From positions 1-64,000 of the forward strand of contig JAAYIY010000040.1 in assembly GCA_012523185.1 (NCBI GenBank): a DNA stretch of 64,000 nt, read 5' to 3'. The stretch comes from Clostridiales bacterium. GTDB lineage: Bacteria; Bacillota; Clostridia; Oscillospirales; Acutalibacteraceae. Positions 1 to 64,000 of the stretch are shown piece by piece. The position numbers and the translations under genes were made by a program. The first letter of the stretch is position 1; every line of letters starts with the position of its first letter. A model generated the notes under the pieces. It worked only from the letters and a program-made list of their open reading frames with translations, had not been told where the DNA came from and did not search any database.

Positions 1-99
1 CGCCGTGCAAGAGGATTCCGTACCATTGAGGGGTATGTTTCTGCTATTTTTCTTGCTGTGGGAAAACTCAAACTTTCCTGTCCCGCTCTTTTTGAGTAA
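1..99 (+). CDS. C-terminal fragment of an unidentified protein (cut by window start)
   Basis: The first frame is open from base 1 to a TAA at 97-99 and encodes 32 residues rich in Arg at the start (RRARGFR) and hydrophobic at the end. The start lies outside the window. The basic RARGFR-type tail is faintly reminiscent of the C-terminus of ISL3-type transposases, but the match is from memory and too short to rely on. It could also be chance open frame in an intergenic region. No function is assigned. Confidence 0.3.
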   Translation, partial: RRARGFRTIEGYVSAIFLAVGKLKLSCPALFE

Positions 100-141
100 C
101 TTTTCACGGAAACAAGAAAAGAACCTGCGCAAATCAGACCC

Positions 142-170
142 TTGCTAAAAAAACTGACGCGTGGTACAAT
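142..170 (+). promoter_or_regulatory. Sigma-A promoter of the solute-binding lipoprotein gene
   Basis: TTGCTA (142-147) and TACAAT (165-170) are separated by 17 bases, and the lipoprotein start codon follows 41 bases later. A GGAGG ribosome binding site lies between. Confidence 0.6.
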
Positions 171-211
171 AATTTAACAAAAATGAAAACATTTTTTGGA
201 GGCATATAAGA

Positions 212-1039
212 ATGAAGAAGCTAAAAAGATTCACGTCATTTGTTTTGTCCGCCTTTTTGATATGTTTGTCTCTCATTTCCTGCGCCGACGGCGGCAACGA
301 GGGCAAAACAACAGAGCCGAATTCAGAGGAAGAAACAAAGCAGGCCGTGTCGCCTGTAATAGCCGACGGGATAATGATTGTCGGCACGGGCATGTCCGCC
401 GCTCCGTTTACATTTGGCGACGAAAACGGCTATCCGGCAGGTTTTGACATAGCCATGATAAACCTGATAGGTTCGCGCCTCGGCGTTGACGCGGTTATCG
501 AGCCTGCCGACAAAGACGACCCGATTTCATCTTTGGGTTCTTTTATCGAAGTGGTTATTTCGGCGCTGCCGATAGACGAGTCAAACGACAAAGTCGATTT
601 TTCAAAGGCTTATTACACATCAAAGCAGGTTGCGCTTGTCGCTTCGGGCATTGATGATATCACATCGGCAAAGTCCCTCGGCGGCAAAAATGTGGGAGCT
701 CGTCCCGGTTATGCCCCGTTGCTTGCCGCGCAGGAAGTTGACGCAAAAGTGAAGGAATACGGCGACTGCAAAGCCGCCGCGAAGGATTTGATTGACGGAA
801 AGCTTGACGCGGTCATTGTCGACAAGTCCATTGCCAACGCCTTGCTGAAAGAACACGGCTCAAAGCTTAAAGCGGCCGACGGCGTAAAGCTTGAGGATGT
901 CGGATACGGAATAGCTTTGCCAAAGGGAGACAAGGCTCTTGCCGCCGCTGTAAATGACGCGATAGACAAAATAATATCAGATGAGCAGGGCGGAGCATAT
1001 AAAAACATCAATAAGCAGTTTTTAGAAATCTCCCGTTGA
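212..1039 (+). CDS. Amino-acid-type ABC transporter substrate-binding lipoprotein
   Basis: This 275-residue exported lipoprotein belongs to the bacterial solute-binding family 3 (polar amino acid binding). A basic start, a hydrophobic segment and a lipobox (LISC, Cys about residue 24) predict lipid anchoring outside the membrane. An acidic/Thr linker follows, then the two-lobed binding domain from about residue 50, with the family signatures of an aromatic-rich first strand (PFTFGDENGYPAGFD) and the DFSKAYYTSKQVALV hinge region. The GGAGG about 10 bases upstream supports this ATG. No permease or ATPase gene lies beside it, so the partner transporter must be elsewhere, or the protein acts as a sensor or scavenger. 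The 3' end overlaps the convergent flippase gene by 32 bases. The ligand cannot be predicted. Confidence 0.85.
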   Translation: MKKLKRFTSFVLSAFLICLSLISCADGGNEGKTTEPNSEEETKQAVSPVIADGIMIVGTGMSAAPFTFGDENGYPAGFDIAMINLIGSRLGVDAVIEPADKDDPISSLGSFIEVVISALPIDESNDKVDFSKAYYTSKQVALVASGIDDITSAKSLGGKNVGARPGYAPLLAAQEVDAKVKEYGDCKAAAKDLIDGKLDAVIVDKSIANALLKEHGSKLKAADGVKLEDVGYGIALPKGDKALAAAVNDAIDKIISDEQGGAYKNINKQFLEISR

Positions 1040-2561
1040 TGCCGAGGATTGATAAAAACCAGTCTATATCCTCATTTTTAATAGATGAAAACATATACAT
1101 CATCGCAAAATAGGCGGCAAGCGAAACAATAATGCAAACAACAAGTGAAAATGCCGAAAATGATGCCGAAATTCCTGTCATGTCCGCAATTGCGGATACT
1201 CCCGACACAGAGCAAAAAATGCAGGCGACAGGCATGAATATGTCATAAAGCGGATTCACGGCAACTGTGCTGACGATTGTCAGGCGGCGAACGCTCAAAA
1301 AGAAGTTCACAATTTCGCTGGCAAACAAAACAAAAACATACCCGCGCACAGAATATCGCGGCAGCAGGTAATATACAAGCGCGACGCACAGCGCAGAGTC
1401 GATTATGTTATATTTCATCGAATAAAACTGCTGGTCAAGTCCCTTTAAAATCCCGTCGACAGTCATATCGCAATACATTACGGGGATGAGAGGGGCAAGC
1501 AGCTTTATGAAAAAGGTTGATTCCGAGCTTTTATAAATAAGCTCCGACAAGCCGCCCGCGAAAGCATACATAATGCCTGACACCGCAATTGAATAAATCA
1601 GGGTTATTTTTATCACGCGTTTGATAATGTAGTTTATGCGCCCATCATAGCCCTTTGAGCGGCATTCAGCGATTTCCGGCACAAGCAGACCTGAAAGCGA
1701 AGTTAATATGGCGGAGGGATAAAGCATCAGCGGAAAAACCATTCCGTGAATGTTGCCGTAAACAGCCAAAGCCTGCTCCGGCGAGCTGCCCGACTTTCTG
1801 AAGCCCTCCGGGATGAGCAGATGCTCGATAGTCAGCAGCACAGAGCGCGCGCCCGCGCCCGAAACATCCGGTATAGATATGTGTGTGATTTTTTTAAGGC
1901 TTCCTTTTTTTGCGCTCTTTATCTTGTAATTGCCGTTGTCGATGATATATAATATATAAAGGCACACAAAGGAGAACAGCTCCGAAAAGGTCATTCCCGC
2001 CACAATGGCAATGCAGCTGTAGCCTGTGCCGAGCGGCAGCAGCTTTCCGAGCAAAATTATAATGCTCACAATTTTTACAGCTTGTTCAAGTATGCGTATT
2101 GCCGAAAATCGGGCAATTTTTCGCATGGCGGTGAAATATCCGCCGAGTGCTGACGACATTGCCACAAAAGGTATCGAAAAAGCAAGCACTCGAAGCGGGA
2201 TGGCGCAGCGGCTGTCTTTTAGCCACAGCAGGGAAATCAGCTCCGCTCCGAAAAGCACGGCAAGCGCAATTAAACAGCCTGTAAAAAAACCATATCTTAT
2301 GCAGCTTTTGATTATACGCCCCGGCTTTTCAGATTCCGAATCCGCCTCGGCGGCAAGCCGCGTTGACGCAAGCCTTATCCCGCCGCAGCCGAGAGTGACC
2401 GACAGCCCGTAAACTGTCATAATAAGCTGAAAAAGCCCGATACCGGCGGCGCCTATCCTGTTTGTCAGCCACACGTTAAACGAGACGCTGACAGTTTGCA
2501 TCAAAAACGATACACCTGTAAGCATCAAGGTGTTCATAAAAATCTTCCTGACGTTTTTCAT
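1008..2561 (-). CDS. SpoVB/MurJ-like polysaccharide flippase (MVF superfamily)
   Basis: This is a 517-residue polytopic membrane protein with 12-14 hydrophobic segments. The N-terminal sequence (residues about 10-60, containing the GxxGIGLFQLIMTVYGL type motif) is typical of the SpoVB branch of oligosaccharide flippases. Known members move lipid-linked cell wall precursors across the membrane and are needed for spore cortex formation. The ATG at 2561 is preferred over an upstream GTG at 2570 because the AAAGGG ribosome binding site directly abuts the GTG. It is transcribed divergently from the metallophosphoesterase. Clostridia carry several paralogues, so a role in sporulation rather than vegetative wall or polysaccharide export is an inference. 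Confidence 0.85.
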   Translation of the reverse strand: MKNVRKIFMNTLMLTGVSFLMQTVSVSFNVWLTNRIGAAGIGLFQLIMTVYGLSVTLGCGGIRLASTRLAAEADSESEKPGRIIKSCIRYGFFTGCLIALAVLFGAELISLLWLKDSRCAIPLRVLAFSIPFVAMSSALGGYFTAMRKIARFSAIRILEQAVKIVSIIILLGKLLPLGTGYSCIAIVAGMTFSELFSFVCLYILYIIDNGNYKIKSAKKGSLKKITHISIPDVSGAGARSVLLTIEHLLIPEGFRKSGSSPEQALAVYGNIHGMVFPLMLYPSAILTSLSGLLVPEIAECRSKGYDGRINYIIKRVIKITLIYSIAVSGIMYAFAGGLSELIYKSSESTFFIKLLAPLIPVMYCDMTVDGILKGLDQQFYSMKYNIIDSALCVALVYYLLPRYSVRGYVFVLFASEIVNFFLSVRRLTIVSTVAVNPLYDIFMPVACIFCSVSGVSAIADMTGISASFSAFSLVVCIIVSLAAYFAMMYMFSSIKNEDIDWFLSILGINGRFLKTAY

Positions 2562-2631
2562 GCCGCACACCCTTTAGACTTGATACATCATTTATATGAA
2601 AAAATTTAAAAATATACAACGGAGTGATTAA

Positions 2632-3792
2632 ATGAACGGCAGCACAAAGAAAAAATTATCGTTTCAAAAGAACGGCGAATTTAAAATAATGGCAATAGGA
2701 GACATACACGAAAAGATAAATCCGGACGAAAAAACCGAGGATTTTCTCCGGCTGATGAACGCCGCCGCAGAGGAGCAGAAGCCCGATGCCGCGGTGATAC
2801 TTGGGGACATTATCAGCGGAACAAACCGCTTGGAAAATCGTCACGCCACTCCTGATGAGCTGTTTGAGGGGCTTAAACGTATAACGGAGCCGCTCGTGTC
2901 ACGCGGCATTCCTTTTGCCGTCACCTTCGGAAACCACGACGGCGAGACGGGCGAGCCAAAGGAGGTCCTGTTTGACCTGCTTAAAAAGATACCCGGTTTT
3001 TTAAACACGAACGATTCAGGCGCGACAGGCTGCGGAAACAGCTTCTCTCTCATTTACGACAGCGAAGGAGAAAAGCCTGTTTTTAACTTGTGGTTTATTG
3101 ATTCGGGGAACAGGGCGCAGGACGGCAGCGGAGGTTATGCTTGGGTTGATGATTCGCAGATTGCCTGGTATGAAAAAAACAGCAATGCGCTGAAAAATCA
3201 AAACGACGGCAATCCGATACCGTCGCTTGTTTTTCAGCACATACCTGTCTGCGAGGAATACTTGCTGTTAAAAGAAACAACAATTTTTAACCCCTATAAG
3301 GCGAAGGGGCACGGGCGTTTTTCCGGCAAATATTTTGTCAAGCGCGACAACTGCCACGGTTACCTCGGGGAGGGTCCGTGTTCTCCTGACAAGAACAACG
3401 GACAATTCAAAAGCTGGGTAAAGCAAGGTGACGTTATCGGTGCCTTTTTCGGTCACGACCATCTAAGCGACTTTGTAGGTTTAGTTCACGGAATAGTTTT
3501 GGGACAAACGAAGTGCAGCGGCTTTCACATATATGGCGACGGCTTGATGCAGGGCGTCAGAATGCTGACGTTGAGGGAAAGCGACCCTTGGAGCTTTGAG
3601 ACAGAAATGGTCAGGTACCGTGACTTTTTCGGAACAAAATGCAATTCCATAAAAGGCTATATGCTTTATCCGGACCGCTGGCACACCAATTTTGAAACGT
3701 CGCTCAAAATAGCCGGCGCAGGCGCTGCTGCTGCGGCAGTCGCGGTGTGTGCGCGCCAAATCATCAAACACATGAAAAAGCGGATCGGTTAA
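2632..3792 (+). CDS. Calcineurin-like metallophosphoesterase with C-terminal membrane anchor
   Basis: This 386-residue protein has the full set of metallophosphatase motifs: GDIHE near residue 22, GDIISG near 59, GNHDGE near 100, a QHIP block near 202 and GHDH near 264. Together these form the dinuclear metal site. The length and the late GHDH fit the family of extracellular or periplasmic phosphodiesterases related to purple acid phosphatase-like enzymes. No signal peptide is present at the N-terminus. Instead residues about 360-378 are an Ala/Val-rich hydrophobic stretch followed by a basic tail (KHMKKR), which looks like a C-terminal anchor. The start is supported by a GGAG 8 bases upstream. 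The substrate is unknown. Confidence 0.85.
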   Translation: MNGSTKKKLSFQKNGEFKIMAIGDIHEKINPDEKTEDFLRLMNAAAEEQKPDAAVILGDIISGTNRLENRHATPDELFEGLKRITEPLVSRGIPFAVTFGNHDGETGEPKEVLFDLLKKIPGFLNTNDSGATGCGNSFSLIYDSEGEKPVFNLWFIDSGNRAQDGSGGYAWVDDSQIAWYEKNSNALKNQNDGNPIPSLVFQHIPVCEEYLLLKETTIFNPYKAKGHGRFSGKYFVKRDNCHGYLGEGPCSPDKNNGQFKSWVKQGDVIGAFFGHDHLSDFVGLVHGIVLGQTKCSGFHIYGDGLMQGVRMLTLRESDPWSFETEMVRYRDFFGTKCNSIKGYMLYPDRWHTNFETSLKIAGAGAAAAAVAVCARQIIKHMKKRIG

Positions 3793-3841
3793 GAAACCAA
3801 CCCGCCCAAAATCAACTCAACTTTTATGTCTTGCCGCGTGT

Positions 3842-5632
3842 TCATCCTTCCAGCGCATCATATATTTTGTCGGACGCGTCCGCGCCGTCCGCCACGCACA
3901 AATCAAAATCGCGAATCCTGTTGACGTCATTCCCCACCCAAACGGTGAGGATGGCGTCTATTGTTATTATCTGGCGCAGCGCGTCAAGCTCGTCGGAATC
4001 CAATTCATTTGCCGTGACAATCATGATATTCCCCGCATCGAGCATGATGTTGGCAAGCTCTCCAAGCCGCCTGATGTGTTCGTGGCGCTCCTTTGCCGAA
4101 TACATGGAGTTGGCGCTCTTAATGTCAGAACCGACTCCGTAAAGGAGGTTGCCGATTCCGAGATAATAAGCGATTTTACCCTCGTCAAGAAGTCTTTTTT
4201 CAAGCGTGCGCGCGATGCTTTTTTTATCTGTTTGTGTTTTGCCGGTGATGATTATAAGCTGTGACCTTTGACCGTAATATTGCCCGCGCTCGTGAGCTGT
4301 GATGCTGCTTTTTATCCACTTGATATTTCGGAGCATAAGCTTTTCATCGGCGGACTCGTCGCCGACAGCCCCGGTAATTATGCCGCCGCCGGAAATCTCA
4401 TAGCCGTCGACAATAACAAATCTGCCTGTCTCCGGGTTTTCGGCGGCAGTGTCAAAAGCGATGGGGCGGTCAAGCCTCACAACGCAGTCGGCGACCTCAT
4501 GGCGTTTAATGTGTTTTCTTTCGAGCTTTTCAAGAGTCGAGGCGTCAAACACGCTTGAAACGCTGTCAAGCCTGCATCCTGTCTGTGCTGTACCGAGTTT
4601 GATTTTGTATGGCTTTTCAGGAGAAAACGGCTCGCTCCCAAGCCAAAAAACAGACGCCTTAATTTTGCTCCCGTACATCGGCGGTTTCTGTCCGATTATT
4701 GAAATAAGCTCGCCGCGTTTCGCGTAAATCTGCTCGGTCATGCAAAAGCCCGCAGCATAGCCCCGTGAAACGGAGCTTTTAGGCGGCTCGTTAAAAACTT
4801 CAATAGACTTTACCGACGTTTTTTTGCCCGAGGGGAGGAGCATTATCTCGTCGCCCGCGCAAAGCGAACCGGAAGAAACCGACCCGGCTATGATGCGTCT
4901 GTTGTCGTTTTCGTTTGTGAATTTGTATACATCCTGCACCCACATTCTGAAAGGCAAGTCGTCGGGCGGCGACGACTCGGCGAACGAATCAAGCGCCTTA
5001 AGCACCGTCACGCCGTCATACCACGGGAATTCATCTCCGCGGGCGGCGATATTGTAGCCCATGTAAGCCGACGTCGGAATAAAGCAAGAGGGAGTGATGC
5101 CGACTTGACTTAAAAAGACTGAATAATCGGACATTATTTTGCCGAAAACATCTTGGCGCTCCGAGCGCGGAACAAGGTCAAGCTTGTTTACAAGGACTGC
5201 TATTTGCTTTATTCCGAGCATTGACAGCATATAGCCGTGGCGTCGTGAGTTTTCGCATATGCCCTCATTCGCGTCGATAACAAGCAAAGCCGCGTCCGCC
5301 CGTGACGCCCCCGTTATCATATTCTTTAAAAATTCTATGTGTCCGGGCGCGTCAATGATGATGTATTTCCTAAGCTCTGTTTTAAAAAAACAGCGTGCCG
5401 TGTCGATTGTGATGCCTTGTGAGCGCTCGTCCTTCAGCGCGTCCAAAAGAAACGCATATTCAAAAGGCTTTGATGTGCGCCGGCAAAGCTCACGCACTGT
5501 CTCAAGCTTGCCGTCGGGCAGCGAACCAGTGTCGGCGAGCAGGCGCCCTATGACAGTGCTTTTGCCGTGGTCAACATGCCCGACAATCACGATGTTCATT
5601 TCTTTTCGCTCGTGAAAATCACATATATCCAT
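3842..5632 (-). CDS. cysN: Sulfate adenylyltransferase GTPase subunit (CysN) with degenerate kinase-like C-terminal domain
   Basis: CysN is the GTPase subunit that, with CysD, drives ATP + sulfate to adenosine 5'-phosphosulfate (APS). The 596-residue protein has the EF-Tu-like GTPase domain with G1 GHVDHGKST at residues 18-26, DAPGH (G3) and NKLD (G4), then the beta-barrel domains. After residue 455 a further domain of about 140 residues resembles APS kinase in outline, but its P-loop reads GKTQTDKKS (464-472) instead of GxxGxGKS/T, so kinase activity is unlikely. A canonical APS kinase is encoded upstream in the cysC-cysQ fusion. The start overlaps the end of cysD by 14 bases. GGAGG lies 12 bases before the ATG, and an in-frame ATG at residue 12 is an alternative start. 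Confidence 0.92.
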
Positions 5633-6500
5633 CTTTTCTCAACTCCTCCAAACCGCCGCCGTCCTCTTTGTCCTGCGCTCTGCCGGAGCGTTCGGCAATA
5701 TTGGCGAACTTGCCTGTTTTAAGCTCCTCTATGATGTCGTCGATATTTTTCGCGTCCGAATCGACAGGCGTTGTGCATGGCAGACAGCCGAGCGATCGGT
5801 AACGTTTGCCGTCGCCGCGGTCGAAATAAAGGGAGACGACAGGCACGTTTTCGCGGCGGATGTATTCCCATACGTCAAGCTCCGTCCAGTCGAGCAGCGG
5901 ATGAATCCTGATGTGTGTGCCGGGCTTAAAATCTGTTTTGTATTGCCCCCAAAATTCGGGCGGCTGGTCGCCGATGTCCCAGTCGTTGTTGTCGTCGCGC
6001 GGGGAGAAATAACGCTCTTTTGAGCGGCTGCCCTCCTCGTCGGCGCGTATGCCGACAATGACACCTGTGTATGGCTCGGTGTTTTTATCACGCTCATAAC
6101 ACGCTGTTTCGTGATTCATGCGATAGCGCGGCCATTCGCCGGAAAGAGTTTTTTGGAGCGCGGTCGTCTTTAAGTTACGGCAGCATTCGATCCTGCTTAC
6201 ATTGCCGTCGGGAAATGTGAGGCGGCTTTCCAGTGCGCGTGTGTTTTCGCCGTAAACCATGTCAAGATGCCATTCCAGCGCCAGCCTGTCACGGTATTCA
6301 ATCATCTCGGGAATCTTAAAATGCGTGTCGATGTGGACAAGCGGAAAAGGCACATGACCAAAAAAAGCTTTTCGGGCAAGGCTTAAAAGCACCGTGGAAT
6401 CTTTTCCGATAGACCAAAGCATACACAAGCTGCCAAAGCGGTTAAAAGCTTCGCGCAGGATATGTATGCTGTTATTTTCGAGATTATCAAGATGAGTCAT
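5619..6500 (-). CDS. cysD: Sulfate adenylyltransferase small subunit (CysD)
   Basis: CysD is the catalytic adenylyltransferase subunit, an ATP-pyrophosphatase/PAPS-reductase-like fold, that pairs with CysN to make APS. The 293-residue product begins with the family's [18 protein letters not shown] and carries the [10 protein letters not shown] loop (residues 29-38), the LPCTTP motif and a C-terminal [10 protein letters not shown] segment. An upstream in-frame ATG at 6536 exists, but AAGGGTG lies 8 bases before the ATG at 6500 and the E. coli protein length agrees with the later start. It follows the cysC-cysQ gene by 13 bases and overlaps cysN. Confidence 0.95.
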
Positions 6501-6513
6501 TGGCGTGTCACCC

Positions 6514-7914
6514 TTATTCGTCAAATCTGTTTTCAATGCTGTTTAATATGAAAAAGCCTTTGTCGTTGAGGCTGTTTTTTCTGTTATATACCATCGGAGA
6601 ACCGTCGCCCTGAAAAAAGACGCCGCCCGCCTCCTCAACAATGCACTGCATCGCGGCTGTGTCCCACTCCATGGTGAAACCCGTGCGGTAATAAATATCG
6701 GCTGCACCCTCGGCTATTAAACATCCCTTTAAAGATGAACCCGCGCTTATCTCGGCGCCGATTTTATGCTTGTTTTTTTGAAGAAGCTCCTCAAGCTTTT
6801 TGTCGGAGTGCGAGCGGCTCATCATAACTGTCAGGTCAGATTTTTTGTCCGAAACGCGTATCTTGCCGCCGTCGCCGAAAAAGTCGCCGCCGGTTTCGTC
6901 GGAAAGGTCGGAAAGTGTGCGGGCATGTGCGCCGAGCCCTTTTGCGGCGTAATACAGCTTGTTGAGAGCAGGGGCAAAAACAACACCCATGACACTTTTT
7001 CCAAGATATGAAAAAGCGATGTTCACGGTGAATTCGCCGTTTCGCTTTATAAATTCTTTTGTGCCGTCAAGTGGATCGACAATAAAGCAGCCGTCACTTT
7101 TCAGCCGCTCGCCGCTGTCCTTTGACTCCTCTGAAAGAATGGCGTGTTCGCCGTACTCACTTTCAAGCGCGGCGCAGATTAGATTGTTTGAGGCTGTGTC
7201 CGCCTCCGTGAGGGGAGATTCGTCTCCCTTTTGGCAAACAGAAAAATCGCCGCCGTAGATTTCCATTATCTTTTCTCCCGCTTTGGCGGAGATGTCGGCG
7301 GCAAATGCTGTCATTTCATGCAGCGAGCAAAGCATATTAAAATAATCGGCGATTGACTTTGCCGCCTGCTCCGCTGTGCAATCGACAGTTTTTATTGTTA
7401 TGTCAGGTGAAATCGGCGGCTCGTAAGCAGATGTAATCCCCGTAAAACTCTCCACTTCCCCGGAAAGGGCTTTTTTATAAAGACCCTTGACATCGCGCCT
7501 GATACATTCGGAAATCGGCGTGTCAACAAAGACCTCGACGAACGCGCAGCCCGCATTTTCGCATATCTTTCTTGCGGAGCGCCTGTCCGCCTCAAACGGG
7601 GAAATAAGGCTTACGAGCGCGACGGCGCCGCCTTTTGCGAAAAGAGCCGCTACATGTGCGGCACGCCTTATGTTTTCTTTTCTGTCGTCGTCGGAAAAGC
7701 CGAGATCGGAGCTTAGACCCAAACGCAGATTGTCGCCGTCAATAATAAGGCAATGCTGCCCGTCCTTTAAAAAAAACCTTTCAGAAAGACCGGCGACAGT
7801 TGTTTTGCCGGATCCCGAAAGACCGGTGAACCAAAAAACGACGCCGGAACAGGCAGGCGGGGAAAATCCGCGCCTGCCTGACAAATGTGTTTCGCGGCGG
7901 AAAGTGTCGGACAT
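6514..7914 (-). CDS. APS kinase (CysC) fused to PAP phosphatase (CysQ)
   Basis: Two complete enzymes occur in one 466-residue chain. Residues about 20-195 are APS kinase (APS + ATP to PAPS), with Walker [10 protein letters not shown] at 31-39, the DGDNLR motif near 59 and the [10 protein letters not shown] segment. Residues about 200-466 are a CysQ-type 3'(2'),5'-bisphosphate nucleotidase of the inositol monophosphatase family, with EESKD near 242, DPLDGT at 280-285 and the late MEWDTAA motif, all metal ligands. The second half would hydrolyse PAP, the inhibitory by-product of PAPS use. The gene starts 24 bases after fba and precedes cysD and cysN. No PAPS reductase or sulfite reductase is nearby, so the products may serve sulfotransferases. 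The domain calls are firm; the sulfation role is inference. Confidence 0.93.
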
Positions 7915-7938
7915 TTAACAAACCACCAAAAAAATTAT

Positions 7939-8874
7939 TTATGCTTTACCGGCACAGCCGAGAACGTTTTGTATCTTGTGCGCGACCATATCCTCGATAG
8001 CCGAACGAGCGGGGGCAAGGTATTGTCTCGGGTCAAAGTCGCCGGGGTTTTCAAAAAGATGTTTGCGGACAGCCGCCGTCATGGCAAGGCGGAGATCAGA
8101 GTCTATGTTTATCTTGCAGACCGCCATGGCCGCCGCCTTTTTAAGCTCTGATTCGGGAATGCCGATCGCGTCTGGCATACGGCCGCCGTATTTGTTGACG
8201 AGCGCGACAAATTCTTGCGGGACGGAGCTTGCGCCGTGGAGGACAATCGGGAAGCCCGGAAGCCTTTTTGCAATGTCCTCAAGAATATCAAGCCTGAGGC
8301 TCGGATCTTGACCGGGCTTAAATTTATAGGCGCCGTGGCTTGTGCCTATCGCAATCGCCAAAGAATCAACGCCGGTGCGTGAAACAAAGTCCTCAACCTC
8401 GTCGGGATTTGTAAAAAGAGCGTCCTCGGCGCTCACTTGCACATCGTCCTCGATGCCCGCAAGCTTGCCAAGCTCGCCTTCGACCGTCACGCCGTGCTCG
8501 TGGGCGTATTCGACGACTTTTTTAGTGATTTCAACGTTTTGTTCATACGGGTGCGCGGAGCCGTCAATCATGACAGAAGTAAAACCGCCGTCGATGCAGC
8601 TTTTGCAAGTCTCAAAGTCGGGGCCGTGGTCAAGGTGCAGGGCAATCGGCAAGCCTGTCTCATAAACAGCCGCCTCGACAAGCTTTGTTAGAAATGTGTG
8701 ATTGGCGTATGCCCTCGCCCCTTTTGAAACTTGTAAAATAAGAGGTGAATTTAACTTTTGGGCGGCGCCGACTATACCCTGAATAATCTCCATGTTGTTG
8801 ACATTGAAAGCGCCGACGGCATAGCCGCCCTTGTAGGCGTTCTCAAACATTTTTGTTGTTGTAACTAACGGCAT
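7939..8874 (-). CDS. fba: Class II fructose-1,6-bisphosphate aldolase
   Basis: This is a zinc-dependent aldolase of glycolysis/gluconeogenesis that interconverts fructose 1,6-bisphosphate with dihydroxyacetone phosphate and glyceraldehyde 3-phosphate. The 311-residue length, the early GAFNVNNME segment, the zinc/substrate motif HLDHG (residues about 79-83), the GSAHP region, VEGELG, GTSHG and LHGASS are all family hallmarks. It has its own consensus promoter and a GGAG ribosome binding site. The sulfate genes follow only 24 bases downstream, which implies co-transcription of fba with cysC-cysQ, cysD and cysN, an unusual pairing. Confidence 0.97.
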   Translation of the reverse strand: MPLVTTTKMFENAYKGGYAVGAFNVNNMEIIQGIVGAAQKLNSPLILQVSKGARAYANHTFLTKLVEAAVYETGLPIALHLDHGPDFETCKSCIDGGFTSVMIDGSAHPYEQNVEITKKVVEYAHEHGVTVEGELGKLAGIEDDVQVSAEDALFTNPDEVEDFVSRTGVDSLAIAIGTSHGAYKFKPGQDPSLRLDILEDIAKRLPGFPIVLHGASSVPQEFVALVNKYGGRMPDAIGIPESELKKAAAMAVCKINIDSDLRLAMTAAVRKHLFENPGDFDPRQYLAPARSAIEDMVAHKIQNVLGCAGKA

Positions 8875-8917
8875 TTCTTTCCACTCCCATATAAAATCTG
8901 ATGTTCTGATATAAAGA

Positions 8918-8945
8918 ATTATAGCACAAATTGTCGATGTGTCAA
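8918..8945 (-). promoter_or_regulatory. Sigma-A promoter of fba and the sulfate activation genes
   Basis: On the minus strand TTGACA (8940-8945) and TATAAT (8918-8923) are both perfect consensus hexamers, 16 bases apart, 43 bases before the fba ATG. This suggests strong transcription into fba and, by short spacing, into the cys genes. Confidence 0.8.
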
Positions 8946-8973
8946 ACCTTGCGCCGCTTAAAAAGTTGACGGC

Positions 8974-11900
8974 TTATTTAAAATAATTGACTGCCGAACG
9001 GAAGATGCCCATGTCGGAAACACGCTCCGTGTTCTTGTAAAGCCCATCGCCGCATCGTTCGCAATGCCCCATTTTGCCGAACACCCTGCCGTCAGGCGAT
9101 GTAATTCCCTCAATGGCGTAGGCTGAACCGCTTGGGTTAAAGCGGACGTCATTTGAGGCGTTGCCGTCAAAATCGACATACTGAGTGGCTATCTGACCGT
9201 TGTCGGCAAGCTTTAAGATAAGCTCCTCGTCGGCGGCAAAACGCCCCTCCCCGTGTGAAATGGGCACGGTGTAAATTTCGCCCGTGTCTGTGTCTGCCAG
9301 CCATGGAGATTTGTTTGACGCAATCCTTGTGCGGACAAGCTTTGACTGGTGCCGTCCTATCCTGTTGAAAGTCAGGAAAGGCCCGCTTTCGTCGGCGTCT
9401 GTTATTTTGCCGAACGGGACAAGACCAAGCCTTATCAGCGCGTGGAAGCCGTCGCCGATGCCGCAAATCAACCCAAGGCGCTTGTCAAGCAAATCGCTGA
9501 TTGCGTCTTTAATCTGAGCGTCGCGGCAAAAGGCGGCAATAAACTTGCCGCAGCCGTCAGGCTCGCCGCCGCTTGAAATGCCGCCGGGAATAAATAACGC
9601 CTGTGAATTTAAAAGCTTTTTTGCAAAATTATCGACAGACATGGCGACGTCCGACGAAGTGAGGTTGTTAAAGACAAATATTTCCGGTTTTGCACCGGCG
9701 GCTTTAAGCGCCTTTGCTGTGTCGTACTCGCAGTTTGTCCCCGGAAAAACAGGTATGAGAACACGCGGCAAGGCGGCTTTAATTGCGGGGGACGGACGAT
9801 CAAAGGATTTGTATGAAAAGTTTTTAACAGGTGCTTCAAAAGTCGGGATATTGCAGGCAAAAACGCTCTCAAGCTTGTTTTCATATGCTGCAAGCAGCGC
9901 CGAAAGCTCCGCCTCTTGTTCGCCGCGCGTTATTTTGCCTTTGTCTGTCGTTTTACCCGCAGCAATACCGACTTCGCGGTCGTCGCAAAGCTCAATCAGG
10001 AAAGAGCCGTAGTTATAACCGAATATATCATTTAAAGAAAGCTCGTCCGAGAAGTCAAAGCCGATGCCGTTGCCGAAGGACATCTTCATAACCGCCTCCG
10101 CAATGCCGCCGTATGTCGGTGTGTAAACGGAGACTGCGCTGCCGGAGCGAATTAAGCCCGTTACGGTGCTGAAGCACTCAACAAGAGAATCGGCGGTGGG
10201 CAGGCCGTTTTTGTCGTAGTCGGGCTTTATGAGAACAACCTTGCGGTCAGGCGCCTTGAACTCGGGAGAAACAATGCTGCGTGTCGAATCAGTCGTAACC
10301 GCGAAGGAAATCAGAGTGGGCGGCACGTCGATATCCTCAAAACTGCCGCTCATTGAATCTTTGCCGCCGATTGAGGCGATTTGCAGACCTACCTGAGCTT
10401 TAAAAGCGCCAAGCAGCGCGGCGAGCGGCTTGCCCCAACGCTTTCCGTCATGTCCGAGCTTTTCAAAATATTCTTGGAAAGTCAAATAAACATCATCAAA
10501 AGAGGCGCCCGCGGCAATAATCTTTGAAACGGATTCGACGACTGCAAGATAGCCGCCATGATATGGACTTTTTTCTGAAATAAACGGGTTATAGCCCCAA
10601 GCCATCAGCGAGCAGGTGTCGGTGTCTTTTTCTTGAACAGATATTTTGTTGACCATTGCCTGAGCAGGCGTCAGCATATATTTTCCGCCGAAAGGCATCA
10701 AAACGGTGCCGGCGCCGACTGTGGAATCAAAGCGCTCCGAAAGTCCCCTTTTTGAGCAGACATTCAAGTCTGACGCAAGAGAGAAATATAAATCATCAAA
10801 CTCTCCCGATACTTCTTTGTCAAAATCCAGAGGGGCGGCGGGTGTTATGTCGATATGCTTTTCCGCTCCGTTTGAATTCAGAAACTCGCGTGAGATATTT
10901 ACAATCTCTTTGCCGTTCCACTTCATGACAAGCCTTGGCTCGTCGCTGACGACGGCGACGACAGTCGCCTCAAGGTTTTCGCTTTTCGCAAGCTCTTTAA
11001 AACGTCCGACGTCCGACGACGCGACGACGACGGCCATTCTCTCCTGTGATTCGCTTATCGCAAGCTCCGTGCCGTCAAGTCCGCCGTATTTTGTCGGGAC
11101 AGAATTCAAATCAATGACCAACCCGTCGGCAAGCTCTCCTATAGCGACTGAAACACCGCCCGCGCCAAAGTCGTTGCAGCGCTTGATGAGCAGGGAGGCG
11201 TTTTTGTTTCGGAAAAGGCGCTGGAGCTTTCTGCCCTCAGGCGCGTTGCCTTTTTGCACCTCGGCGCCGCAGCTTTCAAGTGATTGGAGAGTGTGGGGCT
11301 TTGAGGAGCCTGCCGCACCTCCGCAGCCGTCGCGCCCTGTCTTGCCGCCAAGAAGTATGACGCAGTCTCCCGCGACGGGAGTTTCGCGGCGAACATTTTC
11401 GGCGGGAGCCGCCGCTATAACCGCGCCGACTTCCATTCTTTTTGCCACATATCCGCCGTGATATATTTCGTCTATCTGTCCCGCTGTGATGCCGACTTGG
11501 TTTGCGTATGAGCTGTAGCCCGCCGCCGCCGTCGTGACAATCGTCCTTTGCGGAAGCTTGCCTTCAAGCGTTTCTGAAAGAGGCTTTGTCGGGTCTGACG
11601 CACCTGTTAAGCGCATTGCGGCATAGACGTAGGAGCGCCCCGAAAGCGGGTCGCGGATAGCGCCACCGATGCAAGTAGCGGCGCCGCCGAACGGCTCTAT
11701 TTCCGTCGGGTGATTGTGAGTCTCGTTTTTAAATAAAAGCAGCCATTTTTGGATTTCGCCGTCAACGTCAACATCAATCTTAACGGTGCAGGCGTTTACT
11801 TCCTCCGACTCGTCAATGCGCGGCAGCTTGCCGTTCTTTTTTAATAGCTTTGCGGTGATTGTGGCTAAATCCATGAGATTAATCGGCTTTTTGCTCCCGA

Positions 11901-12666
11901 TTTCTTTTCTCACGGCAAGATAATCCTCATAAGCCGAGCGGAGAAGCTCGTCCTCAAAAACAACATTGTCAATAGTCGTTAAAAAAGTCGTGTGGCGGCA
12001 ATGGTCTGACCAATAAGCGTCAATCATCCTGATTTCGGTTATGGTGGGGTTGCGCCTTTCGCTTTTAAAGTAGTCCCTGCAAAATGTGATGTCGTCTAAA
12101 TCCATAGCCAAGCCATGTTTCTCGACAAATTCCGACAGACCGTTAAAGTCAGTGTCAATGAAACCGTCAAGGATTTCCATGTCGGCGGGATTTTCAAACT
12201 TGATGTCAAGAGTCGCATATTCGCCGAGCGAAGCCTCACGGCTTTCGACGGGGTTTATGATGTGCTTTTTAATTGCGTCTGTTTCATCGGCAGAGATGTC
12301 GCCGTAAAGCATATAGACCTTTGCGGTGCGCACTGACGGGCGCTCTTGATTTGAGATTGCCTGTATGCATTGCGCGGCGGAATCGGCGCGCTGGTCAAAC
12401 TGACCGGGCAGATATTCCACAGCGAAAACAATACAATCGGATGTGTCGCCGAGCGTGTCACGGCAAATGTCAAGGTCGGGCTTTGAGAAAACTGCTTTTT
12501 TACAATAATCGAACAGTTCACTGTCGATGTTTTCCACGTCATATCGGTTGATGATGCGCAGAGACGAAACGCTTTCTATACGAAGAAATGAGCGGATATC
12601 AGAAGCAAGCGCGCTCGCCTCACTGTCGAACCCTTTTATTTTTTCAACATAAATTCTATAGACCAT
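8974..12666 (-). CDS. purL: Single-chain phosphoribosylformylglycinamidine synthase with a cysteine-less glutaminase domain
   Basis: PurL converts FGAR, ATP and glutamine to FGAM in purine synthesis. The 1230-residue product is the Clostridia-type long form: an N-terminal PurS-like region, two AIRS-type ATP-binding halves (with the HNHPTEIEPFGGAATCIGG motif near residue 318) and, from about residue 985, a class I glutamine amidotransferase domain. That domain keeps the ISHGEGRF histidine block, but the nucleophile elbow, normally GxCNGFQ, reads GIGDGFH. The expected Cys codon at 9454-9456 is GGC (Gly1071), and the nearest Cys is three residues earlier. The start at 12666 is chosen because AAAGGTG lies 8 bases upstream. 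It is the last gene of the pyr-pur operon. Confidence 0.95.
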   Translation of the reverse strand: MVYRIYVEKIKGFDSEASALASDIRSFLRIESVSSLRIINRYDVENIDSELFDYCKKAVFSKPDLDICRDTLGDTSDCIVFAVEYLPGQFDQRADSAAQCIQAISNQERPSVRTAKVYMLYGDISADETDAIKKHIINPVESREASLGEYATLDIKFENPADMEILDGFIDTDFNGLSEFVEKHGLAMDLDDITFCRDYFKSERRNPTITEIRMIDAYWSDHCRHTTFLTTIDNVVFEDELLRSAYEDYLAVRKEIGSKKPINLMDLATITAKLLKKNGKLPRIDESEEVNACTVKIDVDVDGEIQKWLLLFKNETHNHPTEIEPFGGAATCIGGAIRDPLSGRSYVYAAMRLTGASDPTKPLSETLEGKLPQRTIVTTAAAGYSSYANQVGITAGQIDEIYHGGYVAKRMEVGAVIAAAPAENVRRETPVAGDCVILLGGKTGRDGCGGAAGSSKPHTLQSLESCGAEVQKGNAPEGRKLQRLFRNKNASLLIKRCNDFGAGGVSVAIGELADGLVIDLNSVPTKYGGLDGTELAISESQERMAVVVASSDVGRFKELAKSENLEATVVAVVSDEPRLVMKWNGKEIVNISREFLNSNGAEKHIDITPAAPLDFDKEVSGEFDDLYFSLASDLNVCSKRGLSERFDSTVGAGTVLMPFGGKYMLTPAQAMVNKISVQEKDTDTCSLMAWGYNPFISEKSPYHGGYLAVVESVSKIIAAGASFDDVYLTFQEYFEKLGHDGKRWGKPLAALLGAFKAQVGLQIASIGGKDSMSGSFEDIDVPPTLISFAVTTDSTRSIVSPEFKAPDRKVVLIKPDYDKNGLPTADSLVECFSTVTGLIRSGSAVSVYTPTYGGIAEAVMKMSFGNGIGFDFSDELSLNDIFGYNYGSFLIELCDDREVGIAAGKTTDKGKITRGEQEAELSALLAAYENKLESVFACNIPTFEAPVKNFSYKSFDRPSPAIKAALPRVLIPVFPGTNCEYDTAKALKAAGAKPEIFVFNNLTSSDVAMSVDNFAKKLLNSQALFIPGGISSGGEPDGCGKFIAAFCRDAQIKDAISDLLDKRLGLICGIGDGFHALIRLGLVPFGKITDADESGPFLTFNRIGRHQSKLVRTRIASNKSPWLADTDTGEIYTVPISHGEGRFAADEELILKLADNGQIATQYVDFDGNASNDVRFNPSGSAYAIEGITSPDGRVFGKMGHCERCGDGLYKNTERVSDMGIFRSAVNYFK

Positions 12667-12788
12667 ATGCAATACACCTTTCTTTTTTTAAAGAGATACA
12701 GCGGATTTTTGGCTTGTGCCGCGCGTTGAATTTGGCGTTAAAGCACGGCGTTTTCAGACTTTGAACCGCGGCGGGGCGGCGATTGAGA

Positions 12789-14069
12789 TTAACTGCTGTT
12801 AGTATAAGCCTCCAATGCCTTTTTTCCTATATCTTTTCTGTAATAGGCGTTGCCGAAGCTTATTTTTGAAACGGCTTGATAAGACCTTTTGACAGCTTCA
12901 TCAAGCGTGTCGGCGACAGATGTGACGCCAAGAACCCTGCCGCCTGACGAAAGAAGGATATTGTCAGCTTTTTTCACACCGGCGGCAAAAACCTCAGCGC
13001 CGAGAGAGCTTTCATCAGGTATTTTAACAGTGAATCCTGTTTCAAATTTTTGCGGATAACCCTTTGAGGCCATTATGACGCAGCACGCTGATTTTTCGCT
13101 GAATTTAACGTCTGCGCAGTCGAGAGTGCCTTCCGAAACGCTAAGCATTATATCAAGGAGGTCGCTTTCAAGGAGCGGCAGCACAACCTGCGCTTCGGGA
13201 TCGCCGAAACGGCAGTTATATTCGATTACCTTCGGGCCGTCAGACGTGATTATCAGTCCGAAGTAAAGGCATCCCTTGAAAGGTCTGCCCTCTGCGGACA
13301 TCGCTTTTATTGTCGGCAGGAAAATTTTTTCCATACACTCCGCGGCGACAGCGTCTGTGTAAAACGGATTAGGCGCCGCCGCGCCCATGCCGCCCGTATT
13401 AAGCCCCTCGTCGTTGTCCAGCGCCCGCTTGTGATCCATTGAGGATATCATCGGGATGATGGTCGTGCCGTCCGTGAAAGAAAGGACAGACACCTCCGGA
13501 CCTGTCAAAAACTCCTCTATTATGATTTTTGTGCCGGAGTCGCCGAATATTTTCCCCTCCATCATTGATATGACGGCTGCTGCTGCTGTTTCTCTTGTTT
13601 CGGCAATAATAACTCCTTTGCCAAGGGCAAGGCCGTCAGCTTTGATGACTGTCGGCAGGGGAGCAGTGCCGATATATTCAAGCGCGGCGTTAACGTCTGT
13701 AAAGACATTGTATTCGGCAGTCGGTATGTTATATTTTTTCATGAGGTTTTTTGCGAAGATTTTACTTCCCTCAATAACAGCGGCGTTTGCCCGCGGTCCA
13801 AAGCAGGGGATGCCCTTTGCGTTCAGCGCATCGACAGCTCCCAGCACGAGCGGGTCGTCAGGTGTTACGACGGCAAAATCTATGTTGTTGGCGGCGGCGA
13901 AATCAGCTATGCCGCCGATATCCTTTGCGCCGATATCGACGCACAAAGCATCGGCCGCTATGCCGCCGTTGCCGGGGAGGGCATATATTTTGTCTGTCTT
14001 TGGGCTTTGCTTTAGTTTTTTGATTATGGCGTGCTCTCTGCCGCCGCCGCCGATTACAATAATATTCAT
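12789..14069 (-). CDS. purD: Phosphoribosylamine-glycine ligase
   Basis: This enzyme joins phosphoribosylamine and glycine with ATP to give GAR, the second step of purine synthesis. The 426-residue ATP-grasp protein begins with the GGGGREHAI nucleotide fold and shows the KADGLALGKGV loop near residue 147, the GGMGAAAPNPFYT segment and the YNCRFGDPEAQ metal-binding motif near residue 290. The ATG is preceded by an AGGGGGA ribosome binding site. It lies 113 bases after the AICAR transformylase gene and 122 bases before purL, the two largest gaps of the purine block apart from the MITE. No hairpin or promoter was recognised in either gap. Confidence 0.97.
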   Translation of the reverse strand: MNIIVIGGGGREHAIIKKLKQSPKTDKIYALPGNGGIAADALCVDIGAKDIGGIADFAAANNIDFAVVTPDDPLVLGAVDALNAKGIPCFGPRANAAVIEGSKIFAKNLMKKYNIPTAEYNVFTDVNAALEYIGTAPLPTVIKADGLALGKGVIIAETRETAAAAVISMMEGKIFGDSGTKIIIEEFLTGPEVSVLSFTDGTTIIPMISSMDHKRALDNDEGLNTGGMGAAAPNPFYTDAVAAECMEKIFLPTIKAMSAEGRPFKGCLYFGLIITSDGPKVIEYNCRFGDPEAQVVLPLLESDLLDIMLSVSEGTLDCADVKFSEKSACCVIMASKGYPQKFETGFTVKIPDESSLGAEVFAAGVKKADNILLSSGGRVLGVTSVADTLDEAVKRSYQAVSKISFGNAYYRKDIGKKALEAYTNSS

Positions 14070-14182
14070 GTCAGATATCCCCCTTGTCGAAGCCGCAATG
14101 GTAAAAGATTATAAACCTTTCTCAACAAATCCATAAGCGCGCGGGTCTGCGCCTGCGCCGTTCAAAATGAAATGCCGAATAA

Positions 14183-15367
14183 TCAGTGGTGAAAAAGCCT
14201 CATGCCTGTGAACGCCATTGTGATTCCGTATTTATTGCAGGTTTCGATGACATTGTCGTCGCGAATCGAGCCGCCGGGCTGAGCGATATATGAAACGCCG
14301 CTGCGGCGCGCCCGCTCGATATTATCTCCGAACGGGAAAAACGCGTCGCTGCCAAGAGACACGCCTGTTATGGTCGAAAGGTAATTCTTTTGCTCGTCTC
14401 TTGTGAACGGTTCGGGGCGCGTTGAAAAATATTGCTCCCACACGGCGTCTCCCAGCACGTCTTCAAAGTTTTCGGAAAGATAAACATCAATCACATTGTC
14501 CCTGTCCTGCCTGCCGAGTGTTTCGGAGAAGGGGAGTGAAAGCACCTTGTCATGCTGGCGCAAATGCCATATATCAGCCTTGTTTCCCGCAAGCCGCGTG
14601 CAGTGTATCCTTGACTGCTGCCCCGCGCCGACGCCTATCGCCTGACCGCCGAACGCGTAGCAGACAGAATTTGACTGTGTGTATTTCAATGTAATTAAAG
14701 ATATGACAAGGTCGCGCACGGCGTCTTTGGGCAGGCTCTTTGTGTCGGTGACAATATTTTTAAGGAGCTGTTCGTTTATCTCAAAGTTGTTCCTTCCCTG
14801 TGAAAAGGTGATTCCGAAAACCTGCTTTGTTTCGACGGGTCGGGGGATGTAATCGGAATCTATTTTGATGATATTATAGCCGCCTTTTCTTTTGGATTTG
14901 AGTATTTCAAGCGCTTCTCCGTCAAAATCGGGGGCTATTACGCCGTCTGAAACTTCGCGCTTAATCAAAAGGGCTGTCGTCGCGTCGCACTTGTCGCTCA
15001 AAGCTATCCAATCACCGTATGACGACATCCTGTCAGTCCCGCGTGCGCGCGCGTAAGCACAGGCAAGAGGGGATGCGTCAAGGCCGGCAATGTCGTCCGC
15101 AAAACAAGCTCTTTTAAGCTTGTCGTCAAGAGGAATTCCGACAGCGGCGGAAGTCGGGCTGACATGTTTAAAAGAAGCGGCGCATGGGAGCTTTACGGCG
15201 TCTTTAATTTCTTTTACAAGCTGCCAGCCGTTAAGGGCGTCAAGGAAGTTAATATATCCCGGTCTGCCCGACAATATTTCAACGGGCAAGTCGGAGCTGT
15301 CCTCCATGTAAATGCCTGCGGGCGTTTGGTTTGGGTTGCAGCCGTATTTTAACTCGTATTCTTTCAT
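14183..15367 (-). CDS. Stand-alone AICAR transformylase (PurH C-terminal domain only)
   Basis: This enzyme transfers a formyl group from 10-formyl-tetrahydrofolate to AICAR to give FAICAR. The 394-residue protein matches only the AICARFT domain of PurH: the early KYGCNPNQTPA motif, the catalytic FKHVSPTSAA (Lys-His) motif near residue 66, YTQSNSVCYA and GAGQQSRIHCTRLAG. It has no inosinicase (MGS-like) domain. The last step is supplied by the separate PurO-type protein encoded 5 bases upstream. The ATG at 15367 is chosen because AAGGGTG is well spaced from it. An upstream in-frame GTG would overlap that ribosome binding site. Confidence 0.93.
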   Translation of the reverse strand: MKEYELKYGCNPNQTPAGIYMEDSSDLPVEILSGRPGYINFLDALNGWQLVKEIKDAVKLPCAASFKHVSPTSAAVGIPLDDKLKRACFADDIAGLDASPLACAYARARGTDRMSSYGDWIALSDKCDATTALLIKREVSDGVIAPDFDGEALEILKSKRKGGYNIIKIDSDYIPRPVETKQVFGITFSQGRNNFEINEQLLKNIVTDTKSLPKDAVRDLVISLITLKYTQSNSVCYAFGGQAIGVGAGQQSRIHCTRLAGNKADIWHLRQHDKVLSLPFSETLGRQDRDNVIDVYLSENFEDVLGDAVWEQYFSTRPEPFTRDEQKNYLSTITGVSLGSDAFFPFGDNIERARRSGVSYIAQPGGSIRDDNVIETCNKYGITMAFTGMRLFHH

Positions 15368-15372
15368 TTTCT

Positions 15373-16101
15373 TCACCCTTTTATATTATTCCTGTTAATT
15401 ATCCTGTTTTCCTCCCGCCCCGTCGCGAGATTTATGTAACGCACATAAAGTGAAACCCTGTTGTCCTCATTTAAGTTTTCCCACAGCTCTGAAGTGAATT
15501 TATCAATCTCATTATGTATGGCGACGCGCTCCGGCTCTCCCGTAAAAGAGGGGATTGGATTGCCGTCATGGTTATAGGTGTGTATAAAGTGACCGAGACC
15601 GGGCAGAGCGGAATATGAAAATGTGCAGCGGCTGCACGACGTGCCGTTTTCATCGGCACTTTTTAAAATGCTGAGCTTGTATGTTATGTCCGCCTTTTCA
15701 AAGCTGACAAGACCGCTTATCCGCGGCGTAAAATTCGGCTCGTCAGGCTCAAAGCTCCGTGTTTCAAGCGCTTGCTCAAAGCTCTTGCCCTTTGATAAAA
15801 AGTCGTGGATTGTGTCGGTCTGGTCGCCGTTTGTGACGATAAGGCAGCTGCCGAACTTTTTAATCGGGGAGTATATTATAAGCGAGGGATCCGAAACCTT
15901 GGAAATGTCGAACGGCTGTATCATCACTCCGCCTTCGTTTTCAACAAAAACGCGGTTGCGGCTGTTTTCGCTTCTGCCCATAATAAAATACGCGACGACG
16001 GCGTTTTTGCCGTCGGGGCTTTTTCCGATGACTATACCTCTGCCGACATATGTGTTGTCACGAATCAAGCTGCCCAGGTTGTTGATTTTATAGACACTCA
16101 T
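15373..16101 (-). CDS. purO: PurO-like IMP cyclohydrolase
   Basis: This 242-residue protein resembles the IMP cyclohydrolase family first described in archaea (PurO), which closes FAICAR to IMP. Visible features are the early NTYVGRGIVIG segment, AYFIMGRSENSRNR near residue 40, the NGDQTDTI stretch and a C-terminal ATGREENRI tail. This fits its position beside a transformylase lacking the cyclohydrolase domain. Its start overlaps the purN stop by 14 bases, so translation is probably coupled. The assignment rests on recalled family features plus context. The alternative is an uncharacterised homologue. Confidence 0.85.
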   Translation of the reverse strand: MSVYKINNLGSLIRDNTYVGRGIVIGKSPDGKNAVVAYFIMGRSENSRNRVFVENEGGVMIQPFDISKVSDPSLIIYSPIKKFGSCLIVTNGDQTDTIHDFLSKGKSFEQALETRSFEPDEPNFTPRISGLVSFEKADITYKLSILKSADENGTSCSRCTFSYSALPGLGHFIHTYNHDGNPIPSFTGEPERVAIHNEIDKFTSELWENLNEDNRVSLYVRYINLATGREENRIINRNNIKG

Positions 16102-16720
16102 GATTTTTCCCTCGCTTCTTTTTCTTTTCTTTTGATATCATTTCACACGCCTTCGGCAGAAGCTTCCACTCTGCCTGCTCCATTACACGGCGTTGGAGCG
16201 TCTCAGGCGTGTCTGTGCTTTTGACACAAACACTTTTTTGAAGAATTATCTCTCCGCCGTCCGGTATCTCGTTTACATAGTGGACTGTGGCGCCCGTGAC
16301 TTTGACACCGTACTTAAGCGCCTCCTCGTGGACGCGCAAACCGTAAAAGCCCTTGCCGCAAAATGAGGGTATCAGGGAAGGGTGGACATTGATTATGGAG
16401 CGTGGGTATTTTGATGTGAACTCGGCGCTTAATATGCGCATGAACCCGGCAAGAACAATAAGCTCAATTCCATGCATTGAAAGTATGCGGCAAAGCTCGC
16501 CTTCAAACGCTTCGCGGCTTTTAAATCGGTCGCCGGAAATCACAGCCGTCTTAATTCCCGCGTCATGCGCTCTTGTAAGCGCATAGGCGCGCGGATTGTT
16601 TGAAACCACAAGCGATATGACGCCGGATTTAATGACGCCGCTTTTCTGCGCGTCAATAAGCGCCTGAAGATTTGTGCCGTTGCCCGACGCAACTACGGCT
16701 ATTTGCGTTTTGTTCAGCAT
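16088..16720 (-). CDS. purN: Phosphoribosylglycinamide formyltransferase
   Basis: PurN uses 10-formyl-tetrahydrofolate to formylate GAR. The 210-residue protein has the family N-terminus (VVASGNGTNLQALI, residues 9-22), the catalytic INVHPSLIPSFCGKG block near residue 105 with Asn and His, and the TVHYVNEIPDGGEIILQ loop carrying the catalytic Asp. The start overlaps the purM stop by 7 bases, and the end overlaps the purO-like gene by 14 bases. It is part of the compact purM-purN-purO block. Confidence 0.96.
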   Translation of the reverse strand: MLNKTQIAVVASGNGTNLQALIDAQKSGVIKSGVISLVVSNNPRAYALTRAHDAGIKTAVISGDRFKSREAFEGELCRILSMHGIELIVLAGFMRILSAEFTSKYPRSIINVHPSLIPSFCGKGFYGLRVHEEALKYGVKVTGATVHYVNEIPDGGEIILQKSVCVKSTDTPETLQRRVMEQAEWKLLPKACEMISKEKKKKRGKNHECL

Positions 16721-17748
16721 ATAACGACTCCCTTGCCGCGGGCGGAAACTTCTCCGATAATGTAGGCGTCCTCTCCGTTTGCGCGAAGAATTTCGAGAGC
16801 TTTATCGGCGTCGTCCCTTGATGTGACGACGCTCATTCCGACGCCCATGTTAAAGGTGTTGAACATGTCCCGCTCGTCTATTTTTCCCGTTTTTGCAATG
16901 AGGTCGAAAATAGGCGGCACGCGTATGGCGGACTTTTCGATTTTGGCGCCAAAGCTTTCGGGAAGGCTGCGCGGAATATTTTCATAAAATCCGCCGCCCG
17001 TTATGTGTGAGACAGCCTTGACAGTCAGCGCGTCAAACAGCGCCGTCATCGGCTTGACATAAATTCTTGTCGGCTCAAGGAGTGTTTCGCCGATGGTGCA
17101 GCCAAGCTCTCCGACGTAAAGACTTAGATCCGCGCTTTCAATGTTGAACACGCGGCGGATAAGCGAAAAGCCGTTTGAGTGCGCGCCCGAAGAGGGGAGA
17201 GCGATAATGACGTCGCCGCTCTTGACTGACGAGTTGTCAAGAATCTTGCTTTTGTCGGCAACACCCACGGAAAACCCGGCAATATCATACTCATCCTCTG
17301 AATAAAACCCCGGCATCTCCGCTGTCTCGCCGCCGATGAGCGCCGCGCCCGACTGAACGCACCCGTCCGCCACGCCTGAAACTATGGCGGCTATCTTTTC
17401 GGGGAATATTTTGCCCGTCGCAATGTAGTCAAGAAAAAACAAAGGCTTTGCGCCGCTGCAAATAATGTCGTTAACGCACATCGCGACACAATCTATTCCT
17501 ATTGTGTCGTGCTTGTCCATGAGAAAAGCAAGCTTCAGCTTTGTGCCCACGCCGTCGGTGCCGCTGACTAAAACAGGGCGCTCGATACCTGTGAGGTCAA
17601 GCTCAAAAAGACCGCCGAAACCACCGACAGAGGAGACTGCGCCGCTTGTGACAGTTTTAGCAATATGCCGCTTCATCAGCTCGACAGCCTTATATCCTGC
17701 CGTGATGTCGACTCCGGCGTCTTTGTAGCTTTTGCTGAAGCTTTCCAT
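16714..17748 (-). CDS. purM: Phosphoribosylformylglycinamidine cyclo-ligase (AIR synthetase)
   Basis: PurM closes FGAM to AIR with ATP. The 344-residue length and the motifs SYKDAGVDI, SGTDGVGTKLKLA (near residue 63), DCVAMCVNDI, FFLDYIATGK, GGETAEMPGFY and SHITGGGFYENIPR are characteristic. It follows purF after 27 bases and overlaps purN by 7 bases. The start is the ATG with AAGGGG upstream. Confidence 0.98.
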   Translation of the reverse strand: MESFSKSYKDAGVDITAGYKAVELMKRHIAKTVTSGAVSSVGGFGGLFELDLTGIERPVLVSGTDGVGTKLKLAFLMDKHDTIGIDCVAMCVNDIICSGAKPLFFLDYIATGKIFPEKIAAIVSGVADGCVQSGAALIGGETAEMPGFYSEDEYDIAGFSVGVADKSKILDNSSVKSGDVIIALPSSGAHSNGFSLIRRVFNIESADLSLYVGELGCTIGETLLEPTRIYVKPMTALFDALTVKAVSHITGGGFYENIPRSLPESFGAKIEKSAIRVPPIFDLIAKTGKIDERDMFNTFNMGVGMSVVTSRDDADKALEILRANGEDAYIIGEVSARGKGVVIC

Positions 17749-17775
17749 ATGTATAACAACCCCTTAAGATTATGA

Positions 17776-19215
17776 TTATTTATCCGTGTCTTTTTCGGAT
17801 ATCTTTTTTTTATATTTGTTCTTTTTCTTTAGATTTGGTATTTCCGTAGGGTAGCAGCCGTTAAAGCACGCACGGCAAAAGCCGTTTTCCGGCCCGCGGT
17901 CCGTGAGCCTGTTGGCGCTTTCGATACTGAGGTAACCAAGGGAATCGACGTCAAGTATTTTTGCTATTTCCTCAATGGAGTTGTTGGCGGCAATAAGCGA
18001 TTCGGAGGAGCTTATATCAGTTCCGTAATAACAGGCGTTTATAAATGGCGGAGCGGATGAACGCATATGCACCTCGACAGCGCCGGCTTCGCGCAGCAGG
18101 CGCACTATCAGCGCGCACGTTGTGCCCCTGACGATTGAATCGTCGACAAGAACAACTCTTTTGCCGTTGACCGTATCGGAAACGGGGTTAAGCTTGATTT
18201 TTACTTTGTCCTCCCTTATTGATTGAGCGGGGGAAATGAAAGTCCTGCCGATGTATTTGTTTTTAATAAAGCCTAAACCGTATGGTATGCCGGATTTTGC
18301 AGCGTAACCCATTGCGGCGTCAATGCCCGAATCGGGAACACCGATTACAACATCTGCCGGGACGGGATGCTCGTCCGCAAGGAATTCACCTGCTCGGCGC
18401 CGCGCCGTGTGGACTGACACGCCGTCGATTATTGAATCAGGACGGGCAAAGTAAATGTATTCAAAAACACAAAGGGAGGGAGGAGCTTTGTGGCAGTGAT
18501 CAGTAATTGAGCGAACTCCGTTTTTGTCGAAAATCATTATTTCTCCCGGCTTAATATCTCGTATAAGCACAGCGCCGACAGAGTCGAGCGCGCAGCTTTC
18601 AGAGGCGACGACATAGCTTCCGTCGTCAGTGATGCCGTAGCAAAGCGGACGAAAACCCCTTTCGTCGCGCAGCGCAATCATCTTTGACGGCGACATGGCG
18701 ACAATGGAGTAAGAACCCTTTATTTTGTGCATGGCGCGGTTTATCGCCTCCTCGATAGAGGGAGCTTTAAGGCGTTCGCGTGTGATGAGAAATGAGATTA
18801 TTTCCGCATCGCTGTCGGTGTGGAAAATCGCTCCATCCATCTCAAGCTCCTCGCGAAGCTCAAAATAGTTTATAAGAGAGCCATTGTGTGAAAGAGCCAT
18901 CCTGCCCTTGATGTGGTTTACGACGATAGGCTGTGCGTTTGCCCTGCCGACTGTTTCGGCGGTGCTGTATCGGACATGACCGACAGCCATGTTTCCCTCA
19001 CCGAGAGAAGCCATCACTTCGGGCGTGAAAACATCGTCCACAAGCCCGGAATCCTTATAAGTGTTAAAAACACCGTCGTCGTTTACGCAGATGCCGCAGC
19101 TTTCCTGACCGCGGTGCTGCAAAGCGAACAGACCGAAATAGACAGAGGCGGCGACATTGGCTTTTGAGTTTGCGAAAATGCCGAAAACGCCGCATTCCTC
19201 ACGGACATTGCTCAT
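17776..19215 (-). CDS. purF: Amidophosphoribosyltransferase, iron-sulfur type
   Basis: PurF makes phosphoribosylamine from PRPP and glutamine, the committed step of purine synthesis. The N-terminal sequence MSNVREE precedes Cys8 (CGVFGIF), which becomes the N-terminal nucleophile after propeptide removal. Further motifs are GHVRYSTAE, SHNGSL, the PRPP-loop VVLVDDSIVRGTT near residue 345, and C-terminal cysteines (FCRACFNGCYPTEIP). The propeptide and the cysteines are the marks of the [4Fe-4S], oxygen-sensitive Bacillus-type enzyme. A lysine-rich C-terminal tail extends beyond the family core. It lies directly downstream of the palindromic element that separates it from purE. Confidence 0.98.
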   Translation of the reverse strand: MSNVREECGVFGIFANSKANVAASVYFGLFALQHRGQESCGICVNDDGVFNTYKDSGLVDDVFTPEVMASLGEGNMAVGHVRYSTAETVGRANAQPIVVNHIKGRMALSHNGSLINYFELREELEMDGAIFHTDSDAEIISFLITRERLKAPSIEEAINRAMHKIKGSYSIVAMSPSKMIALRDERGFRPLCYGITDDGSYVVASESCALDSVGAVLIRDIKPGEIMIFDKNGVRSITDHCHKAPPSLCVFEYIYFARPDSIIDGVSVHTARRRAGEFLADEHPVPADVVIGVPDSGIDAAMGYAAKSGIPYGLGFIKNKYIGRTFISPAQSIREDKVKIKLNPVSDTVNGKRVVLVDDSIVRGTTCALIVRLLREAGAVEVHMRSSAPPFINACYYGTDISSSESLIAANNSIEEIAKILDVDSLGYLSIESANRLTDRGPENGFCRACFNGCYPTEIPNLKKKNKYKKKISEKDTDK

Positions 19216-19233
19216 TTAATCATTCCCCTAAAC

Positions 19234-19413
19234 TTAAGGCAGCACCGCGCAATGAGCGGCTGAAGCCTTTGTTGTATGCTTGCTTGCATCTTTTCTGTCA
19301 TATCGCCCAAAAATGCTCGGCAATACACAAAGTATTGCCTGCGCTTTTTAGACAATCTGACGAAAAATCTGACGGCGCAATCGCACAACAATCATTGTGC
19401 GGTGTTGCCTTAA
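19234..19413. mobile_element. 180-bp palindromic MITE between purE and purF
   Basis: Both ends carry a 21-base terminal inverted repeat, beginning TTAAGGCAGCACCGCGCA at 19234 and ending GGTGTTGCCTTAA at 19413, matching at 19 of 21 positions when one is reverse complemented. The interior is also an imperfect palindrome whose apex is a perfect 8-bp stem, GGCAATAC (19319-19326) and GTATTGCC (19332-19339), around ACAAA. It holds no gene. Length, terminal repeats and lack of coding capacity fit a miniature inverted-repeat transposable element. It sits inside the pyr-pur operon, 18 bases upstream of the purF start codon and 12 bases after the purE stop. Confidence 0.8.
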
Positions 19414-19425
19414 AACAAAATGTGT

Positions 19426-19920
19426 TTAACTCAAGAAAGAAGCTGAAATCGCGGTATCCTTTTCAAGAACCTTTTCCGCCGCAAGCTTGCGTGAACAATC
19501 AAGCTTTGCGGCAAGCTCCGAATCTGAAACGGCAAGAATCTGCACGGCTAAAAATGCCGCGTTCGCGGCGCCGTTTATGGCGACTGTCGCTACCGGTATC
19601 CCCGGAGGCATCATCACTGTCGAAAGAAGCGCGTCCATCCCTTCGAGCGCGGACGACTTAACAGGGATGCCTATCACAGGCAAAGTGGTGTTTGCCGCAA
19701 TCGCCCCTGCCAGGTGAGCGGCCATTCCGGCGGCCGCGATTATTACACCAAAGCCGTTTTTTCTCGCGTTTGTTGAAAAATCTTTTGCCTCGTCGGGAGT
19801 GCGGTGCGCCGAATAGACATGAACCTCAAACGGAACATTAAAATCCTTTAAAACCACAGCGGCTTTTTCGACGATCGGCAGGTCGCTGTCGCTGCCCATT
19901 ATGATTGCTGCTTTTTTCAT
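19426..19920 (-). CDS. purE: N5-carboxyaminoimidazole ribonucleotide mutase (class I PurE)
   Basis: PurE converts N5-CAIR to CAIR. The 164-residue protein has the GSDSDLPI motif at residues 9-16, the SAHRTPD catalytic histidine block near residue 42, [11 protein letters not shown] near 64, and the PVIGIPV and [11 protein letters not shown] segments, all class I features. PurK, its usual partner, is not in the window. It begins 21 bases after pyrI with a GGAGGG ribosome binding site, which joins the pyrimidine and purine genes into one transcription unit. Confidence 0.97.
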
Positions 19921-19941
19921 TTTGCCCTCCGTAATGACTGC

Positions 19942-20364
19942 TTATTTATCCTTTGCCCTTGATTCGCAATAGACACACCTGTAAATCCTGTTTTCCCTGT
20001 CTGTCAGCCGAAAAATCTGCGGCAGCTCCTGCTCCGTCGATGTGATGCAGCGCGGATTTTTGCAGGCGATTACATTGCGCACCTCGTCAGGCAGGGCAAG
20101 CTTCCTTTTTTCAAACAGCTTGCCGTCCTTAATGATGTTGACAGTGATATTTGGGTCGATGTATCCGAGCACGTCAAGGTCAAGATCAAACATATCGGCG
20201 ACTTTTATGATGTCCTTTTTTCCCATCTTGCGGCTTGAAACATTTTTGATGATAGCGACGGAACATTCAAGTCTCTCAAGATGCAGGATGCGGTAAATTT
20301 CCATGCACATCCCGGCGCTGATGTGATCAAGCACAATCCCGTTTGTGATTTCATCTATAATCAT
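19942..20364 (-). CDS. pyrI: Aspartate carbamoyltransferase regulatory subunit
   Basis: PyrI is the nucleotide-binding regulatory chain that makes PyrB allosteric. The 140-residue protein starts with the ITNGIVLDHI motif and ends with a zinc site of four cysteines (CKNPRC near residue 107 and CVYC near 131). The effector-binding N-terminal domain includes VSSRKMGKKDIIKV. It begins 3 bases after pyrB with a GGAGGTGG ribosome binding site. Its presence argues for enteric/clostridial-type feedback regulation by nucleotides rather than the PyrI-less Bacillus enzyme. Confidence 0.97.
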   Translation of the reverse strand: MIIDEITNGIVLDHISAGMCMEIYRILHLERLECSVAIIKNVSSRKMGKKDIIKVADMFDLDLDVLGYIDPNITVNIIKDGKLFEKRKLALPDEVRNVIACKNPRCITSTEQELPQIFRLTDRENRIYRCVYCESRAKDK

Positions 20365-20367
20365 TTG

Positions 20368-21282
20368 TCAAACCACCTCCAAAAGCTTCAGTATGAGCGC
20401 CATTCGTATATATTTGCCATAGCTGACCTGCTTAAAGTAGCAAGCTCTCGGATCGTCGTCAACCGCGACTGATATTTCGTTAACCCTCGGCAGGGGATGC
20501 ATAACGCACATATCTTTCTTCGCGTTTTTGAGCTTGTCCGGAGTGAGGATGTAGCTGTCCTTCAGCCGCACATAATCCGCCTCGTTAAAAAAACGTTCGC
20601 GCTGCACTCTTGTCATATAAAGTATGTCAAGAGTCGGCATGACGGCGCCGATGTCTTTTGTTTCGATATATTCAAGCCCGATTTTGTCAAGGACATTTTG
20701 TTTCATATATTCAGGTATCTGAAGCTCGTCCGGTGAGATGAGAACAAATTTTATGCCGTCATACCTTGACATGGCGGAAATAAGCGAGTGAACTGTCCGA
20801 CCGAATTTTAAGTCGCCGCAAAACCCGACTGTCATGTTAGAAAGCCTGCCTTTTTCACGGCTTATCGTTAAAAGATCGGTCAAGGTTTGAGTCGGGTGGT
20901 TGTGACCGCCGTCGCCTGCGTTGATGACGGGAGAAATGGATTTCATTGACGCCACAAGCGGCGCCCCTTCTTTCGGGTGGCGCATGACAATGATGTCCGC
21001 ATAGCAGCTGACAGCGCGAACCGTGTCGGAGACGCTTTCGCCTTTCGCAACGGAACTGCCGCTCGCCTCCGAGAAGCCGATTACATTGCCGCCCAGCTCA
21101 TACATTGCGGCTTCAAAGCTGAGGCGTGTCCTCGTAGACGGCTCAAAGAATAAGGTGGCAAGCTTTTTGCCGCGGCACTTTTCGGAGTAAGCCCCCGGGT
21201 TGTCTATGATGTCGACGGCGATGGAAATAAGCTCGTTGATTTCCTCTGTGCTTAGCTCAAGAATATCTATAAGACTTCTCAT
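20368..21282 (-). CDS. pyrB: Aspartate carbamoyltransferase catalytic subunit
   Basis: PyrB condenses carbamoyl phosphate and aspartate. The 304-residue length and the motifs [15 protein letters not shown] (residues 45-59), [26 protein letters not shown] (near residue 128), [22 protein letters not shown] and [10 protein letters not shown] are diagnostic. It lies between pyrE (4 bases upstream) and pyrI, and the three are presumably translated from one message. Confidence 0.99.
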
Positions 21283-21286
21283 GACA

Positions 21287-21928
21287 TCAACCCTTTCGTG
21301 GTTTTATCCAGCTTTCGTCTGATGGATTGTCCCTGAACGAAATTAATCTTTTAATATCATCAGCGGCGATATACCCCTCGTCGGCGGCAACCTGTGCCAC
21401 AGTGTCAAAGCTTGTAAGGCTCACATTTTTGACGCCTGCCGCGTCAAGCCTGTCAAGTCCCTTTTTCATGCCGTATGTAAAAATGCTCACGATTCCGAGG
21501 ACGTCGGCGCCCGCTTCCCTCAAAACCTCGACGACCTCAATCACGCTGCCGCCCGTTGAAATCAAATCCTCAACAACAACTGTCTTCTGACCCTTTTTAA
21601 GCTTGCCCTCGATTTGGTTTTGTCTGCCGTGGATTTTTGCGCCGGATCGGACATATCCCATCGGCAAGCTTAAAATATGTGCTGTAATAGCTGCGTGCGC
21701 AATTCCCGCAGTGCTTGTTCCCATCAGCACCTCGCAATCGGGATAGTGGGCTTTGACCGCGGCGGCAAGCGCGTTTTCAATGTCGAGGCGGACGGAGGGC
21801 GCTGTGAGTGTCAAGCGATTGTCGCAGTAAACGGGGCTTTTGATGCCGCTTGCCCATGTGAACGGCTCGTCCGGCCTGAAAAACACAGCTCCTATTGAAA
21901 GCAGGCTTTTGGCTATGAGCTTGTCCAT
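21287..21928 (-). CDS. pyrE: Orotate phosphoribosyltransferase
   Basis: PyrE makes orotidine 5'-phosphate from orotate and PRPP. The 213-residue protein shows the substrate segment [16 protein letters not shown] near residue 24, [10 protein letters not shown] and the PRPP-binding [25 protein letters not shown] near residue 119. A strong GGAAGGGAG ribosome binding site precedes the ATG. It lies 22 bases after pyrF. Confidence 0.97.
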
Positions 21929-21950
21929 TTATTATCTCCCTTCCTTAAAG

Positions 21951-22649
21951 TCATTCGGTAAATTCTTTCAAACATCTTCTGTATGCCGCGACAGGGTTGT
22001 CGGCTCTTGTGACGGGTCTGCCCACGACTATATAGTCGGAGCCTATTTCGCGCGCCTGTTTCGGAGTCGTAATCCTTACTTGATCGCCTTTTTCGCCGCC
22101 GTCAAAACGTATGCCCGGCGTAACAGTCAGAAAGCTGTTTCCGCAGCGCTCTTTAACCTTGCCCGCTTCGAGAGGCGAGCAGACGACGCCGTCAAGCCCC
22201 GCGGTCTTGGCATTTTCGGCATAACGCATCACAACCTCGTCAAGCGGCAAATCTATGAGTATATCGTTCTTCATCCGCTCCTCGCTTGTTGACGTAAGCT
22301 GAGTTACGGCTATCAGCAAAGGACGTGTGCCGTCGGGGCGCTCCAAGCCCTTTGCCGCCGCCTCCATCATGGCGGCGGTGCCGGAGGCGTGAAGGTTTAT
22401 CATGTCGGCTCCCAGCGACGACAGCGCCGACATTGCCCTCATCACGGTGTTTGGTATGTCGTGGAGCTTTAAGTCAAGAAAAATTTTGTGACCGCGCCGC
22501 TTTATCTCGCGGACAATTTCCGGACCCTCCGCGTAAAAAAGCTCCATCCCGACCTTGAGATACGGCTTTTCTTCCTTAAACAAATCAAGAAAAGCGTATG
22601 TCTCGTCCTTCGTGCTGAAATCACAGGCAATTATTACGTCTTTGCCCAT
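21951..22649 (-). CDS. pyrF: Orotidine 5'-phosphate decarboxylase
   Basis: PyrF decarboxylates OMP to UMP. The 232-residue protein carries the IIACDF start strand, the catalytic FLDLKLHDIPNTV motif (Asp-Lys-x-x-Asp, near residue 57), MINLHASG, TPGIR and the VVGRPVT phosphate loop. The ATG at 22649 overlaps the pyrD stop in the TGATG arrangement and has AGGAGGTG upstream, so it is favoured over the in-frame TTG one codon earlier. Confidence 0.97.
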   Translation of the reverse strand: MGKDVIIACDFSTKDETYAFLDLFKEEKPYLKVGMELFYAEGPEIVREIKRRGHKIFLDLKLHDIPNTVMRAMSALSSLGADMINLHASGTAAMMEAAAKGLERPDGTRPLLIAVTQLTSTSEERMKNDILIDLPLDEVVMRYAENAKTAGLDGVVCSPLEAGKVKERCGNSFLTVTPGIRFDGGEKGDQVRITTPKQAREIGSDYIVVGRPVTRADNPVAAYRRCLKEFTE

Positions 22650-23560
22650 CAATGCGCACCTCCTGTTATGTCAGAAATATTTTCAATCCCGTACTTTTGC
22701 ATCGTGTCGGGAAGACTGTCTATTATGGTCTTGCACGCATAAGGCTCGACAAGATTGGCGGCGCCGACCTGGACAGCCGCCGCTCCGGCAAGCATCATCT
22801 CTATGACATCCTCGGCGGAAGCGACGCCGCCCATGCCGATAATCGGTATTTTAACAGCTTCATAAACCTGATAAACCATCCGCAGCGCAACGGGTAAAAT
22901 CGCCCTGCCTGAAAAACCGCCTGTTTTGTTGTGTATGACAGGCTTTTTAGTCTTTAAATCTATCCTCATGCCAAGCAGTGTGTTTATGAGGCTCAAGCCG
23001 TCGGCGCCCGCTTCCTCACACGCGCGGGCGATTGACACAATGTCTGTTACATTTGGCGAAAGCTTAATGTAGACGGGCTTTGAGGTCACCGCCTTGACGG
23101 CTTTTGTGACCGCCGCCGCCGATTCGGGTGATGTGCCGAAGCTCATTCCGCCGTCGCGGACATTTGGGCAGCTCACATTTACCTCGATGATTCCGACACA
23201 TTCCTCTTTATCTATCTTTTCGCAGCAAAAGACATATTCCTCGACAGAAAAACCGCTTATATTTGCTATTATCGGCTTTTTAAAGTGCCGTCGCAGTCTT
23301 GGCAGCTCATCGGAAATCACCTTGTCGATGCCGGGATTTTGAAGCCCGACGGAATTTATCATGCCTTGAGTGCATTCGGCTATTCTGGGAGTGGGGTTGC
23401 CGAAACGCGCCTCTTTTGTGGTGCCTTTTATTGAAATTGAGCCGAGAATGCTGATGTCATAAATCTCGGCAAACTCATAGCCGAACCCGAATGTGCCGCT
23501 GGCGGGTATAACAGGATTTGAAAGTGTGATTCCGCTGAGGACGACACTTGTGTTCACCAT
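22649..23560 (-). CDS. pyrD: Dihydroorotate dehydrogenase B, catalytic subunit
   Basis: This FMN enzyme of pyrimidine synthesis transfers electrons through PyrK to NAD. From the ATG at 23560 the product is 303 residues, starting with VNTSVVLSGITLSNPVIPASG. It shows NSVGLQNPGI, the catalytic-cysteine region NVSCPNVRDGG and the FMN-binding IIGMGGVASAEDVIEMMLAGA. An upstream extension would run through pyrK. The AAGGAGGAG ribosome binding site and the ATGGTGA overlap with the pyrK stop fix this start. Confidence 0.98.
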   Translation of the reverse strand: MVNTSVVLSGITLSNPVIPASGTFGFGYEFAEIYDISILGSISIKGTTKEARFGNPTPRIAECTQGMINSVGLQNPGIDKVISDELPRLRRHFKKPIIANISGFSVEEYVFCCEKIDKEECVGIIEVNVSCPNVRDGGMSFGTSPESAAAVTKAVKAVTSKPVYIKLSPNVTDIVSIARACEEAGADGLSLINTLLGMRIDLKTKKPVIHNKTGGFSGRAILPVALRMVYQVYEAVKIPIIGMGGVASAEDVIEMMLAGAAAVQVGAANLVEPYACKTIIDSLPDTMQKYGIENISDITGGAH

Positions 23561-24291
23561 ATTATCTCCTCCTTCGCAAGGACGGGGCCGTCCTTGCAAA
23601 TGCGCTTGCTGCCGTATTTTGTTTTGCAGGAGCAGCCCATGCAAGCACCGAAGCCGCAGCCCATCCGCTCCTCAAAGCTCAGCTCGCCGCTTGACGCGGA
23701 AATGTCGTATATTGCTTTGAGCATCGGCTCGGGGCCGCAGGCGTAAAAGAAAGTGTAGCGCAAATCAAGGCTCTCTACCAAGTCGGACACAAAGCCCTTA
23801 AAACCGAAGCTCCCGTCGACCGTGGACGCGTGTGTCGCTACGCCAAGCCTTGCGAACTCCTTTGTGTAAAAAACTTCGTCGGCGGTGTTGAAGCCGAGGG
23901 CGGCGACAGGGCTTTTGCCCTCCGCCAAGAGCCTTTTGGCAAGCATATAAAGCGGAGGGATGCCGACGCCTCCGCCGACAAGGAGAGGGGCGGTGCCGCT
24001 TTTATCAGTGTCAAAGCCGTTGCCGAGCCCTGATAAAACATCAAGATCGGCGCCCGCGGCAAGGGAGGACATATATTCAGTGCCTTTGCCGACGACTTTG
24101 TATACGATTGTGATGCTGCCTCCCTCACAGTCGCAGACAGATATGGGACGGCGCAGATAAAAGCCGTCAAGGGCAATGTTGATAAACTGACCGGGCGCTG
24201 AAATGGCGGAGGTGTCGCCTGACAGCTTCATTTGAAAAATGCCTTTGGCGACACGCCTGTTTTCGGTTATTGCAAACAATCCCTTTTTCAA
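23554..24291 (-). CDS. pyrK: Dihydroorotate dehydrogenase electron transfer subunit
   Basis: PyrK passes electrons from PyrD to NAD+ through FAD and a [2Fe-2S] cluster. The 245-residue protein has the FAD-binding RRPISVCD motif near residue 50, the nucleotide-binding GGGVGIPPLY and the C-terminal cysteine cluster CGFGACMGCSCKT. The TTG at 24291 is preferred to the GTG at 24300, because the only Shine-Dalgarno (GGAG at 24300-24303) overlaps the GTG and is 8 bases from the TTG. It is the first structural gene of the operon. Confidence 0.95.
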   Translation of the reverse strand: MKKGLFAITENRRVAKGIFQMKLSGDTSAISAPGQFINIALDGFYLRRPISVCDCEGGSITIVYKVVGKGTEYMSSLAAGADLDVLSGLGNGFDTDKSGTAPLLVGGGVGIPPLYMLAKRLLAEGKSPVAALGFNTADEVFYTKEFARLGVATHASTVDGSFGFKGFVSDLVESLDLRYTFFYACGPEPMLKAIYDISASSGELSFEERMGCGFGACMGCSCKTKYGSKRICKDGPVLAKEEIIW

Positions 24292-24296
24292 AGACT

Positions 24297-24506
24297 TCAC
24301 TCCAAAACAACTGCCTGGAATCGGCGGGTAAAAAATAAAAAAACGCCCGTAAAAGATATACTTCTACAAAGCGGTCGAACAATTAATTTTGACGGGCAGC
24401 AAGCCGGTGAAAGCAAGGCGGGCAGAAAAAGATAAAGCGTGTCCGCAGATAAGTTTACACCGTGAAAAGCGAAAAACAGGAAAGGCGGACGAAACGCGTA
24501 TGTCAC
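24297..24506 (-). CDS. Candidate pyr leader peptide spanning the attenuator
   Basis: A 69-codon frame runs from a GTG at 24506, through the candidate attenuator, to a TGA at 24297-24299, six bases before the pyrK start. It has 11 phenylalanines and many leucines, reflecting pyrimidine-rich, U-rich stretches in the leader RNA. GAGG lies only 4 bases from the GTG, so initiation is uncertain. The layout recalls the E. coli pyrBI leader, where translation of a U-rich region decides whether RNA polymerase passes the terminator when UTP is scarce. It may instead be a chance frame. Confidence 0.35.
   Translation of the reverse strand: MTYAFRPPFLFFAFHGVNLSADTLYLFLPALLSPACCPSKLIVRPLCRSISFTGVFLFFTRRFQAVVLE
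24328..24397 (-). terminator. Candidate attenuator upstream of pyrK
   Basis: On the minus strand GCCCGTCAAAA (24387-24397) can pair with TTTTACGGGC (24345-24354) with one bulged C. A run of T broken by one A follows (about 24328-24343). The loop is long, 32 bases. Because it lies after the promoter and before pyrK, it would act as a transcription attenuator for the whole pyr-pur operon. No PyrR-type anti-antiterminator sequence was recognised. Confidence 0.55.
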
Positions 24507-24556
24507 CCAACCTCAACCTAATTCCACCTTTCAAAAGAACAATTAACGACACATAA

Positions 24557-24586
24557 AATATAACATAAAATGAGGTCTTTAGTCAA
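24557..24586 (-). promoter_or_regulatory. Promoter of the pyr-pur operon
   Basis: Minus-strand TTGACT (24581-24586) and TATATT (24557-24562) are 18 bases apart. The leader that would follow is about 250 bases long before pyrK, long enough for the attenuator and leader frame. A hairpin with GAAAGGTGG pairing to CCGCCTTTC forms early in this leader. Confidence 0.6.
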
Positions 24587-24665
24587 TCGGCGAATGGAAC
24601 ATATATTTTTATCATTATCGACACATTATTGGCAAGAGTAACAAGGCGCGGCGACAGCGGGGACG

Positions 24666-24697
24666 AAAAAAAGACTGCAAAAGCAGCCTTTTTAAAA
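24666..24697 (-). terminator. Terminator of rpmB
   Basis: The minus strand reads GGCTGC, loop TTTT, GCAGTC, then seven T. The six-base stem (24673-24678 with 24683-24688) includes one G-U pair. The sequence also reads as GACTGC-AAAA-GCAGCC-TTTTT on the plus strand, so it may work in both directions. It lies about 70 bases after the rpmB stop. Confidence 0.7.
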
Positions 24698-24756
24698 ATG
24701 TCCGACATCAGCGGCGCGGTGTTGCCCTTTGTGTGCAATTTGTAAAGAGCGGTGAA

Positions 24757-24945
24757 TCAGACGGCACGCGTAACCTTGCCGGAGCGAAGGCAGCGCGTAC
24801 ACGCGTAAACACGCTTTGGTGAACCGTCAACGATTGCTTTAACGCGCTTTACATTGGGCTTCCATGTCCTGTTTGAACGCCTGTGTGAGTGGGAAATCTT
24901 GATGCCGAAAGAAACGCGCTTTCCGCAATATTCGCACTTTGCCAT
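24757..24945 (-). CDS. rpmB: Ribosomal protein bL28
   Basis: bL28 is a component of the large ribosomal subunit. The 62-residue basic protein begins MAKCEYCGKRV and keeps both CxxC pairs (residues 4-7 and about 51-54, CTRC), so this is the zinc-binding form. The GNxxSHSHRRSxRxWKPNxxxV-type core is present (SHSHRRSNRTWKPN). AAGGAGGTG eight bases before the ATG at 24945 fixes the start. It is monocistronic, with its own promoter and terminator. Confidence 0.98.
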   Translation of the reverse strand: MAKCEYCGKRVSFGIKISHSHRRSNRTWKPNVKRVKAIVDGSPKRVYACTRCLRSGKVTRAV

Positions 24946-25008
24946 GATTGGCACCTCCTTACGATTGCATTTGATGCAAAAACATACTGTTAATCGATAG
25001 CAGGAAAT

Positions 25009-25037
25009 ATATTATCAGATGTTATGACAAAAAGCAA
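25009..25037 (-). promoter_or_regulatory. Promoter of rpmB
   Basis: Minus-strand TTGCTT (25032-25037) and TAATAT (25009-25014) are 17 bases apart, 64 bases before the rpmB start codon. Confidence 0.5.
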
Positions 25038-25091
25038 GGGTTTTTAGAAAATTTTCGATAATTATGAGAATCAAGTTTTAATAAATCGCGC

Positions 25092-25120
25092 TTGACAATT
25101 TTTTTGTTACGCACTATACT
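25092..25120 (+). promoter_or_regulatory. Promoter of the cobalamin-riboswitch ECF operon
   Basis: TTGACA (25092-25097) and TATACT (25115-25120) are 17 bases apart, immediately upstream of the riboswitch, which gives a natural transcription start near 25127. Confidence 0.8.
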
Positions 25121-25123
25121 TAA

Positions 25124-25345
25124 AACATTGCGTGGTGTGCAAAGCGCGCCTAACAGGGAATCCGGTGAAAAACCGGAGCAGCTCACAAACTACTGTAAAA
25201 GCTACGAAACGTCAGCGCGGTTTGACCGCGCAAACAATCACTGGAGCCGAGGCTCCGGGAAGACAGACGGAATAGGCTTGAAGCTTTTAGCCAGGAGACC
25301 TGCCATGCAAAGGGTACAAGCCTTTCGGTGAGGGGAGCTTGGGAC
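25124..25345 (+). ncRNA. Cobalamin riboswitch (B12 element)
   Basis: The RNA contains the conserved AACAGGGAA and GGTGAAAAACCGG core segments, CTACTGT, GGGAAG, and the B12 box AGCCAGGAGACCTGCC (25289-25304). This class binds adenosyl- or methylcobalamin and lowers expression of cobalamin synthesis or transport genes. A Rho-independent terminator follows at 25422-25455, upstream of the ECF transporter genes, so control is probably by premature termination when B12 is abundant. Confidence 0.92.
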
Positions 25346-25421
25346 CGAAGAGCACTTGTTATGCAGGTTGTGCGTGTGCGTGAGCATAGCTTTGGTACAG
25401 GTGTTTTTGGTTGCTTTTAAA

Positions 25422-25455
25422 GCGAACCTTACCGTTAAGGTGGGTTCGTTTTTTT
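25422..25455 (+). terminator. Expression-platform terminator of the cobalamin riboswitch
   Basis: GCGAACC (25422) pairs with GGTTCG (ending about 25448), with a nested ACCTTA/TAAGGT possibility, followed by a T run to 25455. It lies between the riboswitch and the ecfT start and would be the regulated terminator. Confidence 0.75.
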
Positions 25456-25510
25456 AATTTATATATACATATAAAATCAAGGGAGGCGTACACGCGGCAG
25501 ACGCGCAATC

Positions 25511-26389
25511 ATGATAAAAAAAGATGCCTTTTCAGGCTTTCATCCACTGGTCAGCTTAATATTTTTTACCCTTGCCGTCGTGTGTTCCGTTGTGTTTATG
25601 CACCCGGTGTGCCTTGGCATTTCGTTGTTTTGCGGCGTTTTATACATGATTCTGCTTGAACGCGGAAAAGCTTTTAAATTTGCCTTGATGTTCTTGCTGC
25701 CAATGTTTCTGCTGGCGGCGCTGATTAACCCGATTTTCAGCCATGCGGGCGTGACTGTCATTTCGTACTTCCCAAACGGCAACCCCCTCACGCTCGAATC
25801 AGTCTATTACGGCTTTGCCGCCGCGTGTATGATTGCCGCCGTGATGTGCTGGTTCCGCTGTTTTACGGTTGTGATGACAAGCGACAAGCTTCTCTGCCTT
25901 TTCGGCAAGGTAATCCCGGCGCTGTCACTTGTTCTTGCCATGGCGCTGAGGTTCATACCGCGCTTTACCGCACAAATGAAAGCTGTCGCCAATGCACAAA
26001 GGGGTGTAGGGCGGGATGTCACACGGGGAAATCTCATGCGGCGCGCTCGGCACGGCATTAAAATTCTCTCCATTACTGTGACTTGGGCGCTTGAAAATGC
26101 CATCGAGACGGCGGACAGCATGAAAAGCCGCGGATACGGTCTGCCGGGACGCAGCTCTTTCTCAATCCTGAGTTTTGACAAACGCGACCGCCTGACACTT
26201 GTCTATTTGATGCTGTGCGGCGCGTTAATCTTTGCGGGGGCAGCGTTTGGCAAGCTGAAGTTTTTTTATTTTCCTATTACGGGCGGCGCATGGGGGCCAT
26301 TGTCCTTTGCGCTGTTCGCCGTATATCTTGCGCTGTTCGCCCTGCCCGCCGTTATTAATACAAAGGAGTTTGCTAAATGGAAGCGTTGA
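25511..26389 (+). CDS. ecfT: ECF transporter transmembrane (T) component
   Basis: EcfT couples the ATPases to the substrate-binding S component in vitamin uptake. The 292-residue protein has five to six hydrophobic segments and the cytoplasmic coupling region between residues about 160 and 220, with MALRFIPRFTAQMKAV and the Ala-Arg-Gly type motif ADSMKSRGYG. The ATG lies 24 bases from the only clear ribosome binding site (GGGAGG, 25481-25486), and a small GCGT/ACGC stem lies between. No closer in-frame start was found. Its 3' end overlaps the next gene by 13 bases. The B12 riboswitch points to cobalamin or a corrinoid precursor as cargo. Confidence 0.92.
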   Translation: MIKKDAFSGFHPLVSLIFFTLAVVCSVVFMHPVCLGISLFCGVLYMILLERGKAFKFALMFLLPMFLLAALINPIFSHAGVTVISYFPNGNPLTLESVYYGFAAACMIAAVMCWFRCFTVVMTSDKLLCLFGKVIPALSLVLAMALRFIPRFTAQMKAVANAQRGVGRDVTRGNLMRRARHGIKILSITVTWALENAIETADSMKSRGYGLPGRSSFSILSFDKRDRLTLVYLMLCGALIFAGAAFGKLKFFYFPITGGAWGPLSFALFAVYLALFALPAVINTKEFAKWKR

Positions 26390-29091
26390 GCATACAAAAC
26401 TTCAGCTTTACCTACCCGGACAGGGAATCACCGGCGCTTGACGATGTGAATTTATCACTGCGGCAAGGAGATTTTGCCGTGATTTGCGGCGCTTCCGGCA
26501 GCGGAAAAACAACTCTCCTGCGCCACATTAAGCCGACTTTGGCACCTCACGGACAAAAGCAGGGTGAAATTTTCCTGCGCGGCACTCCCTTGAACCGGCT
26601 GGGAGAATATGACGCGGCGGCAAAAATAGGCTTTGTGCAGCAGAGCGCTGAAAACCAGATTGTCACCGACAAGGTGTGGCATGAGCTGGCGTTCGGGTTG
26701 GAAAGCTTGGGGCTTGATTCCCGCACCATACGCTTGCGCACGGCGGAAATGGCTTCTTTTTTTGGTATACAGGATTGGTTTCACAAGGACGTCACGGAGC
26801 TTTCAGGCGGGCAGAAACAGCTGCTTTCGCTGGCAAGCGTGATGGCTATGCAGCCGGAACTGCTTATTTTAGACGAACCAACAGGTCAGCTTGACCCCAT
26901 CGCAGCTTCAGAATTTTTGACAGCATTGGGAAAGATTAATCGTGAGCTTGGCGTGACTGTTTTGCTCACAGAGCATCGGCTGGAAGAAGCCTTTGCTCTG
27001 TGCAGCCATGCTGTGGTAATGGACAAAGGGCGCATTCTTTGCGAAGGCACGCCGCAAAAGGTCGGTCATGCCCTGCGGCGCTCCGACCACAAGATGTTTC
27101 GCGCCATGCCTGTGCCAATGCGTATTTGGGCAGGCGTTACGAACGATTTTGATTGCCCGATTTCTGTTCGTGACGGCAGAGAGTGGCTTTCACAAATGAA
27201 ATTTGAGGATGAAAAGCCGCACGTTGAAGATGAGTCGCCGCATGACGGCTCACTCGTAATTGATATGAGCGGTGTTTGGTTCCGTTATGAAAAAGATACG
27301 CCGGATGTGTTGAAAGGACTGAATTTTCGTGCGTTTTCCGGGGAGATTACGGCGATTCTCGGCGGCAACGGCGCAGGAAAAACCACGGCTTTGCTGACTA
27401 TGCTTGGACTGCACAAGCCGCAGAGGGGCAAGGTCACATTATATGAAGAACGCGTTGCCGCCGTGCCGCAGAACCCTCAAACGCTTTTTGTCGGCAAGAC
27501 TGTTGAGGAGGATTTGCTGGAAGTTCTTTCGGGGCGGCGCATCTCAAAAGAAGAACAAAGGGAGCGGCTTGATAAGGTTACGCGGCTGTGCCTGTTGACC
27601 GATTTGCTGCACTGCCACCCCTATGACCTTTCAGGCGGGGAGCAGCAGCGGGCGGCGCTTGCGAAAGTGCTGCTGCTTGAGCCAAAAGTTCTCCTGCTTG
27701 ACGAGCCCACAAAAGGACTTGACGCGCACTTCAAGCAGCTTTTCGCGGGAATCCTGCGGCAGCTTGTTCAAAAGGGCGCGTCGGTGATTATGGTGAGCCA
27801 TGACATTGAATTTTGCGCGGAATACTGCGACGCTTGCGCATTGTTTTTTGACGGCGACATTATCACAAAAGGCACTGCTCAAGACTTTTTCACCGGCAAC
27901 AGCTTTTATACCACTGCCGCCAACCGTATGGCACGGCATATACTGCCTCGGGCAGTGACCGCCGCCGACGTGATATCAGCATTGGGCGGCAAGCCGGAAT
28001 CGCCGCCTGAACCGCCGTCGGAATCGCCTGAATCGCCGCCGAAGCCGCCGCGTGACGGCGGGAGTGGTGCGGAAAAAGTTGAGAAAGAGGCGCGGATAAA
28101 GCCGAAAAAAAAGAAAAACCTCACGCTTTCGCGCAAGATTGTGATGAGCTTGTGCGTTGCGGGATTTATTGTTACGGCAATTTTTATGGCATTGAGAATA
28201 GATGGATTTAAGGACTTTTTATCAGGCGGAAGCGATGCCGTAAATGCCGCAAACGACAGCGCCGCCGTGTACAGCTATGTGGGCATGATGCTTGCGTTCA
28301 CAGTTGAAGTGTGCGCCTTTGTGTTTTGTCTTTCATACAAGCGGGAACGGCGTCCGACACCGCCGCAAACACCTGTCGGCAGCCGCAAGCTGCCAAAGCG
28401 CACCATTGCGGCGTCAATCATGATTTTATTGCTTATCCCGCTGACAATATTTATCGGCGTGCATTTCTGGGGCGGACGGAAATATTATTTTATCGGACTG
28501 CTGATTATTATGGAAGCAATGCTGCCTTTTGCCCTTATATTTGAAAAACGCAAGCCGCAGGCCCGTGAGATGGTCATCCTTTCTGTGTTGACTGCTCTTG
28601 CCGTTGCGGGGCGCTCGGCATTTTTCATGCTGCCGCAGTTTAAGCCCGTGGCGGCGATGGTTATTATCACGGGAGTGGCTTTCGGCGGCGAGGCGGGATT
28701 TCTTGTAGGCGCGTTGACAGGCTTTATAAGCAATATGATTTTTGGGCATGGTCCGTGGACGCCGTGGCAGATGTTCGCTTTCGGGATAATCGGATTTTTG
28801 GCGGGTGTTTTATTTAAAAAAGGTCTGCTGATGCGAAGCCGTGTGCCGCTGTGCGTGTTCGGCGGTCTTGCAACGCTCATTGTTTACGGCGGTCTGCTTG
28901 ACGGACATACCGCCTTGATGATGCTGGCGCATCCCACACTTTCAGGAGTGCTTGCCGTATATTTACAGGGTTTGCCGTTTAACCTCATACATTCCTTTGC
29001 AACCGTCATCTTTTTAGCTTCTGCCGCGCCGCCGATGCTTGAAAAACTTGATCGAATCAAGTTAAAATACGGGCTTGTGGAGGCGGCGTAA
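26377..29091 (+). CDS. ECF transporter: two ATPases fused to an S component (A-A-S protein)
   Basis: This 904-residue protein carries three units. ATPase 1 (about 1-230) has Walker A GASGSGKTT at 38-46, LSGGQKQ and LILDEPTGQLD. ATPase 2 (about 295-520) has GGNGAGKTT at 329-337, LSGGEQQR and LLLDEPTKGLD. A Pro/Glu/Ser-rich linker (about 540-575) and a lysine-rich patch lead to a membrane region from about 590. Its last 200 residues resemble an ECF S component, with MLPQFKP, ITGVAFGGEAGFLVGALTGF, GPWTPWQMFAFGIIGFLAG and LQGLPFNLIH. With EcfT this would be a complete importer in two chains. Cobalamin as substrate is inferred from the riboswitch. The end abuts the convergent mazF-like gene. Confidence 0.9.
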   Translation: MEALSIQNFSFTYPDRESPALDDVNLSLRQGDFAVICGASGSGKTTLLRHIKPTLAPHGQKQGEIFLRGTPLNRLGEYDAAAKIGFVQQSAENQIVTDKVWHELAFGLESLGLDSRTIRLRTAEMASFFGIQDWFHKDVTELSGGQKQLLSLASVMAMQPELLILDEPTGQLDPIAASEFLTALGKINRELGVTVLLTEHRLEEAFALCSHAVVMDKGRILCEGTPQKVGHALRRSDHKMFRAMPVPMRIWAGVTNDFDCPISVRDGREWLSQMKFEDEKPHVEDESPHDGSLVIDMSGVWFRYEKDTPDVLKGLNFRAFSGEITAILGGNGAGKTTALLTMLGLHKPQRGKVTLYEERVAAVPQNPQTLFVGKTVEEDLLEVLSGRRISKEEQRERLDKVTRLCLLTDLLHCHPYDLSGGEQQRAALAKVLLLEPKVLLLDEPTKGLDAHFKQLFAGILRQLVQKGASVIMVSHDIEFCAEYCDACALFFDGDIITKGTAQDFFTGNSFYTTAANRMARHILPRAVTAADVISALGGKPESPPEPPSESPESPPKPPRDGGSGAEKVEKEARIKPKKKKNLTLSRKIVMSLCVAGFIVTAIFMALRIDGFKDFLSGGSDAVNAANDSAAVYSYVGMMLAFTVEVCAFVFCLSYKRERRPTPPQTPVGSRKLPKRTIAASIMILLLIPLTIFIGVHFWGGRKYYFIGLLIIMEAMLPFALIFEKRKPQAREMVILSVLTALAVAGRSAFFMLPQFKPVAAMVIITGVAFGGEAGFLVGALTGFISNMIFGHGPWTPWQMFAFGIIGFLAGVLFKKGLLMRSRVPLCVFGGLATLIVYGGLLDGHTALMMLAHPTLSGVLAVYLQGLPFNLIHSFATVIFLASAAPPMLEKLDRIKLKYGLVEAA

Positions 29092-29460
29092 CTAACCGAC
29101 AGCCGCTGTGTCGCTGACGCCTATGCCGAGGCTTACGGAAAGAGCTTGGTTGACTCTGTCCATGTCGCCGATTTCAAGGTTGCCCATTTTTTCTTTAAGC
29201 CTGCGTTTGTCAAGCGTTCGCACCTGTTCAAGCAGCACGATAGAGTCATGCGCAAGCCCGCAGCCGTCGGCGTTTACTTTGATATGTGTAGGTAAATTTG
29301 TCTTCATGCTCTGACTTGTTATCGCCGCCGCGATGACGGTCGGACTGAACTTGTTGCCCACATCGTTCTGAATAATCAGGACAGGGCGCACACCGCCTTG
29401 TTCCGACCCGATTACAGGGCTGAGATCGGCATAAAAGATATCTCCGCGTCTGATTGTCAC
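29092..29460 (-). CDS. MazF/NdoA-family endoribonuclease toxin
   Basis: Toxins of this family cut single-stranded mRNA at short sequences. The 122-residue product matches the Bacillus NdoA type closely: [30 protein letters not shown] at the N-terminus (including the catalytic Arg), AAITSQ near residue 50 (active Ser/Thr region) and [13 protein letters not shown]. The GTG at 29460 is chosen because GGAG is 9 bases upstream and the family starts there; the in-frame ATG at 29469 abuts that GGAG. In Bacillus the antitoxin is encoded directly upstream, but here the next gene upstream is a lipoprotein, with no room for an antitoxin. Confidence 0.93.
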
Positions 29461-29543
29461 TTTAATCATCTCCGAAAAAATTTGTGGTGGCAACATTATT
29501 TTTGCCGCACAATGGAGAGATTAAACACACAATCGCAAAAAAA

Positions 29544-30089
29544 TTACTTTATTGTTGTTTCAGTCAGTTCCTCAAAGTTAGAAAACTCGATTAAAAAGCT
29601 GCGCGAGGGAACGTTGACAGAGTCTATAAAGCCTGTTTCTAAATTTTGAATCACAGTTATTTTTTTGTCAGTTCCGTCGGTTAAAGCATATTCCCAGCCT
29701 GACGATGTTTTGCGCGCCGTAATATCCGCGTCTGATGTCAGCCGCTTTAACGTGTCAAGCAGGATTTTAAAAATCATTGTTTCGGGAAACTTGGAGCAAT
29801 CTATGTCAATCGACATATTGCCGTATGACAGGCTTCCCGTGTCGTTTCCAAAACGAAGTGAAAGACCGCCGAGATCCTCGGGAGTGACGACTGTTATTTT
29901 AGTCACCCCGTTTCTGTCGCGGACGATGTTAGCCGTCATTTCGCCGCCGTCCTTGATAATGCGCATATCAGAGGAGAAATAAGCCGGCATCATCGGAGGA
30001 ACAGATTTGGAAAACGGATTTTTGTTTTCTCCGCAGGCTGTCAGCGCAAACAAAAAGGAGACTGTTAAAAGACATAAAAGCCGTTTCAT
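29544..30089 (-). CDS. Hypothetical lipoprotein
   Basis: This 181-residue protein has a short basic start, a hydrophobic segment and the lipobox LTAC (Cys about residue 19), so it is probably anchored outside the membrane. The remaining sequence alternates short strands (ITVVTPEDLGGLSLRFG, WEYALTD, KKITVIQNLETGFIDSVNVP) and looks like an all-beta, antiparallel sheet protein, perhaps distantly like LolA/LppX-type folds. I do not recognise the family. It starts 11 bases after the nnr stop and is probably co-transcribed with nnr and the mazF-like gene. Confidence 0.75.
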   Translation of the reverse strand: MKRLLCLLTVSFLFALTACGENKNPFSKSVPPMMPAYFSSDMRIIKDGGEMTANIVRDRNGVTKITVVTPEDLGGLSLRFGNDTGSLSYGNMSIDIDCSKFPETMIFKILLDTLKRLTSDADITARKTSSGWEYALTDGTDKKITVIQNLETGFIDSVNVPSRSFLIEFSNFEELTETTIK

Positions 30090-30100
30090 ATAAGCACCCT

Positions 30101-31636
30101 CTACTCAAATTCAGAAAGCACCTCCGGCAGGATTTCAAGGCAGTCGGAAGGAGTCATTCCCGCTTGCGACAGCTTTGAAGCAGCTTTGTCGCCGCACAGA
30201 CCGTGAATGTAAACGGCGGCGCGAACAAAGCTTTTTATCCCTTGAGCGGCAAGACCGGCAATAATTCCTGCCAGCAGGTCGCCGCTCCCGCCTTTTGCCA
30301 TCCCCGCGTTGCCGGACGAATTAATAAAAATGTGTTCACAGCCGTTTTCCGCGACAATGGTATTTGCGCCTTTGAGGACAAGAATGACGCCGTAAAACTC
30401 TGCAAATGCCTTTGCGATTTTAAAACGGTCAGCCATGATTTCGGGCACGGACAATCCCGTCATTCGTGCCATTTCGCCGGGATGAGGCGTTAAAATGAGC
30501 GGCGCGTGTGCTTCCTTCAATATATTTATGTTTTGGCTTACGGCATTTATGCCATCGGCGTCAAGTATTATCGGGCAGTCGGCGTTTCTCACGACGGACT
30601 CCGTCACGGACGTGACACCGCCGCCCTGACCTAAACCGCATCCGAGGATTACGGCGTCGCACTTTTTCAATTCTTCAAGCAAAGTGGGGACAGCCGCGTC
30701 CGCAAATGTGCCCTGTGTTGTCGAAGGCAGCGGCAAAAGCGGCGTTTCCGTGAGCTTCGCACCCAAAGCGGGGTAAGCACAGTCAGGAAAAGCGGCAAAC
30801 ACAAGCCCCGCGCCTGAACGGACGGCGCCCATCGCTGCAAGATATGCCGCGCCGACATAGCTTTTGCTGCCGCATATGCTAAGGACTCTGCCATAATCGC
30901 CTTTGTTGGAAACAGGATTTCTGGGGGGCAGAAGTCCCTTTTTTTCTTCTTTTGTGTATGTGTGCGCAAAAAAGGGAGCATCCTTATAAAAAACATCCTC
31001 AACGCCGATTTGCACAACGACTGTCTCGCCGCAAAATTGCGAAAACGGCTGCAAAACATGGCACGGCTTCAGAGCAGAAACAGCCAATGTTATGTCGGAC
31101 CGAAAGCATGACGTCGGCTCGCTTTTGCAGTCGCTTTCAATGCCGCTGGGTATGTCTATCGCGATTTTTAAGCCCTTTACAGACGACATCACATTTAAAA
31201 GACGCTCCAAGGCCTCGTCCGCTCTTGCCGAATAGCCGATGCCGAAAACGGCGTCCACAAGAACGTCGGCATCTGAAATCATCTTTTCCGCGGCGTCTGT
31301 TTCAAGCTTGTAATCAAGAACCTTCAGCGGAAGCCCCGACAGCATCTCAAGCATTATTCGCGCGTCCTCCGCGGACGGTCTGCCAAATGCAAGCACAACC
31401 TTAGGGAAAAAGCCGTATTCAAAAAGCTTCCTGGCGACGACAAAACCGTCTCCGCCGTTGTTTCCCTTTCCGCAGACAATAACTATTTCCTGCTCCTTGA
31501 AGGGCGGGCGTATCCTTTCGCGTATCTCCTTTGCGCAGGCGCTGCCCGCGTTTTCCATAAGCCTTGTGTAAGAGATGCCGCCCTCGGCCGCGAGCCGTTC
31601 CGCGTTTCTCATCTGATTAGAATCATAAATTTTCAA
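30101..31636 (-). CDS. nnr: Bifunctional NAD(P)H-hydrate repair enzyme
   Basis: This enzyme repairs damaged NADHX/NADPHX. Residues about 1-215 are the epimerase (YjeF_N), with CGKGNNGGDGFVVARKL near residue 54 and DAVFGIG. Residues about 225-511 are the ADP-dependent dehydratase of the ribokinase fold, with GRVLSICGS, DADGINAV, LTPHPGEMARMTG and the GGSGDLLAGIIAGLAAQG motif near residue 450. The total of 511 residues matches the usual fusion. It starts with TTG, preceded by GGGGA eight bases away. Confidence 0.96.
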   Translation of the reverse strand: MKIYDSNQMRNAERLAAEGGISYTRLMENAGSACAKEIRERIRPPFKEQEIVIVCGKGNNGGDGFVVARKLFEYGFFPKVVLAFGRPSAEDARIMLEMLSGLPLKVLDYKLETDAAEKMISDADVLVDAVFGIGYSARADEALERLLNVMSSVKGLKIAIDIPSGIESDCKSEPTSCFRSDITLAVSALKPCHVLQPFSQFCGETVVVQIGVEDVFYKDAPFFAHTYTKEEKKGLLPPRNPVSNKGDYGRVLSICGSKSYVGAAYLAAMGAVRSGAGLVFAAFPDCAYPALGAKLTETPLLPLPSTTQGTFADAAVPTLLEELKKCDAVILGCGLGQGGGVTSVTESVVRNADCPIILDADGINAVSQNINILKEAHAPLILTPHPGEMARMTGLSVPEIMADRFKIAKAFAEFYGVILVLKGANTIVAENGCEHIFINSSGNAGMAKGGSGDLLAGIIAGLAAQGIKSFVRAAVYIHGLCGDKAASKLSQAGMTPSDCLEILPEVLSEFE

Positions 31637-31686
31637 AAAATCATCCCCAAAAAAGAAACCGTCGTATACGATTCCCTGTTTTGCAT

Positions 31687-31695
31687 ATTATATCA
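31687..31695 (-). promoter_or_regulatory. Extended -10 promoter of nnr
   Basis: The minus strand has TGATATAAT (31687-31695), an extended -10 element with a consensus hexamer, 51 bases upstream of the nnr start codon. A good -35 is not obvious, which is usual for extended -10 promoters. Confidence 0.55.
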
Positions 31696-31761
31696 CACGC
31701 GCCAAAAAATTAAAACAACCGGTATATATTTGTTTCTGATTACCGATTATATAGTTAATGA

Positions 31762-31790
31762 TTGACTTTTTTTGATTAAAGTGGTAAAAT
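31762..31790 (+). promoter_or_regulatory. Promoter of the rfbACD operon
   Basis: TTGACT (31762-31767) and TAAAAT (31785-31790) are 17 bases apart and lie about 85 bases before rfbA. Confidence 0.65.
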
Positions 31791-31875
31791 CCATAATGTA
31801 GTCATATATATCCGAACCGTTTTTGGTCATTTTGACAGGGTCAGACTAATAACTACATAAATTTGGGTGTTATGT

Positions 31876-32820
31876 TTGAAGGGAATCATTCTTGCCGGCG
31901 GTTCCGGTACACGGCTTTATCCTTTGACGATGGTCACAAGCAAGCAGCTTTTGCCCGTATACGATAAGCCGATGATATATTACCCGCTTTCAACGCTTAT
32001 GCTCGCAGGTATACGCGACATATTAATAATTTCAACGCCTGAGGACACTCCGAAATTCGAGGCGCTGATGGGTTCAGGCAAGCAGCTTGGTTTAAGCATT
32101 TCCTATGCCGTCCAAGAAAGCCCCGACGGGCTTGCCCAGGCTTTTATAATAGGTGAGGATTTCATAGGCGACGACAGCGTCGCGATGATTTTGGGCGACA
32201 ATATTTTTTACGGAAACGGTCTCGGGCATATGCTGAGAAACGCCGCAAGGAATAATGACAAGGCGACAATCTTCGGCTATTATGTTGATAATCCCGAGGC
32301 TTTCGGGGTTGTTGAGTTTGACGAAAGCGGGATGCCGATTTCGATAGAAGAAAAGCCGGAAGTCCCAAAATCCAACTATGCTGTCACAGGGCTTTATTTT
32401 TACGACAACAGAGTCGTCGAATACGCAAAATCTCTGACTCCCTCACGCAGAAACGAGCTTGAGATTACAGACATCAACCAAATCTACCTCTCGCACGGCG
32501 ATCTTGATATCCAGCTTATGGGCAGGGGATTCGCCTGGCTCGACACCGGGACAGTCGAAAATCTCATGAATGCGGCAATTTTTGTGCGCACAATAGAAAA
32601 ACTCCAAGGCATCAAAATATCCGCGCCCGAGGAGATAGCATATAATAACAGATGGATATCAAAAAGGAGGCTCATCGAGTCCGCGTCCAAATACGGCAAA
32701 TCGACTTACGGTCAGCACCTCCTGCGCGTTGCCGAGGGCAAAATTCTTTATTCCACGCGCCCCGGCGGTCGTCCGCGGTGGGGAAGCGAAGACGAAAATC
32801 TATCAATTTATTCTGAATAG
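31876..32820 (+). CDS. rfbA: Glucose-1-phosphate thymidylyltransferase
   Basis: RfbA makes dTDP-glucose from glucose 1-phosphate and dTTP, the first step of dTDP-L-rhamnose synthesis. The 314-residue protein shows [16 protein letters not shown] at the N-terminus, [18 protein letters not shown], the metal-binding GDNIFYG motif and ITDINQIYL. The TTG at 31876 gives the normal family start (MKGIILAGG) and has GGGTG six bases upstream. The in-frame GTG at 31867 is less likely. The C-terminus extends about 20 residues beyond the common length. Confidence 0.96.
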
Positions 32821-32864
32821 TCTTTCGTAAAAGCATAATGAGAATATTAAGCAACTCGGAGGAG

Positions 32865-32887
32865 AGAACCGGCATTATGCCGGTTCT
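32865..32887 (+). promoter_or_regulatory. Perfect hairpin between Shine-Dalgarno and rfbC start
   Basis: AGAACCGGCA (32865-32874) and TGCCGGTTCT (32878-32887) form a perfect 10-bp stem with a TTA loop. GGAGGAG (32858-32864) lies directly before it, the rfbC ATG 11 bases after it, and no second ribosome binding site follows. No T run follows, so it is a poor terminator. Folding would bring the Shine-Dalgarno next to the start codon. Confidence 0.55.
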
Positions 32888-32897
32888 GTTATGATTT

Positions 32898-33449
32898 ATG
32901 AAAATAATAAAGACGGAGCTTGACGGGTGTTTTATAATTGAGCCATGTGTTTTCGGCGACGGCAGGGGATGGTTTTACGAATCATATTCCGCAAAAAGGT
33001 TTTCAGAAGCAGGCTTAACAGTTGATTTTGTGCAGGATAACCGTTCATATTCAGCTCAAAAAGACACGCTGCGCGGTCTTCACTGCCAGTCGGCGCCAAG
33101 GGCGCAATCTAAGCTTATATACTGCACAAGAGGCGCTGTCAGAGATGTTGCGGTGGACATACGCAAGGGCTCCGCGTCATATATGAAATGGATATCTGTC
33201 GAGCTTTCTTCAGATAATAAAAAGATGTTTTTTATCCCGAAAGGTTTTTTGCATGGTTTTGTAACGCTGACGGACGACACAGAGGTGTTTTATAAAGTTG
33301 ATGAATTTTATTCGCCGGAAAATGACAAAAGCATAAGGTTTGACGACCCTTCTTTGGGCATCGACTGGCGTGTCAAATCTCCTGTTTTATCAGAGAAGGA
33401 CAGAACCGCTCCGCTCCTTGCGGACAGCGGCGTTATGTTCGATTATTGA
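32898..33449 (+). CDS. rfbC: dTDP-4-dehydrorhamnose 3,5-epimerase
   Basis: RfbC is the third enzyme of dTDP-L-rhamnose synthesis, a cupin epimerase. The 183-residue protein has FYESYSAKRF, the FVQDNRSYSAQKDTLRGLHCQ segment containing the catalytic His, VRDVAVDIRKGS, FIPKGFLHGFVTL and a tyrosine in VFYKVDEFYSPE, all family hallmarks. The start is the ATG after the hairpin; the next gene starts 12 bases downstream. Confidence 0.96.
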   Translation: MKIIKTELDGCFIIEPCVFGDGRGWFYESYSAKRFSEAGLTVDFVQDNRSYSAQKDTLRGLHCQSAPRAQSKLIYCTRGAVRDVAVDIRKGSASYMKWISVELSSDNKKMFFIPKGFLHGFVTLTDDTEVFYKVDEFYSPENDKSIRFDDPSLGIDWRVKSPVLSEKDRTAPLLADSGVMFDY

Positions 33450-33461
33450 ATGGAGAAAGCA

Positions 33462-34310
33462 ATGAAAGTTCTTGTTACAGGTGCCCGGGGGCAGCTCGGT
33501 CACGACGTATCGCGTGAGCTTGACCTTCGCGGTATAAATTATGTCGCGGCAGACAAAAACCGCCTTGACATAACCGACAGCGCTTCCGCTGACGCTGTTT
33601 TTTCAAAAGAGCTTCCCGACGCTGTTATTCACTGCGCCGCTTATACCTGTGTTGATAAGGCCGAAACAAACCGCGGCGCGTGTGAAGCGGTCAATGTTTT
33701 CGGCACGTCAAACATTGCGCGTTTATGTCAAAAGCACGGCGCAAAGATGTTGTATATAAGCTCTGATTATGTGTACGGCGACTCGGGGAGCGCCCCGCTT
33801 GAAACTGATTCCCCTAAAAACCCCGTAAATTTTTACGGCTACACAAAGCTTGAGGGCGAAAAAGCGGCCGCTCTTTGTCCGAGGCTCTTTATTGTCAGGA
33901 TATCTTGGGTTTTCGGAAAAAACGGCTGTAATTTTGTCAAAACAATGCTGAAGCTGTCCAAGGACTGTCCCGCAGTAAACGTCGTTTCAGACCAAATGGG
34001 CTCTCCGACATACACAAAAGATATTTCCGCGCTTTTGTGCGATATGATTGTGACGGAAAGATACGGGACATATAACGCTTCCAGCGAGGGCGTTTGCTCA
34101 TGGGCGCAGTTCGCTCAAAAGATTTTAGATTTGTCCGGCGGCTGCGCAAAAATAGTCCCTGTTTCGACAGAAGAATACGAATCGCCTGCCGCAAGGCAGA
34201 AAAACTCGGTGTTGTCAAAGAAAAGTCTTGACGACGCCGGGTTTAAGAGACTGCCGCACTGGGAGGACGCGCTCACAAGATTTTACGAGCAGGAAATTCT
34301 GCAAAAATAG
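33462..34310 (+). CDS. rfbD: dTDP-4-dehydrorhamnose reductase
   Basis: RfbD is the final NAD(P)H-dependent step to dTDP-L-rhamnose. The 282-residue short-chain dehydrogenase has the GARGQLGHDV nucleotide motif at residues 7-16, HCAAYTCVDKAE, SSDYVYGD, the YGYTKLEGE-type catalytic Tyr-Lys (FYGYTKLEGEKA) and ISWVFGKNGCNFV. The ATG at 33462 is chosen over the upstream ATG at 33450 because GGAG lies 7 bases before it and the family begins MKVLVTG. The 4,6-dehydratase gene rfbB is not in this cluster. Confidence 0.96.
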   Translation: MKVLVTGARGQLGHDVSRELDLRGINYVAADKNRLDITDSASADAVFSKELPDAVIHCAAYTCVDKAETNRGACEAVNVFGTSNIARLCQKHGAKMLYISSDYVYGDSGSAPLETDSPKNPVNFYGYTKLEGEKAAALCPRLFIVRISWVFGKNGCNFVKTMLKLSKDCPAVNVVSDQMGSPTYTKDISALLCDMIVTERYGTYNASSEGVCSWAQFAQKILDLSGGCAKIVPVSTEEYESPAARQKNSVLSKKSLDDAGFKRLPHWEDALTRFYEQEILQK

Positions 34311-34377
34311 CATAAGACGTACTCATAACACAAGCCTGCCGCCAATACATTTTATTACAGGGAAAAGGGGGCGTGTT

Positions 34378-34662
34378 ATGAATACGACAGATGAGCTGCT
34401 GACTTCCCGCGAGCGGGTAATGACAGACATACGCCTTGCCCCGCCGGTCGAGGAATGTTTGAAGATGATTTTTATAAATTCCAAGATAACAGGATACACG
34501 CGCATAAACTTTCTTGCGGCAAAGCTTGATGTCAGCCCGTCCTGCGCGGCGGGAACTGTGTGCCGCCTTAAAGAAAAGGGGCTTGCCGAGTTTGAAAAAT
34601 ATGGGTTAGTTTATCTGACGCGCGAGGGGCTTGAAGTTGGCAGATACCTCAGCGGCTGCTGA
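34378..34662 (+). CDS. Small DtxR/MarR-like winged-helix protein
   Basis: This 94-residue protein consists almost entirely of a winged helix-turn-helix. EECLKMIFINSKITGYTRINFLA resembles the first helices of DtxR/MntR iron- or manganese-dependent repressors (usually EEYLE-I-L), then a recognition helix (LDVSPSCAAGTVCRLKEKG) and a wing (YGLVYLTREGLEVG). It lacks the metal-binding dimerisation domain of full DtxR proteins. The start is the ATG with GGGGG six bases upstream. It lies between rfbD and the glycerate kinase; the target is unknown. Confidence 0.75.
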   Translation: MNTTDELLTSRERVMTDIRLAPPVEECLKMIFINSKITGYTRINFLAAKLDVSPSCAAGTVCRLKEKGLAEFEKYGLVYLTREGLEVGRYLSGC

Positions 34663-34687
34663 AAGCGACAAAAAAGAGGTGGAAGTT

Positions 34688-35818
34688 TTGAAAAAAGTCT
34701 TGGTTATTCCCGATTCTTTCAAAGGGTCGCTTTCCGCTTCGGAAGTTTGCGACATATTTAAAGAAGAAATAAAAAACATATTCCCTGATTGTGAAATAGT
34801 TTGCGCTCCGATAGCCGACGGCGGAGAAGGGAGCGCAGACAGTTTTTTATACGCTCTCGGCGGTGAAAAGATTTCAATAACAGCTAAAAACCCTTTTCTT
34901 GAGGATATCGACACTTATTATGCCATCATTGACGGCGGTCGGACGGCAGTAATCGAGCTTGCGGCGACGGCGGGCTTAAATCTTGCCGAGGGCAAAAAAG
35001 ACCCGCTTGTCACATCCACATACGGTGTGGGGCAAATGATTTCAGACGCAATCCAAAGAGGCTGCGAAACAATAATAGTCGGGCTTGGCGGCTCATGCAC
35101 AAACGACGCTTTCACGGGCGCCGCCGCCGCTGCGGGCGCAGAGTTTTTTGACGGCGCGGGAAAATCATTTGTCCCGACGGGCGGAACGCTTCAAGACATC
35201 TCCCGAATAGATTTTTCAAAGCTGCGTAAACTTGTCAAAAACATAAAAATAACGGCGATGTGCGATGTGGACAACCCTTTATACGGCACAAACGGCGCGG
35301 CTTATGTTTTTGCCCCTCAAAAAGGCGCGGACATAAACGCCGTTAAGCTGCTTGACGATGGGTTAAGGCACATTGCGGACATCATCAAGAGAGACACGAG
35401 CGTTTCAGTTTCCGACTTGCCGGGCGGCGGCGCGGCAGGCGGCGCGGGCGCCGGAATACACTCTCTTTTTGGGGGAGAGCTTCGTTCGGGAATAGATGTT
35501 TTGCTTGACGCCGTGGATTTTGAGTCCGCGGCGGCCGACGCGGATTTTATTTTTACAGGTGAGGGGAAGCTTGACAGGCAAAGCCTTGGAGGCAAGGCTG
35601 TCATAGGCATCGCAAGGCGCGCCAAACCTCTGAACGTCCCTGTAATCGCCGTCGTCGGCGGTGTTGAACGCGGACTTTCAGAGATTTACGGCGAAGGAGT
35701 CACAAGCGTTTTTGCAATCAACAGGCTTCCTGAAGACTATGCCCTTAGCCGCCGCAAGGCCGACAAAAATCTTTCGGAAACTGTCGGCGATATATTAAGG
35801 CTGATAAAAAGATTATAA
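34688..35818 (+). CDS. glxK: Glycerate kinase
   Basis: This is a GlxK/GarK-type glycerate kinase of 376 residues that phosphorylates D-glycerate. Marks are VLVIPDSFKGSLSA at the start, PIADGGEGS near residue 38, the VIELAATAGL region, STYGVGQMI, GLGGSCTNDAFTGAAAA near residue 140, and FTGEGKLDRQSLGGKA. The TTG at 34688 is favoured: GAGGTGG precedes it and the family starts MKKVLVIPD. An upstream in-frame start would overlap the winged-helix gene. A strong terminator follows. Confidence 0.93.
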   Translation: MKKVLVIPDSFKGSLSASEVCDIFKEEIKNIFPDCEIVCAPIADGGEGSADSFLYALGGEKISITAKNPFLEDIDTYYAIIDGGRTAVIELAATAGLNLAEGKKDPLVTSTYGVGQMISDAIQRGCETIIVGLGGSCTNDAFTGAAAAAGAEFFDGAGKSFVPTGGTLQDISRIDFSKLRKLVKNIKITAMCDVDNPLYGTNGAAYVFAPQKGADINAVKLLDDGLRHIADIIKRDTSVSVSDLPGGGAAGGAGAGIHSLFGGELRSGIDVLLDAVDFESAAADADFIFTGEGKLDRQSLGGKAVIGIARRAKPLNVPVIAVVGGVERGLSEIYGEGVTSVFAINRLPEDYALSRRKADKNLSETVGDILRLIKRL

Positions 35819-35900
35819 AGTTCGGCGTGCCGCTCCAAAAGCGAACGCGTCAAAGTTTTTGTGTGTTTTTCCGCCATAGCTTCATAACGGCGCAAATATC

Positions 35901-35940
35901 CGTAAGACGTCTTCATTTTTTGACGTTTTACGGTTTTTTT
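35901..35940 (+). terminator. Terminator after glycerate kinase
   Basis: CGTAAGACGTC (35901-35911) pairs with GACGTTTTACG (35922-35932), 11 base pairs including one G-U, followed by an eight-base run of T. It ends the rfb-glxK transcription unit. Confidence 0.85.
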
Positions 35941-35963
35941 GCAGGTTTTTTCACATATACCAC

Positions 35964-35993
35964 TTGATTTGGAAGAAGTTAATATGATATACT
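35964..35993 (+). promoter_or_regulatory. Promoter of the acetyltransferase-hprK block
   Basis: TTGATT (35964-35969) and TATACT (35988-35993) are 18 bases apart, 38 bases before the next start codon and directly after the preceding terminator. Confidence 0.55.
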
Positions 35994-36031
35994 TAATTTT
36001 GAATTTATTATAGTCGGACGAGGCGTTAGCG

Positions 36032-36685
36032 ATGAAAGATATTGTGATTTTCGGCGCCGGCGGGCTTGGCAGAGAAGTTCTTTTTGAAATACGTCGGCGG
36101 AACAATTTAAAAGAGGAATACAACATTCTCGGCTTTGCGGACGACTTGCCGGGCGCTGTCGGGCGGGAAATCCACGGCGTCCGCATCCTCGGCGGCGCGG
36201 AGTGGCTGAAAGCCTATGATAAACCGCTTTGCGTCGTTATCGCCGTCGGCAGCGGGCGTGTGCGTAAGGCAATTTATGAGCGCGTCAGAGAAAACAAAAA
36301 CCTCACTTTTCCAAACATTATCGCTCACGACGCGGTGTTTTCAGAAAGCGTCACTTTCGGCGAGGGCTGCATAGTTTGTTTCTCCGCCGTTTTCACAGTC
36401 GATATCGGCATCGGCAGCTTTGTTCTTGTTAACAACGGCTGCACTGTCGGGCACGACTCTGTTCTTGATGACTTTTCCACGCTTTATCCGGGTGTTAACA
36501 TTTCGGGCAGCGTGCGTTTAAAAAGCTGCTGCGAAATCGGAGCGGGAAGCTGTGTTATCCAAGGTAAGACAATCGGAGAAAACACAATCGTCGGTGCCGG
36601 AGCCGCTGTTATCGCCGATCTCCCGTCAAACTGCACCGCCGTCGGAGTGCCGGCAAAGGTAATCAAGCGCGCGTCGGAAGTTTAA
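36032..36685 (+). CDS. NeuD/PglD-like sugar O- or N-acetyltransferase
   Basis: This 217-residue protein has an N-terminal nucleotide-sugar-binding Rossmann half (IVIFGAGGLGREVLFEI) and a left-handed beta-helix of hexapeptide repeats from about residue 105. The predicted catalytic His lies in NNGCTVGHDSVL (near residue 143), and the family's closing GVPAKVIK is present. Members acetylate sialic acid, bacillosamine or other surface sugars. Its position between the rhamnose genes and hprK suggests a surface polysaccharide role, but the acceptor is unknown. Confidence 0.88.
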   Translation: MKDIVIFGAGGLGREVLFEIRRRNNLKEEYNILGFADDLPGAVGREIHGVRILGGAEWLKAYDKPLCVVIAVGSGRVRKAIYERVRENKNLTFPNIIAHDAVFSESVTFGEGCIVCFSAVFTVDIGIGSFVLVNNGCTVGHDSVLDDFSTLYPGVNISGSVRLKSCCEIGAGSCVIQGKTIGENTIVGAGAAVIADLPSNCTAVGVPAKVIKRASEV

Positions 36686-36744
36686 TCGGCCGTTCGGGCG
36701 GTTGTTTGTTATAAACCACACATTTTAAATCGGAGGCGCTTTTA

Positions 36745-37710
36745 TTGTTGAGCGAATATTCTGTTTCTTTAAAAAAGGTAATTAACGACCACAGCTTTGA
36801 GATGATTTACACACCGCATGACCCCGGCGACCTGTATATTTATTCAAGGGAGGTAAACAGGCCGGGACTTATTTTTGTCGGCTACAATGAATATTTTGAT
36901 TCAAAACGAGTGCAGTTCATGGGGCTTAAGGAGATGGAATATCTCAAGTCCCTTTCAAGCTCAAGCTGCTATGCCGCGATGGAGCTTTTGTTTTTAAACC
37001 GCCCGCCGCTTATAATAATCACGCGCAATCTTGATTATCCTAACGGGTTCATGACCTTGGCGGACAAATATGAGGTGCCTGTTGTCCGCACTCCTCTTTC
37101 AACATCCAACTGCATGGCGGAGCTGATTTCTTATTTGTGCGTCGAGCTTGCCGAAAGGATAACAAGACACGGTGTTATGGTGGAGGTTTACGGCGAGGGC
37201 GTTCTTATACTCGGCGACAGCGGTGTGGGCAAGAGCGAGACTGCCTTGGAGCTTATAAACAGAGGTCACAGGCTCATAGCCGACGACGCCGTGGAGATAA
37301 GAAAGGTTTCGTCAAACACGCTGCTCGGCTCCGCGCCCGACAACATAAGGCACTTTATAGAGCTTCGCGGTGTCGGCGTAATAAACGCGCGCAGGATTTT
37401 CGGGATGAGCGCCGTCAAAATCACTGAAAAAATCGACATGGTCATTCAGCTTGAGATTTGGGATAAAGACAAAGTATATGACAGGCTCGGTCTTGACGAC
37501 GAATATGTGGAGATTCTCGGCAACGAGATTCCTGTAACGGTTGTACCTGTCAAGCCGGGGCGAAACCTCTCAATCATTGTCGAGGCCGCCGCCATGAACA
37601 ACAGACAGAAAAAGATGGGCTACAACGCCGCCCGCGAGCTTTTGCACAATCTTGGGATGACTGACGAGATTGTCCCGCAAAAACATGAGCTTGATATCTG
37701 GCATGATTAA
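36745..37710 (+). CDS. hprK: HPr kinase/phosphorylase
   Basis: HprK phosphorylates HPr on a serine to control carbon catabolite repression. The 321-residue protein has the Walker A GDSGVGKSE at about residues 157-165, LIADDAVEI, the family signature LRGVGVINARRIFG near residue 211, and the C-terminal PGRNLSIIVEAAAMNNRQK. It starts with TTG, eight bases after GGAGG. It heads the conserved Clostridia block running to pfkA. Confidence 0.97.
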   Translation: MLSEYSVSLKKVINDHSFEMIYTPHDPGDLYIYSREVNRPGLIFVGYNEYFDSKRVQFMGLKEMEYLKSLSSSSCYAAMELLFLNRPPLIIITRNLDYPNGFMTLADKYEVPVVRTPLSTSNCMAELISYLCVELAERITRHGVMVEVYGEGVLILGDSGVGKSETALELINRGHRLIADDAVEIRKVSSNTLLGSAPDNIRHFIELRGVGVINARRIFGMSAVKITEKIDMVIQLEIWDKDKVYDRLGLDDEYVEILGNEIPVTVVPVKPGRNLSIIVEAAAMNNRQKKMGYNAARELLHNLGMTDEIVPQKHELDIWHD

Positions 37711-37736
37711 CATAAAAGTCTTACGGAGGAAATATT

Positions 37737-38690
37737 ATGTACAAAATAGGTGTGGATCTCGGACGAACAAATATTGCGGAGGGACTCGTTGACGAAAACA
37801 ATAAGCGTATAATCGGCAGAGGAAAGTTGAAGACAAAGCTTCCGCGCATACCCGACGAGGTGTTTGACGATATGTCAAAAGCTTGCCTTGCGGCCGCCGC
37901 CGACGCGGGGATTACAATGGACGAGGTCGAGCTTGTCGGCATAGGAGCGCCCGGAACAATCAACAAAAACACAGGCTCGATAGAGTTTTCAAACAACTTT
38001 GATTTTAAAAATGTGCCTGCTCGCAGAATGCTTTCAGACAGGCTTCGGGGGAAAAAGGTGTTTATAGATAACGATGCCAACTGCGCGGCGCTCGGCGAGG
38101 CGATAGCCGGTGTCGGCAGCGGTGTTTCAAGCTTTGTCGCGATAACGCTCGGGACGGGAGTCGGCAGCGGTATTGTCATCGACGGCAAGATTTTGACCGG
38201 CATTAATTTTGCCGCCGGTGAAATGGGTCATATGGTCATTTGCGCCGACGGTGAGAAATGCACTTGCGGCAGGCGCGGCTGCTGGGAGCAGTACGCCTCC
38301 GCGTCAGCCCTGACGGCGCAGACAAAGGACGCGATGCAGCACAACCAAAACAGTATCATGTGGTACCTTGTTAAGGACAATATCGACGAGGTAAACGGGC
38401 GCACCGCTTTTGACGCCATGCGCCAGGGAGACGAGGCGGCGCAAAAGGTCGTGGAAAAATACATATACTATGTCGCGACGGGGATTATCAATATCATCAA
38501 CGCTTTGCAGCCCGAAATAATCTGTGTCGGCGGCGGCATAGGTCACGAGGGGGACTATCTCCTTGAGCCGCTGCGCCGTCATGTCGTGCGCGAGCGTTAC
38601 AGCATTTACGCGTCAAAGCAAACAAGAATCGAAGCCGCTGTGCTTGGCAACGACGCCGGGATATTCGGCGCCGCCATGCTTGATTGCTGA
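37737..38690 (+). CDS. glk: ROK-family glucokinase
   Basis: This is a sugar kinase that probably makes glucose 6-phosphate. The 317-residue protein has the N-terminal phosphate loop (DLGRTN, where DLGGTN is usual), IDNDANCAALGE with the catalytic Asp near residue 103, GTGVGSG, and GEMGHM followed by the zinc motif CTCGRRGCWEQY. GGAGGAAATATT precedes the ATG. Its place next to hprK and pfkA fits glycolysis. Confidence 0.94.
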   Translation: MYKIGVDLGRTNIAEGLVDENNKRIIGRGKLKTKLPRIPDEVFDDMSKACLAAAADAGITMDEVELVGIGAPGTINKNTGSIEFSNNFDFKNVPARRMLSDRLRGKKVFIDNDANCAALGEAIAGVGSGVSSFVAITLGTGVGSGIVIDGKILTGINFAAGEMGHMVICADGEKCTCGRRGCWEQYASASALTAQTKDAMQHNQNSIMWYLVKDNIDEVNGRTAFDAMRQGDEAAQKVVEKYIYYVATGIINIINALQPEIICVGGGIGHEGDYLLEPLRRHVVRERYSIYASKQTRIEAAVLGNDAGIFGAAMLDC

Positions 38691-38719
38691 CAACACAAGT
38701 GAAAGGAACCGGTGAGGCA

Positions 38720-39640
38720 TTGAAAGCTGTCGATATTGCCGCGTCTTACGCTCGTGAGATTGGCTGCACCGTTCAAAGCGATGTCCCGATGAGCGGTTAC
38801 ACAACATTCAAAGTCGGTGGACCGTCGGAGCTTATGATAACTCCGCGAAATGACGACGAGCTTTCAAAGATAATGAAAAAGTGCGCCGATGTCGGTATCT
38901 CTCCGTTCATATTGGGAAACGGCAGCAACCTTGTCGTTTCGGATGAGGGGCTTGAGGGCGTAACAATATTTATGGGCGCCCGCGACTCTTTGGCGCTTGA
39001 GGGCGACGAAGAAATAAGCTGCGCGGCCGGTGTGAGTGTTTCACGTCTTTGCGGCTTTGCGCTTAAAAATAATTTATCGGGGCTTGAATTCGCATATGGC
39101 ATTCCCGGGAGTGTCGGAGGGGCTTTATATATGAACGCCGGTGCTTACGGCGGCGAATTTTCTCATGTTGTGACGGGCTGTGAATATATCGGCTCCGACG
39201 GTGCGCCGAAGTTTATGAAAGTCGGCGATATGGCGCTTTCATACAGGCGAAGCGTGTTTGCCGAAAACGGCGGCGTAATAACAAAGGTGTTCATAAAGCT
39301 TTGCCGCGGAGACGGTGACGAAATCCGTCGGCGAATGAACGCAACCCTTGAAAAACGGCGGCAAAAGCAGCCGCTGCAATATCCCAGCGCCGGGTCTGTT
39401 TTTAAACGTCCGGAGGGCTGTTTTGCCGGCGCGCTGATTGAGCAGTGCGGGCTTAAGGGCAAATCAATAGGCGGCGCTCAAGTAAGCGAAAAGCACGCGG
39501 GGTTTATAATTAACACCGGAGGCGCTACCGCATCAGATGTTTTGGCTCTTATTGAGCTTGTAAAAAAAACTGTTTTTGAAAGCACGGGAGTTTTGCTTGA
39601 ACAGGAGATAAAGACAGTCGGACGGCGGCGGGAGGAATAA
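38720..39640 (+). CDS. murB: UDP-N-acetylenolpyruvoylglucosamine reductase
   Basis: MurB reduces UDP-GlcNAc-enolpyruvate to UDP-MurNAc with NADPH and FAD. From TTG at 38720 the product is 306 residues: TTFKVGGPSELMI near residue 31, the FAD-binding LGNGSNLVVSDEG, GIPGSVGGALYMNAGAYGGE, YRRSVF, KQPLQYPSAGSVFKRP and a conserved C-terminal Glu. The start is uncertain: TTG at 38684, overlapping glk, and GTG at 38699 are alternatives, and the ribosome binding site (AAAGGA) is 12 bases from the chosen TTG. Confidence 0.95.
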   Translation: MKAVDIAASYAREIGCTVQSDVPMSGYTTFKVGGPSELMITPRNDDELSKIMKKCADVGISPFILGNGSNLVVSDEGLEGVTIFMGARDSLALEGDEEISCAAGVSVSRLCGFALKNNLSGLEFAYGIPGSVGGALYMNAGAYGGEFSHVVTGCEYIGSDGAPKFMKVGDMALSYRRSVFAENGGVITKVFIKLCRGDGDEIRRRMNATLEKRRQKQPLQYPSAGSVFKRPEGCFAGALIEQCGLKGKSIGGAQVSEKHAGFIINTGGATASDVLALIELVKKTVFESTGVLLEQEIKTVGRRREE

Positions 39641-39643
39641 GAT

Positions 39644-40501
39644 ATGGAAATAGTGTTTGTGACGGGGCTTTCCGGCGGCGGAAAAACAAGAGCGGCCAAT
39701 TCACTTGAGGACATTGGATATTTTTGCGTCGACAATATGCCGCCGAAGCTCATACCGACATTTATCCGGCTTCTCATAAATTCAAAGGACAAGCATGACA
39801 AGATAGCTATTGTTACGGATATAAGGGCGGGCGGCTCGTTCGGCAGCTTGTTTTCATCCTTAGAGGAGCTAAGGGTCATGGGCGTGTCATATAAGGTGCT
39901 TTTCATCACTGCCGACGACGACGTCGTCGCCGGAAGATATAAGCTGACAAGAAGAAAGCACCCGCTTTCAGACATGTTCAACGGCATGGTATATGAGGCG
40001 ATTGCCGAAGAAAAGAGGATGCTTGCCCCTGTCCGCGAGGCAGCCGATTATGTAATCGACACGTCGCATCTTTCACCCGCCGAGTGCCGTGAGCGCGTGG
40101 TGTCAATTTTTCTTGACAACCCGTCAAACAAGATGCAGATACACAATATGTCGTTTGGATTTAAATATGGCGTTCCCGCCGATGCCGATCTTGTTTTTGA
40201 TGTGCGCTGTCTGCCAAACCCCTTTTATGTGGACGAGCTTAAGGAGCATACCGGTCTCGAAAAAGACGTGTTCGACTATGTGATGAAATGGGACGCTTCA
40301 AAGATGCTAAAGGAAAAGCTGTTTGACATGGTCGATTTTCTTGTCCCTTTGTACGAAAAAGAGGGAAAGACTCAGCTTGTCATAGCTATCGGCTGCACAG
40401 GCGGAAAGCATCGCTCCGTGGTTTTTGCCGAGCAGATGAGGAACCACTTGTTTGAAAAAGGTTACCTTGCCAACATAAATCACAGGGACATCAAAAAATA
40501 G
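39644..40501 (+). CDS. rapZ: RapZ-family P-loop nucleotide- and RNA-binding protein
   Basis: RapZ (YvcJ in Bacillus) binds nucleotides and, in enteric bacteria, guides RNase E to GlmZ. The 285-residue protein has the P-loop GLSGGGKTRA at residues 8-17, YFCVDNMPPKLIP, DIRAGG, FGFKYGVPADADLVFDVR and the C-terminal IGCTGGKHRSV motif that holds the nucleotide-sugar or RNA site. It sits 3 bases after murB and before whiA, the usual Firmicutes order. Its target RNA in Clostridia is not established. Confidence 0.97.
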   Translation: MEIVFVTGLSGGGKTRAANSLEDIGYFCVDNMPPKLIPTFIRLLINSKDKHDKIAIVTDIRAGGSFGSLFSSLEELRVMGVSYKVLFITADDDVVAGRYKLTRRKHPLSDMFNGMVYEAIAEEKRMLAPVREAADYVIDTSHLSPAECRERVVSIFLDNPSNKMQIHNMSFGFKYGVPADADLVFDVRCLPNPFYVDELKEHTGLEKDVFDYVMKWDASKMLKEKLFDMVDFLVPLYEKEGKTQLVIAIGCTGGKHRSVVFAEQMRNHLFEKGYLANINHRDIKK

Positions 40502-40566
40502 CGGATTGTTTCCTTTTTTTGTGTTGTGCCGCGGCAACGGCTTATTATGACGTCTTGAGGTGCAAA

Positions 40567-41472
40567 ATGTCCTTTTCAGCAGAAGTAAAAAAAGAGCTTT
40601 CATCTCTTGAAATAATTTCACCCTGCTGCCGCCATGCCGAAGCTTACGGTATGCTTATAACAGGCAGGTCGTTTTCGTTGTCGTCTGTTTCAATTTCCAC
40701 CGAAAATGCCATGGTGGCCGAGCTTTATTCAAAAATTGTTTCGCAAGAGTGCAATATCGCCGCCGAGCCCCCCGAAATAAGGGGCAGAAAATTAATTGTC
40801 TCTTTCAAAAAGCTGTCGGACAGGCGAAAGATACTTGACTCTTTCGGTCACTTGCCGCCGGAGCCGACTTTGAGAATAAACAGGGCAAACATCGGAAATG
40901 AGTGCTGCTTTCAAGCATTTTTAAGGGGCGCGTTTTTGTCCTGCGGGGCAGTCACGGAGCCGAAAAAGAACTACCACCTTGAGTTTGTCATACCTTATTT
41001 GAAGCTGTCAGACGACTTTTTCTTTTTAATGGACGAGCTGGGGCTTGGACCGAAACGCGTTGTCCGCAAGGGTGTCTATATAATTTATTTTAAGGACAGC
41101 GAAAAAATTGAAGATGTTTTGACAATAATGGGGGCGACAAACTCAACTCTTGAGCTGATGGGTGTCAAAATCAAAAAAAATATCATAAACCGTGTCAACA
41201 GGCGCGTGAACTTCGAGACGGCAAACATAGACCGCTCTGTCGAAGCGGGAATGGCTCAAGTTAAAGCCATTAAAAAGATTCAGCGCAAATCGGGGCTTGA
41301 CAGTCTCTCGCCGAACCTTAAGGTCACGGCCGAGTTAAGGCTTGAAAATCCTCAGGCATCCCTTAACGAGCTTGAGGAGCTGCACGGCTTTTCTGTTTCC
41401 CGTTCAGGGATTAACCACAGGCTTACAAGGCTTTTAAAAATTGCCGACGAACTGAACGGCAAAAAAATATAA
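40567..41472 (+). CDS. whiA: WhiA DNA-binding regulator
   Basis: WhiA combines a degenerate LAGLIDADG homing-endonuclease fold with a helix-turn-helix and affects cell division, sporulation or chromosome segregation. The 301-residue protein begins MSFSAEVKKEL, has the LRGAFLSCG motif near residue 117, and ends with a C-terminal HTH (ELHGFSVSRSGINHRLTRLLKIA). The ATG at 40567 follows GAGGTG. The upstream extension in frame is rejected because it has no ribosome binding site and the family starts here. Confidence 0.96.
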   Translation: MSFSAEVKKELSSLEIISPCCRHAEAYGMLITGRSFSLSSVSISTENAMVAELYSKIVSQECNIAAEPPEIRGRKLIVSFKKLSDRRKILDSFGHLPPEPTLRINRANIGNECCFQAFLRGAFLSCGAVTEPKKNYHLEFVIPYLKLSDDFFFLMDELGLGPKRVVRKGVYIIYFKDSEKIEDVLTIMGATNSTLELMGVKIKKNIINRVNRRVNFETANIDRSVEAGMAQVKAIKKIQRKSGLDSLSPNLKVTAELRLENPQASLNELEELHGFSVSRSGINHRLTRLLKIADELNGKKI

Positions 41473-41482
41473 GGAAAACGAT

Positions 41483-44400
41483 ATGTCTTTTGCGCATCTT
41501 CATCTTCACACAGAATACAGCCTGCTTGACGGCGTCTGCCGTGTAAACGGGCTGCTTGACCGCGTGCGCGAATTAGGTCAAACGTCAGTCGCCATAACGG
41601 ATCACGGCGCGATGTACGGCGTTGTTGACTTTTATCTTGCCGCCAAAGAACGTGGAATCAATCCCGTTATCGGATGCGAATGCTATGTGGCGCAAAGGTC
41701 AAGGCACGACAAAATTCACGGTCAGGACAGCGAACGATATCACCTCATCCTGCTTTGTGAGAACAATACCGGCTATCAAAACCTTATCGCAATGGTTTCA
41801 GAGTCTTGGACAAGCGGTTTTTACACAAGACCGAGGATTGACAGGGAGCTTTTGGAAAAGCACCATGAGGGGCTTATCGCCCTTTCGGCATGTCTTGCCG
41901 GAGAGATACCGCGCGCTTTGCTGCGCGATGATTACCAAAGTGCTAAAGAGACGGCTCTTTGGTACAATGATGTTTTCGGGCAGGGCAACTTTTTCCTTGA
42001 GCTGCAAGATCACGGTATGCGCGAGCAGCTTTTGATAAATCCGTCGATTATAAGGCTTTCGCAAGAAACAGGCATTCCGCTTGTGGCGACAAACGACACG
42101 CATTACATAAACCGCGAGGATTCGCGCCTGCAACAAGTGCTTATCTGCATCCAGACAAACCACCTTTTGGGCGAGACTACGGGCATAGAGTTTGAATCGG
42201 ACGAGTTTTACCTCAAAAGCGAGGATGAGATGCGCTCTCTTTTTTCCGACTGCCCGGAGGCTGTCGACAACACCGACATAATAGCGCGCCGCTGCCGTGT
42301 TGATTTTGAGTTCGGCAACACAAAGCTGCCGCATTTTGACGTGCCTGACGGGCGCGATCATTTTGAATGGTTCAGCGAGCAGGCATATCAGGGGTTTCAC
42401 GGTCATTACGGTGAAAACCCGCCTGAGGAATATGCGGAGCGGCTTGAATACGAGCTTGATGTTATCAACAAAATGGGGTATGTCGATTATTATTTGATAG
42501 TCGGCGACTTTATTAATTACGCCAAAAGCCGCGGTATTCCCGTCGGTCCCGGCAGAGGCTCCGGCGCGGGCAGTCTCGCGGCTTACTGCTTGGGCATTAC
42601 AGGAATAGACCCGATGAAATACAACCTTCTTTTTGAACGTTTTTTAAACCCCGAGCGCGTGACAATGCCCGACTTCGATATTGATTTTTGTTATGTTCGC
42701 AGGGCGGAGGTCATTGACTATGTTGTCGAAAAATACGGCGCGGATCATGTGGCGCAGATAATCACATTCGGCACGCTTGCCGCGAGGGCGGCGATACGCG
42801 ACGTCGGGAGAGTTTTGGGCATTGCTTATTCCGTCGTCGATTCAATTGCGAAGCTCATCCCAAACGAGCTGAAAATGACAATCGGCAAGGCGCTTTTAAA
42901 GTCGTCTGAGCTGCGTGAGGCATATGAGGGAAACGAGCAAATCAAAGACCTGATAGATACGGCAAAGCAGATTGAAGGCATGCCGAGAAACACGTCCACA
43001 CACGCCGCCGGAGTCGTCATATCGCAAGATCCCGTTTCAACATATGTTCCTCTTGCAAAAAATGACGACACAATTGTGACGCAGTTCACCATGACGACAT
43101 TGGAGCGGCTGGGACTTGTTAAGATGGACTTTTTAGGGCTTCGCACGCTGACAGTCATAAGTGACGCCGAAAAGATGATAAAAAGACGTGTGCCTGATTT
43201 TGACATCCGAAAGATTGATTTTGAAGCGCGTGAAGTTTATGAAATGCTTTCAAAGGGGATGACGGAGGGAGTTTTTCAGTTTGAGTCGCCGGGTATGAGG
43301 TCAACATTGATGGGGCTTGTGCCCGAAAGCCTTGAGGATCTCATCGCGGTCATTTCGCTTTATCGCCCGGGGCCTATGGACTCCATTCCGACATATATCA
43401 GAAACAGGCACAACCCGAAGCTTGTAACATACAAAACTCCGCTGCTTGAGGATATACTTGACGTCACTTACGGCTGCATGGTTTATCAAGAGCAAGTCAT
43501 GCAGATATTCAGAAAGCTTGCCGGATATTCTTACGGCCGCGCCGACATAGTCCGCCGCGCAATGTCAAAGAAAGAACATGACGTGATGGAGCGCGAACGT
43601 GAATATTTTATTTACGGACTGAAAAATGACGACGGCAGCGTCGAGTGTGAAGGCGTTTTAAAAAAGGGCATTGACAAAAAAACAGCCGACAGCATTTTTG
43701 ACGAGATGGTTTTGTTTGCCTCATATGCTTTCAACAAGTCGCACGCTGCCGCTTACGCATATGTGGCTTATCAGACAGCATGGCTGAAAAACAAATACCC
43801 CTGCGAGTTTATGGCGGCGATTTTAAGCAGCGTTCTTGACAGAACCGATAAAATCGTGGGATATATCGCCGAGTGCGACAGGCTCGGCATAAAAGTCCTT
43901 CCACCGAGCGTTGACGAGAGCTTTGAGGACTTTACAGTCGTCGGCGGCAACATACGTTTCGGACTGCTTGCCGTAAAAAACATCGGCAAGGGTTTTATAC
44001 GAGAAATCATTTCAGAGCGCGAAAAAGGCGGCGGATATTCTTCGTTTTACAATTTTTGCAAGCGCCTTTACGGACATGATTTTAATCGCAGAGCTGTAGA
44101 AAGCCTTATAAAGTGCGGAGCGTTCGACAATCTCGGCGCAAACAGAAACCAAATGATGCTGATGCTGCCGGACATTATTTCAGGCCTTGACAGCGAGCAA
44201 AGGAGCGTTGTGGACGGTCAGATAGGCTTTTTTGAAATGGAGGGCATGATACAAAGCGAGCCTTCCCCTCCCGACGTCCCCGAATTTTCTTATGACGAGC
44301 TGCTCCGACAGGAAAAAGAAGTAACCGGCCTGTACATATCAGGTCATCCCATGTCGCGCTACACGGAAGCGTCCGCAAAGCTTAAAAGCGCCAGGACGTC

Positions 44401-44992
44401 TGATTTATCAGACGGGGGAAAGAGCGGTGACGGAGAGCCGTCACTTTATAAAGATAACGAGCATATTAAGTTACTGGGCATAATAACATCCGTTAAGAAA
44501 AAGACGACAAAAAGCAATGCGGTTATGGCGTTTTTAACAGTTGAGGATATGTACGGCTCAATCGAGACAATTGTTTTTCCAAAAACTCTTTCAGAGTGCG
44601 CCCACATCTTGTTTGAGGGCAGCGTCATACTTGTTTACGGCAGGATAAGCATCCGTGAGGATGAACCCGTCAAGATTGTAGTCGAGATGATAGAGCCATA
44701 TTCAGAAAAATTGCTTCATGCGGCGGCAACGGTTGGCGCTGCGTCTGACAATGAACGCCGCAAAAGCCGCAGGAGCGGTCTTTTCCTCAGGTTTCCGTCA
44801 AAGACCGGTACCCAAAGGGAAAAGGTTAAAAATCTTTTGGGCATATTTGATGGTTCCACAAGGGTGATTTTTTATTACAGTGACAAAAACGCGTATGATT
44901 ATCTTCCTCTTGCGGATTCCGTCTGCGTAAATGATGCGCTTTTGGGAGAACTGCGCAGTATTCTTGGTGAAGAAAATGTTGTTTTAAGGTGA
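41483..44992 (+). CDS. dnaE: DNA polymerase III alpha subunit (DnaE type)
   Basis: This is a replicative polymerase of 1169 residues. The N-terminal PHP domain starts HLHTEYSLLDG. The palm has GPGRGSGAGSLAAYCLGIT near residue 353 and PDFDIDFC with catalytic aspartates near 395. Fingers and the HxxGVVIS region (STHAAGVVIS), YRPGPMDSIP and FNKSHAAAYA follow. An HhH region and a C-terminal OB-fold (residues about 990-1080) complete the DnaE1 layout. It starts 11 bases after whiA. Confidence 0.97.
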   Translation: MSFAHLHLHTEYSLLDGVCRVNGLLDRVRELGQTSVAITDHGAMYGVVDFYLAAKERGINPVIGCECYVAQRSRHDKIHGQDSERYHLILLCENNTGYQNLIAMVSESWTSGFYTRPRIDRELLEKHHEGLIALSACLAGEIPRALLRDDYQSAKETALWYNDVFGQGNFFLELQDHGMREQLLINPSIIRLSQETGIPLVATNDTHYINREDSRLQQVLICIQTNHLLGETTGIEFESDEFYLKSEDEMRSLFSDCPEAVDNTDIIARRCRVDFEFGNTKLPHFDVPDGRDHFEWFSEQAYQGFHGHYGENPPEEYAERLEYELDVINKMGYVDYYLIVGDFINYAKSRGIPVGPGRGSGAGSLAAYCLGITGIDPMKYNLLFERFLNPERVTMPDFDIDFCYVRRAEVIDYVVEKYGADHVAQIITFGTLAARAAIRDVGRVLGIAYSVVDSIAKLIPNELKMTIGKALLKSSELREAYEGNEQIKDLIDTAKQIEGMPRNTSTHAAGVVISQDPVSTYVPLAKNDDTIVTQFTMTTLERLGLVKMDFLGLRTLTVISDAEKMIKRRVPDFDIRKIDFEAREVYEMLSKGMTEGVFQFESPGMRSTLMGLVPESLEDLIAVISLYRPGPMDSIPTYIRNRHNPKLVTYKTPLLEDILDVTYGCMVYQEQVMQIFRKLAGYSYGRADIVRRAMSKKEHDVMEREREYFIYGLKNDDGSVECEGVLKKGIDKKTADSIFDEMVLFASYAFNKSHAAAYAYVAYQTAWLKNKYPCEFMAAILSSVLDRTDKIVGYIAECDRLGIKVLPPSVDESFEDFTVVGGNIRFGLLAVKNIGKGFIREIISEREKGGGYSSFYNFCKRLYGHDFNRRAVESLIKCGAFDNLGANRNQMMLMLPDIISGLDSEQRSVVDGQIGFFEMEGMIQSEPSPPDVPEFSYDELLRQEKEVTGLYISGHPMSRYTEASAKLKSARTSDLSDGGKSGDGEPSLYKDNEHIKLLGIITSVKKKTTKSNAVMAFLTVEDMYGSIETIVFPKTLSECAHILFEGSVILVYGRISIREDEPVKIVVEMIEPYSEKLLHAAATVGAASDNERRKSRRSGLFLRFPSKTGTQREKVKNLLGIFDGSTRVIFYYSDKNAYDYLPLADSVCVNDALLGELRSILGEENVVLR

Positions 44993-45041
44993 TTGTAACA
45001 GAGATAAACAGAGAAAAAGGGCTGAAAAGCTGTCAATATGT

Positions 45042-45070
45042 TTGACTTTGCCGTCCGTTGGGTGTAAAAT
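45042..45070 (+). promoter_or_regulatory. Promoter of pfkA
   Basis: TTGACT (45042-45047) and TAAAAT (45065-45070) are 17 bases apart, 36 bases before the pfkA start, so pfkA has a promoter of its own in addition to any read-through from dnaE. Confidence 0.65.
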
Positions 45071-45105
45071 CATTGCATTGTTATTGTTCAAGGAGGAGTT
45101 ATAGT

Positions 45106-46068
45106 TTGAAAAGAATAGGTGTGTTGACAAGCGGGGGCGACGCCCCGGGGATGAACGCGGCAATCAGGGCTGTCGTTCGTACCGGCTGTATAAACGACAT
45201 GGAGGTTTACGGCATTAAAAGAGGCTTTCAAGGTCTTATAAGCGGCGATATGGAGCGTTTGGACCTGCGAAGCGTTTCAGATATTATACACAGGGGCGGA
45301 ACCATGCTTTTTTCCGCGCGCTGCCCCGAATTTAAAGAAGTTGCGGGCATTCAAAAAGGCGTGGATTCATGCCGCGAACACGGAATAGAGGGCATAGTCG
45401 TCATAGGCGGCGACGGCTCTTTCAGAGGCGCGCGCGATCTTTCGCTCAGCGGCATCCCCTGCATAGGTGTTCCCGGGACAATCGACAACGATATTGCCTG
45501 CTGTGACTATACAATAGGCTTTGATACATCCATGAACACAATAATGCAGATGGTTGACAGAGTCCGCGACACAACAGAGTCTCACGGCCGCTGCAGCATC
45601 GTCGAGGTAATGGGGCGCAAGGCGGGATATTTGGCGCTCAACGCCGGTATAGCTGTCGGCGCCACCGCGATTCTTGTGCCGGAGTTTGACTATGACATAG
45701 AAAAGGACATCATTGAGAGGATGAGGAGGACGCAAAAGACAGGAAAGCGCCACTTCATCATTATGGTAGCCGAGGGTATCGGCGGTGTTGAGGAGCTGTC
45801 GCGCCAGGTGGAAAAAGCGCTTGGGGTTGAGTCAAGAGCCGTTATTTTAGGTCATGTGCAAAGGGGCGGAACACCCACCTGCCGTGACAGGGTCGTCGCG
45901 AGCCAGATGGGTTACAGAGCCGTCAAGCTTCTTTTAAACGGCAAGGATAACAGAGTCGTGGCAATGCAGCACGAGCAGATAATCGACTTTGACATTTACG
46001 AGGCGCTTTCCATGAAAAAAACAATCGACAATGAGCTTTATTCTTTGGCTCACGAAATATCTATTTGA
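45106..46068 (+). CDS. pfkA: ATP-dependent 6-phosphofructokinase
   Basis: PfkA phosphorylates fructose 6-phosphate, the committed step of glycolysis. The 320-residue protein starts KRIGVLTSGGDAPGMNAAIRAVVR, has the GGDGSFRGA loop (ATP-type glycine) near residue 102, the catalytic PGTIDNDI, the MGRKAGYLAL motif near 169 and GHVQRGG. The TTG at 45106 is fixed by AGGAGGAG eight bases upstream. Upstream in-frame codons would run back through the promoter. Confidence 0.97.
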   Translation: MKRIGVLTSGGDAPGMNAAIRAVVRTGCINDMEVYGIKRGFQGLISGDMERLDLRSVSDIIHRGGTMLFSARCPEFKEVAGIQKGVDSCREHGIEGIVVIGGDGSFRGARDLSLSGIPCIGVPGTIDNDIACCDYTIGFDTSMNTIMQMVDRVRDTTESHGRCSIVEVMGRKAGYLALNAGIAVGATAILVPEFDYDIEKDIIERMRRTQKTGKRHFIIMVAEGIGGVEELSRQVEKALGVESRAVILGHVQRGGTPTCRDRVVASQMGYRAVKLLLNGKDNRVVAMQHEQIIDFDIYEALSMKKTIDNELYSLAHEISI

Positions 46069-46080
46069 CGGTAAATTAAT

Positions 46081-48477
46081 ATGCAAACTAATTTTATTAA
46101 GCTGCGCAGACAGGTTATTGAAAAAGATTTCAGTAAAATGAACGACACGCAGCGTAAAGCGGTCCTTTTAACAGAAGGGGCGCTTTTGGTGTTGGCGGGG
46201 GCGGGGAGCGGCAAAACGACAGTCCTGATAAACAGAATCGCAAATTTAATGAGATACGGCAAAGCTTACGGCTCCGAAAGGATTTTTGGCATTCCTGATG
46301 AAACCGAGCTAAAGGCGCTTGCCGACTATGCCGCGGGCAGAGCTGAAAGCTACCCGCAGGAGCTTGGACGTTTTTTATCAGTCGGCGCGCCCAGGCCATG
46401 GGAAATACTTGCGATAACCTTTACAAACAAGGCCGCAAACGAGATTAAAGAGCGCATAGACGAAAAACTCGGGCGCGAGTGTGAAAACATTGGCGACATT
46501 TGGGCATGCACCTTTCACAGCGCCTGCGCGAGGATTCTTCGGCGGCACGCCTCCTTGCTCGGATATTCATCGCGCTTCACAATTTATGACACCGACGACT
46601 CACGGCGTGTGATGAAAGAATGTCAGCGCATATTGGGAATTGATGAAAAGTTTCTTTCACACAAATCAATATTAGCGGAGATAAGCAGCGCAAAGGATTC
46701 ACTTGTTTCACCTGATGAGCTTTACAAAGACGGTGCGACAGACATGAGAAAAAGGCAAATAGCCGATGCCTACGAGTGCTATCAAGGGCTTTTAAAAGTC
46801 GCGGACGCGATGGACTTTGACGATCTAATCGTCAACACCATTCTTTTGCTCCAAAAAAACAGCGAAGTGCTTGAGTATTATCAAAACAAATTCAAATACA
46901 TCATGGTTGACGAGTATCAGGACACAAACCACGCTCAATATCGCTTGATTGCCCTTTTGGCGGCAAAGCACAAAAATATATGTGTCGTCGGCGACGACGA
47001 CCAGAGCATTTACCGCTTCAGGGGCGCTACAATCGAAAATATACTTAACTTTGAAAACCAACACAAAAACGCCGTGACAATAAGGCTTGAGCAGAATTAC
47101 CGCTCAACTCAAAACATACTTGACGCCGCAAACGCCGTGATATCAAACAACGAGCAGCGCAAGGGCAAGGAGCTTTGGACGGCAAACAAAAACGGCGACA
47201 AAATCACTCTTAGCACATCGGACGACGAAATAAGCGAAGGCCGGTATGTCGCCGAAAAAATAATGTCGTTAAGGTCACAGGGCGGCGCTTTGAGAGATAA
47301 CGCGGTGCTTTACAGGATGAACGCGCAGTCAAACTCAATCGAGACGGCGCTCACACGCATGGGCATACCATACAGAATCATCGGCGGCTACAGGTTTTAC
47401 GAGCGCAAAGAGATTAAGGACGCAATGGCATACCTTGCTGTTGTCTCAAACCCCAGCGACAATGTAAGGCTGCGCCGCATAATTAACGAGCCCAAAAGGG
47501 GAATAGGCGAAAAGACAGTCGGCAGAGCCGCGGAGATTGCCGCCGACCTTGGCATATCAATTTATGAAGTGATTAAATCAGCCGACGAATTTCCGGACAT
47601 TTTAAAGGCTAAGTCAAGGATTGACCCGTTTGTTAAAATGTTAGACAGCTTCATAAAAGCGTCCGGCGAAGTTCCGCTGCACGAGCTTTTACTTCTCATT
47701 TTGAATGACAGCGGATACATAAAAAGTATTGAGGCAGACAAGGAAACATACGCCGACAGAGCGGCAAACCTCGGCGAGCTGCACGGCAACATTGTGCGCT
47801 ATTCGGAAGAAAACGAAGACCCGACGCTAAACGGATTCCTTGAGGAAATCTCCCTGATGACAGACATTGACAGCTACAACGCGGACTCCGACAACGTCGT
47901 GTTAATGACAATACACGCGGCAAAGGGTCTTGAATTTAACAATGTTTTTCTTGTCGGGATGGAGGAAAATATCTTTCCCGGCATCCGTTCTGCTCTTACG
48001 CAGACAGAGCTTGAGGAGGAACGCAGGCTTGCGTATGTCGGCATAACAAGGGCGAAAAATCGGCTTTATTTAACAAATGCCCGCTCAAGGAAGCTGTACG
48101 GCTCGACCACATTCAACCCTCCGTCACGCTTCTTAAGGGAAATTCCACGAGAATTATTGGAGCAAGCGGACTCCGATTTTAAGCGTTTTGCGGGGCGGGG
48201 CGAACGGCGCGCAGAGTATGCTGAAAAAAGATTCGGAGACAGTGCCGCCAAAAGGGCGGCTTCAAGAGGTTTTTCCGGCATTCCATCTGCGGCACGTCCG
48301 GCGAGGGCGGCTGTTGATGATTTCAGCGTTGGCGACACAGTGCTTCACAAAGGCTTCGGAAAAGGCGTCGTCATAACTTCCAAAAAGATTGCAAACGACT
48401 GTATGCTTGAAATAGCTTTTGAAAAAGCCGGCACAAAAAAAATTATGGCGAAATTCGCCGGGATAAAAAAAATTTGA
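46081..48477 (+). CDS. pcrA: PcrA/UvrD-type DNA helicase
   Basis: This is a superfamily 1A 3'-5' helicase of 798 residues. Motifs seen: Q-motif MNDTQRKAV, Walker A LAGAGSGKT (residues 38-46), ITFTNKAA, DEYQDTN (Walker B), GDDDQSIYRFRGA, LEQNYRS, VLYRMNAQS, MTIHAAKGLEF and the RLAYVGITRAKNRLYL box. A C-terminal region with HKGFGKGVV resembles the RNA polymerase/DNA-binding tail of PcrA. An insert of about 45 residues (about 60-105) separates motifs I and Ia. The start ribosome binding site is weak, and the ATG at residue 20 is an alternative. Confidence 0.95.
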   Translation: MQTNFIKLRRQVIEKDFSKMNDTQRKAVLLTEGALLVLAGAGSGKTTVLINRIANLMRYGKAYGSERIFGIPDETELKALADYAAGRAESYPQELGRFLSVGAPRPWEILAITFTNKAANEIKERIDEKLGRECENIGDIWACTFHSACARILRRHASLLGYSSRFTIYDTDDSRRVMKECQRILGIDEKFLSHKSILAEISSAKDSLVSPDELYKDGATDMRKRQIADAYECYQGLLKVADAMDFDDLIVNTILLLQKNSEVLEYYQNKFKYIMVDEYQDTNHAQYRLIALLAAKHKNICVVGDDDQSIYRFRGATIENILNFENQHKNAVTIRLEQNYRSTQNILDAANAVISNNEQRKGKELWTANKNGDKITLSTSDDEISEGRYVAEKIMSLRSQGGALRDNAVLYRMNAQSNSIETALTRMGIPYRIIGGYRFYERKEIKDAMAYLAVVSNPSDNVRLRRIINEPKRGIGEKTVGRAAEIAADLGISIYEVIKSADEFPDILKAKSRIDPFVKMLDSFIKASGEVPLHELLLLILNDSGYIKSIEADKETYADRAANLGELHGNIVRYSEENEDPTLNGFLEEISLMTDIDSYNADSDNVVLMTIHAAKGLEFNNVFLVGMEENIFPGIRSALTQTELEEERRLAYVGITRAKNRLYLTNARSRKLYGSTTFNPPSRFLREIPRELLEQADSDFKRFAGRGERRAEYAEKRFGDSAAKRAASRGFSGIPSAARPARAAVDDFSVGDTVLHKGFGKGVVITSKKIANDCMLEIAFEKAGTKKIMAKFAGIKKI

Positions 48478-48491
48478 GGAGATGGAGTTTT

Positions 48492-50006
48492 ATGAAACGT
48501 TTTATTTCAATAGCCGTAGCATTTGTTTTGATGCTCGGTTCAAGCGGATTGATTGTGTTCGCTCGCGACAGATGCGAGTGCGGCACTCCGCCTATTGTTG
48601 TGATTAGCGGATTTGCGACAGTACCGTTGACTTATGTCGATGAAAACGGCAAAGAAGAACGCGCCTGGGCGCCGTCAAACAAAAGAATATTCAACGGCGT
48701 CGCGGGCGTTATCCCGCCGCTCACGCGCCTTATGTTTGACAAGAATTGGGAGACGTTTCTTGACAAAACAAACCCCGGTGTGGTGTCAATATTCGAGCCG
48801 ATACTTTGCGACGGCAGCGGCGTTCCGATACATAACATCAAAGCCAGAGAGTTCCCGCTCTCCGCCGACAATTATCCCGACTTTTACAACAACGACATAA
48901 ACGACGAACAGGCTTTCATTAAGACGGCAATAGACGTATACGGCGGCGACCATATCTACTTTTTTAATTATGACTGGCGGCTTGACCCGACTGATATCGC
49001 GAAAGAGCTGAAGGACTTTGTCAAAAATGTAAAAAACGAAACTCGCCACGACAAGGTGACGCTGATCGGGTGCAGCATGGGCGGCAACATCGCTCTTTCA
49101 TACCTTCGGCTTTTCGGCTCCGGTGATATCCACAACTTTATATTAGACAACGCCGCTTTTCAAGGCACGTCGATTATTGGCGAGTGCTTTATGCTTGATT
49201 TTGAGTTTGACAGCGACGCCGTTTTAAATTATATTTACCAGTTTGTAAAAAGTGATGTTCTTGACAGCTTTTTAAGAATGACAGGTGTTTTCGACAAGCT
49301 GATTCCCGCTGTTGAGGATCTTATAGAAATAATATCAGGGCAGCTAAGCAGTGAAGTTCTTTATCCCGTTTTTGCAAACCTTCCGGGGATTTGGGCGCTT
49401 GTGACTGACGATACATACGAGCAGGCAAAGGCGGCGGCTCTTGACAGCAAAGAAAACGCGCGGCTTATTAAAAAGATAGATTTTTACCATTATGAAGTTC
49501 AGCAAAAGGCTGAAAAGCTTTTGAAAAAAGCAAAAGCAAACGGCTGTAACATAATGATTCTTTCAAACTACAATTATTACGGCATCCCGATAACTCCGAC
49601 AAGACATAATAATAACGACATACTTATCGACACAAAATATTCAAGCGGCGGCGCGGTGTGCGCCAAATTGGGAAGCACTCTCGGCGAAGGATATGTGCAG
49701 AAAAAGACATCATGCGGGCATAACCATGTCTCGCCCGACAATGTTATTGACGCCTCGACGTGCATGTTTCCCGAATACACTTGGTTTGTAAAGGATATGA
49801 AGCACCTTGATTACCCTTACGGGACACAGGGGGCAGATTTTCTTATGTGGCTTGCGGGCACAAAAAAACAGCCGACTGTCTTTTCAGAAGTCAGCTATCC
49901 GCAGTTTATGGAGTTTGATTATAAAACCGGAAAACTAACGCCGACAGCGGAGGCGGCCGCCGCGGCCGCCGTAATTGAGGTCTTAAACCCGCAGACAGGC
50001 GGTTAA
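48492..50006 (+). CDS. Secreted lipase-like alpha/beta hydrolase (LCAT type)
   Basis: This 504-residue exported protein has a signal peptide (residues 1-25, cleavage near VFA) and an alpha/beta-hydrolase domain. The strand PIVVISGFATVPL opens the fold, YFFNYDWRLDP resembles the oxyanion/Asp-Trp-Arg block of lecithin:cholesterol acyltransferase-like lipases, and the nucleophile elbow is GCSMG with Ser195. A C-terminal region with SCGHNHVSPDNVIDASTCMFPE contains the probable catalytic His and Asp. GGAGATGGAG precedes the ATG at 48492. Its last four bases overlap the rodA stop on the other strand. Substrate unknown: probably lipid or ester. Confidence 0.85.
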   Translation: MKRFISIAVAFVLMLGSSGLIVFARDRCECGTPPIVVISGFATVPLTYVDENGKEERAWAPSNKRIFNGVAGVIPPLTRLMFDKNWETFLDKTNPGVVSIFEPILCDGSGVPIHNIKAREFPLSADNYPDFYNNDINDEQAFIKTAIDVYGGDHIYFFNYDWRLDPTDIAKELKDFVKNVKNETRHDKVTLIGCSMGGNIALSYLRLFGSGDIHNFILDNAAFQGTSIIGECFMLDFEFDSDAVLNYIYQFVKSDVLDSFLRMTGVFDKLIPAVEDLIEIISGQLSSEVLYPVFANLPGIWALVTDDTYEQAKAAALDSKENARLIKKIDFYHYEVQQKAEKLLKKAKANGCNIMILSNYNYYGIPITPTRHNNNDILIDTKYSSGGAVCAKLGSTLGEGYVQKKTSCGHNHVSPDNVIDASTCMFPEYTWFVKDMKHLDYPYGTQGADFLMWLAGTKKQPTVFSEVSYPQFMEFDYKTGKLTPTAEAAAAAAVIEVLNPQTGG

Positions 50007-51193
50007 ACGTCTGAAAACGGCGTGTTTATCCCGCTAAGGCGAAAATTGACAGGCGCGCGCTCCTTGTTAAACCTGTAAACACTAAGAACAATACCTATGG
50101 TGAGGTACACACACAGATTTGACGAGCCGCCCGAGCTGACGAGCGGGAGAGTTATCCCGATAACGGGAAACAGCTTTAAGCACACGCCGATATTTATGAC
50201 AATTTGACCGGCTATCATGAACGCGGAGCCGTAGCAGAGCAGCCTTGAGACGTTGTCGTTTGTGTTTTTCGCGACAAGGACAATTTTTATCACTATAAAA
50301 AAGAGGACGGCAAGGAGGGCAAGGCCGCCCAAAAGCCCCAGCTCCTCGCCGACGACAGTAAAAATCATGTCATTTTTGCTTTCGGGGACAAGCTCGTTTT
50401 GTGTAAACACGCCGTTAAAAAGTCCGCTGCCCTTAATTCCGCCGGAGCCGATTGCGCTGATTCCCTGCTGCTGCTGATATATGACGGCGTTATAAGCTGA
50501 TTCTGTCAGTCCCCGCGGGTAATAAACAGCTAAAAAGCGCTGTTTTTGAAACTCTGAAAAAAAGTTCAGCCACAAAATCGGGATTGCGGCGACCGCAAAA
50601 GACGCAACCACGAAAAAATATCTTATATACACGCCCGACACAAACATTATGCCTCCAAAAATGCAGATAAAGACAAGCGCCGAGCCAAGGTCGCCCGTTA
50701 TAAAAACAAGCCCGGCAGGCACAAGGGCGTGTATTCCGAGCTGCAATATGCTTGAAGGCTTGTTGATTTTGTCCTTGAGCATGTCGGCGTGCATTGCGAA
50801 TGTGACGATGAACGCAACCTTAAGAAGCTCTGACGGCTGAAAATAAAACGAGCCGAAACGCAGCCATGTCTTGACGTCCGGTCTTGCCGCGGGTCCTTCT
50901 CCCCAAATAAAAAGCGTGCCCATCAGCAAAAGGCTGAAAATTGCTATAATCGGCCATAAATGGATGATGATTTCATAATCAATAGCCGAGATAAAGACAC
51001 AAGCGACTATGCCGAGAACCACGGCGATGAGCATTGCTTTTGTGTCGCGCGAGATTAGGGCGCCGTCGGAAATCCTGTTTAAGGTCGCGCTGTGAACCAC
51101 CAGCAAGCCAAACGCCGACGTAAAAACGCACGTCAGCAGCAGCATTAAATCTGTTTCTTTTATAAAATATCGGACGCTTTTTAAAAATTTCAA
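50003..51193 (-). CDS. rodA: RodA-type SEDS peptidoglycan polymerase
   Basis: SEDS proteins polymerise glycan strands from lipid II with a class B PBP partner. The 396-residue protein has about ten membrane spans, the SEDS signature WLRFGSFYFQPSELLKVAFI with FQPSEL, the catalytic-Asp region ITGDLGSALVF, and IGSGGIKGSG with GITLPLVSSGGSS near the C-terminus. RodA rather than FtsW/SpoVE is suggested by the GxPxxxRPDVKTWLRF context and sequence order, but not proven. It starts with TTG after AGGAAGG. Confidence 0.9.
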   Translation of the reverse strand: MKFLKSVRYFIKETDLMLLLTCVFTSAFGLLVVHSATLNRISDGALISRDTKAMLIAVVLGIVACVFISAIDYEIIIHLWPIIAIFSLLLMGTLFIWGEGPAARPDVKTWLRFGSFYFQPSELLKVAFIVTFAMHADMLKDKINKPSSILQLGIHALVPAGLVFITGDLGSALVFICIFGGIMFVSGVYIRYFFVVASFAVAAIPILWLNFFSEFQKQRFLAVYYPRGLTESAYNAVIYQQQQGISAIGSGGIKGSGLFNGVFTQNELVPESKNDMIFTVVGEELGLLGGLALLAVLFFIVIKIVLVAKNTNDNVSRLLCYGSAFMIAGQIVINIGVCLKLFPVIGITLPLVSSGGSSNLCVYLTIGIVLSVYRFNKERAPVNFRLSGINTPFSDV

Positions 51194-51314
51194 CTTCCGT
51201 AACCTTCCTCACAATGGCACTATGGCTTATTATACAGCCTTATTTTGAATAATTCAAGATAAAAGCTTTTATAGTCACAAAATATGTGATACAATACAAA
51301 CGAAAGGCATAAGA

Positions 51315-51743
51315 ATGTCAGTTTTTGAGTCGCATTCAGCGGAACAAACAGAAAAATTTGCCGAAGAATTTGCCGCCTGTCTTAAAGGCGGCGAGGTTTT
51401 AGCCTTTTTCGGAGGGCTTGGCGTCGGAAAAACCGCGTTCGTAAAAGGTCTTGCAAAAGGGCTTTCTATAACATCAAACGTAAGCAGCCCGACTTTTACG
51501 CTTATGAACGAATATGAGGGGCGATTGCCGCTGATTCACTTTGATATGTATCGCATCTCCTGCCTTGACGACCTTTATTCGACAGGATTTTTTGATTTTC
51601 TCGGCAACGAAAACGTCATTGCCGCGGAATGGAGCGAAAACATACAAAGCTTTTTGCCCGATGACTGCATCAGGATAGAAATCTCACACGGCAGAAATGA
51701 CAACGACAGGATAATAAAAATCAATGAAAATTCTTGCGGTTGA
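51315..51743 (+). CDS. tsaE: tRNA threonylcarbamoyladenosine biosynthesis ATPase TsaE
   Basis: TsaE is the ATPase that recycles the TsaB-TsaD complex in t6A37 synthesis. The 142-residue protein has the Walker A FFGGLGVGKTAFVKGLAKGL near residue 33, SSPTFTLMNEY (threonine switch) and the HFDMYR Walker B-type segment. Its end overlaps tsaB by 20 bases, so translation is probably coupled. Confidence 0.96.
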   Translation: MSVFESHSAEQTEKFAEEFAACLKGGEVLAFFGGLGVGKTAFVKGLAKGLSITSNVSSPTFTLMNEYEGRLPLIHFDMYRISCLDDLYSTGFFDFLGNENVIAAEWSENIQSFLPDDCIRIEISHGRNDNDRIIKINENSCG

Positions 51744-52428
51744 TTCCTCGGCGGTTTGCGCAAGCGCCGCGTTAGTTGAGGACGGAAAGATAATCGGCGA
51801 ATTTTACCTGAATTCAGGCTTGACACACAGCCGCACGCTGATGCCCCTGATAGCGTCGGTGCTTGAGTGTGCCGAAACAAAGCTTGACGATGTGGACTTT
51901 TTCGCCGTTACAAACGGTCCCGGTTCGTTTACCGGGGTTAGGATAGGCGTCGCCGCGGTTAAAGGTCTTGCGGCGCCTTCAGGCAAAAAATGTATCGGTG
52001 TTTCAACGCTGCTTTCAATGGCATACAATATTGTCGGCAGGGACTGCGTAATATGCTGTGTTATGGACGCGCGCCGCAGCCAGGTTTATGCCGCTTTGTT
52101 CAGGTCGTCGGGAGGAGCCGTTGAACGTCTTTCGGAAGACTTTGTCGTCAGCATCGAAGATTTGGGGAAAAAGCTTTGCGGATATGACGAAGAAATCGTT
52201 TTTGTCGGCGACGGCGCCTTGCTTTGCCGCAATGCGCTGTCAGGTGTCTTAAAAGACGCGCAAGCCGCTCCCGAAAGCCGAAGATTTCAAAGAGCCACAG
52301 GCGCGGCTGCCGCTGTTTTTGACCGAAAGCTGTATGAGAACGCAGTTTCGCCCGACGCGCTCGACGTCAAATATCTTCGTCTGTCACAGGCGGAAAGAGA
52401 ATTGAAATCAAAGGAGAACTCAAAATGA
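51724..52428 (+). CDS. tsaB: tRNA threonylcarbamoyladenosine scaffold protein TsaB
   Basis: TsaB is the inactive paralogue of TsaD that scaffolds the t6A complex. The 234-residue protein begins KILAVDSSAVCASAALV, followed by THSRTLMPLI and the family hallmark NGPGSFTGVRIGVAAVKGLA near residue 62, then DARRSQVYAALF. It lies between tsaE and rpiB with overlaps on both sides (20 and 4 bases). TsaD is not in the window. Confidence 0.95.
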   Translation: MKILAVDSSAVCASAALVEDGKIIGEFYLNSGLTHSRTLMPLIASVLECAETKLDDVDFFAVTNGPGSFTGVRIGVAAVKGLAAPSGKKCIGVSTLLSMAYNIVGRDCVICCVMDARRSQVYAALFRSSGGAVERLSEDFVVSIEDLGKKLCGYDEEIVFVGDGALLCRNALSGVLKDAQAAPESRRFQRATGAAAAVFDRKLYENAVSPDALDVKYLRLSQAERELKSKENSK

Positions 52429-52871
52429 TTGCGTTGGGAAGTGACCATGCGGGATTTGAGCTTAAGGAGATTATAAAGCAGTTTCTTGAAGCTAAAAACG
52501 AGGAATATACGGATTTCGGCAGCTTTGACGCAATGCCTGTTGATTACCCGATTTTTTCCGCAAAAGCCGCGCGAGCCGTCGCGGACGGAAGCTGCGACAA
52601 AGGGATTCTTTGCTGCGGCACAGGCATCGGAGTTTCTATAGCGGCAAACAAAGTGGACGGGATACGCGCCGCTTGCTGTAACGACGAATTCACGGCAAAA
52701 GCCGCGCGGACTCATAATGACGCAAACATCCTTTGTCTCGGAGCGCGCGTGATAAGCGCGGAGCTGGCTGTCAGCCTGACGGATATATTTCTTTACACCG
52801 CGGCGGCGGAAAGCGAGCGCCATTTAAGAAGAATTAAGCTGATTGAAGATATAGAAAAAGGTGTTTTTTAG
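52425..52871 (+). CDS. rpiB: Ribose 5-phosphate isomerase B
   Basis: RpiB interconverts ribose 5-phosphate and ribulose 5-phosphate. The 148-residue protein starts IALGSDHAGFELK (phosphate/His site), has DYPIFSAKAA, the catalytic-cysteine segment ILCCGTGIGVSIAANK near residue 64, and HNDANILCLGAR. ATGA overlap with the tsaB stop links it to the t6A genes in one operon. Confidence 0.96.
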   Translation: MIALGSDHAGFELKEIIKQFLEAKNEEYTDFGSFDAMPVDYPIFSAKAARAVADGSCDKGILCCGTGIGVSIAANKVDGIRAACCNDEFTAKAARTHNDANILCLGARVISAELAVSLTDIFLYTAAAESERHLRRIKLIEDIEKGVF

Positions 52872-52922
52872 CAAATCTCGCGGGGAAGTTTTTTAAAATT
52901 AAGCGGTGAAATGGAGAAATCT

Positions 52923-52950
52923 CCTTAAAGGGCAAATCCTTAAAGGGCAA
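52923..52950. repeat. Short direct repeat upstream of the T-box promoter
   Basis: CCTTAAAGGGCAA occurs twice (52923-52935 and 52938-52950), 15 bases apart start to start, in the stretch between rpiB and the T-box promoter. Nothing else was recognised from 52872 to 53038 apart from a small GGAGA/TCTCC hairpin just before it. Confidence 0.5.
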
Positions 52951-53038
52951 GAAGAAGGAAGAACGCCTTTATAGGGAGCGAAGAAAAGAAAAGGCTTTTA
53001 GAGAAAGATGAGAAGTGCAGAACACAAAAAACAAAAAC

Positions 53039-53067
53039 TTGACATTTTATTCGGTTGTTGATAAAAT
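53039..53067 (+). promoter_or_regulatory. Promoter of the T-box operon
   Basis: TTGACA (53039-53044) and TAAAAT (53062-53067) are 17 bases apart. Transcription would begin near 53074, directly before the T-box leader. Confidence 0.8.
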
Positions 53068-53074
53068 GACCTTA

Positions 53075-53324
53075 CAATTTAAAAACACTTGAAATGCTAT
53101 GACGGAATTATGCCTTTTTCAGCGCTTTTCAGAGAGTCGGCGGACGGTGAAAGCCGATACTGCGCGAACAAGGCAGTCTCACTCCCGAGCAGGATTTCGG
53201 AAGGCCGTTTGGCTGCGTAAGGAATCACGGTTTGTCCCGTTACCATGACATCGGACTTTTCAGTCCTGCAAAGAGACCGTTTACAGACGGTAATTTGGGT
53301 GGTACCGCGGTATTAAGTTATCGT
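53075..53324 (+). ncRNA. T-box leader (tRNA-sensing riboswitch)
   Basis: The leader has the Stem I AGAGAG bulge (53131-53136), the GGCGGACGGTGAAAGCC distal element and the invariant T-box GGGTGGTACCGCGG (53298-53311). Pairing GCCTT (53112) with AAGGC (53201-53205) and GCT (53124) with AGC (53188) leaves the candidate specifier loop strand AGGATTTCGG at 53191-53200. It contains UUC/UUU (Phe) and AUU (Ile), but no leucine codon. Uncharged tRNA would favour the antiterminator and expression of the downstream genes. The class is certain; the amino acid is not. Confidence 0.92.
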
Positions 53325-53359
53325 CCCTGAAGTGTTGGCTTTGGGGATTTATTTTTTTC
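53325..53359 (+). terminator. Regulated terminator of the T-box leader
   Basis: TCCCTGAAG (53325-53333) pairs with CTTTGGGGA (53340-53348), nine pairs including two G-U, followed by a T run broken by one A. The TCCC on its 5' side is also needed for the T-box antiterminator, so the two structures exclude each other. Confidence 0.85.
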
Positions 53360-53379
53360 ATTAAGAAGGAGACATTTAC

Positions 53380-54798
53380 ATGAAAACAATCAAGATTGCA
53401 GACATGACTCTTCGCAGAGCAGCCGAAAATCGGGAAATGCTTCTCGGATTCCGAGAAAAAATTGATATCGCAAAGCAGCTTGATAGGTTAAATGTCGATA
53501 TCATAGAGATGCCGGCGCTGTCGGGCAACAAGGCAGACGAGCTTCTTGTCAAATCCATTGCGTCCGTCCTCAAAAACAGCATTCTCTCAGTCGAATCGGG
53601 ATTGACGGAGGAAAGCGCCCTCAACGCTTGGAACGCGCTGTCAGGTGCGGCACGTCCGAGGCTCAACGTTGTTGTGCCTGTTTCGGCTGTTCAGATGGAA
53701 TATATGTGCAAGAAAAAGCCGCCGATGGTCTTAAAGCTTATAGAATCTCTTGTGTCCCGCTGCGCTTCGCTTTGCCCCGATGTTGAGTTTTCCGCCGCCG
53801 ACGCCACAAGAAGCGAAAAGGACTTTTTGGCAAAGGCTGTTTCAACTGCCGTTAAGGCGGGAGCTAAAACAATCACGTTCTGCGATTCAATCGGCACGCT
53901 GTTTCCAAACGAGATAGAGGATTTTTTAAACGACGCTGTATGCCGCATAGACGAGCTTAAAACAGTCGAGTACGCGATGCAGTGCAGCAATGAAATAAAA
54001 ATGGCGGCGGCGTGCGCGTTCGCTTCTGTGAACGCAGGTGTTTCGACAATAAAAACAACTGTCTGCGACTCGCTGACGCCGACTCTTGATGCCGTAGCGC
54101 ACACAATAAGATTAAGAGGCGATTCGCTTAAAATAAGGTCAAACGTAAACATAACGGCGCTTTCGTCCTTTTTAAAGCAGCTGATACCGCAGATAAAGAC
54201 AAAACGCGGTGAAAGCACTCCTTTCATCAACGGTGTCGCCGAGCAGACGGAAGATTTCACGCTTGACGAAAACACAGACATAACGGCGCTCATAGGCGTG
54301 ATATCAAAGCTTGGATACAACCTCACACAAGAGGACAACGCAAAGGTATATGAGTCCTTTTTAAGCGTCGTCGGAAAAAAGGACTTTATCGGTGTCAAGG
54401 AGCTTGAAGCAATCATTGCAAGCTCCGCGCTTCAAGTTCCGCCGGTCTACAAGCTTATAAGCTATGTCATCAACAGCGGCAATGTGCTGACGCCGACGGC
54501 AAACATCACGCTTGAAAAAGACGGAGTGCGGCAAAACGGTCTTAGCACGGGCGACGGGCCAATCGACGCCGCTTTCCTTGCCATTGAAAAGATTACAGGG
54601 CATCATTACGAGCTTGACGACTTTCAAATTCAGTCTGTCACCGAGGGACGTGAGGCAATGGGCGACGCGCTTGTTAAGCTTCGCTCCGACGGTGAGCTTT
54701 ATTCCGGCAAGGGCATTTCGACCGACATCATAGGCGCAAGCATCAGGGCTTATATCAGCGCCTTAAACAAAATTGTTTATGACGCTGATAACGCGTAA
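53380..54798 (+). CDS. LeuA-like alpha-isopropylmalate synthase paralogue lacking metal-binding residues
   Basis: This 472-residue protein has the layout of the DRE-TIM synthase family: a TIM-barrel (about 1-280), a linker and a C-terminal LeuA regulatory dimer domain (about 335-465, with STGDGPIDAAFLAI and YSGKGISTDIIGASIRAY). The active site does not match. The usual DxTLRDGEQ reads DMTLRRAAE (8-16), with Arg13 where the metal Asp belongs. The HxH metal motif reads QCSNE (Gln201, Ser203). True isopropylmalate, citramalate or homocitrate synthase activity is therefore doubtful. It is the first gene after the T-box terminator, with AAGGAG at the start, and probably co-transcribed with the isomerase/ligase fusion 36 bases downstream. 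Confidence 0.85.
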   Translation: MKTIKIADMTLRRAAENREMLLGFREKIDIAKQLDRLNVDIIEMPALSGNKADELLVKSIASVLKNSILSVESGLTEESALNAWNALSGAARPRLNVVVPVSAVQMEYMCKKKPPMVLKLIESLVSRCASLCPDVEFSAADATRSEKDFLAKAVSTAVKAGAKTITFCDSIGTLFPNEIEDFLNDAVCRIDELKTVEYAMQCSNEIKMAAACAFASVNAGVSTIKTTVCDSLTPTLDAVAHTIRLRGDSLKIRSNVNITALSSFLKQLIPQIKTKRGESTPFINGVAEQTEDFTLDENTDITALIGVISKLGYNLTQEDNAKVYESFLSVVGKKDFIGVKELEAIIASSALQVPPVYKLISYVINSGNVLTPTANITLEKDGVRQNGLSTGDGPIDAAFLAIEKITGHHYELDDFQIQSVTEGREAMGDALVKLRSDGELYSGKGISTDIIGASIRAYISALNKIVYDADNA

Positions 54799-54833
54799 AA
54801 ACGCTGTGCCACACCGAAAGGATTTGATTTTAT

Positions 54834-57356
54834 ATGAAGCTTTCATTTTCAACAAACGGCTGGAACGAATTCACTTGGCGTGATTTTTACTCAATGGCAA
54901 AGGATTTGGGTTTCAGCGGCATTGAGGTTCACAACATAAGCGAAGGTCTTTTTGAAGGCAGAAACGCGCCGTTTATAAAAAGCGAACTGCCTAAGACATC
55001 ACGAAAGCTTCGCGAGCTGGGGCTTTCGGTGCCGTGTTTTGACGCTGTTTGCAACATAGCCGACGCGTCAAAGCTCACGGAAAACTGTATAGATACAGAA
55101 GATTATATCTATATCGCCTCAAGCCTCGGCACGCCATACATAAGGATTTACGCCTCACAGCAGGAGGGAAAGACGCCTGAGGAGGAGGACGACGCCGTCG
55201 TCGAATATCTGAAAAAAATGATACCGATTGCCGAAAAAGCGGACGTCGTGCTTTTAATTGAAACAGTCGGGATTTATGCCGACACATCAAGGCTCTGCGA
55301 CATCCTCAACTTTTTCGCTTCGGATAACCTTGCGGCTTTATGGGACATGCACCACCCATACAGGCGCTTTGGAGAAAGCGCGGAAAAGACAATCCAGAAC
55401 CTTGGCGCGTACATAAGGCACGTCCATGTTAAGGATTCTGTTGTTATCGACGGCAAAGTACGGTTCAGGCTGATGGGGGAGGGGGACATCCCGTTTGACG
55501 AGATGATGAGCGCGCTGCGCTCCGTTAATTACGACGGATTCATCTCCTTTGAATGGAAACCCCTTTGGCTTGAGGAATTAAGCGACAGCGCCATTGTTTT
55601 CCCGCACTTTTTAAATTATATGAGCCGATACATTTCAGAAGAAAAGGACAGCGGCAAGACCTTTTCAAACAAGGACGGCTCGGGAAAATACATTTGGAAA
55701 AAGGACACGCTTATAGACAGCACATTTTCACAGGTGCTTGACAGGATTGCAAGCGAATTCCCCGACCAGTACGCCTTCAAATATACGACGCTTGATTACA
55801 CACGGACTTATGCGGAGTTTCGCGACGATGTCGACACTTTCAGCCGCTCGCTCATCGCTCTCGGCGTCAAGCCGGGCGACCATGTCGCGGTGTGGGCGAC
55901 AAATGTGCCGCAATGGTTCATAGCTTTTTGGGCAACAACAAAAATAGGCGCCGTTCTCGTCACTGTCAACACAGCATACAAAATACACGAGGCCGAGTAC
56001 CTTCTCCGACAGTCGGACACTCACACGCTGATTCTTATCGACAGCGCCGTTGATTCCGATTACATTGCCATCATAAATGAGATTTGCCCGGAGCTGAAAA
56101 GCTCTGTCGCCGGACAGCCGCTCCATTGCAGAAGGCTTCCTTTCCTGCGCAATGTCATAACAATCCAATCGCGCCGCGACGGCTGCCTCACATGGGACGA
56201 CGCCATGGCGCTCGCTTATAATGTCCCGATTGAGGAGGTTTACCGCCGCGCGTCCGCAGTCGACAAAAATGATGTGTGCAATATGCAATACACTTCCGGA
56301 ACCACAGGTTTTCCGAAAGGCGTCATGCTCACACATTACAATGTCGTCAACAACGGAAAGTGCATCGGAGACAGGATGGATTTTTCAACGGCGGACAGAT
56401 TGCTGATTCAAGTTCCGATGTTCCACTGCTTCGGGATGGTTCTTGCCATGACCGCCGCCGTGACACATGGCACGACCATGTGCCCGATACCTTATTTTTC
56501 GGCAAAGACATCTCTTGCCTGTGTCAATCTGGAGCGTATAACCGCTTGTCACGGCGTTCCCACGATGTTTATTGCGATGCTTGAGCATGAGGACTATGTA
56601 AAAACCGATTTTTCATATCTCCGAACAGGCATAATGGCAGGCAGTGTTTGTCCCGAGCCGCTCATGCGTGATGTAGTCGAAAAGCTTAATATGTACGGAA
56701 TCACAAGCGTTTACGGGCAGACAGAGGCGTCTCCCGGCTGCACAATGAGCGACTGGGAGGATCCGCTTGACTTGCGTGTCGGGACAGTCGGGCGCGTTTT
56801 TCCGAATGTCGAATGCAAAATTATTGACCCCGAAACAGGCAAGGATTTGCCGGACGGAGAAAACGGCGAGCTTGTCGTGCGCGGCTACAACATCATGAAG
56901 GGCTATTACAAAATGCCGCAGGCGACAGAAGCGGCGATTGACAGCGACGGATGGCTGCACACAGGCGACATAGCCTGCCGCACACCCGACGGATATTACC
57001 GCATAACAGGCAGATTAAGGGATATGATAATTCGCGGCGGCGAAAACATATACCCGAAGGAGATAGAGGAATTTATATACACTCATCCGAAGGTTTCCGA
57101 CGTCCAGGTAATCGGTGTGCCGGACGAACAATACGGCGAGGAAATTATGGCGTGCGTAATCCTCAAAGAGGGCGAATGCTTAAGCGAGGACGAGCTTAAA
57201 AAGTTTGTCAGGGATCATATGGCGCGCCACAAGATTCCCAAATATGTCGAGTTTGTCAGCTCGTTCCCGATGAATGTCGCGGGAAAGATTTTAAAGTATA
57301 AAATGCGTGAAGCGGCAATCGAAAAGTTAGGGCTTAACAAACCGGAAGACAGCTAA
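54834..57356 (+). CDS. TIM-barrel sugar isomerase/epimerase fused to an acyl-CoA ligase
   Basis: This 840-residue protein carries two catalytic modules. Residues 1 to about 280 are a xylose-isomerase-like TIM barrel (sugar phosphate isomerase/epimerase, AP endonuclease 2 fold) with plausible metal ligands in LLIETVG, LWDMHHPYR, HVHVKDS and FEWKPLW. Residues about 300-840 are an AMP-forming acyl-CoA ligase: YTSGTTGFPKGVMLTH near residue 485, YGQTEASPG near 632, LHTGD, GRLRDMIIRGGENIYPKEIE, and the C-terminal catalytic Lys in NVAGKILKYKMRE. Both halves look intact. The fused product would activate a carboxylate and act on a hydroxy/keto sugar-like compound. The substrate is unknown, and its link to the LeuA-like protein is inferred from position. 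Confidence 0.9.
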   Translation: MKLSFSTNGWNEFTWRDFYSMAKDLGFSGIEVHNISEGLFEGRNAPFIKSELPKTSRKLRELGLSVPCFDAVCNIADASKLTENCIDTEDYIYIASSLGTPYIRIYASQQEGKTPEEEDDAVVEYLKKMIPIAEKADVVLLIETVGIYADTSRLCDILNFFASDNLAALWDMHHPYRRFGESAEKTIQNLGAYIRHVHVKDSVVIDGKVRFRLMGEGDIPFDEMMSALRSVNYDGFISFEWKPLWLEELSDSAIVFPHFLNYMSRYISEEKDSGKTFSNKDGSGKYIWKKDTLIDSTFSQVLDRIASEFPDQYAFKYTTLDYTRTYAEFRDDVDTFSRSLIALGVKPGDHVAVWATNVPQWFIAFWATTKIGAVLVTVNTAYKIHEAEYLLRQSDTHTLILIDSAVDSDYIAIINEICPELKSSVAGQPLHCRRLPFLRNVITIQSRRDGCLTWDDAMALAYNVPIEEVYRRASAVDKNDVCNMQYTSGTTGFPKGVMLTHYNVVNNGKCIGDRMDFSTADRLLIQVPMFHCFGMVLAMTAAVTHGTTMCPIPYFSAKTSLACVNLERITACHGVPTMFIAMLEHEDYVKTDFSYLRTGIMAGSVCPEPLMRDVVEKLNMYGITSVYGQTEASPGCTMSDWEDPLDLRVGTVGRVFPNVECKIIDPETGKDLPDGENGELVVRGYNIMKGYYKMPQATEAAIDSDGWLHTGDIACRTPDGYYRITGRLRDMIIRGGENIYPKEIEEFIYTHPKVSDVQVIGVPDEQYGEEIMACVILKEGECLSEDELKKFVRDHMARHKIPKYVEFVSSFPMNVAGKILKYKMREAAIEKLGLNKPEDS

Positions 57357-57376
57357 GAAAGGGCGCCGACAAGACA

Positions 57377-58354
57377 ATGGGATATCAAAATTTGCCTTTC
57401 AGGGAGGACAGCGTTTTCCTTGTGACGGGCGGAGCAGGATTCATAGGCTCCAACATTTGCGAGCGCCTGCTCTCAATGGGACACACTGTGCGCTGCCTTG
57501 ACGACCTCTCGACGGGCAAGCGTGAAAATGTGGATATGTTTGCCGACAACCCTTCATACACATTTATAAAAGGCGATATAACAGACATTGAAACGTGCAA
57601 AGCCGCTTGCGAGGGCGTTGATTTTGTCTTGAATCAAGCGGCGTGGGGGAGTGTGCCGAGGAGCATTGAAATGCCTGTGTATTACGAGCGCGTGAACATA
57701 GGCGGCACGCTTAATATGATGGAGGCGGCAAAGACACAAGGCGTCAAAAGGTTTGTTTACGCCTCAAGCTCGTCCGTTTACGGCGACAGCGCGGAGCTGC
57801 CGAAAAGAGAAGGGCGCGAGGGCGATTTGCTTTCGCCTTACGCGCTGACAAAGCGCGTGTGCGAAGAATACGGGAAGCTGTATTTTAAGCTTTACGGGCT
57901 TGAAACATACGGATTAAGATACTTTAATGTTTTCGGAAAACGTCAGGACCCGGAGGGTGTTTATGCCGCGGTCATACCAAAGTTTATCAAGCAGCTTTTA
58001 AGAGGGGAGACACCCGTAATTTACGGGGACGGGAAGCAGTCAAGGGACTTCACATATGTTGAAAATGTCGTCGAGGCAAACCTCAAGGCGTGCCTTGCGC
58101 CAAAGGAGGCGGCCGGGCAGTCTTTTAACATTGCTTACGGCGGAAGAGAAAGTCTTGTTGACATTTACCGTTCAATCTCAAAAGCGCTCGGCATAGACGG
58201 CGTGGAACCGACATTTGAGCCGACCAGAAAAGGCGATATAAGGCATTCAAACGCCGACATCGCCAAGGCGCGTGAAATGCTCGGCTATGAACCCGAATAT
58301 GATTTTGATAAGGGTCTTGAGCTTGCGATAAATTGGTATAAAGAAAACCTTTAA
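57377..58354 (+). CDS. NAD-dependent nucleotide-sugar 4-epimerase (WbpP-like)
   Basis: This 325-residue extended short-chain dehydrogenase has GGAGFIGSNI near residue 18, LDDLSTGKRENV, NQAAWGSVPRSIE (the family's AAxGSVPRSI with Trp), SSSSVYGD and the catalytic SPYALTKRVCE Tyr-Lys, then LRYFNVFGKRQDPEG. The SVPRSIE stretch is typical of UDP-GlcNAc/UDP-Glc 4-epimerases of the WbpP/Gne group. It starts 20 bases after the isomerase/ligase gene and may share its transcript, but it also fits envelope sugar supply. Confidence 0.9.
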   Translation: MGYQNLPFREDSVFLVTGGAGFIGSNICERLLSMGHTVRCLDDLSTGKRENVDMFADNPSYTFIKGDITDIETCKAACEGVDFVLNQAAWGSVPRSIEMPVYYERVNIGGTLNMMEAAKTQGVKRFVYASSSSVYGDSAELPKREGREGDLLSPYALTKRVCEEYGKLYFKLYGLETYGLRYFNVFGKRQDPEGVYAAVIPKFIKQLLRGETPVIYGDGKQSRDFTYVENVVEANLKACLAPKEAAGQSFNIAYGGRESLVDIYRSISKALGIDGVEPTFEPTRKGDIRHSNADIAKAREMLGYEPEYDFDKGLELAINWYKENL

Positions 58355-58463
58355 CAAATATTCGCCGCCGTTTTAGCAGCATTTTGTTAAAACGCTCTTG
58401 TGGGCGCCGCGCGAAAGCGGCAAGCGCTTATTTAATCGGCGGCAAAACTCGGAGAAATAATGC

Positions 58464-59189
58464 ATGAAAAAAGTTACCGGTAAAGCTTTGAAATTTTTAA
58501 GACTGATTCTTTCGGTCTTTTTTATAGTTATTATTGTTTTTGCGGTGTCAATTTATTGCGGAAACCGGGACTCCTTAATCATTGACGCGCAGGAGGCGGG
58601 CGAATCGGCGGCTGAAACTGATTTATCAAGTTCAGAGGAAAGCGAAAGCCTTGACTTTGAAACAGCCGCGGATGAACAAACCTCCAAAGCCGCTGACAAG
58701 GCGACGGAGAAAAAAGAAACAAAAACGGCGGCTCCCGCGACAACAACAGCCGCGGCGCCGCCAAAAAGATTTACGCTGACATCACAATTCAGCAAAGGGG
58801 CATATATAAACAGTGTCGTAAAGCTGACGAACGACAACAGGAGAGACGCGGGCGCGGAAAAGCTGCGGACAGATGCCAAGCTCATGAACGCGGCGCAAAC
58901 GAGAGCGGAGGAATGTGCCTCGATAGACAGCATAAGGGTGAACGGCGCTTCGCACAAAAGACCTGACGGGTCCGAGTGGTACACTGTTTTAGGTGTGAGC
59001 GAAAATTACAATTACGGCGAAAACACTGGTCAAGGATGTGACACGCCGGAATATATGATGGAAGTGTGGCTTAATTCAAAAGGACACAAGGCAAACATAC
59101 TCAATGAGGATTACACAAAAATAGGCGTTGGCTGTGCCGTGTCGTCAGGCGGGACAGTCTTTTGCGTGCAGATATTTTACAGACCGTGA
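58464..59189 (+). CDS. Membrane-anchored CAP (SCP/PR-1) domain protein
   Basis: This 241-residue protein has one N-terminal membrane segment (about 12-31), a long Ser/Glu/Lys/Thr/Ala-rich linker (about 40-105) and an extracellular CAP domain (about 115-241). Domain marks are VVKLTNDNRRDAGAEKL, RAEECAS, GASHKRPDG and WLNSKGHKANILNEDYTKIGVGC, including both conserved histidines. CAP proteins in Firmicutes (for example YkwD) are exported and of unclear function. GGAG lies 9 bases before the ATG. A small GC stem (58406-58421) lies upstream without clear promoter sequence. Confidence 0.9.
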   Translation: MKKVTGKALKFLRLILSVFFIVIIVFAVSIYCGNRDSLIIDAQEAGESAAETDLSSSEESESLDFETAADEQTSKAADKATEKKETKTAAPATTTAAAPPKRFTLTSQFSKGAYINSVVKLTNDNRRDAGAEKLRTDAKLMNAAQTRAEECASIDSIRVNGASHKRPDGSEWYTVLGVSENYNYGENTGQGCDTPEYMMEVWLNSKGHKANILNEDYTKIGVGCAVSSGGTVFCVQIFYRP

Positions 59190-59231
59190 CAGTGTTTGCT
59201 CAAAGATAATCCAACAATCGCAAAGAGACTG

Positions 59232-60368
59232 TCAAAGCTTTATTATCTGCTCGCTCAAAGGAGTGCCGGGGCGAAAACGCGGCATATCAATGGCTCTGCC
59301 GCCGTTTGTTACAGACAGCTCCGAAAGAAGCCCGACTGCCGTCCACTCGCAGGCGTCATAAACATCTATCGCCGGTTTTTTGCCGTTAATGACCGCGTCA
59401 AGGAAATCATCGACAAGGAAAAAGTCGCCGCCCCAGTGCCCCGATTGTTTTTGCTTTTCCGTCGCGTTTTTATAGCGCTCAGGCAGATATTTGTCATAAT
59501 AATCAGACAGCGGCGCCCATTTTCGATTGTCGCCGTCTCCGGAGGCTTCAAGCCAAATTTTATGTTCGTCACCGAGCCCGCGCGGCGCCTCGTAACAGCC
59601 TTTTGTTCCCTGCAAGCTGTAATATGACATGTTGTGCGGGCGCGGAGACATGCAGTCGACGCGAATTTTCACAAGCCCACCGCTTTCAAGCCGACACATC
59701 GTGAGAGTTGTGTCGTCCTGTCTCAAACCTTCGATTTCCGCCACATTTTGACCGCTTGAGCAGGTCATAACAGACTTTATGCTGTCGCCCTCAAACCATT
59801 GAGCGACAGGCCCCACGCTGTGTGTCGGATAAAAACAGCCTCTTTTGCCAAGCTGCCAATATTTTCGCCATGTGGGCATTCCAAAGCCGGAGCGGCTGAC
59901 TAAGCTTAACACGTTGTGGATATATTCGCCTTCTCCAAAATACACCTTGCCGAAAAGCCCGTCATTAACCATTGCCTTGATGACAGCGTTTTGAGGTATA
60001 TAGCAATAGTTCTCGGCAAACATATATGTCTTTTTAGATTTTTCGACAGCCTCGATCAGCCACCAAAGCTCGTCAATCGTCACACCCGCCGTGACCTCCG
60101 ACAGGACGTGCAGCCCTCTCTCAAGCGCTTGTATCGCCATCGGCACATGACAATGCATAGGCGTGGCGATGACGACCGCGTCAATGTCGCTGTCAAGCAT
60201 GTCGTCAAATATCCTGTAGCTGCGGGGTATGCCGTGTTTCTTGACGGCATCGTCAAGGACGCCGCCGTCAATGTCGCAGATTGCCGAAACCTCACAAAGC
60301 TCAGGCCTGTTTTGAAACCCCGCGATTGTGCTCAATCCTCTGCCGCCCACTATACCGACCTTTAACAT
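59232..60368 (-). CDS. Gfo/Idh/MocA-family oxidoreductase
   Basis: This 378-residue NAD(P)-dependent dehydrogenase of sugars or polyols has the N-terminal Rossmann motif VGIVGGRGLSTIAGF, VVIATPMHCHVPMAIQALERGLHVLSE and a C-terminal alpha/beta domain from about residue 120. The usual EKP motif is replaced by EVT, and AENYCYIPQ follows. Long aromatic/charged loops (RKYWQLGKRGCFYPTHSVGP) resemble glycoside-processing members such as GH109-like proteins, but this is only a resemblance. It is a single gene, convergent with the CAP gene and divergent from the flavodoxin gene. Confidence 0.9.
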   Translation of the reverse strand: MLKVGIVGGRGLSTIAGFQNRPELCEVSAICDIDGGVLDDAVKKHGIPRSYRIFDDMLDSDIDAVVIATPMHCHVPMAIQALERGLHVLSEVTAGVTIDELWWLIEAVEKSKKTYMFAENYCYIPQNAVIKAMVNDGLFGKVYFGEGEYIHNVLSLVSRSGFGMPTWRKYWQLGKRGCFYPTHSVGPVAQWFEGDSIKSVMTCSSGQNVAEIEGLRQDDTTLTMCRLESGGLVKIRVDCMSPRPHNMSYYSLQGTKGCYEAPRGLGDEHKIWLEASGDGDNRKWAPLSDYYDKYLPERYKNATEKQKQSGHWGGDFFLVDDFLDAVINGKKPAIDVYDACEWTAVGLLSELSVTNGGRAIDMPRFRPGTPLSEQIIKL

Positions 60369-60474
60369 ACAAACTCCCCCTTAACAGTTAAAGTTTTCCT
60401 TAATCGCTATATATAATATTATATCGTCCAAACCGCCTTAGTCAATACTTAATTCGGAGGTTATGTGAGTTTAT

Positions 60475-61011
60475 ATGAATATTCTTATTTTAATAGGCAG
60501 TCCGCGCGCAAACGGCAGCACAGAAGTCATGGCGAACACATTCAGAAGGGGAGCCGAGGAGCGCGGAAATAAAATAGCTGTTATAAAGGCATATGATGCA
60601 AAAGTCGCGCCATGTATAGACTGCGGCCGCTGCAAGGATAAAATAGGCTCATGCATACACCGCGACGACATGTCAGGCGGGCTGATGCGCCTGATTGACG
60701 ACACCGACATGCTTGTGATTGCTTCCCCTGTTTATTGGTGGGGGTTTCCGGCGCCGTTAAAGCTGATAATCGACAGGCTTTATGCCAAAGAGCGAAAAAG
60801 CTTCAAGGTAAGTTCGTCCGCGCTTCTGATGAATGCTTACGACGAGGACGCTTTTGAGCCTGCCGTCGGGCAATACATAAGAATATGCGAACACCTTAAT
60901 TGGGGAATCGCGGGCATAATAACAATCGGCGGCATCAGAGAAAAAGGCGGCGTCAAAAAGTCTGAGCGGCTTGGTGAAGTCTACACTCTCGGAAAATCAA
61001 TAAGACCTTAG
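60475..61011 (+). CDS. Flavodoxin-fold NAD(P)H:FMN reductase family protein
   Basis: This 178-residue protein has the family's ILILIGSPRANGSTEVMANTF phosphate loop, a cysteine-containing segment CIDCGRCKDKIGSC near residue 48 that may bind an iron-sulfur cluster or form a disulfide, and SPVYWWGFPAPLKLIIDR, the conserved FMN-contact region. This resembles the iron-sulfur flavoproteins and NADPH-dependent FMN reductases of anaerobes. GGAGG lies 14 bases before the ATG. The LOG gene follows 11 bases downstream. Confidence 0.9.
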   Translation: MNILILIGSPRANGSTEVMANTFRRGAEERGNKIAVIKAYDAKVAPCIDCGRCKDKIGSCIHRDDMSGGLMRLIDDTDMLVIASPVYWWGFPAPLKLIIDRLYAKERKSFKVSSSALLMNAYDEDAFEPAVGQYIRICEHLNWGIAGIITIGGIREKGGVKKSERLGEVYTLGKSIRP

Positions 61012-61022
61012 GAGCGGAAATT

Positions 61023-61562
61023 ATGAGAATTTGCGTTTTCGGCGCGTCAAGCAATGAGATAAACAAAGGATATATTAAAGAAGTCGAGCTTTTGGGCGAA
61101 AAGATGGCGCAAAGAGGGCACAGCCTTATTTTCGGCGGCGGCGCCGACGGCTTGATGGGCGCCGCGGCAAGGGGAATGGCGAAATTCGGGGGAGAGATTA
61201 TCGGAGTCGCGCCGTCTTTTTTTAATGTGGACGGAATACTTTATGACAAATGCACCGACTTTATTTTTACAGAAACAATGCGTGAGCGAAAGCAGGCGAT
61301 GGAGGACGGCGCTGACGCGTTTATTGCCGTCCCGGGCGGGATAGGCACGTTTGAGGAGTTTTTTGAGGTGCTGACGCTGAAGCAGCTCGGCAGGCACAAA
61401 AAGCTTATAGCTCTTTTCAACATCGACGGATATTTTGACGATATGCTTAAAATGATGGAAACGGCGGTTAATCAAAAGTTTATGAAAAACGAGTACAACA
61501 AGCTTTACAGCGCGTTTACAAGCGCCGAAAACATTTTAAAATATATTGAGAACGGGAGTTAG
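61023..61562 (+). CDS. LOG-family protein (possible nucleotide 5'-monophosphate phosphoribohydrolase)
   Basis: This 179-residue lysine-decarboxylase-like Rossmann protein has the two LOG motifs: GGGADGLMGAAARG near residue 39 (GGGxxGLMG) and the PGGIGTFEEFFE (PGGxGTxxE) motif near residue 103, with METMRERKQ in between. Plant LOGs release cytokinin bases; bacterial homologues hydrolyse nucleoside monophosphates of mostly unknown identity. It is co-transcribed with the flavoprotein upstream. Confidence 0.92.
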   Translation: MRICVFGASSNEINKGYIKEVELLGEKMAQRGHSLIFGGGADGLMGAAARGMAKFGGEIIGVAPSFFNVDGILYDKCTDFIFTETMRERKQAMEDGADAFIAVPGGIGTFEEFFEVLTLKQLGRHKKLIALFNIDGYFDDMLKMMETAVNQKFMKNEYNKLYSAFTSAENILKYIENGS

Positions 61563-61578
61563 GAACGGTCTTTAGGAG

Positions 61579-61601
61579 CGGCTGTCAAGGGCAGCCGTTT
61601 T
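61579..61601 (+). terminator. Candidate terminator after the LOG gene
   Basis: CGGCTG (61579-61584) pairs with CAGCCG (61592-61597), followed by only four T. A weak but well-placed terminator, 17 bases after the stop codon. Confidence 0.5.
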
Positions 61602-61624
61602 GAGAAAAGCTTATAAAATATAAT

Positions 61625-61657
61625 GGCGGCGCCGCGAAGTAAAAACGCGGCGCCGCC
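61625..61657. terminator. Strong GC hairpin between convergent genes
   Basis: GGCGGCGCCGCG (61625-61636) and CGCGGCGCCGCC (61646-61657) are a perfect 12-bp stem with a 9-base A-rich loop, between the LOG gene and the histidine kinase. Neither side has a strong U run, so it may be a bidirectional terminator or RNA-stabilising stem. Confidence 0.5.
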
Positions 61658-61687
61658 TTAAAAATTCCTGTGTTTTTGTCGTGTTAA

Positions 61688-64000
61688 TCAGTTGAAACCA
61701 AACTTGTTTTCAAGCGGCAAATATACGGAAGCCTTGAACAAGTCGCCGTCTATGGATATGACAAGCTTGCCGTTTTGCAGGCTGCATAAATTTTCAGCTA
61801 TCGACAGCCCAAGCCCGTTGCCGTCGTTTGTCCTTGACTTGTCGCCCCTGACAAACCTTTCGAGAAGCTCCTCAGGCGATATATTGAGCGGCTCTCTTGA
61901 AATGTTTTTAACCTCGAAAAGACCGTAATCTCCGCTGCTCGAAACCGTGATATAAACTCTGCTGCCATGCACCGAATATTTACCCGCGTTATTAAGCAGA
62001 TTGTCAATTATGCGGAAAGTCTTTTGACTGTCGGCAAAAATTACAGGCGGTTCTTTTGGCTCGCTTAGGCGTATTTCAAGTTCGTTTTCCTCAAACTGCT
62101 CGTTCATTTCGCCGATTGCCTGAACAGCAAGCTCCGTAAGATTTACGCTGACGGGATTGAGCGACACATTCCCGGTCGAGATTTTTGACGCCTCTATAAG
62201 GTCTTCAATCAAAAGCTTCAGCTTTGTTGACTTTTCTTCAAGAACATTAATATAACCAATTGCCGTTTTATCTGAAATATCGCATTTTTTAAGCAGGTCA
62301 ACATATGAGATAACGGCAGTAAGCGGCGTCTTTAAGTCATGAGAAACATTCGTGATAAGCTCCGTCTTTGTCCGCTCATCCTTCACAGCTTTTTCTATTG
62401 CGGCTTTAAGCTCGTCTTGCTTAAGCTCTATATTGCCCGCAAGTGACTTTAACGATTCGGGCATCTTTGGGTCATTGGGGATTTTTGAGCTTTCCAAGCC
62501 CGCCGCCTTTATTATTTCATCAAGATATTTGTAATACCGCAGGCTTTTCCAAAGCGCGAAAGCGTTAACTGACGCGATTAACAAAAAGCCGAGCATGAAA
62601 ACCCCGTGGCCCGCGGCAAGCATCAAGGCGGATATGATGTTGACAAGCAAATATAAGACAAAGAAAGCAATGACAGTCCGCCTTGTCTTTTTTGAGTCGC
62701 GCGACAAAACATACCGAAGCTTTTTAAACGCGGCCGACAACAGGCGAAAGCACCTTTTAAAGGCACGAAATAATAACAACACCAGCTTTACGACAACGAA
62801 GCCTTTAAAGTATGGTTTGCCCGCCTTAACCGTGCGGACAACAGACGCAAGCCACTCGGTTATAATCATCCAAACTGCCGCAATAAGTGCGGCTACGCCG
62901 ACAAGCGGCCATTTGGAGACTTCAAGCTCGGACCAAAGCCGCTCAATATAAATATGTGCGTTCCATGAGTAGCCTCTCGCAAAAGAAACTGTCATCTCCG
63001 CGACATATACAGCAAGGATAGCGAGCAGCACGCTTAATATTGCTGAAACGATAAGGTGAGCATCGCCCGGCACCCTGTCAATAAATGACAAAGAATGTCC
63101 CTCGATCCCGTTTTTGTGTCCGCAAAGGCAAAGGAGGACGATAAGAAGCAAGACGGCGGCAGCAAGGGATATGGCGGCTGTGATGATTTTCCTGCTTGCG
63201 TTTCCGCCTGTGTTGCCGCTGTGGTAACGGCTGAGGGAATAATACATATCGCCTTCTGCAAGCGGGTTTTCAATGTATGCCATCAAAGTAATCTCTTTGC
63301 TGCCTATGGATGACGACAAAATGTTTTTAATGCTGTAGCCGTCTGTTGAATCTTTGTCGGCAAAGCCGTTTGTCTCTAATTCGCCGCCCTCGTAAAGCAT
63401 GAAGCATTCGCGATTTTTAATGTCTGACAAAGCTTTTTCAGCATCGTCAATGTTTGACGCCAAAACACTTCCCGAAGCGCCAAAAGCGGCATATTTAAAG
63501 TTGACGCTTTTTTCAAGGTAAAAAAGAGCATAATTTTTTTGGTCACGGATAGAGGAAGTGAAGTTATCCCTGCCTTGGTCGTAGTATGCGGCAATAGCAT
63601 TAAGCGATCCGGATTCGCTTTTGTCATAAGTTATGCTGCCGTTCATGCCCCAGTAAAATGTGTCGCCGTTTGAAAGCTCAAAGCTGCTGTCAAATCTGAA
63701 ATACTGCTCCACAAAAGCCTGATTGCGCACAAGTCCCTCATACTCAAGGAAACCGATACCCGACGTTTTCTTTAAAATGCTTTGCGCAATCTGTACGTTT
63801 TTTGGAGCAAAGCTGTCCACCTCGATGGATTGATAGGTTTGTGTGCCGGACGTTTCCGACACGTGCTGCTCCGCGGTGTACAGCTCGGAAAACGTGGTGG
63901 CAGCATCTTTGGAGGCAGTTGCTGTGTTCGTATCCGGCACGGAAAACGTGGTGGCGGCATCTCCGGAGGCAGCTGTTGTGTTCGTGTTCGGCTCGGCGAC
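61688..64000 (-). CDS. Membrane sensor histidine kinase (5' end cut by window edge)
   Basis: The frame is open to base 64000 without an evident signal peptide or first membrane segment, so the gene starts beyond the window. The visible 770 residues contain an extracellular part with two copies of an 18-residue Thr/Ala repeat (54-base repeat at 63887-63994), then four to six membrane spans (among them IITAAISLAAAVLLLIVLL), a HisKA domain with the phosphoacceptor VSHDLKTPLTAVISY (His about 534 counting from 63940) and a HATPase domain with NLLNNAGKYS and GNGLGLSI. It phosphorylates a response regulator, probably encoded upstream outside the window. The signal is unknown. Confidence 0.92.
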   Translation of the reverse strand, partial: VAEPNTNTTAASGDAATTFSVPDTNTATASKDAATTFSELYTAEQHVSETSGTQTYQSIEVDSFAPKNVQIAQSILKKTSGIGFLEYEGLVRNQAFVEQYFRFDSSFELSNGDTFYWGMNGSITYDKSESGSLNAIAAYYDQGRDNFTSSIRDQKNYALFYLEKSVNFKYAAFGASGSVLASNIDDAEKALSDIKNRECFMLYEGGELETNGFADKDSTDGYSIKNILSSSIGSKEITLMAYIENPLAEGDMYYSLSRYHSGNTGGNASRKIITAAISLAAAVLLLIVLLCLCGHKNGIEGHSLSFIDRVPGDAHLIVSAILSVLLAILAVYVAEMTVSFARGYSWNAHIYIERLWSELEVSKWPLVGVAALIAAVWMIITEWLASVVRTVKAGKPYFKGFVVVKLVLLLFRAFKRCFRLLSAAFKKLRYVLSRDSKKTRRTVIAFFVLYLLVNIISALMLAAGHGVFMLGFLLIASVNAFALWKSLRYYKYLDEIIKAAGLESSKIPNDPKMPESLKSLAGNIELKQDELKAAIEKAVKDERTKTELITNVSHDLKTPLTAVISYVDLLKKCDISDKTAIGYINVLEEKSTKLKLLIEDLIEASKISTGNVSLNPVSVNLTELAVQAIGEMNEQFEENELEIRLSEPKEPPVIFADSQKTFRIIDNLLNNAGKYSVHGSRVYITVSSSGDYGLFEVKNISREPLNISPEELLERFVRGDKSRTNDGNGLGLSIAENLCSLQNGKLVISIDGDLFKASVYLPLENKFGFN
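63887..63994. repeat. Two tandem 54-base repeats in the histidine kinase
   Basis: Plus-strand copies at 63887-63940 and 63941-63994 both begin GGAAAACGTGGTGGC and differ at a few positions. They keep the reading frame and encode 18-residue Thr/Ala/Asp-rich units ending DAATTFS. More copies may lie beyond the window edge. Confidence 0.85.

Follow-up and report, generated by a model that had tools for sequence, protein, structure and literature searches.

A putative leader-peptide attenuator, similar in anatomy to that of Escherichia coli pyrBI, upstream of a joined pyr-pur operon in Clostridia

The window, i.e. the whole stretch of 64,000 nt that was analysed (positions 1 to 64,000 of contig JAAYIY010000040.1), carries on its minus strand a long cluster of pyr and pur genes. 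The first gene is pyrK (23554 to 24300), for which TTG 24291 is the likely start codon and GTG 24300 the start in the list of open reading frames. Its best matches were models of the electron transfer subunit of dihydroorotate dehydrogenase (234.9 bits, under the curated cut-offs). It is followed by pyrD, pyrF, pyrE, pyrB, pyrI, purE, purF, purM, purN, a gene for a PurO-like IMP cyclohydrolase, the AICAR formyltransferase gene and purD (12789 to 23569), which were assigned with NCBIfam models and have the same order in two related genomes, G002 and G006. A probable purL of 1232 amino acids, read from the translation of its open reading frame, lies at the end of the cluster (8974 to 12672). We infer that a single transcript runs on through the pur genes. 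Between purE and purF (about 19233-19415) the window contains a MITE-like dispersed repeat, about 180 bp long, whose ends are inverted (AAGGCAACACCGC...GCGGTGYTGCCTTA). The genome has about 40 copies of it, and several of these lie at contig ends.

Upstream of pyrK the minus strand showed a promoter of the sigma-70 type (24557 to 24586), composed of the -35 hexamer TTGACT (24586-24581), a spacer of 18 nt and the TG-extended -10 hexamer TATATT (24562-24557), with 10 of 12 consensus matches. Transcription would start near 24550 and proceed through a leader of about 250 nt before it reaches pyrK. The first element of the leader is a start box (GAAAGGTGGAATTAGGTTGA, 24513 to 24532), in which a Shine-Dalgarno match, AGGTG (24529-24525), is separated by 8 nt from a TTG start codon. 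This codon opens a frame of 50 codons, TTG to TAG (24364 to 24516; MRLGDIRVSSAFPVFRFSRCKLICGHALSFSARLAFTGLLPVKINCSTAL), with 38% T and 35% purine. Three T runs within it (T5 at 24476-24472, T4 at 24468-24465 and T5 at 24430-24426, together spanning 24426 to 24476) are candidate UTP-sensitive pause sites; three runs of at least four T in the 153 nt of the frame compare with a density of 6.2 per kb for the genes of the operon. The frame runs into an intrinsic terminator, the putative attenuator (24330 to 24373), made up of a stem (24373-24344) and a U tract (24343-24330), and its stop codon TAG (24366-24364) sits within the 5' arm of the hairpin. The predicted stability of the terminator was -10.3 kcal/mol, or -12.9 kcal/mol in a larger form. 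The U-rich stretch between promoter and pyrK and the hairpin with its T run had both been noticed in the initial annotation of the locus.

Leaders of this kind were found in three genomes of one genus, all of them draft assemblies: that of the window (G000), G002 (locus L003) and G006 (locus L002, JAILLJ010000122.1, Clostridiales bacterium RUI225). The TTGACT hexamer, the spacing of 18 and the position of the -10 element are identical in the other two promoters, and both leaders have a counterpart of the frame and the same arrangement at the terminator. In all three, exactly 8 nt separate the end of a 5-nt Shine-Dalgarno match from the start codon (TTG, TTG and ATG in G000, G002 and G006). This codon opens a frame of 50, 40 and 41 codons, respectively, and the stop of each frame falls within the 5' arm of the terminator. 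The frames end in ACC GCT TTG TAG, GCC GCT TTT TAG and GCC GCA TTG TAA, in other words in (T/A)A(L/F)-stop. G000 and G002 have the start box GAAAGGTGGAATTNNGTTGA in common. With up to one mismatch allowed, the window contained the only match to this box in a sample of 394 genomes from the order (a sample without G002), which argues that the leaders share ancestry. From start to stop the three leaders have diverged in sequence and in length, still remaining open in frame, and the resulting peptides are dissimilar and could not be aligned. No codon was enriched in all three, there was no run of one amino acid, and none stood out. What the frames do share is their composition. They contain 36-38% T and 35-42% purine, with several U runs in each, whereas windows taken from genes in these genomes have means of 19-24% T and 52-54% purine.

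How much of this could be due to chance was estimated by shuffling. For the window leader, 26% of dinucleotide shuffles produced at least one frame with its end in the terminator arm, and 6% produced one with a Shine-Dalgarno match. For each leader taken singly, a frame led by a Shine-Dalgarno match and ending in the hairpin occurred in 5-12% of shuffles. Any one leader by itself is thus weak evidence and within reach of chance. Ten terminators located upstream of genes in about 337 kb of the window genome included two other cases of a frame ending in the hairpin, one of them in a T-box, and these are probably accidental. It is the relatives, not the window alone, that carry the case. In shuffles, the openness of all three frames (0.029) multiplied by the agreement of their lengths modulo 3 (1/9) gave about 0.003, and the product of the three tests for frames with a Shine-Dalgarno match was about 3e-4; because they overlap, these two values are not to be combined by multiplication. 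The whole case comprises three genomes.

PyrR is the standard regulator of pyr genes in Bacillota. Neither a PyrR-binding sequence nor a pyrR gene had been visible to the initial annotation, and our searches agreed with it. The PyrR RNA family (RF00515) had no match in the leader or elsewhere in the window genome, which is about 95% complete, and the best match in a pyrR search of that genome reached 33.9 bits, where the cut-off is 138; the matching gene probably encodes a hypoxanthine phosphoribosyltransferase. PyrR control of the window operon was therefore rejected, the gene and the binding site both being absent. Within the genus, pyrR was present in six of 11 genomes, and four of them gave RF00515 matches, all under the gathering score. 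Among the genomes with pyrR is G006, so that the new leader does not always go with loss of the gene. In many relatives a PyrR-type leader was recognised upstream of pyrC by reading the sequences.

The explanation that we favour, by a modest preponderance, is that the leader is a translation-dependent transcription attenuator which works like that of E. coli pyrBI. RNA polymerase would start near 24550 and synthesise a U-rich leader, and the 50-codon frame would be translated by ribosomes starting at TTG 24516. At low UTP, the polymerase would hesitate at the U runs, where it presumably pauses, and the leading ribosome would catch up with it. As the ribosome approached the hairpin, whose 5' arm contains the stop codon, the terminator could not fold, and the pyr-pur operon would be transcribed. 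When UTP is plentiful, the polymerase would outrun the ribosome, the hairpin would form and transcription would end near 24330. The parts of this scheme for which the sequences speak are the homology of the three leaders, the open frame that each of them has and that stops in the terminator arm, the richness in U and the missing PyrR leader. Translation of the frame, coupling of ribosome and polymerase and UTP as the signal are what we infer from them, and sensing of UTP by the leader appears plausible. Termination in E. coli falls from about 90% to less than 10% when a stop codon lies a few bases ahead of the terminator, and in pyrBI it is the pausing of the polymerase that couples polymerase and ribosome (PMC4824070). 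That pyrimidine and purine genes are together under pyrBI-style control had been suggested in the initial annotation. It stands as the best-supported explanation, and pyr and pur genes are joined downstream in all three genomes that possess the leader, but the frame, the start and the stop position then proposed are probably wrong.

The resemblance to pyrBI lies in anatomy. Both systems have a short U-rich leader frame and an intrinsic terminator that overlaps it just before the first pyr gene, and the peptide encoded by E. coli pyrL is likewise devoid of regulatory codons. As a yardstick, pyrL contains 31% T and 41.5% purine, and pyrBI 22% T. However, pyrL starts with ATG, crosses its terminator and stops just before pyrB, whereas the window leader stops in the 5' arm. 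The window operon also begins with pyrK and continues with pur genes, and no sequence relation to pyrBI is claimed. A terminator before the first pyr gene, a short frame overlapping it and U-rich tracts upstream were all found in the window; a frame that continues beyond the terminator was not, since the conserved frame ends in the hairpin. Because such a through-terminator frame is missing and the response to UTP is a putative one, we do not claim membership in the pyrBI type. By its anatomy the locus would be a pyrBI-like leader-peptide attenuator, working like pyrBI in an unexpected lineage. The PyrR attenuators of Bacillota also act on transcription of pyr genes, but they contain a PyrR-binding anti-antiterminator where the window leader has an open frame. 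A short upstream frame tied to an intrinsic terminator is also a feature of bmrB of B. subtilis (PMC4191407) and of histidine leaders of bacilli (PMC2965389). Their signals are antibiotics or histidine, and in bmrB alternative hairpins are involved, whereas the window leader shows no conserved rival hairpin and has its stop in the terminator.

It might be argued that the open frame is incidental and that an RNA-binding protein, or an RNA binding a ligand, selects between terminator and antiterminator independently of translation. A terminator and a leader of about 180 nt are present, and control of the PyrR type is ancestral in the relatives. However, the leader matched no Rfam family and was not more stable than its shuffles (z -0.89). 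Between start box and terminator the leaders show no conservation of sequence, and a weak consensus structure mostly paired the promoter with the start box, whereas the frame is open in three out of three leaders. We consider this explanation unlikely. A riboswitch or T-box as the leader was rejected on the lack of an Rfam match, of added fold stability and of a convincing shared structure.

Alternatively, the ribosome might mediate attenuation in response to an amino acid or to the overall rate of translation instead of UTP, as the histidine and bmrB leaders demonstrate that leader-peptide attenuators exist in Bacillota. Here the unrelated peptides without a prominent amino acid argue against amino acid sensing, which was dismissed for want of a codon signature. 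There is also no conserved rival hairpin and, as the stop lies in the terminator, stalling further upstream would not obviously release an antiterminator. The chances of this reading seem low.

Equally low are those of a different leader peptide, the one put forward in the initial annotation: a frame of 69 codons, 11 of them for Phe, that begins at GTG 24506 and ends at 24297. The frame exists and is open, and by crossing the terminator to a point just before pyrK it comes nearer to the architecture of pyrL. Its stop codon (TGA 24299-24297) precedes the likely pyrK start TTG 24291 by five bases, not the six originally counted, and its richness in Phe follows from the U-rich composition. However, its Shine-Dalgarno match is 4 nt long as opposed to 5 nt at TTG 24516. 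The comparison of related leaders which had been recommended as a check showed that the terminator is kept but that this frame is not; it is the other frame that is conserved. Neither G002 nor G006 had a frame of leader length with a usable ribosome-binding site that passes through the terminator. The through-frames of G002 lack a Shine-Dalgarno sequence, the sole exception being 14 codons long, and G006 has no comparable frame. The frame from GTG 24506 was therefore rejected, and the conserved one from TTG 24516 to TAG 24364 is probably the leader peptide.

That the terminator is merely constitutive and partial, in a leader without regulation, is very improbable. It would not explain why the arrangement of start box, frame and in-frame stop within the hairpin is conserved. 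Attenuation by Rho at the pyrimidine-rich leader, conceivable from work on purine bias and Rho in B. subtilis in which pyrimidine-rich RNA is a Rho target (PMC13323073), is largely refuted and can hardly be entertained, since none of the 11 genus genomes has rho over the cut-off. The search itself works, because one of 60 sampled relatives, G043, scored 568 bits and was the only one over the cut-off. Rho appears to have been widely lost in this order.

Returning to the attenuator modelled on pyrBI, one point counted against it is the behaviour of B. subtilis, which also belongs to the Bacillota and has runaway transcription (PMC7858274). A race between ribosome and polymerase looks unlikely there for this reason. 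In the window genome the spacing of terminators was mixed, so that coupling is an assumption here. If the mechanism holds, leading ribosomes of these bacteria can keep pace with RNA polymerase, and the locus would offer a natural test of transcription-translation coupling in Clostridia without Rho. A pyrBI-like leader in Clostridia would also mean that one attenuation mechanism has replaced another at the same pathway, and would tie purine and pyrimidine supply into one switch. No report of such a leader in Clostridia was found in the literature searched, which mostly did not extend to subscription journals. More tentatively, and with doubts outweighing confidence, we propose that a nucleotide sensor based on coupling arose in this Rho-less lineage independently of pyrBI, took the place of the PyrR leader and adjusts the synthesis of pyrimidines and purines jointly through the race of polymerase and ribosome.

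The gene order of relatives bears on how the leader was acquired. pyrK leads its operon in only three of the surveyed genomes, namely G000, G002 and G006. At about 110 other loci it forms part of a larger operon, in most cases one headed by pyrC and often one with a PyrR leader, and in most relatives it follows carB or pyrC, with pyrC first. No further leader of this type was found in the upstream regions of pyrK in the genus, at 28 more loci of the family, at 80 more loci or in 36 upstream regions of pyrC (two loci were cut by contig ends). The best explanation is that the leader was gained as this sub-lineage reorganised its operon. In G000, G001, G002 and G006 (loci L115-L118) pyrC is located directly behind a gene whose sequence reads as that of a penicillin-binding protein, and it has no leader. 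The pyrC of these four genomes belongs to a divergent second type that shares about 40% identity with the pyrC of the operons. In the assembly of G001, pyrK and pyrB had no match. The pyrC leaders at L086, L092 and L093 contain a hairpin without a clear canonical PyrR motif and may be PyrR leaders that have degenerated, or attenuators of another kind. Elsewhere in the window, a cobalamin riboswitch (25116-25321) and a T-box leader (53090-53331) were detected on the plus strand, both above their Rfam gathering scores.
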